DNA from: Candidatus Eiseniibacteriota bacterium
GTDB lineage: Bacteria > Joyebacterota > Joyebacteria > Joyebacterales > Joyebacteraceae
Length of the DNA: 34,458 nt
Assembly: GCA_030613615.1 (NCBI GenBank)
Contig: JAUWLR010000013.1
Span: forward strand, 1-34,458
Reading direction: 5' to 3'
Shown here one piece after another: positions 1 through 34,458 of this stretch. Below the pieces are notes generated by a model. It saw nothing but the letters and a program-made list of their open reading frames with translations, was not told the origin of the DNA and ran no database searches. Positions within the stretch are counted from its first letter, which is position 1, and each line of letters begins with the position of its first letter. Both the position numbers and the translations under genes were made by a program.

Positions 1-143
1 CCCTTCTCTCTGATACCGGCGCCTTCCGCGGGCGCTTCCTCCGCGGACTGCACACAGCCCGCCACCAGCAGGACCGCCGCTACAGCCACGATCCAGCTCT
101 CGAGCGCATGCCCGCGCCGCCCGGAACTCCCAGCGACCATCAT
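1..143 (-). CDS. Lipoprotein, 5' part only (cut by window edge)
   Basis: The reading frame opens at ATG 143-141 (a second ATG follows directly) and stays open to the window edge, giving 47 codons. The translation has a basic N-terminal part (GRRGHALES), a hydrophobic stretch (WIVAVAAVLLVAGC) and a lipobox LVAGC, followed by an acidic, Ala/Pro-rich stretch (VQSAEEAPAEGAG) typical of the flexible linker of exported lipoproteins. A weak ribosome site (AAGGGA) lies about five bases before the ATG. The lipobox and hydrophobic core are seen directly; lipidation and membrane anchoring follow from the general signal. The mature domain is outside the window, so no function can be given. Confidence 0.6.
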   Translation of the reverse strand, partial: MMVAGSSGRRGHALESWIVAVAAVLLVAGCVQSAEEAPAEGAGIREK

Positions 144-264
144 ACACATCCCTTTCGCGCTCCGATTCCCTTGGGCCTCATTGCGCTCCTCACTATTCAA
201 ACTAACGCCCCCCGGACTCGGCCGCAACTCAAGTGCGAGCACAGCGACGGCGTGGTACGCGAAA

Positions 265-293
265 CCGCGGATCCCCACCATGGGGACCCGCGG
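265..293. other. Strong GC-rich hairpin between two genes
   Basis: Positions 265-270 pair with 288-293 and 272-277 pair with 281-286, leaving one A/C mismatch and a 3-base loop. It lies between the stop of the secreted-protein gene at 347 and the start of the lipoprotein gene at 143. No T-run follows on either strand, so it is only a possible terminator. The rest of 144-346 shows nothing else I can support. Confidence 0.35.
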
Positions 294-346
294 CGACAAT
301 GCTCTGATGTCTGTCAGCGTGCAGCCGAACGCGGCGGCCGGAGATT

Positions 347-1012
347 CTAGCGGAAGAGGGTCTTAATCGCCCCCCACGTGCTGTCCTCCACGGGAGCGCC
401 GCAGAACCACACCTGGAGCTGTCCGACGAACATAATCTCATCCACGTCCGGCGGGTTGACGAAGTTGAAGTCCCCGGCTCCCAGCGACCCGGTGCCGCAG
501 TAATCCTCGAAGTAACCGGTGCAGAGCGGGGTCTCCACCGAAACCGTCATTGAGACCTGACAATCGTGGTGCTTCTCGATCTGCGAAAGCTCGCCGTCGC
601 CATAGTAGTCGCGCACGAGGACGACGAACGAGGCGTTCGACACAAGCTCGCCCCCGGGAACGCTGGTGTCCAGCGTCAGCTTGGGAACAGACGGCAGCGT
701 GGAGCCATCGAAGTACCCCCACCACGCCTGCTGTCCGGGGGTGGGATCGTAATTGTCCGCGAAGAACGTGTCCCAGATGTAGTTGAAGCGCGCGGTGCTG
801 TCCGACTCGTCCGGCCACAGCGAGTCGTCCACGTCCAGCGTCCAGGTTCCCACCATTTGCATGGACACTGCCCCAGTGTAGTCGGCGCCGTTGAGCATGA
901 ATCCCCCGGTCCCGTCGAGCTGAACCGCGAAGTACTCAACTCCCTGACCCTGAGCGAGCACCGGGAACAGCAACAGCGAAACGGACAGGAGCACGATCGC
1001 AACCTGTCTCAT
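347..1012 (-). CDS. Secreted protein of unknown function
   Basis: The product has 221 residues. It begins with a clear Sec signal peptide (MRQVAIVLLSVSLLLFPVLAQGQG, probable cleavage after AQG), so it is exported. The mature part is Gly/Asp/aromatic rich and has four cysteines in its C-terminal half (HHDC, PLCTGY, DYCGTG, WFCGAP), which could form two disulfides. I do not recognise a family. There is no lipobox and no internal membrane segment. The start was chosen because AGGAGG lies five bases before the second of two adjacent ATGs; the ATG at 1015 would be too close. The frame is open far upstream, but that part is not protein-like. A good promoter lies about 100 bases upstream, so it is probably transcribed alone. 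Confidence 0.75.
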   Translation of the reverse strand: MRQVAIVLLSVSLLLFPVLAQGQGVEYFAVQLDGTGGFMLNGADYTGAVSMQMVGTWTLDVDDSLWPDESDSTARFNYIWDTFFADNYDPTPGQQAWWGYFDGSTLPSVPKLTLDTSVPGGELVSNASFVVLVRDYYGDGELSQIEKHHDCQVSMTVSVETPLCTGYFEDYCGTGSLGAGDFNFVNPPDVDEIMFVGQLQVWFCGAPVEDSTWGAIKTLFR

Positions 1013-1117
1013 CATGACCTCCTCAGCTAGATTGCCCGTGGTGCTACGCGTGAGGACTGTCCGAGGGAGGCGGCGCCATCCGGACGCCGCGATGCGCCAC
1101 CGCCGGACTATTGCCCT

Positions 1118-1147
1118 ACTATACCGCAGAGTATGATGTGTCGTCAA
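1118..1147 (-). promoter_or_regulatory. Sigma70-type promoter for the secreted-protein gene
   Basis: On the minus strand a -35 TTGACG (1147-1142) is separated by 18 bases from a -10 TATAGT (1123-1118). The predicted start is near 1111, leaving a leader of about 100 bases before the ATG at 1012. Confidence 0.6.
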
Positions 1148-1190
1148 GTCCCGAGTTCGCCCGCCAGCGGGCTTGTGGTGTGTTGTCAAG
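1137..1190 (-). repeat. Pair of 12-bp direct repeats flanking a palindrome
   Basis: CTTGACRACACA occurs twice on the minus strand (1148-1137 and 1190-1179), 42 bases apart, which is about four helical turns. A palindrome, GCCCGC-CA-GCGGGC (1159-1172), lies between them. The downstream copy contains the -35 box of the promoter for the secreted-protein gene. Possible regulator binding sites; no regulator can be assigned. Confidence 0.4.
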
Positions 1191-1224
1191 CCCCTGGCGG
1201 CCTCGCTACCGGGGCACAATCGGG

Positions 1225-1773
1225 TCACATGCCCCCCTCAGGCCGTACCGCCGCCCTCCGCCGCCTCGCGGCCCAGACGACCAGATATGCCGCGCCGGCC
1301 CAGATGACGCTGTTGAAGATCGCGGCCAGGTTCGCCCAGACCGAGACACCAGACGGGTCGCTGAGGCGCGCGATGGTCAGAAGCGGGAACTCCAGGATGT
1401 GGATGGCGGTCACCCAGAACCCGTGCGCCGGCTCCTCCGGGAAGAGACCGAACAGCCCGCTGGTCGAGAACTCACCGACCCAGGCGGTCGCCGTCGCCGT
1501 CCAGTGCCCGAGTCCAAACAGGACGACAAAGAGCGCGCGCTCTACCCATGTGATCTCACGATCCCTGGCGTAGTAGTAGAAGAGCCCGAATCTGATGCCT
1601 GCGAAGATCGGCACCATGATGATGAGAAAGCCCGGTGTACGCCCCTCACTGAGCTCAAAGGCGATCATCAGGAGCCAGACCACGCCCACGATCATTAGAG
1701 TCGCCCTGTTCGCACTAAGCCAGTGGAACCGCTGGCGCTCGTCCATCCGCATGAGGTCCATCTCGCTTTTCAC
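1225..1773 (-). CDS. Integral membrane protein of unknown function
   Basis: The product has 182 residues and at least four hydrophobic segments: around residues 26-42 (MIVGVVWLLMIAF), 49-68, 80-98 and 120-135, with another near 152-170. It ends in a basic cytoplasmic-type tail (WAARRRRAAVRPEGG). No catalytic motif is visible. It starts with GTG at 1773-1771, overlapping the stop of the upstream XRE regulator gene (GTGA), so the two are almost certainly translationally coupled. AGAGGA lies about eight bases upstream. Small XRE regulators paired with a multi-pass membrane protein are a common bacterial arrangement in which the pair responds to an envelope or metabolic signal. That parallel is established knowledge, but its application here is inference. 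Confidence 0.75.
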   Translation of the reverse strand: MKSEMDLMRMDERQRFHWLSANRATLMIVGVVWLLMIAFELSEGRTPGFLIIMVPIFAGIRFGLFYYYARDREITWVERALFVVLFGLGHWTATATAWVGEFSTSGLFGLFPEEPAHGFWVTAIHILEFPLLTIARLSDPSGVSVWANLAAIFNSVIWAGAAYLVVWAARRRRAAVRPEGGM

Positions 1774-2024
1774 GATCCGTTTTCCTCTCCGGATTCGAGT
1801 TCGAACAGCTCGTCGATTCTCATGCCGAGTTCCCTGGCCAACAGAAGCGCGAGCAGAGCCGACGGTGCGTAGTGGCCCTTCTCTACAGCGAGAATGGTCT
1901 GCCTGCGAACACCGACCCGCTCGGCGAGTTCTTCCTGTGTCAGGTCCAGCCGCGCCCTGTGCTGCTTCACGTGATTCCTGAGCCTGACGCTGTTTCTGTC
2001 CGCGAGCTCGCGCCGCTTGCGCAT
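1770..2024 (-). CDS. XRE-family helix-turn-helix regulator
   Basis: The product is an 84-residue DNA-binding protein consisting of little more than one Cro/CI-type helix-turn-helix. The region LTQEELAERVGVRRQTILAVEKG (about residues 28-50) is the classic five-helix XRE core, followed by PSALLALLLARELGMRIDELFEL, the usual C-terminal part of the compact YozG-like group. The ATG at 2024 has GAGGG seven bases upstream and lies about 33 bases below a strong promoter. The frame is open far upstream, but that part overlaps the C-terminus of the UbiB-like gene and is not protein-like. The gene overlaps the membrane-protein gene by four bases. Autoregulation is likely for such a pair but not shown. 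Confidence 0.85.
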   Translation of the reverse strand: MRKRRELADRNSVRLRNHVKQHRARLDLTQEELAERVGVRRQTILAVEKGHYAPSALLALLLARELGMRIDELFELESGEENGS

Positions 2025-2063
2025 GGTCGTGCCCTCATGCCACAGGAAACGTGCTTCATCTCT

Positions 2064-2092
2064 AATGTACGGTGAAGCGGACATAATGTCAA
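2064..2092 (-). promoter_or_regulatory. Sigma70-type promoter for the XRE/membrane operon
   Basis: A perfect -35 TTGACA (2092-2087), a 17-base spacer and a -10 TACATT (2069-2064) on the minus strand. The predicted transcript starts near 2057, about 33 bases before the XRE start codon. Confidence 0.7.
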
Positions 2093-2146
2093 GTGGAAAG
2101 TACTTGATGGTCGTGGCCGTCAAGCAGGAGAAAGGCCCCGCAATGA

Positions 2147-2172
2147 AGAACGGGCCCCAAAGGGCCCGTTCT
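2147..2172 (-). terminator. Terminator hairpin after the UbiB-like gene
   Basis: A perfect 11-bp stem (AGAACGGGCCC / GGGCCCGTTCT) with a 4-base loop, 79 bases beyond the stop of the UbiB-like gene. On the minus strand it is followed by a short T-rich tail, TCATTG. The 3' arm and tail are nearly identical to the hairpin at 7856-7878. Confidence 0.7.
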
Positions 2173-2250
2173 GTCGCTTCACCCGCCTTCCGGCGCGCTT
2201 CTCCCGACCGCCTTCCCGTCGTGCGTCGACGGGTCTCGTCAGAGGATCTC

Positions 2251-3945
2251 CTACATCTTCCCACCCCTGAGTATCGACAAAAGCAGGAGGAATCCCATGA
2301 CGGCCGCAACCATGAAGCCCGCCAAGCCGAACAGTGGGATCTCGTGCCACCTGGGCGGTACCCCTGACAGAACGATGAGCGCGGAGCCGACGACCAGCGA
2401 TGCGAGCACGATCGCAAACGCCACGCGGTTGCTGATGCGGTCATATGTCGACAGCATGGGCTCGAGGCCGCGATGCTCGAACTTGACCTTCACCTCGCCG
2501 CGCCTGGCCTGCTTCAGGATCTCCCGCACCTCCCCGGGGATCTCCCTGAGAAGCCGGAACAGCTCTGTCCCCGAATCGAAGACGTCCTTCGCAATCGTCC
2601 TTGGATCCAATCGTTCCAGCTGCATCCTCCGGATGAACGGAACGGCGTGCTCCATCGCGTCGAAGTCCGGATCGAGCGCCCGGCCCAATCCTTCGATCGT
2701 CGCGAGCGCTTTGGCCATCAGGTACAGGTCTGGGGGGACGCGCAATCGGTGCCGGACCACTACCTCCATCAGCTGTATCAACAGGCTTCCAAGATGCAGT
2801 TCCTTGAGCGGTCTGTAGGAGAACCTATCCATGATCTCAGCCACGTCCTGCTCGAGCAGGTCGTGGTCCGGTGCCACCTCGGGCGCCGCAAGCCTCAACA
2901 GGGACACCGTGGCCTTCGTCTCATCGCGGCGCGCAACACCTGCCAGTAAGTCGAGGAAACCCTCTCGCTTCTCCTTACTCACGCGGCCCATCATCCCGAA
3001 GTCGAGATAGCAGATGACGTTCCCTGGAAGGAAGCGGATGTTGCCGGGATGGGGATCCCCGTGGAAGAAGCCGTACACGAACACCTGCCTGAGCATTTGA
3101 TCGAAACCCCGTCGCGCGAGTTCCGGCCCGTCGAGGCCCTCGTCCGCCAGCCGGTCTGTCTCGGTCGCCCTGATGCCACGCACGCGCTCCATGGTCAGCA
3201 CGCGTGATGTCGTGACGCTCCGATGGATGCGTGGAACATGTATGGTGACATCATTGGCAAACTGCGCAGCGAATCGCTCCGCGTGAGCCGCCTCAAGGTC
3301 ATAGTCGAGCTCCCGCTGAAGCGTTCGGGCGAACTCCCGCACGATTCGGGTGGGCTTGTATATGTCCCCGCCGTCCAGATGCCGCTCCGCAAGCGTCGCC
3401 ACGTGCAACATGATTTCCATGTCGATTTCGATCGTTGCTCGTATCGCGGGGCGCTGGACCTTCACCACCACTTCTTCGCCACTGTGGAGCCGGGCGGCGT
3501 GAACCTGGCCTATCGACGCTGCCGCCAGCGGTTGTTCCTCGAAGTAGGGGAAGACCTGCTCCAGTGGATCGTGCAGCTCCTCTTCGATGATGTGCTTCAC
3601 GTCAGAGAGGGGAAACGCGGGGACGTCTTCCTGGAGTTTCGCGAACTCCTGAACGAAATCAGCCGGTAGCAGATCTGGCCTGGTGGAGAGGATCTGCCCC
3701 ATTTTGATGAAGCTGGGGCCGAGTTCCTCGAGTGCCCTTCTCACTTTCTCCGCTCGTGACAACCCTTCCAGCTTCTTCGCTCGCCCGGGGTGGATTGTCC
3801 GCCAAGCGGTGCCGGCGTACTCGTCAACCCGGAGGTTCCCGAGCAGGTTTCCGAAGCCGTACTTGAGGAAGACCGACAGTATCCGCCGATAGCGCTTGAT
3901 GTGGCGATAGGTCCGACCCGCAGACCCAATCTTCTGGATGCTCAT
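2251..3945 (-). CDS. ubiB: UbiB/AarF/ABC1-family atypical kinase
   Basis: This 564-residue member of the UbiB/ABC1 atypical kinase family is associated in other organisms with quinone or isoprenoid-lipid biosynthesis and transport. Family motifs are complete: KMGQ (81-84, the KxGQ motif), AAAS (141-144, the A-rich loop), probable nucleotide-binding Lys162 in VVVKVQRP, ExD Glu212/Asp214 (ELDYD), HGDPHPGN (295-302) and DFG (315-317). The C-terminus carries two hydrophobic helices (FAIVLASLVVGSALIVL and LFGLAGFMVAAVMGFLLLL), as in membrane-anchored UbiB proteins. Start ATG 3945 has GGAGGA about six bases upstream. It is the last gene of the TetR-radical SAM-phasin-patatin set, 137 bases after the patatin gene; that gap shows no clear terminator. 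The family is certain; the substrate and any link to ubiquinone are not, so the symbol is a family label. Confidence 0.9.
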   Translation of the reverse strand: MSIQKIGSAGRTYRHIKRYRRILSVFLKYGFGNLLGNLRVDEYAGTAWRTIHPGRAKKLEGLSRAEKVRRALEELGPSFIKMGQILSTRPDLLPADFVQEFAKLQEDVPAFPLSDVKHIIEEELHDPLEQVFPYFEEQPLAAASIGQVHAARLHSGEEVVVKVQRPAIRATIEIDMEIMLHVATLAERHLDGGDIYKPTRIVREFARTLQRELDYDLEAAHAERFAAQFANDVTIHVPRIHRSVTTSRVLTMERVRGIRATETDRLADEGLDGPELARRGFDQMLRQVFVYGFFHGDPHPGNIRFLPGNVICYLDFGMMGRVSKEKREGFLDLLAGVARRDETKATVSLLRLAAPEVAPDHDLLEQDVAEIMDRFSYRPLKELHLGSLLIQLMEVVVRHRLRVPPDLYLMAKALATIEGLGRALDPDFDAMEHAVPFIRRMQLERLDPRTIAKDVFDSGTELFRLLREIPGEVREILKQARRGEVKVKFEHRGLEPMLSTYDRISNRVAFAIVLASLVVGSALIVLSGVPPRWHEIPLFGLAGFMVAAVMGFLLLLSILRGGKM

Positions 3946-4082
3946 GTGCGCGTCCTCCGGCGCAGTAGATAGTCATCGTGTGTGTTCTCCGAACGTCTTG
4001 CGCTCACCGACGCTCGACGGAGGACCTCCTCAGAAGGCGAACTGCCTCCCCGGATGACGAGCTTGCTGCCGGAGAGGCCTGG

Positions 4083-5060
4083 TTAGATGAGGCGGTCTGC
4101 GTCTTTCGATTCCTCAAGGGAGGCTCTCGCTGCCCGGTATCCCTCTCCAATCGTCTCGTCTGCTCTGTGGAAGTCCATGAATCTAACGTGACTCAGTCTT
4201 GGTCGGAGGAGCAGGTCAGCGGGCTCCGCTGCGAGTCGCATCTTTGTAATCTGTACCTCCATGACGTTGATCGAGGACATCAGTACCTCGAAGATATTCG
4301 GTACTGATTCTCTGACCAGCCACCGCTTCGCCTGTGCGAGCCCCGGCACATCGGCCGACATTACCTTCTTACGAATCGTTGCCAGCGACGCGCCCCTTCC
4401 CACCGAACCACTTCGCGATCCCCCGCCCGGCGGTGTGATCTCAGATACGAGCTGCAAGGGCTCGTTGGGCGTCCGCCTGATCCCCGCAATGTCGTGATTG
4501 AGGTCGACAGCAATCACATAGTCGGCCCCCATCCGTCGCACAACCCCTGTGGGCAGGGGGTTCACTAGCCCACCGTCGACCAGCAGCATCTCGCCTCTCT
4601 TCACCGGCGTGAACATGCCGGGAATAGATATGCTCGCCCTCACCGCCTCCATGACATCGCCTTGCCTGATGTGCACCTCGCCACCCATCGCAAGGTCCGT
4701 CGACACTGCGCAAAAGGGCACCGCAAGATCCTTGATGTCTCCGGGCTCCACGTGCTCACGGATGGACTCGCTGATCTTCCTGCCATCGAACAGCCCTGAT
4801 CGGGGAAAGACCACGTCGAAATGCGAGATGACCTTCTTCCAGTCAAGCTCGCGCACGAACGTCTCGAGGGACCGTATTTCCCCACTGGCGTACGCCGCTC
4901 CGACCAGAGCCCCGATACTCGTGCCTGCGACGTAGTCCACCTCGACGCCAGCCTCCACCAACGCGTTGATCACGCCGATGTGTGCCCAGCCCCGGGCTGA
5001 ACCGCTACCCAGGGCAAGGCCGATCTTCTTGTGTCGACGCTTCCGGATGATTCCGATCAT
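4083..5060 (-). CDS. Patatin-like phospholipase (RssA/YlbK type)
   Basis: A 325-residue patatin-like serine hydrolase predicted to act on acyl lipids. The oxyanion-hole loop GSGSARG (18-24), the nucleophile elbow GTSIG (Ser48) and the catalytic Asp in DGG (Asp162) are all present, forming the Ser-Asp dyad. There is no signal peptide; the N-terminus is very basic (RKRRHKK), suggesting a cytoplasmic, membrane-surface enzyme. The C-terminal part beyond about residue 200 is less conserved and unassigned. The ATG at 5060 overlaps the stop of the phasin-like gene (ATGA), and AGGAGG lies immediately upstream, so translation is probably coupled. The context of a radical SAM enzyme, a phasin-like protein and a UbiB kinase suggests a lipid-related job. 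Confidence 0.88.
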   Translation of the reverse strand: MIGIIRKRRHKKIGLALGSGSARGWAHIGVINALVEAGVEVDYVAGTSIGALVGAAYASGEIRSLETFVRELDWKKVISHFDVVFPRSGLFDGRKISESIREHVEPGDIKDLAVPFCAVSTDLAMGGEVHIRQGDVMEAVRASISIPGMFTPVKRGEMLLVDGGLVNPLPTGVVRRMGADYVIAVDLNHDIAGIRRTPNEPLQLVSEITPPGGGSRSGSVGRGASLATIRKKVMSADVPGLAQAKRWLVRESVPNIFEVLMSSINVMEVQITKMRLAAEPADLLLRPRLSHVRFMDFHRADETIGEGYRAARASLEESKDADRLI

Positions 5061-5377
5061 TCCTCCTGCGCTCCGTCGTCGCCCGGCGGCATCTGCTCCT
5101 CGATTCGCGTCAGCCTGTCTTCCAGAGTATCAATGTCGCGCCTCGTTGCCACGTCCATCTTCTCCAGTGTGGCGCGCACGGTGTCCGAGACCCCCGCCTT
5201 AAGAGCCTCCGCAGCTCGATCTGACTCTCTGAGTAGATCGTCTACGAGATCCTTCCCCTCTTTCTCTGTGAGTTTGGCTCTTCGCGACAGGTCACGCGCC
5301 AGCTCCTCCACCTTCTCCTTAGTCATGACACCCAACCCCACACCCGTCAAGAGCGCTTTCCTAATGAGATCGAACAC
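5057..5377 (-). CDS. Phasin-like coiled-coil protein (PHA granule regulator family)
   Basis: The product has 106 residues. The hydrophobic N-terminus (VFDLIRKALLTGVGLGVMTKE) leads into a charged helix (KVEELARDLSRRAKLTEKEG, then KDLVDDLLRESDRAAEALK) and a C-terminal coiled coil (DIDTLEDRLTRIEEQM). This layout matches the small phasin-type proteins often labelled polyhydroxyalkanoate synthesis regulators, which are common near AarF/UbiB kinases even in genomes without PHA synthase. The GTG start at 5377 was chosen because the family begins just before this hydrophobic segment and GGGAGA lies a few bases upstream; it overlaps the end of the radical SAM gene by 17 bases. The longer frame to 5458 lies inside that gene. 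A true role in polymer storage is doubtful, as no PHA synthase is visible here. Confidence 0.75.
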   Translation of the reverse strand: MFDLIRKALLTGVGLGVMTKEKVEELARDLSRRAKLTEKEGKDLVDDLLRESDRAAEALKAGVSDTVRATLEKMDVATRRDIDTLEDRLTRIEEQMPPGDDGAQEE

Positions 5378-6893
5378 GGTTGTTCTCCCTTCCGCGAAGC
5401 ATCGGAGCAAAACGCTCCAGAACCGCTCTCGGGCCCGCGTGCTGCTCGCTCCCGGCACAACCCTGCCCGTCCACGTATTCCTCTTCCCAGATCGGATCCG
5501 TGATCCGCCTGATGCGCTCCCCGTACTCCACCATACCTCGACAGTAGTCGGGGTCGGTCATTGCCTCGGCCGCGGACTCATTGATGGGTCGGGCGCCGCT
5601 CTGCATGACCGCGTCCTTCAGCGAGCTGAAGTGGTCTCGAATCACGCAGGGACACAGCCAGTTACTCACTCCCGCAGCGGGCTGGGTGAATCCGTAATCG
5701 TCCTGCCATTCCCGGATCCGCGCGAACAGAGGAGAGTCGAACGCGGTGTTGAGGTCGCCCCCCTCCGAGTAGATCCGGTGGATGTTGTCTGTGGAGTAGG
5801 GTACGAACCCGCAGGGCATGATGTCTCCATTCCAGTCGATGTAGAAGTACCCGCCGCGCCGACCGGCACATATGCACCCGGAGGAAGTCGGCCCGCTGTT
5901 CCAGAAATCTGCCACGAACACCCCCTGCTCCCTGACGAAGCGCTGCATCCTACGCAGCATCTCAACACGGTTCTCTGGCTCTACCATGAGGTCAAGTGAC
6001 TGCTCGCGCCCGATCGGCATGTACTGGAAGAGCCAGCAATAGACCGCGCCCTCTCGACCGAAGTAGAAATCCACGAACTCGTCGCTCGTGATGACATCCC
6101 AATTGTCCTTCGTGGGGGTCGCCGACACGCCGAACGGAACGCCGTGTTTGCGAAGGTTCTCGAAGGCGGCCAACACCTTCCTGTGTGTGCCTCTTCCCCG
6201 CCGCGCATCCGTCTCTTCTTCGAACCCCTCAACCGAGATGGCCGGACTGATGTTGCCGAGTTCTGCCATTCGCCTTGCCGTCTCGTCGTCTATCAGCGTC
6301 CCATTCGTGTAGACCATGAAGAAGTCGCTGTCGTGTTTGGCAACCATGTCCAGAAGATCTCGTTCCCCGTCCCGCCACAGGAACGGTTCTCCACCTGAGA
6401 TCACCGTGAAGTGGGAACCCCACAGCTCATGCTTCTCGGTGAGGATTCTGTCGAACGTGTCGAAGTCCAGGCTCGCGTGGTTCCCCGGATCGCTCTCCGC
6501 GTAGCAACCCTTGCACCGCAGGTTGCACCTGCCGGTGGGGCTCACAAGAACGAACTTCGGAGGAGCGAAGCCCAGCGAGCTTACTACATCGACGTCCTCG
6601 GTGCTTCGTAGGAGCACGTTCGCGATGAACACATCTGCCATCCGTTTCACTACGTGTGTCGACAGGAACCCACGGTCGGCCGCTCGGTTCAAACCGCGCA
6701 ACAGCGCGACGAAGTAGCTCTGCACATCCTCTTGCACTTGTCGGGGGCGGTCGTGCTTGTCCCTTCGGACGATCCTCCTGTGCGCGGTCGCCGCAGCAAC
6801 GTTCAGGGTGGCGAACCTGAGGATCTTCCGGCTCGCGAGTACCCCGGCGAGTTGCCTGACACATCCTGCCTTGACTTTGGTCTGAATGTTCAT
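5361..6893 (-). CDS. Radical SAM enzyme with SPASM-like C-terminal cysteines
   Basis: The product has 510 residues. The N-terminal 110 residues are basic and of unknown fold. The radical SAM core follows, with the [4Fe-4S]/SAM motif CNLRCKGC (Cys123, 127, 130) and GGEP (167-170). C-terminal cysteines (GCICAGRRGG 339-348, MPCG at 361, CPC 414-416) resemble the auxiliary cluster region of SPASM-type enzymes. Such enzymes modify peptides, lipids or small molecules by radical chemistry; the substrate cannot be read from this sequence. Start ATG 6893 has AGGAGG nine bases upstream. It lies 41 bases below the TetR gene and overlaps the phasin-like gene. No precursor peptide gene is visible, which argues against a ribosomal peptide role and fits a lipid or cofactor substrate better. 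Confidence 0.85.
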   Translation of the reverse strand: MNIQTKVKAGCVRQLAGVLASRKILRFATLNVAAATAHRRIVRRDKHDRPRQVQEDVQSYFVALLRGLNRAADRGFLSTHVVKRMADVFIANVLLRSTEDVDVVSSLGFAPPKFVLVSPTGRCNLRCKGCYAESDPGNHASLDFDTFDRILTEKHELWGSHFTVISGGEPFLWRDGERDLLDMVAKHDSDFFMVYTNGTLIDDETARRMAELGNISPAISVEGFEEETDARRGRGTHRKVLAAFENLRKHGVPFGVSATPTKDNWDVITSDEFVDFYFGREGAVYCWLFQYMPIGREQSLDLMVEPENRVEMLRRMQRFVREQGVFVADFWNSGPTSSGCICAGRRGGYFYIDWNGDIMPCGFVPYSTDNIHRIYSEGGDLNTAFDSPLFARIREWQDDYGFTQPAAGVSNWLCPCVIRDHFSSLKDAVMQSGARPINESAAEAMTDPDYCRGMVEYGERIRRITDPIWEEEYVDGQGCAGSEQHAGPRAVLERFAPMLRGRENNRVRSH

Positions 6894-6934
6894 TCGTTCC
6901 CCTCCTGGTTGCCCCTCAAGCCTGAGGGGCGCGA

Positions 6935-7555
6935 CTATCTTGCCAAGCTCCCCCTCAGGAAGAGCTCTGTAATCATCCCCACATTGGCTTGGTATGGATG
7001 CCGCTCGGGGTCTTTCAGCCAAGAGAACAGAAACGTATTCGTGAGGCCGTCCAGTGCCACCGCCATGTAGTACGGATCGAGCGCCTTCAGTACCTTCTTC
7101 TGCACGCCTTTCTCCAGAACCAATGCCAGGGCCTCTAGCACGTCGTCGTACAGACGCCCTATCTCCTCGTCCAGTCCCGCCCGGGGGTTGAAGCTCGCCC
7201 CGCGTGCCTCTGCGACATAGAGGCGCAGGACAGAAGCGTTGTCCGCAAAGACCCCGGCCTTTGCCCGCACGTACTCTCCAACAAGAGCAACGGTGTCCTC
7301 CTCCTTCGAGAGCGCATCCTTGAGTACCGCGTGGTACTTGACCGCTATCTCGCTCATCAACGTCTCGTAAAGATGTTCCTTCCCCCTGAAGAATTTGTAG
7401 ACCGTACCGATCGCGAACTCCGCCTTCTTCGCAATCTCGTGCATCGACACGCCGTGGTACCCGCTCTTTGAGAACAACTCCAGAGCCGCTGTGAGCATCT
7501 CCCCGCGCTGCCGCTCCTTGTCTCTCTCCCGGCGAGACGGTCTTTCCTCTTCCAT
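6935..7555 (-). CDS. TetR-family transcriptional regulator
   Basis: The product has 206 residues. The N-terminal helix-turn-helix is clear: LTAALELFSKSGYHGVSMHE, then IAKKAEFAIGTVYKFFRGKE, followed by a Tyr-Glu-Leu type helix (HLYETLMSEI). The remaining 140 residues are the all-helical ligand-binding and dimerisation domain, which is not conserved enough to name a ligand. ATG 7555 was chosen because AAGGGGGG lies just upstream; in-frame ATGs at 7585 and 7594 have poorer sites. It is the first gene of the set that runs through radical SAM, phasin-like, patatin and UbiB, and it sits 60 bases below a strong promoter, so it probably represses its own operon (family precedent, inference). Confidence 0.88.
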   Translation of the reverse strand: MEEERPSRRERDKERQRGEMLTAALELFSKSGYHGVSMHEIAKKAEFAIGTVYKFFRGKEHLYETLMSEIAVKYHAVLKDALSKEEDTVALVGEYVRAKAGVFADNASVLRLYVAEARGASFNPRAGLDEEIGRLYDDVLEALALVLEKGVQKKVLKALDPYYMAVALDGLTNTFLFSWLKDPERHPYQANVGMITELFLRGSLAR

Positions 7556-7621
7556 CGGCCCCCCTTTCCAGTCTGTTCTGCCCATATGAATCATGATAAC
7601 GCGTGCTGAATCTATAGTTAC

Positions 7622-7649
7622 ATAATAGAACAGTCCGTCATATTGTCAA
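7622..7649 (-). promoter_or_regulatory. Sigma70-type promoter for the TetR-led operon
   Basis: A perfect -35 TTGACA (7649-7644), a 16-base spacer and a -10 TATTAT (7627-7622) on the minus strand. The transcript would start near 7615, leaving a leader of about 60 bases. Confidence 0.7.
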
Positions 7650-7732
7650 GAGGAAACGTTGTCTTCGACCCTTGCTGGCCAAACTAGTCTCTCTCGCATG
7701 AGAATTCAGCCCCTTCTTGACAGGGAGGGGGC

Positions 7733-7752
7733 GGACTGGACTGGATTGGATT
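7733..7752. repeat. Four tandem GGAYT pentamers
   Basis: GGACT GGACT GGATT GGATT in a row within the intergenic stretch 7556-7904. Directly beyond it, 7753-7761 can pair with 7767-7775 (9-bp stem with one G-T pair). No function is suggested. Apart from these, the promoter at 7622-7649 and the terminator at 7856-7878, the stretch holds nothing I can support. Confidence 0.4.
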
Positions 7753-7855
7753 GCACGGTGCTCCTCGCATCGTGCGGTTGACCCATTTGGCGTCCTGGCA
7801 ACAGGAAGTTCTTCCACGGAGACATGGTGGCGCGTGTGGCGGCTACCAACGAAGA

Positions 7856-7878
7856 ACGGGCCCCTTCTTGGGGCCCGT
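7856..7878 (-). terminator. Terminator hairpin at the end of the hydrogenase operon
   Basis: A perfect 9-bp stem (ACGGGCCCC / GGGGCCCGT) with a 5-base loop, starting 26 bases after the stop of the last hydrogenase-cluster gene. On the minus strand it is followed by the T-rich tail TCTTCGTTG, shared with the hairpin at 2147-2172. Confidence 0.7.
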
Positions 7879-7904
7879 CTCGTAACTGGAAACAACGTCC
7901 CACA

Positions 7905-8507
7905 CTACCCCAACCAGTCCTCTGTCAGATAGACCTCGCGTCTGCACGCGGGACACATCATGCGGTACGAATCCCCCCTGCCGACAGGCTTGCCGTCGTG
8001 TGGTGAGGGATCCGCCGTCACACCCAGATCCTTGTGAAGCGCAATGAGAAGAGTGGGGTTCGCAACAGACAGAGACCCGGTCTTCCGCGCGATCCATTTC
8101 AAGTGGTCGACCGTAGTGATGACGTCCCCGCAGCGCTCACAGCGCACCAGTTCCTTCTCGATGCTCGTCACGGCTTGCTCTCTGTCGAAGACCGCGAGGT
8201 CGAATTTCCTGGACAGGGTGATGCCCTTCTTGGTCGTGCAGTAGGCCTCACACTGACCGCAGTAGATGCAGTTGTCGTAGTGGTGAATCAGTGTGCGCGT
8301 GTTCCCCTCATCCACCACATCTATCGTCCGTGCCGGACACACCTCCGCACACGCGCCGCACCCGATGCAGTCCTCCTCGTGGAACTCCGGCTGTCCCCTG
8401 AAGGCCTCGGAGATCTCAGCCGGAGCGAAGGGAAACGCGGTCGTGTACGGCCCCTTGATGACCGCCGTTACCGCTTCCTTGAGTTCGCGCAGCTTGGGTT
8501 TCCTCAT
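7905..8507 (-). CDS. NuoI-like two-cluster ferredoxin subunit of the hydrogenase complex
   Basis: The product has 200 residues. Two [4Fe-4S] motifs are visible, CIGCGACAEVCP and CIYCGQCEAYC, spaced as in NuoI/HycF/MbhN-type subunits that carry electrons into the NuoB-like subunit. The C-terminal half is longer than in simple NuoI proteins and contains two CxxC pairs (CERCGD and CPACRREV) that look like a zinc-ribbon or rubredoxin-like knuckle, as in some group 4 hydrogenase ferredoxin subunits. ATG 8507 has AGGAG upstream; the longer open frame to 8660 is inside the MnhG-like gene. It is the last of 17 genes in the run, placed after the antiporter genes rather than beside the hydrogenase core. 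Confidence 0.85.
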   Translation of the reverse strand: MRKPKLRELKEAVTAVIKGPYTTAFPFAPAEISEAFRGQPEFHEEDCIGCGACAEVCPARTIDVVDEGNTRTLIHHYDNCIYCGQCEAYCTTKKGITLSRKFDLAVFDREQAVTSIEKELVRCERCGDVITTVDHLKWIARKTGSLSVANPTLLIALHKDLGVTADPSPHDGKPVGRGDSYRMMCPACRREVYLTEDWLG

Positions 8508-8601
8508 CGTGTTCCTTCTCCTGGCATTCAGTCCCGTGTGTGATGCGCACCGTGAGTCGGCACGACGCTGGCCCGCACGGCCGGTCGCGCCCGGACAGCG
8601 C

Positions 8602-8934
8602 CTAGCGCCCCGTGTCTTCCTTGTACTTGTCGACCACCGATCCGGCCCAGAGCGGCACACCGGCTATGTGCGCTCCGCGCGCCAGAGCGTGACTGCCCGT
8701 CGGCGACGTCCAGAGGACGAAGACCGCCGCAAGCAGCGCCTTGATACCCATGGCGCTCCACCCGCTCGCCACCACCACACCCAAGAGAATCAGGCACGTT
8801 CCGAGAGTCACGCACTTCGTCGCCGCCTGCAGCCTGTTGTAGACATCGGGGAGCCTGATAAGGCCGATCGCTCCGACGAGGTCGAATGCGACTCCTATGG
8901 AGATCAAAACGTACACCGCGACCCCGTTATTCAT
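8602..8934 (-). CDS. mnhG: Mrp/Mnh antiporter subunit G
   Basis: A 110-residue protein with three membrane helices. The MnhG/MrpG family pattern is clear: an N-terminal helix (AVYVLISIGVAFDLVGAIGL), the short IRLPDVYNRLQAATK segment and TLGTCLILLG, then a third helix (IKALLAAVFVLWTSPTGSHAL). MnhG is a small subunit of the multi-subunit Na+(Ca2+)/H+ antiporter and corresponds to MbhC of the archaeal membrane-bound hydrogenase. The start at 8934 overlaps the end of mnhF by eight bases, with GGAGGGGG upstream. It probably helps form the sodium path of the complex (family knowledge). Confidence 0.9.
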   Translation of the reverse strand: MNNGVAVYVLISIGVAFDLVGAIGLIRLPDVYNRLQAATKCVTLGTCLILLGVVVASGWSAMGIKALLAAVFVLWTSPTGSHALARGAHIAGVPLWAGSVVDKYKEDTGR

Positions 8935-9181
8935 CGAACCCCCTCCCCTCCAGGTACTTGGCAAGCGCCAGGGTGCCGAGGAACGCCAGAAGCGCCCATG
9001 CGATCGCGACGTTCAGGTAGAAGTCCTGACCGGTCATGATCCCGAAGATCCCGCAGATGCCCACCACCATCACACCGATCGTGTCGATCCCGACGGCCCT
9101 GTCCGGCGGCGTCGGGCCCATTGCAACTCTGTAGAGACACAGGAAGGTCCCAATGATGAGCAACAGCAGAAACGTATCCAT
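8927..9181 (-). CDS. mnhF: Mrp/Mnh antiporter subunit F
   Basis: An 84-residue, three-helix membrane protein. The MnhF/MrpF signature is visible: YRVAMGPTPPDRAVGIDTIG between helices 1 and 2, then YLNVAIAWALLAFLGTLALAKYL as the last helix. It corresponds to MbhB of archaeal Mbh complexes. The start ATG at 9181 shares one base with the stop of mnhE (TGATG), and GGAGGG lies upstream. The order E-F-G is that of Mrp operons and of the mbhABC genes, which supports a single assembled sodium module. Confidence 0.9.
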   Translation of the reverse strand: MDTFLLLLIIGTFLCLYRVAMGPTPPDRAVGIDTIGVMVVGICGIFGIMTGQDFYLNVAIAWALLAFLGTLALAKYLEGRGFDE

Positions 9182-9684
9182 CAGTCGAAAACCCTCCTCA
9201 AGGTCACTTCGAATCGACCCGCGATATCCCGCGTTATCGCCTCGGTGTCCTCGAGGCTCTCGTGCACGTTGATCCAGTGGACGTAGACCCAGTCGTCGAT
9301 GATGTCGATGGTGAGCGTGCCTGGCGTCAGGGTGATCGAGTTCGCGAGGAAGGCCTTGGCCTCGTCGCTCTTGAGTGTCGTCTTCACCTTGACGATACCA
9401 GGTCGAATGGGGAGGTTGGGGTGAAGGACCCGGTACATGACGTCGAAATTGGCCACCACGATCCAGAACGCCAGCGAGATGAGATGCATCAGCGCCCAGA
9501 ACCACCGCACCGGGCTGAAGAGGCGTTCTACATTGGGCGGCAGCAGCCTCGACAGGATGAGGGCAAACAGGACTGCCAGGATGGCTCCCGCCACCACTCC
9601 CTGCACATCGAGCGACCAGGTGAGGAGGAGCCACAGGACGAAGATGATGAGCATATCCAACAGCCGTCGTTTCAGCGTTTCCAT
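9181..9684 (-). CDS. mnhE: Mrp/Mnh antiporter subunit E
   Basis: A 167-residue protein with N-terminal membrane helices (LLDMLIIFVLWLLLTWSL and VVAGAILAVLFALILSRLL, plus another near 65-80) and a soluble C-terminal part. The family signature LANSITLTPGTLTIDI is present at about residues 113-128, followed by VYVHWINVHE. It matches MnhE/MrpE and MbhA. Start ATG 9684 lies 14 bases after the stop of the MnhD-like gene. Length and motifs are normal for the family. Confidence 0.92.
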   Translation of the reverse strand: METLKRRLLDMLIIFVLWLLLTWSLDVQGVVAGAILAVLFALILSRLLPPNVERLFSPVRWFWALMHLISLAFWIVVANFDVMYRVLHPNLPIRPGIVKVKTTLKSDEAKAFLANSITLTPGTLTIDIIDDWVYVHWINVHESLEDTEAITRDIAGRFEVTLRRVFD

Positions 9685-9698
9685 CGGTGCTCTACCCC

Positions 9699-11234
9699 CT
9701 ACCCGAGAACCAGCTTGACGTACTCGGCGCCGTTCAGGAGCGCATCTCTCGCGGGTTCCAGAATGCGATTCCCCAGGACCGGATATAGCAGCCCGAATCC
9801 GACACAGACGATCGCAAGAATGATCATGGGCACGTACATCACCGGCGAGACCTCCTTGGCCGATTCAGCCGGGCCCCGCACCGGGCCGAAGATCATCTCT
9901 TTCTGGACCTTCACGTAGTAAGCGAGCGTCACGAACGCCATCGCTATGGCGCCGGCGGCGACGGCGATGTGACCGGCCCTGATAACGGCCACGATAATGA
10001 TGAGCTTGCTCCAGAAACCGCTGAACGGCGGCACGCCGGCGATCGACAGCGCCGCGAAGTTGGTCGTCGCGGCCGTGATCGGCATGCGCTTCCCTAATCC
10101 CGACAACATCTTCATGTCGCGGGTGCCGGTAGCCTGCTGTATGGCCCCTGACGACAGGAACAGAAGCGATTTGAAGGCCGCATGGTTGATCAGGTGGAAG
10201 AGCCCTCCCAGAATGGCGAGCGCCGCGAGCGACCTGGTTCCGCCGGTGGCGAGAACGCGCGCGCCAACGCCGATGCCCAGCGTCACATAGCCAATCTGCC
10301 CGATGGAGCTATAGGCCAGGAGGCGCTTGAAGTCCCACTGGCCGATCGCCATCAGTCCACCGACCACGATCGAGAGCACCGAGAACCAGATCATCGCATT
10401 CGCGATGATGACGGAACTCGGCGATGCGGAGGCGAACCCGAACACGTGGAACATCACCCGGCACATGGCGTAGACACCCAGGCTCTTGATGACGACGCCT
10501 GACAGCATCGCCGAGATCGGAGCGGGCGCCGACGGGTGCGCGTCCGGCAGCCAGGCGTGGAACGGAACCAGCGCCGCCTTGAGACCGAAGCCCATCAGGA
10601 AGAACGCTGCGGCAAGAAGCAGTGCGGGGTTCATCTCGGCCCCGCCGAACCTCGTCGCTATCTCCCTCGAAGCGTCCGCCATGTTGAGCGTGCCGGTGAC
10701 GGCGTAGACCGTCCCCACCGCAAAGAGGATCATCACAGAGGCCACGCTGCCGAGGATCATGTACTTGAACCCGGCCTCGAGCTCGTCCGCCTCGACGCCG
10801 AACGCAACGAGTGCGTACGATGCGATCGATGCGACCTCCAGAAACACGAAGAGATTGAAGAGGTCGCCCGACACCACCACCCCATTCATTCCGGCGACCA
10901 TCAACATGAAGAGGCTGTAGTACTTCGTCAGCCCCGTGTACACCCTCATGTACTTCAACGAGAAGATGATACAGAGGAACGCAATGACGTTGACGGCGAT
11001 CAACAGGAGGACGGTCAGGCCGTCGCTCACGAGCGCTATCCCCAGGGGCGCGGTCCACCCTCCCATGTGATGAACCATCGCCGGCGTTCCGATGGCGAGG
11101 ATCGCCATCACCGCCAGCACCAGAGTGGAGAGCACGGCCAGCACCTCCCCGCTCTTCTTCCACCACATGCCCAGAAGGGGGATCAGGAAGGCCGCTCCGA
11201 GCGGGATCGCAACATAGAGAGGTACTGGGTTCAT
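9699..11234 (-). CDS. mnhD: Mrp/Mnh antiporter subunit D (NuoN/NuoM-like pump)
   Basis: A 511-residue protein with about 14 membrane helices, from the antiporter-like family shared by MrpD, MbhH and NuoL/M/N. Key pump residues are visible: the Glu of FNLFVFLEVAS in helix 5 and the Lys of GLKAALVPFHAWLPDAHPSA in helix 7. A further conserved stretch, FKRLLAYSSIGQIGYVTLG, lies at about residues 300-320. It should carry one proton-translocating half-channel pair in the complex. It follows mnhC with a 3-base gap. The subunit set and neighbours fit the MrpD/MbhH role rather than NuoN. Confidence 0.92.
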   Translation of the reverse strand: MNPVPLYVAIPLGAAFLIPLLGMWWKKSGEVLAVLSTLVLAVMAILAIGTPAMVHHMGGWTAPLGIALVSDGLTVLLLIAVNVIAFLCIIFSLKYMRVYTGLTKYYSLFMLMVAGMNGVVVSGDLFNLFVFLEVASIASYALVAFGVEADELEAGFKYMILGSVASVMILFAVGTVYAVTGTLNMADASREIATRFGGAEMNPALLLAAAFFLMGFGLKAALVPFHAWLPDAHPSAPAPISAMLSGVVIKSLGVYAMCRVMFHVFGFASASPSSVIIANAMIWFSVLSIVVGGLMAIGQWDFKRLLAYSSIGQIGYVTLGIGVGARVLATGGTRSLAALAILGGLFHLINHAAFKSLLFLSSGAIQQATGTRDMKMLSGLGKRMPITAATTNFAALSIAGVPPFSGFWSKLIIIVAVIRAGHIAVAAGAIAMAFVTLAYYVKVQKEMIFGPVRGPAESAKEVSPVMYVPMIILAIVCVGFGLLYPVLGNRILEPARDALLNGAEYVKLVLG

Positions 11235-11237
11235 TGG

Positions 11238-11585
11238 CTATCCCCTCAGCTTGCTGATCTGTGACATGTCAAAGGTTCCGTGCTTCTCGTAGAGACGGAT
11301 GACCATGGAGACCATGAGCGACAGAGTCCCGAGCCCGATGACGATCGATGTGAGAACGAGCGCCTGCGGCAGCGGGTCGACGAACCTCTCGAGGAGCTCC
11401 GGGCTGGTGGTCTTGTCAATGATAGGAGCAACGCCGCCCTTCTTGTACCCGATGGTGATGATGTAGAGGTTCACGGCGTAGTCCATGATGACAATACCGA
11501 TGATCTTCTTTACGATGTTCTTCTTCGCGACCAGACAGTAGAGCCCCATCATGAGAAGAACTGCACACATGAAATAGACGGTCAT
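11238..11585 (-). CDS. mnhC: Mrp/Mnh antiporter subunit C (NuoK-like)
   Basis: A 115-residue, three-helix protein of the MnhC/NuoK family. The pattern LLMMGLYCLVAKKNIVKKII, then DYAVNLYIITIGY and the signature DPLPQALVLTSIVIGLGTLS matches MrpC and MbhG. It starts at ATG 11585 and overlaps the end of mnhB by four bases. The longer open frame to 11903 is antisense-like material inside mnhB and was not used. Confidence 0.92.
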   Translation of the reverse strand: MTVYFMCAVLLMMGLYCLVAKKNIVKKIIGIVIMDYAVNLYIITIGYKKGGVAPIIDKTTSPELLERFVDPLPQALVLTSIVIGLGTLSLMVSMVIRLYEKHGTFDMSQISKLRG

Positions 11586-12037
11586 GACAGCTCCTCCTCG
11601 ATCATCGCTCTGAACGACCGGCGCCGGAACATCGCCAGTGCGGCGAACACCAGGAAGAGCGAGCTGCCGACCTTGAAGGCGATGGCGATGTTCAGCGGAA
11701 GTATCATCCCGGAGCTCAGGAGCCTGAACATATCTCCTCTGCCGAACACGTTCAGAAAGAAGAACCCGCCCGTTACTCCCAGCCATCCGATAAGAAGGAA
11801 CGCAAGCGCTCCCGAGGAATCCAAGATGTGGGCCACTTTCACAGGCAGTCTCGCAAACGCCACATCGCGACCGTGCGCCAGCATCAACAGGATGAAGGCA
11901 CACGCAATGATGACGCCGCCAGCGAAGCCGCCTCCGGGTGTCAGGTGTCCGTAGAGCACGATGTACGCGCCGAACACCACGATGAAGGCAGCCACGAAGT
12001 CGGTAATCGTCTTCACGATAATCGTCATGCCTTTCAT
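11582..12037 (-). CDS. mnhB: Mrp/Mnh antiporter subunit B
   Basis: A 151-residue membrane protein with four helices. The signature YGHLTPGGGFAGGVIIA, diagnostic for MnhB/MrpB/MbhF, is at residues 29-45. Further helices lie near 75-95, 105-118 and 120-137. ATG 12037 overlaps the stop of the MbhD-MbhE-like gene (ATGA), indicating coupled translation. Together with the C, D, E, F and G subunits it completes the small-subunit set of an Mrp antiporter. Confidence 0.92.
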   Translation of the reverse strand: MKGMTIIVKTITDFVAAFIVVFGAYIVLYGHLTPGGGFAGGVIIACAFILLMLAHGRDVAFARLPVKVAHILDSSGALAFLLIGWLGVTGGFFFLNVFGRGDMFRLLSSGMILPLNIAIAFKVGSSLFLVFAALAMFRRRSFRAMIEEELS

Positions 12038-12591
12038 GCGCTCGCCACCTCCTCTCCCTTTACCTTACCGTCTTTCCTGAGAAGCGCGAGTGCACCCAGA
12101 ACAGACGTGAAGAGAACCGTCACCTCGCCCAGGGTATCGTAGGCTCTGAAATCGAGGATCACCGATGTGACGATGTTCGCGGCGTGCGTCGCCGGGAGCC
12201 CCGTCTGAACGTAGACTCTCGACACCCGCATCAACGGCTCACCGAACTCCGGGAAGCCCTTGCTCCCAAAGATCATCGCCCCGAAACCCAGGAGCAACCC
12301 GAAGAAAATGAGCGATGCAACCACCGCCAGTGTGTCCCGGTGCGTCTCGACGGCCGTGTTGTCGAGGAGGATCGTTCCGCGTATCAGGATGATCAGAACA
12401 AGAACCTCGACCACCAGCTGTGTGATCGCGATGTCGGGCGCGCCCATGAACAGGAACGCGACGGACAGCGCGAACCCGACCGCACTGACCGAGATCACGG
12501 CGGACAGCAAGTTTTTCGTCTCCACGGCAACAATGGAACCGATCACCATAAAGACGAGGAGCGTGTAGAGCTGTGGAGCAATGTTTTCCAT
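12034..12591 (-). CDS. Fused MbhD-MbhE-like subunit (MrpA C-terminal part)
   Basis: The product has 185 residues. The first half (TKNLLSAVISVSAVGFALSV, then FMGAPDIAITQLVVEVLVLI) is the DUF4040/MbhD domain; the second half (ANIVTSVILDFRAYDTLGEV, then TVLFTSVLGALALL) is the MbhE domain. In Mrp antiporters both lie at the C-terminus of MrpA; in archaeal Mbh they are separate genes. Here they form one short protein without the NuoL-like part of MrpA. It is placed between the NuoL/HyfB-like gene and mnhB, as expected if a split MrpA contributes to the sodium path. ATG 12591 lies 61 bases after the NuoL-like stop. Confidence 0.88.
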   Translation of the reverse strand: MENIAPQLYTLLVFMVIGSIVAVETKNLLSAVISVSAVGFALSVAFLFMGAPDIAITQLVVEVLVLIILIRGTILLDNTAVETHRDTLAVVASLIFFGLLLGFGAMIFGSKGFPEFGEPLMRVSRVYVQTGLPATHAANIVTSVILDFRAYDTLGEVTVLFTSVLGALALLRKDGKVKGEEVASA

Positions 12592-12652
12592 TAACCCGTC
12601 TCCCGCTTGTCCTTGAACCAGACCTCCAGACAGAATCAGTTGGAATGGAACT

Positions 12653-14545
12653 CTAGCGCCCTTCGACGAGCTGCCTCAGAAGCGAGCTCAGGAGCGCGAA
12701 GACTATCGCCCCGAGGCCGATGACCGCCCAGGTCAGATAGGTCGAAAGCACGCCGTTGTGCGCCGCCCGCAGGCCCTGAACGAACACATTACCGAAGCGC
12801 CCGCCCATCTCGTAGACGTCGAAGATCTTCTGCTCCGCGTTTGCGAAGACTCCCTTCAGACCCTTCGTCTCCCTGATCGTGTTGTAGAAGCCCGTGCCGG
12901 TGACGTGCATGGTATCGAGAGGCTCGGGGGGCTTGTGTCCACCGATGAACACGTGCCCGACGCGCCGGGTGGTCAGCTTGCCTGCGGCGAACACGGCCAG
13001 CCCGACGAGGATCCCCAGGATGATGAGTCCCGTGGCCACGCTGGGATTCCAGAATCCGGTGGAGGTGCCGAGCGCTCCCGACGCGGCCGTTGTGACTGAG
13101 CCGTGAACAATCGGGTTGATGAACGTGTCGATGGGGAACTTCGCCCACACACCGAATAGGATACAGAGCGCCGCCAGGAACAGCATCGGCACGGTCATCG
13201 GCCACGGCGCTTCCCGAACCCGCGCAAACTCACTTGGGCGCTGGCCGAGGAACCCGGAGTAAAGGACCTTCACGAACGACGCCATCGTCAGGGCGCTGCC
13301 GAACAGCGCGGCCACCAGGAAGATCCAGTAGGAACTCATGCCCCTCGAGCCGAGCTCGACAAGCCCCGAATAGACCATCCACTTCGAGACGAACCCGTTG
13401 AACGGCGGGACGCCTGAAATGGCGAGCGATGCGACGGCCATGCCGATGAACGTCAGTGGCATCGCCCTCGCGAGTCCGCCGAGCTTGGAGATCTCTGTCG
13501 TTCCGGCCTGCTTCTCGATGGCGCCGGCGCCGAAGAACAGGCACGTCTTGTAGATGGCGTTGTTGAGCATATGGAAGAGGCCGCCGGCGATACCGATGGG
13601 GACACCGGTGCCGATGCCCAGCACCATGTAGCCCACCTGGCTGACGGCATGATAAGACAACAGCACCTTGAGATCGTGCTGGATGAGCGCCATCAGGACC
13701 GCTCCGACTATCGTCACCGCGCCGATCGTCATGAGTAGAAGCTGCATGCCGGGCCCGATGCTGAAGATGTCGAGGCTCAGGCGGGCCAGCAGGTAGATGC
13801 CGAGGAGCTTGTCGATGGAGGCCGGGAGAAGGGCCATGACGGGGGTCGGCGCGCCACGCCCGAGCGCCGGGACCCACGTATGGAACGGCATCGCGCCGGC
13901 CTTGGTGACGGCGCCGATCATCATCAGGATATAGATGGAGATAGTGGCGCCGTCGCCGACGAAGATCGACAGCTCGTTCATCGACAGCGTCCCGAAGCGA
14001 ACCCATATGAGCGCGATAGCAAGGAACAGCGCCGCGTCCGAGAGCCCGAGCATGATGAAGCTCTTCGCCGCCCCCTCCGATGCCGCCTTCTCGTTCCTTC
14101 CCAGGTTCGCGAACAGGAAGAGGATCGCCGTGAGCGCCTCCCAGAAGATAAGCAGGAGCAGCAGGTTGTTCGAGAGTGCCGCACCCGTCGAAGCCGCGAT
14201 GGTCAACAGAAGCAGGCCGTAGTAGCGCCTGCCGTCGTGCTCTTTCGAGAGCCAGGACATCGAATAGAGCGCGACGGCCAGCCCGAACAACACGACGAAT
14301 ATGATAATGAACGCGCTGAAGTGGTTGAGAATGAGGTCGAACTGGACCGACAGGTCCCCCAGCACCACCCAATCCCTGGTGAAGGACAGCGGCCAGGCGC
14401 CGAACAGCTGCAGCGAGGCCACAAACGCCCAGACCAGACCCGCGAGAGTGAGGATCTCCCTGACGCCCTTGACCCGCCTTGGAATCAGGAGACAGAGGCC
14501 GCCGGCTATGGCTGGGACTACGATGGGAACGAGTATCTGTGGCAT
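12653..14545 (-). CDS. NuoL/HyfB-like proton-pumping subunit of the hydrogenase
   Basis: A 630-residue protein with about 15-16 membrane helices. Conserved antiporter-family residues: the Glu of LLLIFWEALTAILF (helix 5), the Lys of GAVTKAGAMPFHTWVPALG (helix 7) and DLKVLLSYHAVSQVGYMVLG (about 292-311). The C-terminal 120 residues add a soluble stretch (GGHKPPEPLDTMHVTGTGFY) and a final helix (LTWAVIGLGAIVFALLSSLL), resembling the NuoL lateral-helix/TM16 region that is a separate subunit (MbhI) in archaeal Mbh. ATG 14545 is preferred over TTG 14548 because of the GGGGGGAAG site. The gene directly follows the hydrogenase large subunit gene, so it probably docks on the hydrogenase core. Confidence 0.9.
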   Translation of the reverse strand: MPQILVPIVVPAIAGGLCLLIPRRVKGVREILTLAGLVWAFVASLQLFGAWPLSFTRDWVVLGDLSVQFDLILNHFSAFIIIFVVLFGLAVALYSMSWLSKEHDGRRYYGLLLLTIAASTGAALSNNLLLLLIFWEALTAILFLFANLGRNEKAASEGAAKSFIMLGLSDAALFLAIALIWVRFGTLSMNELSIFVGDGATISIYILMMIGAVTKAGAMPFHTWVPALGRGAPTPVMALLPASIDKLLGIYLLARLSLDIFSIGPGMQLLLMTIGAVTIVGAVLMALIQHDLKVLLSYHAVSQVGYMVLGIGTGVPIGIAGGLFHMLNNAIYKTCLFFGAGAIEKQAGTTEISKLGGLARAMPLTFIGMAVASLAISGVPPFNGFVSKWMVYSGLVELGSRGMSSYWIFLVAALFGSALTMASFVKVLYSGFLGQRPSEFARVREAPWPMTVPMLFLAALCILFGVWAKFPIDTFINPIVHGSVTTAASGALGTSTGFWNPSVATGLIILGILVGLAVFAAGKLTTRRVGHVFIGGHKPPEPLDTMHVTGTGFYNTIRETKGLKGVFANAEQKIFDVYEMGGRFGNVFVQGLRAAHNGVLSTYLTWAVIGLGAIVFALLSSLLRQLVEGR

Positions 14546-14563
14546 CAACTTCCCCCCGGACCT

Positions 14564-15736
14564 CTAGAATTCCCTTCTGAGCTTCTCTGTCTTCTCATGA
14601 CTCAGCTTGATCAGATCAACACCCGTCATGAATGGCTTCCCGGATGGATCAAGAACGGCCATCCTCTCGGTACAGCTGTAGCAGGGGTCGATGATCGCGA
14701 AGATGAGAACCGCGTCCGAGATCGTCTCACCCTTGACCCTGGGCCTGAACGACGGGATGTTGAGGAAGGTCGGCGCGCGCATCTTGTGGCGCTCCGGCAT
14801 GTTTGTGCCGTTGCTGCGGATGTAGTGAAAGGCCTCGCCGCGCGGCGCCTCAATGTGACCGATGCCCTCGCCACGCGGGATCTCGCGTATCTCCGTCGCG
14901 ATGGGACCGCCGGGAAGCTTCTCGATGCACTGCTTGATGATCTTGCAGGCTTCCTTCATCTCGAGGAGCCTGACGACGGAGACGGCCAGGCAGTCTCCGT
15001 CCGGCTGAACGATGACGTCCCAGTCAACCTCGGAGTAGGCGCCGTAGTCATCGTCCCTGCGGACGTCGATGTCGACGCCGGAGCCTCGTGCCGTCGGCCC
15101 GAGACAACCGTAGTGGATGGCGTCTTCCTTCGTGAGCAAGCCGACGCCCTTGAGCCGACTGAGAATCACCGGGTCGTCGAGAATGGCGCCCGTGAGCATA
15201 TCCACGTTCCCAGCGAACTCGTCGATGATCTTGAGGACTTCCGGCCAGATCTCATCCGCCACGTCCCTGCGCACGCCACCGGCCTTGTACCACGCATAGT
15301 GCTGCCTGTTCCCCGTGATCATCTCGAGCGCGTCCAAGACGGGCTCGCGATACTTCCAGCCCCACATGAAGACCGTCCAGTACCCGAGTATGTGTCCCGC
15401 CAACCCCACCCAGAGCATGTGGCTGTGAAGCCGCTCGAGCTCGTGCACGATCGTCCTGAGGTAGCGTGCCCGATCAGGCGGGGTCACGCCGACGATGTCC
15501 TCGATCGCCAGGCTGGTGGCCCAGCTGTGTGACGCCGAGCAGATGCCGCAGATACGCTCAACGAGGAAGATGTCCTGGTCGAACGTCTTCTCCTGCGCGA
15601 GAAGCTCCATCCCGCGGTGGATTCGGCCGAGGTCAATGTCGGCGCTCTCCACGGTTTCCCCGTCCACGTAGAGCTGAATGTACTCCGGCTCCTCGAGCAC
15701 GGGATGGAACGGACCAATGGGTATTATCGTGCTCAT
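14564..15736 (-). CDS. [NiFe] hydrogenase large subunit, group 4 (NuoD-like)
   Basis: This 390-residue catalytic subunit has both nickel-binding pairs: RICGIC (Cys63, Cys66) and DPCYSCTER (Cys352, Cys355). This separates it from NuoD of complex I, which has lost them, so H2 chemistry at a Ni-Fe site is expected. The rest follows the group 4 pattern (GRIHRGMELL, RGEGIGHIEAPRGEAFHYI). A 35-residue tail follows the last cysteine; whether it is cleaved during maturation cannot be seen. The start ATG at 15736 directly follows the TAG of the NuoC-like gene. Maturation (hyp) genes are not in the window. The exact group 4 subgroup needs a tree. Confidence 0.93.
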   Translation of the reverse strand: MSTIIPIGPFHPVLEEPEYIQLYVDGETVESADIDLGRIHRGMELLAQEKTFDQDIFLVERICGICSASHSWATSLAIEDIVGVTPPDRARYLRTIVHELERLHSHMLWVGLAGHILGYWTVFMWGWKYREPVLDALEMITGNRQHYAWYKAGGVRRDVADEIWPEVLKIIDEFAGNVDMLTGAILDDPVILSRLKGVGLLTKEDAIHYGCLGPTARGSGVDIDVRRDDDYGAYSEVDWDVIVQPDGDCLAVSVVRLLEMKEACKIIKQCIEKLPGGPIATEIREIPRGEGIGHIEAPRGEAFHYIRSNGTNMPERHKMRAPTFLNIPSFRPRVKGETISDAVLIFAIIDPCYSCTERMAVLDPSGKPFMTGVDLIKLSHEKTEKLRREF

Positions 15737-16165
15737 CTATTCGTCTCTCCTCATTACGTGGAAATCAGCGGGCCTGTCGTGTGAGGAGAGGATCTTCCTC
15801 GGATCCGGGTGCCCCTCGAATTCGACACCGAGGAAATCGAAGATCTCTCGCTCGATGAAATCGGCGGCGTAGTAGTGCGGGGCCAGCGACTCAATCTTCG
15901 GGAACGGCTTCTTGAGCGTCGTTCTTATGTTCACGACGATCGCGTCCGTGTCGATCGCGAAGTGATACAGCAGTTCCACACCGGTCGGCCTGTCGCTCCC
16001 GGTCGCCGTGGTCAGCCTCCCCCCCTCCACCTCGTACATGTGGCGGAGGACCTCCATCCAGTCCTCATTGCTGACCGTCACGTACGCCCGGCGGTCGTTA
16101 TGCTCGTGGATCTCGACACGGTCGCCGAACTTGGTCTTGAGATTCGTAAGCACTTGTTTGCTCAT
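15737..16165 (-). CDS. NuoC-like (30 kDa) subunit of the hydrogenase
   Basis: A 142-residue soluble protein. The NuoC/EchD/MbhK family pattern is visible: LLYHFAIDTDAIVVNIRTTL, then SLAPHYYAADFIEREIFDFL followed by GVEFEGHPDPRKIL, the last being the diagnostic 30-kDa subunit signature. It bridges the large and small hydrogenase subunits. ATG 16165 has GGAGAA upstream. It is adjacent to the large subunit gene without a gap; in several group 4 enzymes the two are fused (HycE/HyfG), here they are separate. Confidence 0.9.
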   Translation of the reverse strand: MSKQVLTNLKTKFGDRVEIHEHNDRRAYVTVSNEDWMEVLRHMYEVEGGRLTTATGSDRPTGVELLYHFAIDTDAIVVNIRTTLKKPFPKIESLAPHYYAADFIEREIFDFLGVEFEGHPDPRKILSSHDRPADFHVMRRDE

Positions 16166-16236
16166 TGCTTCTCCACTCCCCGGGCAGTCGGGCTGACATG
16201 CCCGTCCCGCGGTCGTCTCGGAACTGGTCCCTGAGC

Positions 16237-16650
16237 CTAGAGCTTCCCTATGAGCTTCACGATACCGTCTATGATCGCCTCCGGCCGGGGCGGACATCCG
16301 GGAATGTACGCGTCGACCGGGATCAACTTGTCCACCGGTCCCGCGAAGTTGTAGCCGTCCCTGAAGATCCCACCCGTGCAGCCACACGACCCCAGTGCCA
16401 CAACGGCCACCGGCTTCGGCGCCTGCTCGTAGGTCTCGATGACCTGCGGCAGCACCTTTCTCGAGACGAAGCCCGAGACCAGAAGCACGTCGGCGTGCTT
16501 CACGCTCCCCACGAGCTTCATGCCGAAGCGCTCGATGTCGAACCGAGGGCACAGGCAGTCGAGCACCTCGATGTCGCAGTTGTTGCAGGCCCCCGCGTTC
16601 AGGTGGAATACCCACAGCGACTTCTTGAATCCCCAGCTGGTAGCACCCAT
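16237..16650 (-). CDS. NuoB-like small subunit of the [NiFe] hydrogenase
   Basis: This 137-residue protein carries the proximal [4Fe-4S] cluster that passes electrons to the Ni-Fe site. The ligand pattern is the group 4 one: GACNNCDIEV (Cys22, Cys25), GSCGCTGGIF (Cys89) and PGCPPRPE (Cys119). Extra cysteines at 32 and 34 (DCLCPRFD) are common in this group. There is no Tat signal and no C-terminal anchor, as expected for cytoplasm-facing group 4 enzymes. It lies between the NuoH-like and NuoC-like genes with short gaps. Confidence 0.92.
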   Translation of the reverse strand: MGATSWGFKKSLWVFHLNAGACNNCDIEVLDCLCPRFDIERFGMKLVGSVKHADVLLVSGFVSRKVLPQVIETYEQAPKPVAVVALGSCGCTGGIFRDGYNFAGPVDKLIPVDAYIPGCPPRPEAIIDGIVKLIGKL

Positions 16651-16673
16651 GTACTTGCGCTCCGTATTGATCC

Positions 16674-17612
16674 TTAGAGACCCACTATCGCGAGCACCAT
16701 GCCGATGATCGCGAGAACCGTGACCGGGCCCCAGAAGAACCGGACGGCCTGGTCGATCCTCACTCTTGGATTCGTGTTCTTAATAAGAACGATTATCGTG
16801 ATGATGATCAAGTACTTGACGATGGTATAGAGGATACCCCAACCCGTCAGCACGAGCCCGCCCCAGAAGAGGGTGATGAAGAAGACGGGAAGCGTGAAGA
16901 GCATCATGGCCTGGGACAGGTTGACGACCGCCAGCGCGGCGCCCGAGTACTCCATGTGTGTCCCGTCCATGAGCTCGGTTTCTGCCTCTGGAATGTCGAA
17001 CGGTGTATACGTGAGCTTCGCCTGCGCACAGAGGATGACGACAACAAAGGCAATGATGCACGAGGGGTTGCCGAGGAGCACACCGTTCGCCGCCTGGTAG
17101 TCGAGAATCCCATCGAGTCTCAGTGTCATCGGCGAGACCTTGGTCACGGCCGTGAAGATGGCAATGACGAAAGGCAGCTCGTACGCGAGCACGAGCTTCA
17201 TCTCGCGACTCGCCCCGACGCTCGCCAGCGGGTTGCTCGACGCCGACGCGCCGATGATTATGGCCAGCGAAGGTATCGTCAGCAGGTAAATGACCCCGAT
17301 CAGGTCACCTACGAACCCACCCCCACCCATGTTGATCAGCCACAATGTCATCGACACCACGCCTACCGCCGCAAGACCGGCCAGCGGGGCCAGCAGGAAA
17401 CCCGTGCGCCTGGCTCCCTCGGGGATGATGATCTCCTTCCCGAGGAGCTTGAGGATGTCCGCGAACGGCTGGAACCACGGTGGTCCAACCCTCCACTGGA
17501 CTCTGGCGCTCACCTTCCTGTCGACCCACTGCGTAAGAAGCCCAATGACCGCAGTGAACAAGAGGCCGGGGAAGATGAGGAAGTTCAGAACCAAGCCAAG
17601 TGATGATGCCAT
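16674..17612 (-). CDS. NuoH-like membrane anchor subunit (HycD/EchB/MbhM family)
   Basis: A 312-residue protein with about eight membrane helices. The quinone-site loop region of complex I NuoH is present in its hydrogenase form: DRKVSARVQWRVGPPWFQPF (residues 31-50) and FDIPEAETELMDGTHMEYSG (about 202-221), with the acidic residues thought to connect the catalytic core to the pump subunits. It anchors the NuoB/D-like core to the membrane arm. ATG 17612 starts 57 bases after the stop of the four-cluster ferredoxin gene. Length and motifs are typical of the family. Confidence 0.92.
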   Translation of the reverse strand: MASSLGLVLNFLIFPGLLFTAVIGLLTQWVDRKVSARVQWRVGPPWFQPFADILKLLGKEIIIPEGARRTGFLLAPLAGLAAVGVVSMTLWLINMGGGGFVGDLIGVIYLLTIPSLAIIIGASASSNPLASVGASREMKLVLAYELPFVIAIFTAVTKVSPMTLRLDGILDYQAANGVLLGNPSCIIAFVVVILCAQAKLTYTPFDIPEAETELMDGTHMEYSGAALAVVNLSQAMMLFTLPVFFITLFWGGLVLTGWGILYTIVKYLIIITIIVLIKNTNPRVRIDQAVRFFWGPVTVLAIIGMVLAIVGL

Positions 17613-17669
17613 TTAGGCTACCTCTCTTGCTCTGACAGCGTCCACGTGATCGCTTGTGTTCAGGCGTGC

Positions 17670-18152
17670 CTACCGTTTCCCTCGCCACGTCTTGGCGATC
17701 GCGCGGCTCCCTCTCATCGGCGTGCCCCTCTGGGTTTCGATGTCGCTCACGTCCTCGAACGTCCTCGCGCCCGAGACACACGTGGCCGCGCACATCGTGT
17801 CCTTGCCCTCGAGGGTGCGCCAGTCGCACAGATCACACTTCGGCATGTGATGGCGTGTTCGCTCCAGATCGATCGCGCCGAACGGGCACGCCTGGGCGCA
17901 CGACGTGCAGCCGCTGCACAAAATGGTGCTCCTGATGACCAACCCGTCGTCTCGTCTCTTGATGGCTTCCTGGGGACATGCTGCCTCACACAGCGGTTGC
18001 TCGCAATGCCGGCAGTTCATCTGCAGCACGGCATTGGTCACTACAGTGGAGGCCTCGAGCTGGTCCTGGAAATTATGGGAATAGTAGCAGGCCGCTATGC
18101 AGCTCCTGCAGCCTATGCAGCGCCCGTAGTCGAGGACGTTTCTCTTGTTCAT
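17670..18152 (-). CDS. Four-[4Fe-4S]-cluster ferredoxin subunit (HycB/CooF/HydN type)
   Basis: The product has 160 residues. It contains four cysteine groups: CIGCRSCIAAC, CRHCEQPLCEAACP, CSGCTSCAQACP and CDLCDWRTLEGKDTMCAATC, the pattern of the DmsB/HycB electron-transfer family. Such proteins link a molybdopterin or flavin partner to a hydrogenase. Here it lies between the molybdopterin-fold gene and the NuoH-like gene, so it may pass electrons from the HydB/HydG and molybdopterin-fold proteins to the NuoB-like subunit (inference). ATG 18152 has GGGAGAG upstream; the longer frame to 18299 overlaps the upstream gene and does not look like protein. Confidence 0.88.
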   Translation of the reverse strand: MNKRNVLDYGRCIGCRSCIAACYYSHNFQDQLEASTVVTNAVLQMNCRHCEQPLCEAACPQEAIKRRDDGLVIRSTILCSGCTSCAQACPFGAIDLERTRHHMPKCDLCDWRTLEGKDTMCAATCVSGARTFEDVSDIETQRGTPMRGSRAIAKTWRGKR

Positions 18153-18226
18153 CCAGCTCTCCCGTAGGATGGTGCCACGTCGACCGCGCGGCCCAGTCGT
18201 TCCGCGAGGTCTCCTCAGGTGACCGT

Positions 18227-19921
18227 CTATGTTCCGGGCGTCACTTTCACACCCGAAGCTGCCACGTCGAACCACTTCGTGGAGGAGTTCAGCGTCCACG
18301 CCAGAAGCCCTCTGACGTCGGGCACGTAGCTCGGAATCGCCACCAGCCCGCCGGGCATTCTGTCGGTGACGGTCGCAATTATCGTCGTCTCGCCGCGCTC
18401 AGTAGCCAGGGCCACATTGGACCCGGCCTCGACCCCGAGGCTCCTTGCGATCTCTTCACCAATCCAGATATCACAGTAGGGCGAGATCACCTTCGGGAAG
18501 CTCATTCTGCCCGTGATGGTCCCGTCCCAGCGGTGGAGCGGGTTGATGCCCTCGATGAGCACAACACCCTCTTCTGTCGACCGCCGGGCCAGCCGGTCGA
18601 GCTCGGCCTGGGTGTCGATGGGAAGTTCGGGGTGCTCGCCCGCTGAGCCGCCGTCGGTGGGCAGTGCCGCGTCCATCTCGCCGGCGATGTCCGACAGCAT
18701 CTCACCTGCCGATCGCGCGTCTCCCTGCGCGTCCGTTAGAGGTTCCATCGAGGTCGCGATGCCCAGCGACCCCGTGTAGGCCCCGGCCATCTCGGTCCAC
18801 ACGGCCTGCGGCAGCCCGACGTCGCTGTGCTTCGTCGTGTCATTCTCGAAGATGGCAGACGCCGCCAGGAGCTGGAGCCTCTCGAGATCCTCGGTGCTCA
18901 CCGCTCCCGGGTAGAGCTGGAGGATGTCCGGACCCAACACCAGAAGCCCCTTGATCTTGCCCGAGGTGACATCCGAGAGAACCTCTGCGACCGTTCTGGT
19001 GGAACCAATCGTGTTGTACGCGCCCAGCGCGTTGCCGCCGCGGAAGAGCGGAGCGTACTTCCCGCCGACCTTCTGGGCGAGAAGAGCCGCCAGTTGCCCG
19101 ATCAAAAAGCCCGCCGTGGAGTCGCCGAGTCTCGAGCTCACCATCACGACCACCTTGTCGTGCTCCTTGAGCCCCTGGGCGATGGCCGTGAGCTCGCTGG
19201 TCGCAAGACCGCCGGCGGCGGCCGCGGCCTCGAGCTCCACGCGCGGCGCCCCCTGAGCGTTCATGGCGGCGAGAAGACCCGCGAGGACCAGCGGTTCGGC
19301 GTCGGGACGGACAACGATGTGGCGGTCAGCGAACCAATCGGTGTTGCTGCGGTAGGGATTGAGCGTGTAGATCCTGTTCGTCCTGCTCTTGTAGCGTGAC
19401 TCGATGATGCGCTTCGCGACGCTGGGGTGGCCCCAGAAGATGTCGCCCACCAGCACGAAGCAGTCGGCGTCGTCGAGGTCCGACGGCGTCGCGTCACCCC
19501 CGCCTCCTCCCTTGAGGAGCGGATAGTCGTTCCCGTCGTACGCAACGGCGATGTTACCAGTGCCGAGCGTGCCGGCGGCGAACGCGGCGGCCGCGGCGTA
19601 GTCCTCGTTGGAGAGTTCGGTGCCCAAGATCAGGCCCAGCGCGTCACCGCCGTCGGCCTCCTTGATCTCCTTGAGCTTCCCCGCGACCTTGGTCACCCCC
19701 GACATCCACGGAACTCTCCGCCTGTTGACCGTAGTCGCAAGATTGCGCCTGGGATGGATAAGGAGCTCCAGATTGTAGTGCCCCCGGGTGCACAGCGACC
19801 CGAGATTGTGCGGGGCCTCGGTGTCCAGGTCAATTCTGACGGGCACTCCCGCGTCCATCTCCATCGCGAAGCCGCATTGGAAGGAGCAGAAGAGACAAGA
19901 CGCCTTTTTGGTCTCTGGCAT
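18227..19921 (-). CDS. Molybdopterin-oxidoreductase-fold protein (NuoG/FdhF-like, probably non-catalytic)
   Basis: The product has 564 residues, shorter than formate dehydrogenases (about 700 or more). The N-terminus has the [4Fe-4S] site CxxCxxxC...C (Cys9, 12, 16, 44; CLFCSFQC and CTRG). Molybdopterin-fold stretches follow (ADCFVLVGDIFWGHP, NRIYTLNPYRS, HIVVRPDAEPLVLAGLLAAM). No Cys or Sec is present at the point where formate dehydrogenases carry their Mo ligand; the corresponding stretch reads AYDGNDYPLLKGGGGGD. A C-terminal aspartate-decarboxylase-like part is present (SLGVEAGSNVALATERGE). I therefore see it as NuoG- or FwdB-like scaffold or electron-relay protein rather than a formate dehydrogenase. 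ATG 19921 has AGAGG upstream. Confidence 0.75.
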   Translation of the reverse strand: MPETKKASCLFCSFQCGFAMEMDAGVPVRIDLDTEAPHNLGSLCTRGHYNLELLIHPRRNLATTVNRRRVPWMSGVTKVAGKLKEIKEADGGDALGLILGTELSNEDYAAAAAFAAGTLGTGNIAVAYDGNDYPLLKGGGGGDATPSDLDDADCFVLVGDIFWGHPSVAKRIIESRYKSRTNRIYTLNPYRSNTDWFADRHIVVRPDAEPLVLAGLLAAMNAQGAPRVELEAAAAAGGLATSELTAIAQGLKEHDKVVVMVSSRLGDSTAGFLIGQLAALLAQKVGGKYAPLFRGGNALGAYNTIGSTRTVAEVLSDVTSGKIKGLLVLGPDILQLYPGAVSTEDLERLQLLAASAIFENDTTKHSDVGLPQAVWTEMAGAYTGSLGIATSMEPLTDAQGDARSAGEMLSDIAGEMDAALPTDGGSAGEHPELPIDTQAELDRLARRSTEEGVVLIEGINPLHRWDGTITGRMSFPKVISPYCDIWIGEEIARSLGVEAGSNVALATERGETTIIATVTDRMPGGLVAIPSYVPDVRGLLAWTLNSSTKWFDVAASGVKVTPGT

Positions 19922-19948
19922 TTCGTTTAACCTCTCAAACGTGAACAG

Positions 19949-20794
19949 CTAGAACGGATCATCGAACTCAGCGATCTGCGCCGCCGTCATGACGGGTCCG
20001 TCTTTGCAGATGTAGAACTCACCCATCATGCAGTGCCCGCACTTGCCGAGCCCGCAGCTCATGTTGCGCTCCATCGAATGGTAGATGTTCTCCGGCTTGA
20101 ACCCCTTGTCGAGCAGTGCGGCATTGACGAACTTGAGCATGATCGGCGGACCACAGACGCACGCCACCGCCGTCTCTGGATTGAATGGCAATTTCTCGAC
20201 GTCGACGGTCGTCAGAAGCGGCAGGTCGTCGAGCAAAACGGTGACGACGCCGACCGTTCCCTTCCAGTCGGGGTGTGGCTCGTCGATGGTCTGCAGCACC
20301 TCGGTGTTCTTCACCTTGGCCCACTCCGGAAGGAGGTTCTTGTAGATGATGTCCTCCGGTGTCCGCGCGCCGTAGCGAATGGATATCTTCTTGTACTTGT
20401 CCACGTCATCAAAGAGCGCCAGAATGAGCGACCTGAGCGGGGCCAGCCCGACGCCGCCCCCCATGATGAGGATCTCCTTGCCCTCGAAGTCGGCGAGATT
20501 GTAACCGTTGCCGTAGGGTCCTCTGATCCCAACCGTGTCGCCCACCTTCATCTTCGTCAGGGCCTCTGTCACCGTCCCGACCGCCATGATGGTGATTTCC
20601 ATCGTCCCGGTAACGTTCGGGTTGGAGGACGGTGTGAATGGAGCCTCCCCGACACCGGGCACCGTCAGCTCGACGAACTGGCCGGCCTCGAAGCTGATGG
20701 GCTCCTTCGGTCGGAAGCGGTACGTCGTGATGTTCGGCGTCTCCGACTTGATGTCCTCGATCACACTTTCGATTGGCCTATAGAGATTCTTCAT
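19949..20794 (-). CDS. HydG-like FAD/NAD(P) and [2Fe-2S] subunit
   Basis: This 281-residue protein belongs to the ferredoxin-NAD(P)+ reductase-like family of sulfhydrogenase gamma subunits (HydG) and anaerobic sulfite reductase B. It has the FAD-binding region (FEAGQFVELTVPGVGEAPF, RGPYGNGY 91-98), the nucleotide-binding GGGVG (112-116) and CGPP (214-217), and a C-terminal [2Fe-2S] site with Cys247, 252, 255 and 263. It should oxidise or reduce NAD(P)H and exchange electrons with the HydB-like partner. ATG 20794 overlaps that gene's stop (ATGA), so the two are coupled and likely form a dimer. This is not the maturase also called HydG. Confidence 0.88.
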   Translation of the reverse strand: MKNLYRPIESVIEDIKSETPNITTYRFRPKEPISFEAGQFVELTVPGVGEAPFTPSSNPNVTGTMEITIMAVGTVTEALTKMKVGDTVGIRGPYGNGYNLADFEGKEILIMGGGVGLAPLRSLILALFDDVDKYKKISIRYGARTPEDIIYKNLLPEWAKVKNTEVLQTIDEPHPDWKGTVGVVTVLLDDLPLLTTVDVEKLPFNPETAVACVCGPPIMLKFVNAALLDKGFKPENIYHSMERNMSCGLGKCGHCMMGEFYICKDGPVMTAAQIAEFDDPF

Positions 20795-21858
20795 GCCTTC
20801 GCCTTCTCCGTGACCACGTGCTTGATGGCTTCCCTCATGTCGATCCTGCCCATGCAGGCATCGATGCACCTGCCGCAGCCGGTGCATGTCACGAGGCCGT
20901 ACCTGTCGCGTGAGTACTCAAATTTGCAGCGCAGCCTGTTCTCGAGTCGCTGCGCGAGCGCGGGTCGAGAGTTGCCCCCGCCTCCCGTGCGTGCGTACCC
21001 GATGGACAAACACGTGTCCCAGTTCCGGCTCCGCTCGTATCCGCCCTTCGCCCGCTGGTCCACGAGAAGGAAGCACGTGCACGTCGGGCACACACGATTG
21101 CACGCCCCGCAGCCGACGCAGTCCTGCGTCACGTACGCCCACGCGTCTTCCGACGAGGCGAGGTCGCGCTTGTCATACGGCTGGTCTACCGCGAACTGCG
21201 CGTTCTGCCGGTCGACCGCCTCGGTCACCAACGCGCGGTTCTTGTCGCGCTCGGACTTGTGCTCCTGCGTCACCTCTCTCACCAGGTCGTCCGAACCGGC
21301 GAGCAGACCTTCCCCACGCTCAGACCCGACGGCCACAATGCACCCCGAGCCCAGCGGCGAGAGGTTGAGGTCAAACCCCTCCTCCACGAACGGCTTACCA
21401 CCTACGGCGGTGCAGAAGCAGGTCTCCTTCGCTGCCGTACAGTCAATCGAGACGACGTACGTGTTCTCCCGCTTCTCTATGATGAAGGGATCGTCGTGCT
21501 CCTCGGTGAAATGCTTGGTGCTCCAGTAGACCTTGTCGAACTTGGCCAAGCCGCGGACATCGCACCCGCGCGGACCGACGACGACCGTGGAGGGGGCCTC
21601 CACGTTGGCCTCAGCGTCGCTGCTGGGGTAGTTGGCCACGACCTCGCGTGGGTAGAAGACGAACGCCTTGGCCGAATGCGCCGGGGCCGCTCCGTGGAGC
21701 TGCATCGTCTCTGGCACGGCGTCCTTGACGAGATCGTAGTCCGGCGTCTCCTCGTTGTTCATGATGTCGAACGTGACCGGCACGTAGACCCGGTGGTCCT
21801 TCGCCCATCTCCCTATCAGCTTCAGGAGATTCTCGCTTCCAATGAAGCCCTCTTTCAT
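20791..21858 (-). CDS. HydB-like iron-sulfur subunit (sulfhydrogenase beta / AsrA family)
   Basis: The product has 355 residues. The N-terminal part has the family motif GPRGCDVRGLAKFDKVYW. The C-terminal third has two [4Fe-4S] motifs, CVGCGACNRVCPTC and CTGCGRCIDAC. In the sulfhydrogenase this subunit carries electrons between the flavin subunit (HydG) and the hydrogenase. ATG 21858 was chosen because related proteins begin just before ENLLKLIGRW; AAGGGG lies ten bases upstream. A GTG at 21975 would add 39 residues that do not look like the family. It is the first gene of the hydrogenase run, behind a promoter near 22150. Confidence 0.82.
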   Translation of the reverse strand: MKEGFIGSENLLKLIGRWAKDHRVYVPVTFDIMNNEETPDYDLVKDAVPETMQLHGAAPAHSAKAFVFYPREVVANYPSSDAEANVEAPSTVVVGPRGCDVRGLAKFDKVYWSTKHFTEEHDDPFIIEKRENTYVVSIDCTAAKETCFCTAVGGKPFVEEGFDLNLSPLGSGCIVAVGSERGEGLLAGSDDLVREVTQEHKSERDKNRALVTEAVDRQNAQFAVDQPYDKRDLASSEDAWAYVTQDCVGCGACNRVCPTCTCFLLVDQRAKGGYERSRNWDTCLSIGYARTGGGGNSRPALAQRLENRLRCKFEYSRDRYGLVTCTGCGRCIDACMGRIDMREAIKHVVTEKAKA

Positions 21859-22089
21859 CCTGGCCGGGCCCCTTGCTTGGAATGGTGTGTCGGACTTCTC
21901 CTGGAAACCGGTGGGCGCAACTCCGAGAGTTCTCGGACGGTCACCGCCCATGTTCACATAGAAACCCCGCGCCACTTCCTTCTATGCGAAAGTGATCCCG
22001 GGGTCGCTCTATGGCCGCGCTACGGTTGTGATGATCCTGCTCTGGGCCTACAAGTAACACTCAGCCCTTCCACTGATTGTCGCTCGCGG

Positions 22090-22103
22090 GTCGCATATGC
22101 AAC
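22090..22103. promoter_or_regulatory. Near-palindrome in the hydrogenase operon leader
   Basis: GTCGCATATGCAAC is a 14-base dyad with one G-T imperfection, about 45 bases downstream of the predicted transcription start. A possible operator. No binding protein is known. The remainder of 21859-22265 shows no further gene or clear terminator. Confidence 0.3.
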
Positions 22104-22152
22104 CTCGCTGTCCGCTTTAACCGGCGCGAACTGAGGCCAACAAAACCAACTG

Positions 22153-22182
22153 AGTCTAGCTGTCTGAAGTTGATTCTGTCAA
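22153..22182 (-). promoter_or_regulatory. Sigma70-type promoter for the hydrogenase operon
   Basis: A perfect -35 TTGACA (22182-22177), an 18-base spacer and a -10 TAGACT (22158-22153) on the minus strand. The transcript would start near 22146, giving a long leader of about 290 bases before the HydB-like ATG at 21858. Confidence 0.55.
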
Positions 22183-22265
22183 GCGTAAACGCTGGTGCGG
22201 GCATCGACGCGCGCGTTGCAACGTGGTCGAACGCGGACCGTCCTGGCGCTTACGCGCATGGGGGA

Positions 22266-23225
22266 CTATCGGTCGCGTTGCGACAGGAACCTCAGGTTGA
22301 GTCGCTCTCCGGACTCCGCATCGACTACGTACTTCCTTACTTTCGACAGCACTTCTTCCATCACTTCGAGGTACAGGCGCTGGCGGGCTGCCGCCGGGTT
22401 CTTCCAGTACTCGACGACGGTAGCTCTGAAGCGATGCGCCTCGCCCTCGGCGGTCTTGGCTTTCTCTGTCCGGTATCCCTCCGCCGCGGTGATCAGTCGC
22501 TGCGCCTCGCCGCGCGCCATGGGCACGACGCGGTTCGCGTAGCCGTTCGCCTCCTGGATGATGCGGCTTCTGTCCTCCCTCGCGCTCGCGACATCGCGGA
22601 AGGCGTCCGCCACTTCACGTGGAGGATTGACTTCCTGCAGGTGGGCGGCCACGATCTCCATGCCGACGCCGTAGGAGTCCAGCACGTCCTGCGCGCGGTT
22701 CTTCACGGCGGTTGCCACCTCGATCTTCGCCGTTGTCAGGAGCTCATCGACGCCCAGTGCGGCCACTTTCTCGGTGAGAACCGACTCCCCCACCTTCTTG
22801 ATCAGCCAGTGCGGTTCTTCGGCCGCATAGAGGAAGCGCGCCGGGTCCTTGACAACATACTGGACCAAGAGCTGCATCTCGATTATGTTCTCGTCCCCGG
22901 TGACGAACTGGGTCTCTCGCGGTTCGGGCGTGAGTCCGCGGAGCTGGTCGATGATCTTGTATCCGATGCTCATCCGCTTGATCGCTGTGACCTGTGGCCT
23001 GGCAACCGAGTCGACCGGCCAGGGGATGCGGTAGTGGATGCCCGGCTGAATGTCCGCCGCTACGACCCTGCCGAGTCTCCTGACCACACCACGCTCGTCG
23101 GGCTGGACGACATATATGCCCGACAGTAAATACATGGCGACGGCGACCAGCGCGATCAACCGCGCCAGCTTCCAGACCTTCGGGAGTCCGGCGGACATGT
23201 CGGACCTGACCGTTGTCTCCGCCAC
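22266..23225 (-). CDS. HflK-like SPFH/band-7 membrane protein
   Basis: The product has 319 residues. One N-terminal membrane helix (LIALVAVAMYLLSGIYVV) is followed by an SPFH domain (VQPDERGVVRRLGRVVAADI, then QPGIHYRIPWP) and a charged helical region (AFRDVASAREDRSRIIQEAN, AEGYRTEKAKTAEGEAHRF). This is the HflK layout: a single membrane anchor with the SPFH domain outside the cytoplasm, which in E. coli cages FtsH together with HflC. GTG 23225 is preferred because GGAAGGGG lies eight bases upstream; TTG 23231 is also possible. It directly follows the HflC-like gene. Its C-terminal half closely resembles that of the CDF-SPFH fusion, so the two look like paralogues. FtsH itself is not in the window. 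Confidence 0.85.
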   Translation of the reverse strand: MAETTVRSDMSAGLPKVWKLARLIALVAVAMYLLSGIYVVQPDERGVVRRLGRVVAADIQPGIHYRIPWPVDSVARPQVTAIKRMSIGYKIIDQLRGLTPEPRETQFVTGDENIIEMQLLVQYVVKDPARFLYAAEEPHWLIKKVGESVLTEKVAALGVDELLTTAKIEVATAVKNRAQDVLDSYGVGMEIVAAHLQEVNPPREVADAFRDVASAREDRSRIIQEANGYANRVVPMARGEAQRLITAAEGYRTEKAKTAEGEAHRFRATVVEYWKNPAAARQRLYLEVMEEVLSKVRKYVVDAESGERLNLRFLSQRDR

Positions 23226-23245
23226 GTTCAATTCCCCTTCCTGTC

Positions 23246-24127
23246 TCAGTTCCCCTTCTTATCGAGGAGCTTGAGGAGGTCCGAATCCGACGACAGCACA
23301 ATCGTGGTCTTGTCGTCGAGGAACTTTCTGTAGGACTCGAGTGTCCTCACGAATTCGTAGAATCCCGGGTCCGTGTTGTACGCGTCGCCGTATATGCGCA
23401 TCGCCTCCGCGTCGCCCTCGCCGCGGACCTTCTCGGCCTCCATGTAGGCGGCAGCTAGGATCTCCTGCCGCTCCTTGTCAGCCTCGGCGCGGATCTTGAT
23501 GGCCTCTTCCTCTCCCTCTGAGCGGTACTTCTTCGCCGTCCGCTCTCGCTCGGCTCGCATGCGATCGAAGACGCTCTGCTTGTTCTGCTCCGGGAAGGCG
23601 AGACGTTTCATCCGCAAGTCGACCACCTCGATACCGAAGCTCGACTCGGCCGTTGTCCTGCACCCCAGCGCCACTCTCTCCATTATCTCATCGACCTTCA
23701 TCAAGTCGGGGTCGACCGATATCAGCGCGTGGAGCGGATACTGGCCAAGCGCGGCCCCCAGCTCAGACGCGACGATGTCCGCCATCCGCACCTCCGCCCC
23801 CTCCCGGTCATTCACCGTCTCGAGGAACTTCTCCGGATCCGCGATCCGCCAGGCGACAAACGCATCGACAACGATGTTCTTCTTGTCGTTCGTCAGGAAC
23901 TCCGTCGCCTTGGGGTCGTAGACCAGAAGCCGCTTATCGAAGAGCGTGATGGACTGGATCGGCTGCGGTAGTTTCCAGTTGAGGCCGGCGGTCTCGATCA
24001 CTCTCACCGGGCGCCCGAACTGAGTCACGATCACCGTGCTCGTCTCGTCGACCACGAACATCGCGGTTCTGAGAATAAGCAGGGCGATGATCGTGATCGC
24101 CGCCGTGTAGTATCTTCTTCGTGTCAC
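23246..24127 (-). CDS. hflC: HflC-like SPFH/band-7 membrane protein
   Basis: A 293-residue protein. The N-terminus is a basic stretch (VTRRRYY) and one membrane helix (TAAITIIALLILRTAMFVV), followed by the HflC-type SPFH domain (VTQFGRPVRVIETAGLNWKL, PQPIQSITLFDKRLL, DAFVAWRIADPEKF) and the helical region (MRAERERTAKKYRSEGEEEA). HflC partners HflK to regulate the FtsH protease. GTG 24127 was chosen over GTG 24157 because GGGAGGG lies six bases upstream and the family starts close to the membrane helix. It lies 90 bases after the CDF-SPFH fusion gene and about 20 before the HflK-like gene. Confidence 0.87.
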   Translation of the reverse strand: MTRRRYYTAAITIIALLILRTAMFVVDETSTVIVTQFGRPVRVIETAGLNWKLPQPIQSITLFDKRLLVYDPKATEFLTNDKKNIVVDAFVAWRIADPEKFLETVNDREGAEVRMADIVASELGAALGQYPLHALISVDPDLMKVDEIMERVALGCRTTAESSFGIEVVDLRMKRLAFPEQNKQSVFDRMRAERERTAKKYRSEGEEEAIKIRAEADKERQEILAAAYMEAEKVRGEGDAEAMRIYGDAYNTDPGFYEFVRTLESYRKFLDDKTTIVLSSDSDLLKLLDKKGN

Positions 24128-24217
24128 CTGTCCCTCCCGGGTCGATTCTCCGACCACCGTGTCACGGGCTCGCGTCCCGTCGCCGCGCCACCGGCCCTCC
24201 GCGCGGCCTCGCCGCGC

Positions 24218-25945
24218 CTAGTCTTGCAGAGCCGCGTCTGACGAAAGCGCCTTGTCGAACACGCGGATGTCGTAGCCCTCGAGATCGATGTCCGCGCTCA
24301 CGATATACTTCTCGATGCCGGCCAGGATACTCTCCATGGTCTCGAGGTAGAGGCGCGTCTCGGTGACCCTTTTCGAGCCCCTGTAGTGCCGCGCCATTTC
24401 CTTGAATCGCTCGGAGTCGCCGCGCGCCCGGTCGATTCTGTCGGACCTGTATCCCTCGGCCTCAAGCATCAGGCGCCCGGCGTCACCGCGCGCCTTCGGA
24501 ATGGTCTCGTCCATGTAGCCGAGCGCCTCATTCATGATCCGGCTCTTGTCCTCTCTGGCGCTGGCGACGTCTCTGAATGCCGGAACCACCTCGAGGGGCG
24601 GGTGCACGTCCTGAAGTCTGACGCCCGTGATCTCCACGCCCGCCTCGACCGCGTCAAGAAGCCCCTGTGTCACAGTGAGGATCAGCTCCTCGAAAACGTC
24701 CCGTTGCACGGTGATTACGTCTTCGAGGGCAAGCCGGCCCGCGATATTCGTCATCACGGACTCGCCCACAGATCTGATGAGGTCCTCCGCTCTCGCGACC
24801 TTGAAGAGGTACGCCTTGGGATCGCTCACGCGATAAAAGAAGACGACGTTCATGTCCACGACGTTCTCGTCGCCCGTCAGTCTCAGCGCTTCCTCCGGGA
24901 GCTTCTCGTAGGTCCCGGCGGCGTGACGGCTTTCCCATAGCGTCGCGTAGAACTCGGCGGCGACCGCGTTGATCGAGCGCGCCACTTCGCGCGTTCGGAA
25001 GCCTATCTCCAGACGTCTCACCTTCGGTACTTCCACGCGCACGACTCTGTCCATCGGCCACGGCGCCTTGAGGTGTACGCCCGGCGTCATGATCTCCTCC
25101 AGCGCCCTGCCCCATCTCGTGACGACGCCCACACGACCCGGGCCAACGAACGACACGCTCGTGAGCGCCCACACAACAAGCAGAAGAACGGCCACGGACC
25201 ACGCGCACCGCCGCCGCCACTCGGGGCGCCCGATCATGCTCCGCGCGCGCACAAAGAACGCGCGAACACCCAGTCGGTCCAACGCGGTCCCAAGCACCAG
25301 AGCAGGGCGTGTCTGCATGATCTCCGAGAGTGACTCCGCCTGTGTCGTCGTGCCCTTGCGGAGCCCTCGCATCGCCGCTGCCCCGATGACGATGGCCGAC
25401 TCCAGTACGAAGAGAGCAACAACGACGGCCGCGATACGGTCGAGTTCGATGCCGATCGCGTGGCCCATGAGACCCACAACGACGGCGGCGGTTGTCAGGG
25501 TGTCCATGCGGGAGTGATATCCGTCGGCGACCAGGCTGAGGCTGCCCGTCTCGCGTCCGACGTGCAGTTTGTACTGAGCGGCGTAGTACGAAACAAGCGC
25601 GGCGACGAGACTGCCGCCTATCGCCAGCGGGAGATTCGTGATGGGTGCGCCGCCGACAACAGAGACCTTGCGAAAGATACCGACCGCGGCCCAGAGGATC
25701 AGGCCGCTGATAATGAGACCGACGATGTTCTCGACGACGGCCAGATTGACCCGGCCCTCCCGGCGCGAGATGCGCGCTCCGGTCCACACCAGAGCTGAGG
25801 CCACGACATCGGACCCCGAGTGCCAGGCGTCTGCGACAAGCGCCAGACTTCCGGACAGCACCGCGAGAAACAGTTTGAGGAAGACGAGCCCGATGTTAAT
25901 CAGGACCGAGACCAGCGCCGTGCGCTCGACTCGACTCACGCTCAC
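24218..25945 (-). CDS. Fusion of a cation diffusion facilitator to an HflK-like SPFH domain
   Basis: The product has 575 residues. Residues about 8-200 are a six-helix CDF transporter with both metal-site motifs, DAWHSGSD (39-46) and DGYHSRMD (141-148), the HxxxD pairs that bind Zn/Fe/Mn in this family. The usual cytoplasmic CDF C-terminal domain is missing. A linker of about 45 residues is followed by a seventh helix (CAWSVAVLLLVVWALTSVSF) and an HflK-like SPFH domain (VGPGRVGVVTRWGR, FRDVASAREDKSRIMNEALG, AEGYRSDRIDRARGDSERF). Six helices return the chain to the cytoplasm and the seventh places the SPFH domain outside, as in HflK, so the fusion is topologically sound. GTG 25945 has AGGAGG five bases upstream. 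The frame is unbroken across the junction. It starts 36 bases after gyrA. Confidence 0.88.
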   Translation of the reverse strand: MSVSRVERTALVSVLINIGLVFLKLFLAVLSGSLALVADAWHSGSDVVASALVWTGARISRREGRVNLAVVENIVGLIISGLILWAAVGIFRKVSVVGGAPITNLPLAIGGSLVAALVSYYAAQYKLHVGRETGSLSLVADGYHSRMDTLTTAAVVVGLMGHAIGIELDRIAAVVVALFVLESAIVIGAAAMRGLRKGTTTQAESLSEIMQTRPALVLGTALDRLGVRAFFVRARSMIGRPEWRRRCAWSVAVLLLVVWALTSVSFVGPGRVGVVTRWGRALEEIMTPGVHLKAPWPMDRVVRVEVPKVRRLEIGFRTREVARSINAVAAEFYATLWESRHAAGTYEKLPEEALRLTGDENVVDMNVVFFYRVSDPKAYLFKVARAEDLIRSVGESVMTNIAGRLALEDVITVQRDVFEELILTVTQGLLDAVEAGVEITGVRLQDVHPPLEVVPAFRDVASAREDKSRIMNEALGYMDETIPKARGDAGRLMLEAEGYRSDRIDRARGDSERFKEMARHYRGSKRVTETRLYLETMESILAGIEKYIVSADIDLEGYDIRVFDKALSSDAALQD

Positions 25946-25981
25946 GTTCACCTCCTGATGGGGCACCGCGCCCCGGCCAAG

Positions 25982-28408
25982 CTACTCCTCGCTCGCCACA
26001 CAGGCGACGTCGACCACCCTGTCGCCCTTGCCGAGCTTGATGATCCTGACGCCCTGAGTGTTGCGCCCGATGCGTGCTATGCCCTTGACGGGAAGGCGGA
26101 TCATGACTCCCTTCGCGGTCATTATCATGACCTCATCCGGCTCGTTGACGATCTTGACGGCGACGACCTTCCCGTTCCTCTTGTTCGCCTTTATCGAGAT
26201 GACGCCCTTGCCGCCGCGCCTGATGATGCGGTAGTCGGAAATGCTGGTCCGCTTGCCATACCCGTTCTCGGTCACAGACAGAACGGTCCCCTGCTCACCG
26301 ACGGCGACCACCATGCCGACGACTTCGTCGCCCTTCTCTAGGAGCGTGCCGCGCACGCCGCGTGCCGTCCGCCCCATTTCGCGCACATCGCTCTCGCGGA
26401 AGCGAATCGCCTTGCCCAGCCTCTTCGCGAGAACGATGTCATGGTTGCCGTCGGTCACCGCAGCGTCGATGAGTTCGTCGCCCTTATCGATATTGATGGC
26501 GCGGATGCCCCCGCGTCTCGGGTGAGAGTAGGCCGACAACCTCGTCTTTTTGACTACGCCTTTTCTCGTCGCCATCACCACGAAGTGCTCATCGTCGAAG
26601 TCGCGGGCCGTGATGAACGTCGCTACGGAGTCATCCTTGTTCACCTGCAGCAGGTTGACGATCGCCTTCCCCTTGGCCGCTCGACCGGCCTGCGGAATCT
26701 CGTGCACCCTGAGCCAATGGCAATGGCCCCTCGGCGTAAAGAAGAGGATGTAGTCGTGAGTCGAGGCGATCAGCATGTGCTCGACGAAGTCGTCCTCTTT
26801 GGTGCCCATGCCGGTGATACCCTTGCCGCCGCGCCGTTGCCTGCGGTAGGTCCCGACCGGAAGCCGTTTGATGTAGCCGGTGTGTGAGATTGAGATCGCC
26901 ATGTCCTCCTCGGCGATCAGATCCTCGATCGCGAAGTCGGTCGTCGCCTCGACGATCTCTGTGCGCCTCTCGTTGCCGTACGCCTCGGCCGCGGTCGTGA
27001 TGTCTTCCTTTATGATGGCAAGCACCTTCGCCCTGCTCTCGAGAATACCCTTGAGCGTGGCGATGAGCTTGATGATCTCCTTGTACTCGTCCTCGATCTT
27101 CTTCCGCTGGAGCCCCGTCAGGCGCTGAAGTCTCATGTCGAGAATCGCCTGGGCCTGTATCTCCGAGAACTTGAATGTCTTCATCAGCTGCGCGCGTGCG
27201 TGCTCGACGTCCTTCGACTTCTTGATGATCTGAACAATCTCGTCAATATGGTCGAGCGCCTTCTTAAGTCCCTCGAGGATGTGCGCCCGCGCCTCCGCCT
27301 TGGCCAGCTCGAACCTGGTCCGCCTGACGATGACTTCCTCGCGGTGGGCAACGTAGTGGCTCAACATCTCCTTCAGCGTCATCACCTTCGGAATGTTGTC
27401 GGTGAGCGCCAGGAGGATCGTCCCGAACGTCGTCTGCATCTGCGTGCTCTTGTAGAGCTGGTTCAGAACAACGTTCGCCTGCGCATCGCGCTTCATGTCG
27501 ATCACGACCCTGATACCGTCGCGGTCGGACTCATCGCGGATGTCGCGTATCCCCGTGATCTTGCCCTCGCGGACGAGATTGGCGATGGCCTCGATAAGAC
27601 TGGACTTGTTCACCATGAACGGGATCTCGGTGATGATCACGCTCTCCGCGCCGTTCTGGTGGACCTCAATGTTGGCGCGCGCGCGCACGACGATGCGCCC
27701 GCGACCCGTCAGATACGCGTCCCGCACACCGGCTCGGCCGAAGATGATACCCCCCGTCGGGAAGTCCGGCCCGTGTACCATGCCGAGGAGTTTCTCGTCG
27801 GGGATGTCCGGGTCGTCGATAATCGCAATGATGGCCTCGGTGAGCTCCTCGAGGTTGTGGGGCGGAATGTTTGTCGCCATCCCGACCGCGATACCGGAAG
27901 CGCCGTTCATGAGGAGGTTCGGGAGCTTGGCGGGCAGCACCAGCGGCTCTTTGCGCGTGCCGTCGTAGTTCGGCACGAAGTCGACCGTCTCCTTCTTCAG
28001 GTCCTCGAGCAGGTCCTCCGCGATACGCGTCATGCGCGCTTCGGTGTATCGCTCGGCTGCCGCTCTGTCCCCGTCGATCGACCCGAAGTTGCCCTGCCCG
28101 TTCACCAGCGGGTGTCTCAGTGAGAAGTCCTGCGCCATGCGGACCATCGCGTCGTAGATGGCGACCGTCCCGTGCGGATGGTAGTTGCCGTTGACGTCGC
28201 CGCAAATCTTCGCTGACTTCCTGTAGGGCTTGTTGTGCGCCAACCCTAAGTCGTCCATCGCGACAAGGATGCGCCGTTGCACCGGCTTCAGGCCATCCCT
28301 GACGTCCGGCAGCGCCCTCGACACGATCACGCTCATCGCGTAATCGATGTAGGACTTCTTCATCTCGTCTTCGATGACTACGGGAACGATTCTCTCGGTC
28401 GTTGGCAT
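25982..28408 (-). CDS. gyrA: DNA gyrase subunit A
   Basis: This 808-residue protein breaks and rejoins DNA during negative supercoiling. Catalytic Tyr121 sits in AAAERYTEAR. The GyrA box QRRGGKG (524-530), which separates gyrase from topoisomerase IV, is present and is followed by the C-terminal beta-pinwheel repeats. The quinolone-contact region reads HPHGTVAIYD (77-86) where E. coli has HPHGDSAVYD, so the positions of Asp82 and Ser83 are Thr and Val. ATG 28408 lies 16 bases after the gyrB stop. Its length is typical of the family, and there is no C-terminal acidic tail beyond VASEE. Confidence 0.97.
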   Translation of the reverse strand: MPTTERIVPVVIEDEMKKSYIDYAMSVIVSRALPDVRDGLKPVQRRILVAMDDLGLAHNKPYRKSAKICGDVNGNYHPHGTVAIYDAMVRMAQDFSLRHPLVNGQGNFGSIDGDRAAAERYTEARMTRIAEDLLEDLKKETVDFVPNYDGTRKEPLVLPAKLPNLLMNGASGIAVGMATNIPPHNLEELTEAIIAIIDDPDIPDEKLLGMVHGPDFPTGGIIFGRAGVRDAYLTGRGRIVVRARANIEVHQNGAESVIITEIPFMVNKSSLIEAIANLVREGKITGIRDIRDESDRDGIRVVIDMKRDAQANVVLNQLYKSTQMQTTFGTILLALTDNIPKVMTLKEMLSHYVAHREEVIVRRTRFELAKAEARAHILEGLKKALDHIDEIVQIIKKSKDVEHARAQLMKTFKFSEIQAQAILDMRLQRLTGLQRKKIEDEYKEIIKLIATLKGILESRAKVLAIIKEDITTAAEAYGNERRTEIVEATTDFAIEDLIAEEDMAISISHTGYIKRLPVGTYRRQRRGGKGITGMGTKEDDFVEHMLIASTHDYILFFTPRGHCHWLRVHEIPQAGRAAKGKAIVNLLQVNKDDSVATFITARDFDDEHFVVMATRKGVVKKTRLSAYSHPRRGGIRAINIDKGDELIDAAVTDGNHDIVLAKRLGKAIRFRESDVREMGRTARGVRGTLLEKGDEVVGMVVAVGEQGTVLSVTENGYGKRTSISDYRIIRRGGKGVISIKANKRNGKVVAVKIVNEPDEVMIMTAKGVMIRLPVKGIARIGRNTQGVRIIKLGKGDRVVDVACVASEE

Positions 28409-28424
28409 CGCGTCCTCGTGAAGT

Positions 28425-30728
28425 CTAGATGTCCAGGTTGCGCACCTGCTTGGCGTGCGTCTCTATGAACTTCCTCCTGGGCTCGACCGCGTCTCCCATC
28501 AGGATGTTGAAGATGTGGTCCGCCTCCGCGCCACTTTCTATCGTTACTTCGAGCATCACGCGGCGCTCGGGGTCCATCGTCGTGGCCCAGAGTTGGTCGG
28601 GGTTCATCTCGCCCAGTCCCTTGAACCGCTGGATGTGGGCCCCCTCCGCGCCGAGCCTCTTCAAGACCTTACTCTTCTCCTTCTCGTCGTACGCGTAGAA
28701 CTCGTCCTTGCCCTTCTTGATCTTGTAGAGGGGCGGCTGGGCTATGAAGAGGTGGCCGTTCTCGATGAGCGCGGGCATGTACCTGTAGAAGAACGTCAGA
28801 AGGAGTGTCCGGATGTGGGCGCCGTCCACGTCCGCGTCGGTCATGATGATGGTCTTCCCGTAGCGGAGCTTTTCGAGGGAGAACCCGCTGTCATCCTCGC
28901 CGTTGTCGTCGTCTCCGCCCGCCCCGCTCACTCCGGCACCCAGCGCCGTGATGATCATGCCTATCTGCTCGTTGTGGAAGACCTTGTCCACCCTGGCTTT
29001 GAATACGTTCAGGATCTTCCCGCGCAATGGGAGGATCGCCTGGTAGCGTCTGTCGCGCCCCATCTTCGCCGACCCTCCGGCCGAGTCACCCTCAACCAGG
29101 TAGAGCTCGCAGAGCTCCGGGTCGGTGATCGAGCAGTCCGCCAGCTTCCCGGGCAGAGAGCTCCCCTCCAGCACCGACTTCCGCCGGGAGAGGTCGCGCG
29201 CCTTCCTCGCGGCCATGCGCGCCTGCGACGACGCCACGGCCTTCGAGACTATCTTCCTGGCGACCGAGGGCGTCTCCTCGAAGAACTCCTGGAGCCCCTC
29301 CCCCGCGATAGACGCGACCAGCCCCTTTATCTCACTGTTGCCCAGCTTCGTTTTCGTCTGCCCCTCGAACTGCGGCTCTTTCACCTTGACACTGACGATC
29401 GCCGCAAGTCCTTCGAGGCAGTCGTCGCCGGACACAGGTTTCCCGTTCTTCCCGAACAGGTTGTTCTTCTCGCCGTAGCTGTTTATGGTCCGCGTCAGTG
29501 CCTGTTTGAAGCCCGTCAGGTGAGTGCCGCCCTCGATCGTGTTGATGTTGTTCGCGTAGGAGTGAATGCTCGGGCGGTACGAGTCGTTGTATTGAAGCGC
29601 GATCTCAACCGCCGTGTCGTCTCTCTCTCGCTCGAAGTGTACGATCTTCTTGTGCAGAGCGGTGCTGTTCTCGTTCATGAACTTCACGAAATCGCGTAGC
29701 CCACCTTTGTACTGGAACTCGCTCTCCTCGCCTGTCCGGTCGTCCGACACGACGATCGTGAGCCCCGCATTCAGAAACGCGAGTTCGCGGCAGCGCGCCG
29801 CCACTACCTCGAAATCGAATTCCGTCTCTTCGAACACCTCGGGATCTGGCAGGAACGTGGTCTTGTTCCCGCTCTTCTTCCGCTTCCCTTTCGGCTTGAC
29901 CTTCGCCTCCGGTACACCCCGGGTGTAACTCTGCGTGTAGATGATGCCGTCCCGCGCGACCTCGACCGTGCACCACTCGGAGAGCGCATTTACGACCGAC
30001 ACACCGACGCCGTGCAGCCCACCGGACACTTTGTAGCTGGATTTGTCGAACTTCCCGCCGGCGTGCAGTACGGTCATCACGACCTCGAGCGCCGACTTCT
30101 TCTCTGTCGCGTGCCGGTCCACGGGGATGCCGCGCCCGTTGTCCTCGATCGTCGCGCTGCCATCGTTGTGGAGGATCACGCTGATCTTGTCGCAGAAGCC
30201 GGCCATCGCCTCGTCGATGGAGTTGTCGACGACCTCGGATACCAGATGATGGAGACCGCGCCTGCCGGTGTCGCCGATGTACATGGCGGGGCGCTTCCGC
30301 ACGGCCTCGAGGCCCTTCAGGACCTGGATGTGGTTCGCGTCGTAGGATTTGTCGTTCTTGGCCTCAAGGGGGAACTCGTCGACGACGACGTGATCGATCG
30401 ACTTCGCCGCTTTCTGCTTCGTTGGTTTGGATACGCTCTTCGCTGTGGGTTTCGCCTTCGTGGTCTTGCGCGCGGCTTTCTTCGGCGCCGCCTTCTTTGG
30501 GCTCGCCACTTTCTTCTTTGCCGCACCCGCGGCCTTCTTCACCGACCCACCGGCTTTCATCGGTTTCGCCTTCGCGGTCTTCGCCACGGCTTTCTTCGGC
30601 GCCGCCTTCTTCAAGCTCGCCGCCTTCTTCGAGCTCGCCGCCTTCTTCGTCGGCTTGACCTTCCCGGTGTCCTTCTTCTTAGACTTCGCCATCGCTTTCT
30701 TCTTTGCTGTTGCGACCGGAGGCGCCAT
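28425..30728 (-). CDS. gyrB: DNA gyrase subunit B with a lysine/alanine-rich N-terminal extension
   Basis: The product has 767 residues. The ATPase and TOPRIM parts are complete: EDNGRGIPVD, GGLHGVGVSVVNALS, EGDSAGGSA, PLRGKILNV, MTDADVDGAHIRTLLLTFFY and QRFKGLGEM. Before the normal start (SYDANHIQVLKGLEAVRKRP) there are about 127 extra residues, mostly Lys, Ala, Pro, Ser and Thr, with repeated KKAAPKKA blocks as in histone H1 tails and bacterial H1-like proteins. A short acidic insert (GGDDDNGEDDSG) lies before the TOPRIM Asp motif. ATG 30728 has GGGAG nine bases upstream and overlaps dciA by 50 bases; ATG 30692 (14-base overlap) would remove only 12 residues. The core is certain; the tail is real coding sequence but of unknown role. 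Confidence 0.95.
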   Translation of the reverse strand: MAPPVATAKKKAMAKSKKKDTGKVKPTKKAASSKKAASLKKAAPKKAVAKTAKAKPMKAGGSVKKAAGAAKKKVASPKKAAPKKAARKTTKAKPTAKSVSKPTKQKAAKSIDHVVVDEFPLEAKNDKSYDANHIQVLKGLEAVRKRPAMYIGDTGRRGLHHLVSEVVDNSIDEAMAGFCDKISVILHNDGSATIEDNGRGIPVDRHATEKKSALEVVMTVLHAGGKFDKSSYKVSGGLHGVGVSVVNALSEWCTVEVARDGIIYTQSYTRGVPEAKVKPKGKRKKSGNKTTFLPDPEVFEETEFDFEVVAARCRELAFLNAGLTIVVSDDRTGEESEFQYKGGLRDFVKFMNENSTALHKKIVHFERERDDTAVEIALQYNDSYRPSIHSYANNINTIEGGTHLTGFKQALTRTINSYGEKNNLFGKNGKPVSGDDCLEGLAAIVSVKVKEPQFEGQTKTKLGNSEIKGLVASIAGEGLQEFFEETPSVARKIVSKAVASSQARMAARKARDLSRRKSVLEGSSLPGKLADCSITDPELCELYLVEGDSAGGSAKMGRDRRYQAILPLRGKILNVFKARVDKVFHNEQIGMIITALGAGVSGAGGDDDNGEDDSGFSLEKLRYGKTIIMTDADVDGAHIRTLLLTFFYRYMPALIENGHLFIAQPPLYKIKKGKDEFYAYDEKEKSKVLKRLGAEGAHIQRFKGLGEMNPDQLWATTMDPERRVMLEVTIESGAEADHIFNILMGDAVEPRRKFIETHAKQVRNLDI
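30451..30612 (-). repeat. Internal 114-bp period repeat in the gyrB extension
   Basis: Positions 30451-30498 and 30565-30612 match at 42 of 48 bases, offset by 114 bases (38 codons). They encode LKKAAPKKAVAKTAKAKP and PKKAAPKKAARKTTKAKP. Shorter 18-base units (KKAASS, KKAASL) sit in 30601-30655. The tail appears to have grown by tandem duplication. Confidence 0.75.
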
Positions 30729-31029
30729 ATGGTCTCGCTCCCCCAAGCACGAAGTGGATGTTGTCTATCGCCTTGCGACCGATTCGGTCGTTGATCTGGC
30801 GGAGTATGTTACGCTTCATCAGTGTCAGTTCCTGGGACCACACGGGGCTGTCAACCTCGACGAACAGCCTTCCGTTGTCCACCCTCAGGGCAGTCGCGTG
30901 CTCGGCAACTCTCCTGCCGACGATCTCGCTCCACTCAACGACCGCGCGCTGCTCTGAGAGCTTCTTCGAGAGGCCCAGGTCACGGACGACGTCCGCGAGT
31001 ATCTTCCCGATCGGCTCCGCCCATTTCAC
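30679..31029 (-). CDS. dciA: DciA-like DUF721 protein (replicative helicase loading)
   Basis: The product has 116 residues. The DUF721/DciA pattern is clear: IGKILADVVRDLGLSKKL at the N-terminus, VVEWSEIVGRRVAEHATALR, then LFVEVDSPVWSQELTLMKRN and ILRQINDRIG. DciA is the ancestral bacterial protein that helps load the DnaB helicase and often lies next to recF, gyrB or dnaA. The GTG start at 31029 overlaps the recF stop (GTGA), and GAGG lies about ten bases upstream. The C-terminal 20 residues (ARPYGASGRNSKEESDGEV) are probably disordered and overlap the gyrB start. Confidence 0.88.
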   Translation of the reverse strand: MKWAEPIGKILADVVRDLGLSKKLSEQRAVVEWSEIVGRRVAEHATALRVDNGRLFVEVDSPVWSQELTLMKRNILRQINDRIGRKAIDNIHFVLGGARPYGASGRNSKEESDGEV

Positions 31030-32147
31030 TGACGTTTGACCTCACCAGCTTCTACGACGAAGCTCCTGCTCCTGCGACCCGCTGCGAGTGCGGGTGCACC
31101 TTTGGTCGAGGTCATCAGGGCCTGGCCCAGATCACCCACCAGTTCTAACAGTGATGCCGCACGTTGATCGTCGAGCTCCGACATGATGTCGTCGAGAAGC
31201 ACTACCACCCCGCGACCGTCGGAATCGAGCACCGCCGCCTCACCCAGTTTCAGCGCGATGGCGGCCGTGCGGTGCTGCCCCTGCGAACCGAACGTCCTGA
31301 GCGCGCGGTCTCCCAATCTGACCTCGAGATCGTCGCGGTGCGGTCCTACAAGAGTGAAGCCGCGGCGCCGTTCGTCCGCCGCCACGCGCTCCAATGAGTC
31401 TCTGAACGACGATCTGACCTCGTTTTCGGTCCGCGGGTCGTCCCCGCTCCCGGTGACACCCGTTGTCGTACTTCTGTATCTCAGTCCGAGCGCATCCGAG
31501 CCGGAGATGTTCTCATGGAAGCCTGCGACGGCCTCGGCGAGCCGGGGCAGCAGGCGCATCCTGCCGACCGTGACCCTGCTCCCGTAGTCCAGCAGCCGCT
31601 CCGACCAGACGTCCACGAGCGCCTCGGACTCTTCGTCGGGGGTCCAGGAAAGAAGCGCCTCGTTCCGCTGTCTCAGCGTCCGCCGGTAGTTCGACAGCGC
31701 ATCCAGATACGAAGGGTCGAGCTGGCAGAGTGTCATATCCAGGAGCTTCCGTCGCTCCGCTGGACCACCCTTGGTCAGCCACGTGTCCTCGGGGCAGAAC
31801 CACGCGACCCGCAGAACCCCCACGAGATCGGACAGCAACGTCTGTTTCTCGCCGTCGAGCGTTACTTCTTTCTTGCCGCCTTTAGCGAACCTGAGAGTGC
31901 TCGACCTGACGGTGCCGTCCGCTACGATATCGCCGCCGACGCCGAACCCCGGACTCCCCCCCCGCACCACCTCTGCGTCGCTCGCCCCCCGGAGTGAGCG
32001 CGCGACGGCCAGATACGAAACCGCCTCGAGGATGCTCGTCTTGCCGCTGCCGTTCCCACCAGCGAAGAAGTTGAGCCCCTCCTCGAGCTCCAGCTCCAGT
32101 CGTTCGTAGTTCCGGAAGTCAGTGAGCCTGAGCGCTCTGATCCACAC
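31026..32147 (-). CDS. recF: RecF, DNA gap-repair ATPase
   Basis: This 373-residue SMC-like ATPase loads RecA at gaps through RecOR. Walker A is GGNGSGKTS (30-38); the N-terminus MWIRALRLTDFRNYERLELE is the standard RecF opening. The signature and Walker B region are present near the C-terminus (RTFGSQGQHRTAAIALKLGE and VVLLDDIMSELD). The GTG start at 32147 has GAGGAG eight bases upstream and lies 16 bases after the dnaN stop. Normal length, and the expected dnaN-recF-gyrB context. Confidence 0.96.
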   Translation of the reverse strand: MWIRALRLTDFRNYERLELELEEGLNFFAGGNGSGKTSILEAVSYLAVARSLRGASDAEVVRGGSPGFGVGGDIVADGTVRSSTLRFAKGGKKEVTLDGEKQTLLSDLVGVLRVAWFCPEDTWLTKGGPAERRKLLDMTLCQLDPSYLDALSNYRRTLRQRNEALLSWTPDEESEALVDVWSERLLDYGSRVTVGRMRLLPRLAEAVAGFHENISGSDALGLRYRSTTTGVTGSGDDPRTENEVRSSFRDSLERVAADERRRGFTLVGPHRDDLEVRLGDRALRTFGSQGQHRTAAIALKLGEAAVLDSDGRGVVVLLDDIMSELDDQRAASLLELVGDLGQALMTSTKGAPALAAGRRSRSFVVEAGEVKRQ

Positions 32148-32163
32148 CCGCGCACTCCTCGCG

Positions 32164-33285
32164 CTACGAGGTAAGGCGGAGTGGCATAAGGAGACAGACG
32201 TACTCCTCCCCTTCCGTCTCCTCTACTGCACTGACGATCGCCGCCCCGACCGCGCTGCCGAGCATGAAGCGTATGTTGTCACTGTCCATGTGCTTGAGAA
32301 CATCCAGAAGGTAGTTCGCGTTGTAGCCGACCTCAAGCGACTCGGCATTGAACGTTCCCGGTATCTCTTCTCTCGCTTCGCCGACATCCGGAGTCGACAC
32401 AACGAGTTCGACCTTCTTCTTCGTCAGCGTCATGCGCACCTGGTGCGTCAGCGAGTCGGCGAGTACCGCGACACGTCGTACGGCACTCATCAGAGTCTCG
32501 CGCTTGAGCACGAGTTCTTTGTCGTTGTCTTTCGGAATCACCTGTCGGTAGTTCGGGAACGGCCCCTCCAGTAGTCTTGAATTGATGGTGGTCGACCCGA
32601 TGAAGAACGCGACGTGATTCTCGTGGACGGAGACGCTGACCGAGTCCTCCCCCTCCGCCGAGATGATCCGGACCGCGTGCCCGAGCGCCTTCGGCGGGAC
32701 GATCATGTTCTTCCCCGCCAGCGCTTTGAAGTCTCCCTCGGTCTTGAAGGTCGCGAGCCTGTGTCCGTCGGTCGCCGTCATGCCCATGTTGTCAGCGGCA
32801 AACTCCCATATCGCGCCGTTCAGCGACGGCCGCGTCTCGTCCTTCGAAGTGCAGAAGCTCACCTTGTCAACCATCCGTGCGAGCGTTGCCGCATCCACGG
32901 AGAACGCGCTTGCGCGCTCGCTCTTGGGAAGCGAGGGGAACTCCTCCGTCGGGATTCCCACGATCCTGAACTTGCTCTTGCCCGCCTTGATCGTGATCTC
33001 TTCCCCCTCCGCCGACATCGCCACGTCCGTATCGCCAAGCTCGCGCACGATCTCGGCGACCCGCTTGGCCGGCAGAGTGACACTTCCCCCTTTTTCCACC
33101 GTTGCGTCGACGCCCGTGGTGACGGTCATGTCAAGGTCGGTCGCCGTAAGGGATATCTTCTTCTCCTTCTCGTTCGCTTCCAGCAGGAAGTTCGCGAGGA
33201 CCGGGAGTGTCGTCTTCGGAGAGACCACCGCCAACACTCTCTGGATCGCCTTGTCCAGACTCTGCCGCGGGATGGAGAACTTCAT
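32164..33285 (-). CDS. dnaN: DNA polymerase III sliding clamp (beta subunit)
   Basis: The 373-residue protein forms the ring-shaped clamp dimer that tethers DNA polymerase III. All three clamp domains are recognisable, from MKFSIPRQSLDKAIQRVLAV through PSLNGAIWEFAADNMGMTAT and DGHRLA to the C-terminal EEYVCLLMPLRLTS, the last carrying the conserved PMR/L-type end. ATG 33285 has GGAGG six bases upstream; the longer open frame to 33315 has no such site. It is the first gene downstream of the origin region and has its own promoter near 33376-33404. Confidence 0.97.
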   Translation of the reverse strand: MKFSIPRQSLDKAIQRVLAVVSPKTTLPVLANFLLEANEKEKKISLTATDLDMTVTTGVDATVEKGGSVTLPAKRVAEIVRELGDTDVAMSAEGEEITIKAGKSKFRIVGIPTEEFPSLPKSERASAFSVDAATLARMVDKVSFCTSKDETRPSLNGAIWEFAADNMGMTATDGHRLATFKTEGDFKALAGKNMIVPPKALGHAVRIISAEGEDSVSVSVHENHVAFFIGSTTINSRLLEGPFPNYRQVIPKDNDKELVLKRETLMSAVRRVAVLADSLTHQVRMTLTKKKVELVVSTPDVGEAREEIPGTFNAESLEVGYNANYLLDVLKHMDSDNIRFMLGSAVGAAIVSAVEETEGEEYVCLLMPLRLTS

Positions 33286-33375
33286 GAGCAACCTCCAAGG
33301 GGGTGTGCTTTTCATGCACGGGTGCGCAAGCGGGACGTACTTCGCCGCCGACGACAGGGTTCGCCTTCGGCCGTC

Positions 33376-33404
33376 ATTATATGGTCGCGTTCAATGCCCT
33401 GCAA
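33376..33404 (-). promoter_or_regulatory. Promoter for dnaN
   Basis: A perfect -10 TATAAT (33381-33376) with a weak -35 TTGCAG (33404-33399) 17 bases upstream, on the minus strand. The predicted leader before the dnaN ATG is about 84 bases. Confidence 0.5.
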
Positions 33405-33592
33405 GGCAAAAGCCCGGGCTCCGAGAGCCTCGTGAACACGTTGACGACTGGCGTTGAACAAGAGACCTGCCGCCCTTGTCGAACGGTCTTTTTCCCTCGA
33501 CGTTCGGGTGTGACGTGACACGGGTATTCACCTGAACATCTCTGGGATCTTGTTCACAGGCAAAGCACTTCTACTCCTCATATATAGAACAT

Positions 33593-33620
33593 CAGTAGTA
33601 GTAGTAGGGACTGTGGAAAT
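33593..33620 (-). promoter_or_regulatory. Origin unwinding element: DnaA box, GC spacer and DnaA-trio repeat
   Basis: Read on the minus strand: DnaA box ATTTCCACA (33620-33612), spacer GTCC, then CTA repeated four times followed by CTG (33607-33593), then AT-rich sequence. On the opposite strand the trios read TAG four times. This is the order of the basal unwinding system described in Bacillus subtilis, in which DnaA spreads from the box onto single-stranded trios. Confidence 0.6.
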
Positions 33621-33893
33621 GTTGACAACAAGGGTGTGGCACCGTCGCGGCCGCGAGAGGCGATGCACGGCGGCCCACCGCTCTCGGACGCTTCCGGGCG
33701 GCTCCTCACTTCGGACCGGCTGACGGTCCTTGTGGAGAACGCGCTGGACAAGACGACCAACTGTCCCACCGTATCCACATCTCACCCCGACTATCCAGAG
33801 CTGTTCACACGCCTCCCCACGAAATCCACGGGCTGTGCACGTTGCGGGCGGGCCGGGGCGCCTCGCAGCTGCCGGTCCTGGCTCAGCTGCAAA

Positions 33894-33916
33894 CGGCCCC
33901 GCTCAAGACGGGGCCG
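33894..33916 (-). terminator. Terminator hairpin after dnaA
   Basis: An 8-bp perfect stem (CGGCCCCG / CGGGGCCG) with a 7-base loop, 39 bases after the dnaA stop. On the minus strand the tail is only TTTGCAG, so a weak intrinsic terminator. Confidence 0.55.
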
Positions 33917-33955
33917 CATGTTCCAAGCGTAAGGGGTGCGTGATGTCCACGGCGT

Positions 33956-34458
33956 CTATGCTGTCCTGAGCATGCGCCTCAGGTTCTCGACGTCGCGCTG
34001 CGTCTGGCCGGGATGCTCAACAGCCTGGGATATCTTGCGCTGAGCGTGCAGGACGGTCGTGTGGTCCCTGCCGCCGAAGTGCTCCCCCACCTGCGCCAGC
34101 GACAGGTGAGTAAGCTCGCGGGCGAGGTACATGGCCACCTGGCGTGCGTGAGCGATCTGCCTGGCGCGGCCCCGCGCTTTCATCTTCTCCACGGGCACGC
34201 CGAAGGTCTCCGCCACGGCCTGTTGTATGCGGGCCACCGAGATCGGGCCTCTGGGAGCCCCCAGGAACTCGCTGAGGACCTCCTTGGCCAGATCGACCGT
34301 GATCTCGCTGCCGGTGAGACTTGAGAAGGCTAGGAGCCGGACGAGCGACCCCTCCAGCTCGCGGATATTGGACGTAACACAATTTGCTATCAAATGGATT
34401 ACGTCATTGGGAATCGAAATCCCGTCCAGCTCCGCCTTCTCTTGTAGTATCGCGATCC
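33956..34458 (-). CDS. dnaA: Replication initiator DnaA, C-terminal part (cut by window edge)
   Basis: The frame is open from the window edge to the TAG at 33956. It covers the end of the AAA+ domain (IAILQEKAELDGISIPNDVI, followed by IRELEGSLVRLLAFSSLT, the sensor 2/box VIII region) and all of domain IV, the DNA-binding part. The DnaA signature helix is present: AMYLARELTHLSLAQVGEHF followed by GGRDHTTVLHAQRKI. The residues that contact the DnaA box (GRDHTTVLHA) are intact. The protein continues beyond the window; its N-terminal domains cannot be assessed. It is followed by a terminator hairpin and the origin region. Confidence 0.97.
   Translation of the reverse strand, partial: IAILQEKAELDGISIPNDVIHLIANCVTSNIRELEGSLVRLLAFSSLTGSEITVDLAKEVLSEFLGAPRGPISVARIQQAVAETFGVPVEKMKARGRARQIAHARQVAMYLARELTHLSLAQVGEHFGGRDHTTVLHAQRKISQAVEHPGQTQRDVENLRRMLRTA

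Follow-up and report, generated by a model that had tools for sequence, protein, structure and literature searches.

A CDF-type metal exporter fused to an HflK-type SPFH domain, in a cassette with HflC and a second HflK

Results

The fusion gene and its partners

The window, the whole stretch of 34,458 nucleotides analysed here, carries on its minus strand a gene for a 575-residue CDF-HflK fusion (24218..25945), recognised by its open reading frame (ORF), an SD sequence (AGGAGG), Pfam and NCBIfam matches and conservation within the phylum. It is a single uninterrupted frame with its stop side at 24218, and its longest possible start is an in-frame GTG at 25966. A further GTG, at 25945, lies five bases past the AGGAGG, and conservation among relatives begins at about this point. 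Because the spacing and the onset of conservation both fit better there, GTG 25945, the start given in an earlier note on this DNA, is the likely start and GTG 25966 a possible one. Two Pfam domains, Cation_efflux (PF01545, E=3.1e-25) and Band_7 (E=1.3e-19), exceeded their curated cut-offs by a wide margin, and in NCBIfam the protein matched CDF (TIGR01297; 90.7 bits against a cut-off of 82.35) and hflK (TIGR01933; 216.1 bits against 159.4). The design that the earlier note had read from the letters, a six-helix cation diffusion facilitator (CDF) followed in one chain by a seventh helix and a complete HflK-type SPFH domain, is borne out by the ORF, by both sets of matches and by the structural model described below. 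The linker gave a higher dN/dS against genus mates than the two halves, whose values of 0.07-0.20 indicate purifying selection on each. No start codon residue is kept across relatives in the linker, and we dropped the idea that an internal translation start there yields free HflK.

The CDF transmembrane domain (residues 5-197; 25355..25933, minus strand) comprises six helices, as shown by the Cation_efflux and TIGR01297 matches, the model and Foldseek, where the N-terminal part of the model matched YiiP at 3.2-4.8 Å over about 195-205 columns. The D/H-xxx-D tetrahedral metal site that TM2 and TM5 form in CDFs is also present. Numbered from 25945, it consists of H42 and D46 in the HxxxD motif of TM2 (25808..25822, minus strand) and H144 and D148 in that of TM5 (25502..25516, minus strand). 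Each motif is kept in 25 of the 27 aligned CDF fusions, a few of which are near-duplicates, and all four site residues occur together in 24; the exceptions are loci L163 and L167, with one site residue altered in each, and the decayed L173. As an HD-HD site in CDFs is associated with Zn2+ selectivity (PMC6465983), the CDF half most likely transports Zn2+ and possibly other divalent metals.

The C-terminal domain of CDFs was not found in the fusion, in agreement with the earlier reading. It has no Pfam match there, and the linker between TM6 and TM7 is too short to hold one, with 42 residues here and 16-50 in relatives, compared to mostly 79-95 residues past TM6 in ordinary CDFs. This cytosolic dimerisation domain is typical of CDFs but is missing in some, and hence is not strictly defining. 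CDFs that lack it are reported to be numerous and of unclear function (PMC6465983). In a quick tree with SH-aLRT support only, as in all trees reported here, the 24 fused CDFs came out together (100), with the 61 ordinary CDFs outside their clade.

The linker that replaces this domain (25226..25354, minus strand), delimited by charge, dN/dS and length, is positively charged, loop 190-249 holding 12 K/R against 4 D/E. It leads into a seventh transmembrane helix (residues 241-261; 25163..25225, minus strand), seen in the hydropathy and as a helix in the model, which aligns with the lone TM helix of E. coli HflK. The HflK-type SPFH domain follows with its long helix (24323..25162, minus strand; Band_7, TIGR01933 and E. 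coli HflK matches), and E. coli HflK structures were its best match both by sequence and by fold. An AlphaFold2 model of the fusion monomer, built with 17 sequences and of moderate confidence (pLDDT 70, pTM 0.41), contains the six helices, the linker, the seventh helix and the SPFH fold. The charged linker would keep the C-terminus of the CDF part in the cytosol, so that the SPFH domain, one TM helix further on, is predicted to be periplasmic. This prediction, for which the positive-inside linker, TM7 and the model all speak, supports the earlier suggestion that the domain faces outside the cytoplasm. Ahead of the LTGDEN motif, an insertion in the SPFH domain carries W-x3-H-x4-Y (24902..24937, minus strand), which is found in most CDF fusions and in some of the P1B fusions described below (L208 among them) and is missing from the window's second HflK. 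In alignment A4, W337 is invariant and H341 and Y346 are nearly so; the stretch could contact metal or a partner.

The earlier note recognised the fusion itself but missed its place as the first gene of a three-gene cassette. At every intact locus examined the order is exporter-HflK, HflC and a second HflK, here called HflK'. In the window these partners are the HflC gene (23246..24157, minus strand; likely start GTG 24127; TIGR01932, 220.1 bits) and the HflK' gene (22266..23231, minus strand; TIGR01933, 234.7 bits). Cassette genes mostly overlap or lie within a few bases of one another; exceptions are L059 and the window, where HflC comes after a larger gap, of about 90 bases in the window. 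Directly upstream of the fusion is gyrA (25982..28408, minus strand), named by its sequence and by its place after gyrB. Downstream of the cassette (18227-21975, minus strand) are genes resembling AsrA/sulfhydrogenase beta, AsrB/sulfhydrogenase gamma and a formate-dehydrogenase-like molybdopterin protein, and this AsrA/AsrB-like block keeps its place in relatives.

Outside the window's phylum, the loci examined showed no recurrent neighbour besides the trio itself, and Pfam scans of 20 neighbours gave scattered metal genes only. The Aquibium cassette lies among genes for PCu(A)C, Nramp, a two-component pair, a heavy-metal P-type ATPase and SCO; the Thiothrix cassette (L063) is preceded by HupE/UreJ-type genes and that of L056 by FeoB. 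Because most cassettes have no adjacent metal genes, these three loci are anecdotes.

Occurrence of the fusion

The fusion is present in 17 of the 20 genomes of the window's phylum, in two of them in pieces at contig ends, and in these relatives it keeps the same frame without internal stops. MAGs named Candidatus Eisenbacteria or Candidatus Effluviviaceae are among the carriers; PMC11323493 describes the phylum Ca. Effluviviacota. Full-length fusions were also found in 12 of 366 sampled other bacterial genomes, from nine family-level groups, a diverse but small sample from which true frequencies cannot be read. Among the named carriers beyond the phylum are Thiothrix caldifontis DSM 21228, one Deltaproteobacteria MAG chromosome and Aquibium oceanicum B7, on whose complete plasmid the fusion is annotated just as HflK. 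A frameshift, or a mis-join of two adjacent genes, could in principle have produced such a frame, and the earlier note had named this as the way in which its reading could fail. We looked for either in relatives and found neither: the same single ORF recurs in many independent MAGs, in T. caldifontis DSM 21228 and on the complete A. oceanicum B7 plasmid. This refutes an artefact, to which we assign a negligible chance, and the fusion is real.

Some relatives record the decay or absence of the cassette. In genome G006 of the same phylum (L173/L269) a decayed copy of the fusion still lies beside gyrA with both CDF metal motifs gone, and this cassette is, as judged from its sequence, in decay or changed in use. 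The neighbouring SPFH genes of G006 have diverged. Two genomes of the same family, G008 and G017, lack the cassette: the AsrA-like gene comes straight after their gyrA, so the site is empty. At L064:7989-8838 two overlapping frames hold the start of a CDF and the end of an SPFH domain that is otherwise mostly gone, an apparent remnant of a CDF-HflK fusion. An HflK match in a 650-residue frame of G044 was rejected as a further fusion, because it is an ordinary HflK whose frame stays open upstream.

Exporters at the N-terminal slot

Searching with the fused SPFH part alone also returned long frames that differ in size from the CDF fusions. One group, at about 1000 residues, joins a P1B heavy-metal ATPase to HflK (L208, L257-L260); the example at L208:6494-9613 scored 616 bits with TIGR01525 and 198 bits with hflK, and these fusions retain the CPC and DKTGT catalytic motifs. 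In a second group, with about 700-830 residues, HflK is joined to a Cu/Zn efflux permease of the SO_0444 family (L246-L254). Five of these were tested; all score above the SO_0444 cut-off, and three above that of hflK too. Shewanella depends on SO_0444 to grow under zinc or copper stress (PMC3219624). Both kinds of fusion are likewise followed by HflC and HflK', which were not found after the SO_0444-HflK fusion in L248. By their family matches, then, three unrelated transporter families, alike only as metal exporters, share one N-terminal slot. Plasmid searches for P1B-HflK and SO_0444-HflK gave no record covering 80% of the query.

Different exporters also occur close together. Genome G289 has a CDF-HflK cassette (L171, C233), a P1B-HflK cassette (L208, C146) and a separate canonical HflK, and one family-level group includes both a CDF (L172, in G067) and an SO_0444 (L250, in G068) version. 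In some SO_0444-HflK cassettes (L246:2991-4989, also L247 and L249) an extra SPFH gene and a further gene, whose product is possibly exported, lie upstream.

Ancestry of the cassette proteins

A tree of 113 HflK sequences placed the canonical proteins in one clade and the fused HflK and HflK' outside it. The fused HflK has the Band_7 domain of the HflK type and does not group with canonical HflK. After the longest branches had been removed and the canonical set thinned, fused HflKs of all three exporter types formed one clade (98), with separate clades for HflK' (99) and canonical HflK (99). Cassette HflC was separated from ordinary HflC at 100. With fused HflK, HflK' and cassette HflC in clades of their own, the trio is a set of distinct paralogues, not HflKC that has suffered an accident. 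A separate canonical HflK is encoded in many carriers as well. A single CDF subclade inside the fused-HflK clade was not rejected (p-AU 0.578), so that the tree does not establish repeated replacement of the exporter within that clade.

Discussion

We propose that the cassette encodes a dedicated three-component SPFH complex (exporter-HflK, HflC and HflK') that has a metal exporter as its membrane anchor and exports under a dome, a reading to which we give a probability of roughly 0.6. The E. coli cage is built in the periplasm from HflK and HflC, each of which contributes one anchoring helix (PMC12005517, PMC13220708). In the cassette, the exporter domain would stand in for the short cytosolic N-terminus of HflK and so become the membrane anchor of one HflK, and the CDF part would move metal from cytosol to periplasm by proton exchange. 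The C-terminal domain is the usual pairing and sensing device of CDFs. The SPFH part, together with HflC and HflK', would build a periplasmic ring or dome that may cluster several exporters in one membrane patch and supply the pairing and regulation otherwise provided by the missing domain, with export occurring under or within the dome. The earlier note had placed metal export in an HflKC/FtsH quality-control assembly. The HflKC-like part of that proposal is strengthened because unrelated metal exporters fill the same slot; the part concerning FtsH is not.

Control linked to FtsH would mean that FtsH is bound in the cage, with the exporter tied to it either to let metal status adjust proteolysis or to have the exporter itself removed or spared by FtsH. 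In E. coli, FtsH is indeed bound by HflK/HflC, via HflK (PMC13220708). Three residues of E. coli HflK have been linked to FtsH binding: R141, E142 and R185. The residue matching R185 is Arg in the window protein, in all five P1B fusions and in seven of the nine SO_0444 fusions, but it is kept in only 9 of 23 CDF fusions; R141 and E142 vary even among canonical HflKs, so that only R185 is usefully comparable. The check for ftsH that the earlier note had proposed found the gene in 20 of the 23 genomes searched, which carries little weight since FtsH is near-universal in bacteria. With the separate canonical HflK of many of these genomes and the distinct clades of the cassette proteins also counting against it, we consider FtsH-linked control unlikely as the main function, and coupling of the cassette to FtsH possible. 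We are a little more sceptical of a delivery chamber, in which the metal moved beneath the dome would serve to load particular periplasmic metalloproteins, not to rid the cell of it. HflK-type SPFH domains do face the periplasm, and the metal-uptake or copper-assembly genes next to some members (Nramp, PCu(A)C and SCO; HupE/UreJ; FeoB) would suit it, but no recurrent metalloprotein partner lies next to the cassette.

The exporter domain might also bind metal as a sensor, or simply root the SPFH complex, without any transport. G006 keeps its fusion without the HxxxD sites, and the sites in L163 and L167 are altered, so transport is not always needed; the absence of the regulatory C-terminal domain also speaks for this reading. 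However, the four site residues are intact in nearly all aligned rows, the CDF half is under strong purifying selection and the P1B version keeps its catalytic motifs. A mere anchor would also leave three different exporters unexplained, and we judge this reading improbable. Export by a dedicated complex fits the data better, and would turn three unrelated metal exporters, wired covalently to one SPFH assembly, towards a single task. It suggests that metal exporters can be clustered and controlled from the periplasmic side by a scaffold, in place of a sensing domain in the cytosol.

The role of bacterial SPFH cages is an open question, and the fused exporters offer a clear and testable function for one of them; the members in Thiothrix caldifontis and on the Aquibium oceanicum plasmid make the cassette experimentally accessible. 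The parts belong to known families, and it is the composite and its modular exporter that appear new. The open-access full texts searched hold no description of metal exporter-HflK fusions, and a term search of a 2009 survey of prokaryotic SPFH proteins found no metal-exporter fusion. The cassette points to an undescribed coupling of metal export to membrane scaffolds. That it represents an undescribed class of membrane machine, a three-subunit SPFH cage of its own ancestry with an exchangeable CDF, P1B or SO_0444 anchor and export into or under a periplasmic dome, is a more tentative claim, which we place at slightly below even odds.

Among known systems, E. coli HflK/HflC (SPFH3; 7vhp, 7wi3, 9cz2) shares the SPFH domain, the single preceding TM helix and the HflK-HflC gene order, but has no transporter fusion, two genes where the cassette has three, and clades separate from those of the cassette. 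CDFs of the YiiP/FieF and ZnT types have the same six-helix fold and TM2/TM5 metal site; the fused CDF differs in lacking the cytosolic C-terminal domain, in having an SPFH domain and in forming its own clade. We know of no CDF without a C-terminal domain that has been described with an SPFH domain instead. The absence of that domain is itself shared with other CDFs (PMC6465983). The P1B-type ATPase and SO_0444 Cu/Zn permease families supply the other two exporter modules of the same slot, although their curated models contain no SPFH domain. Stomatin-aquaporin 1 (9zd2), which was among the Foldseek matches, likewise brings an SPFH protein together with a membrane transport protein, but it is human, is not fused and involves another SPFH subfamily.
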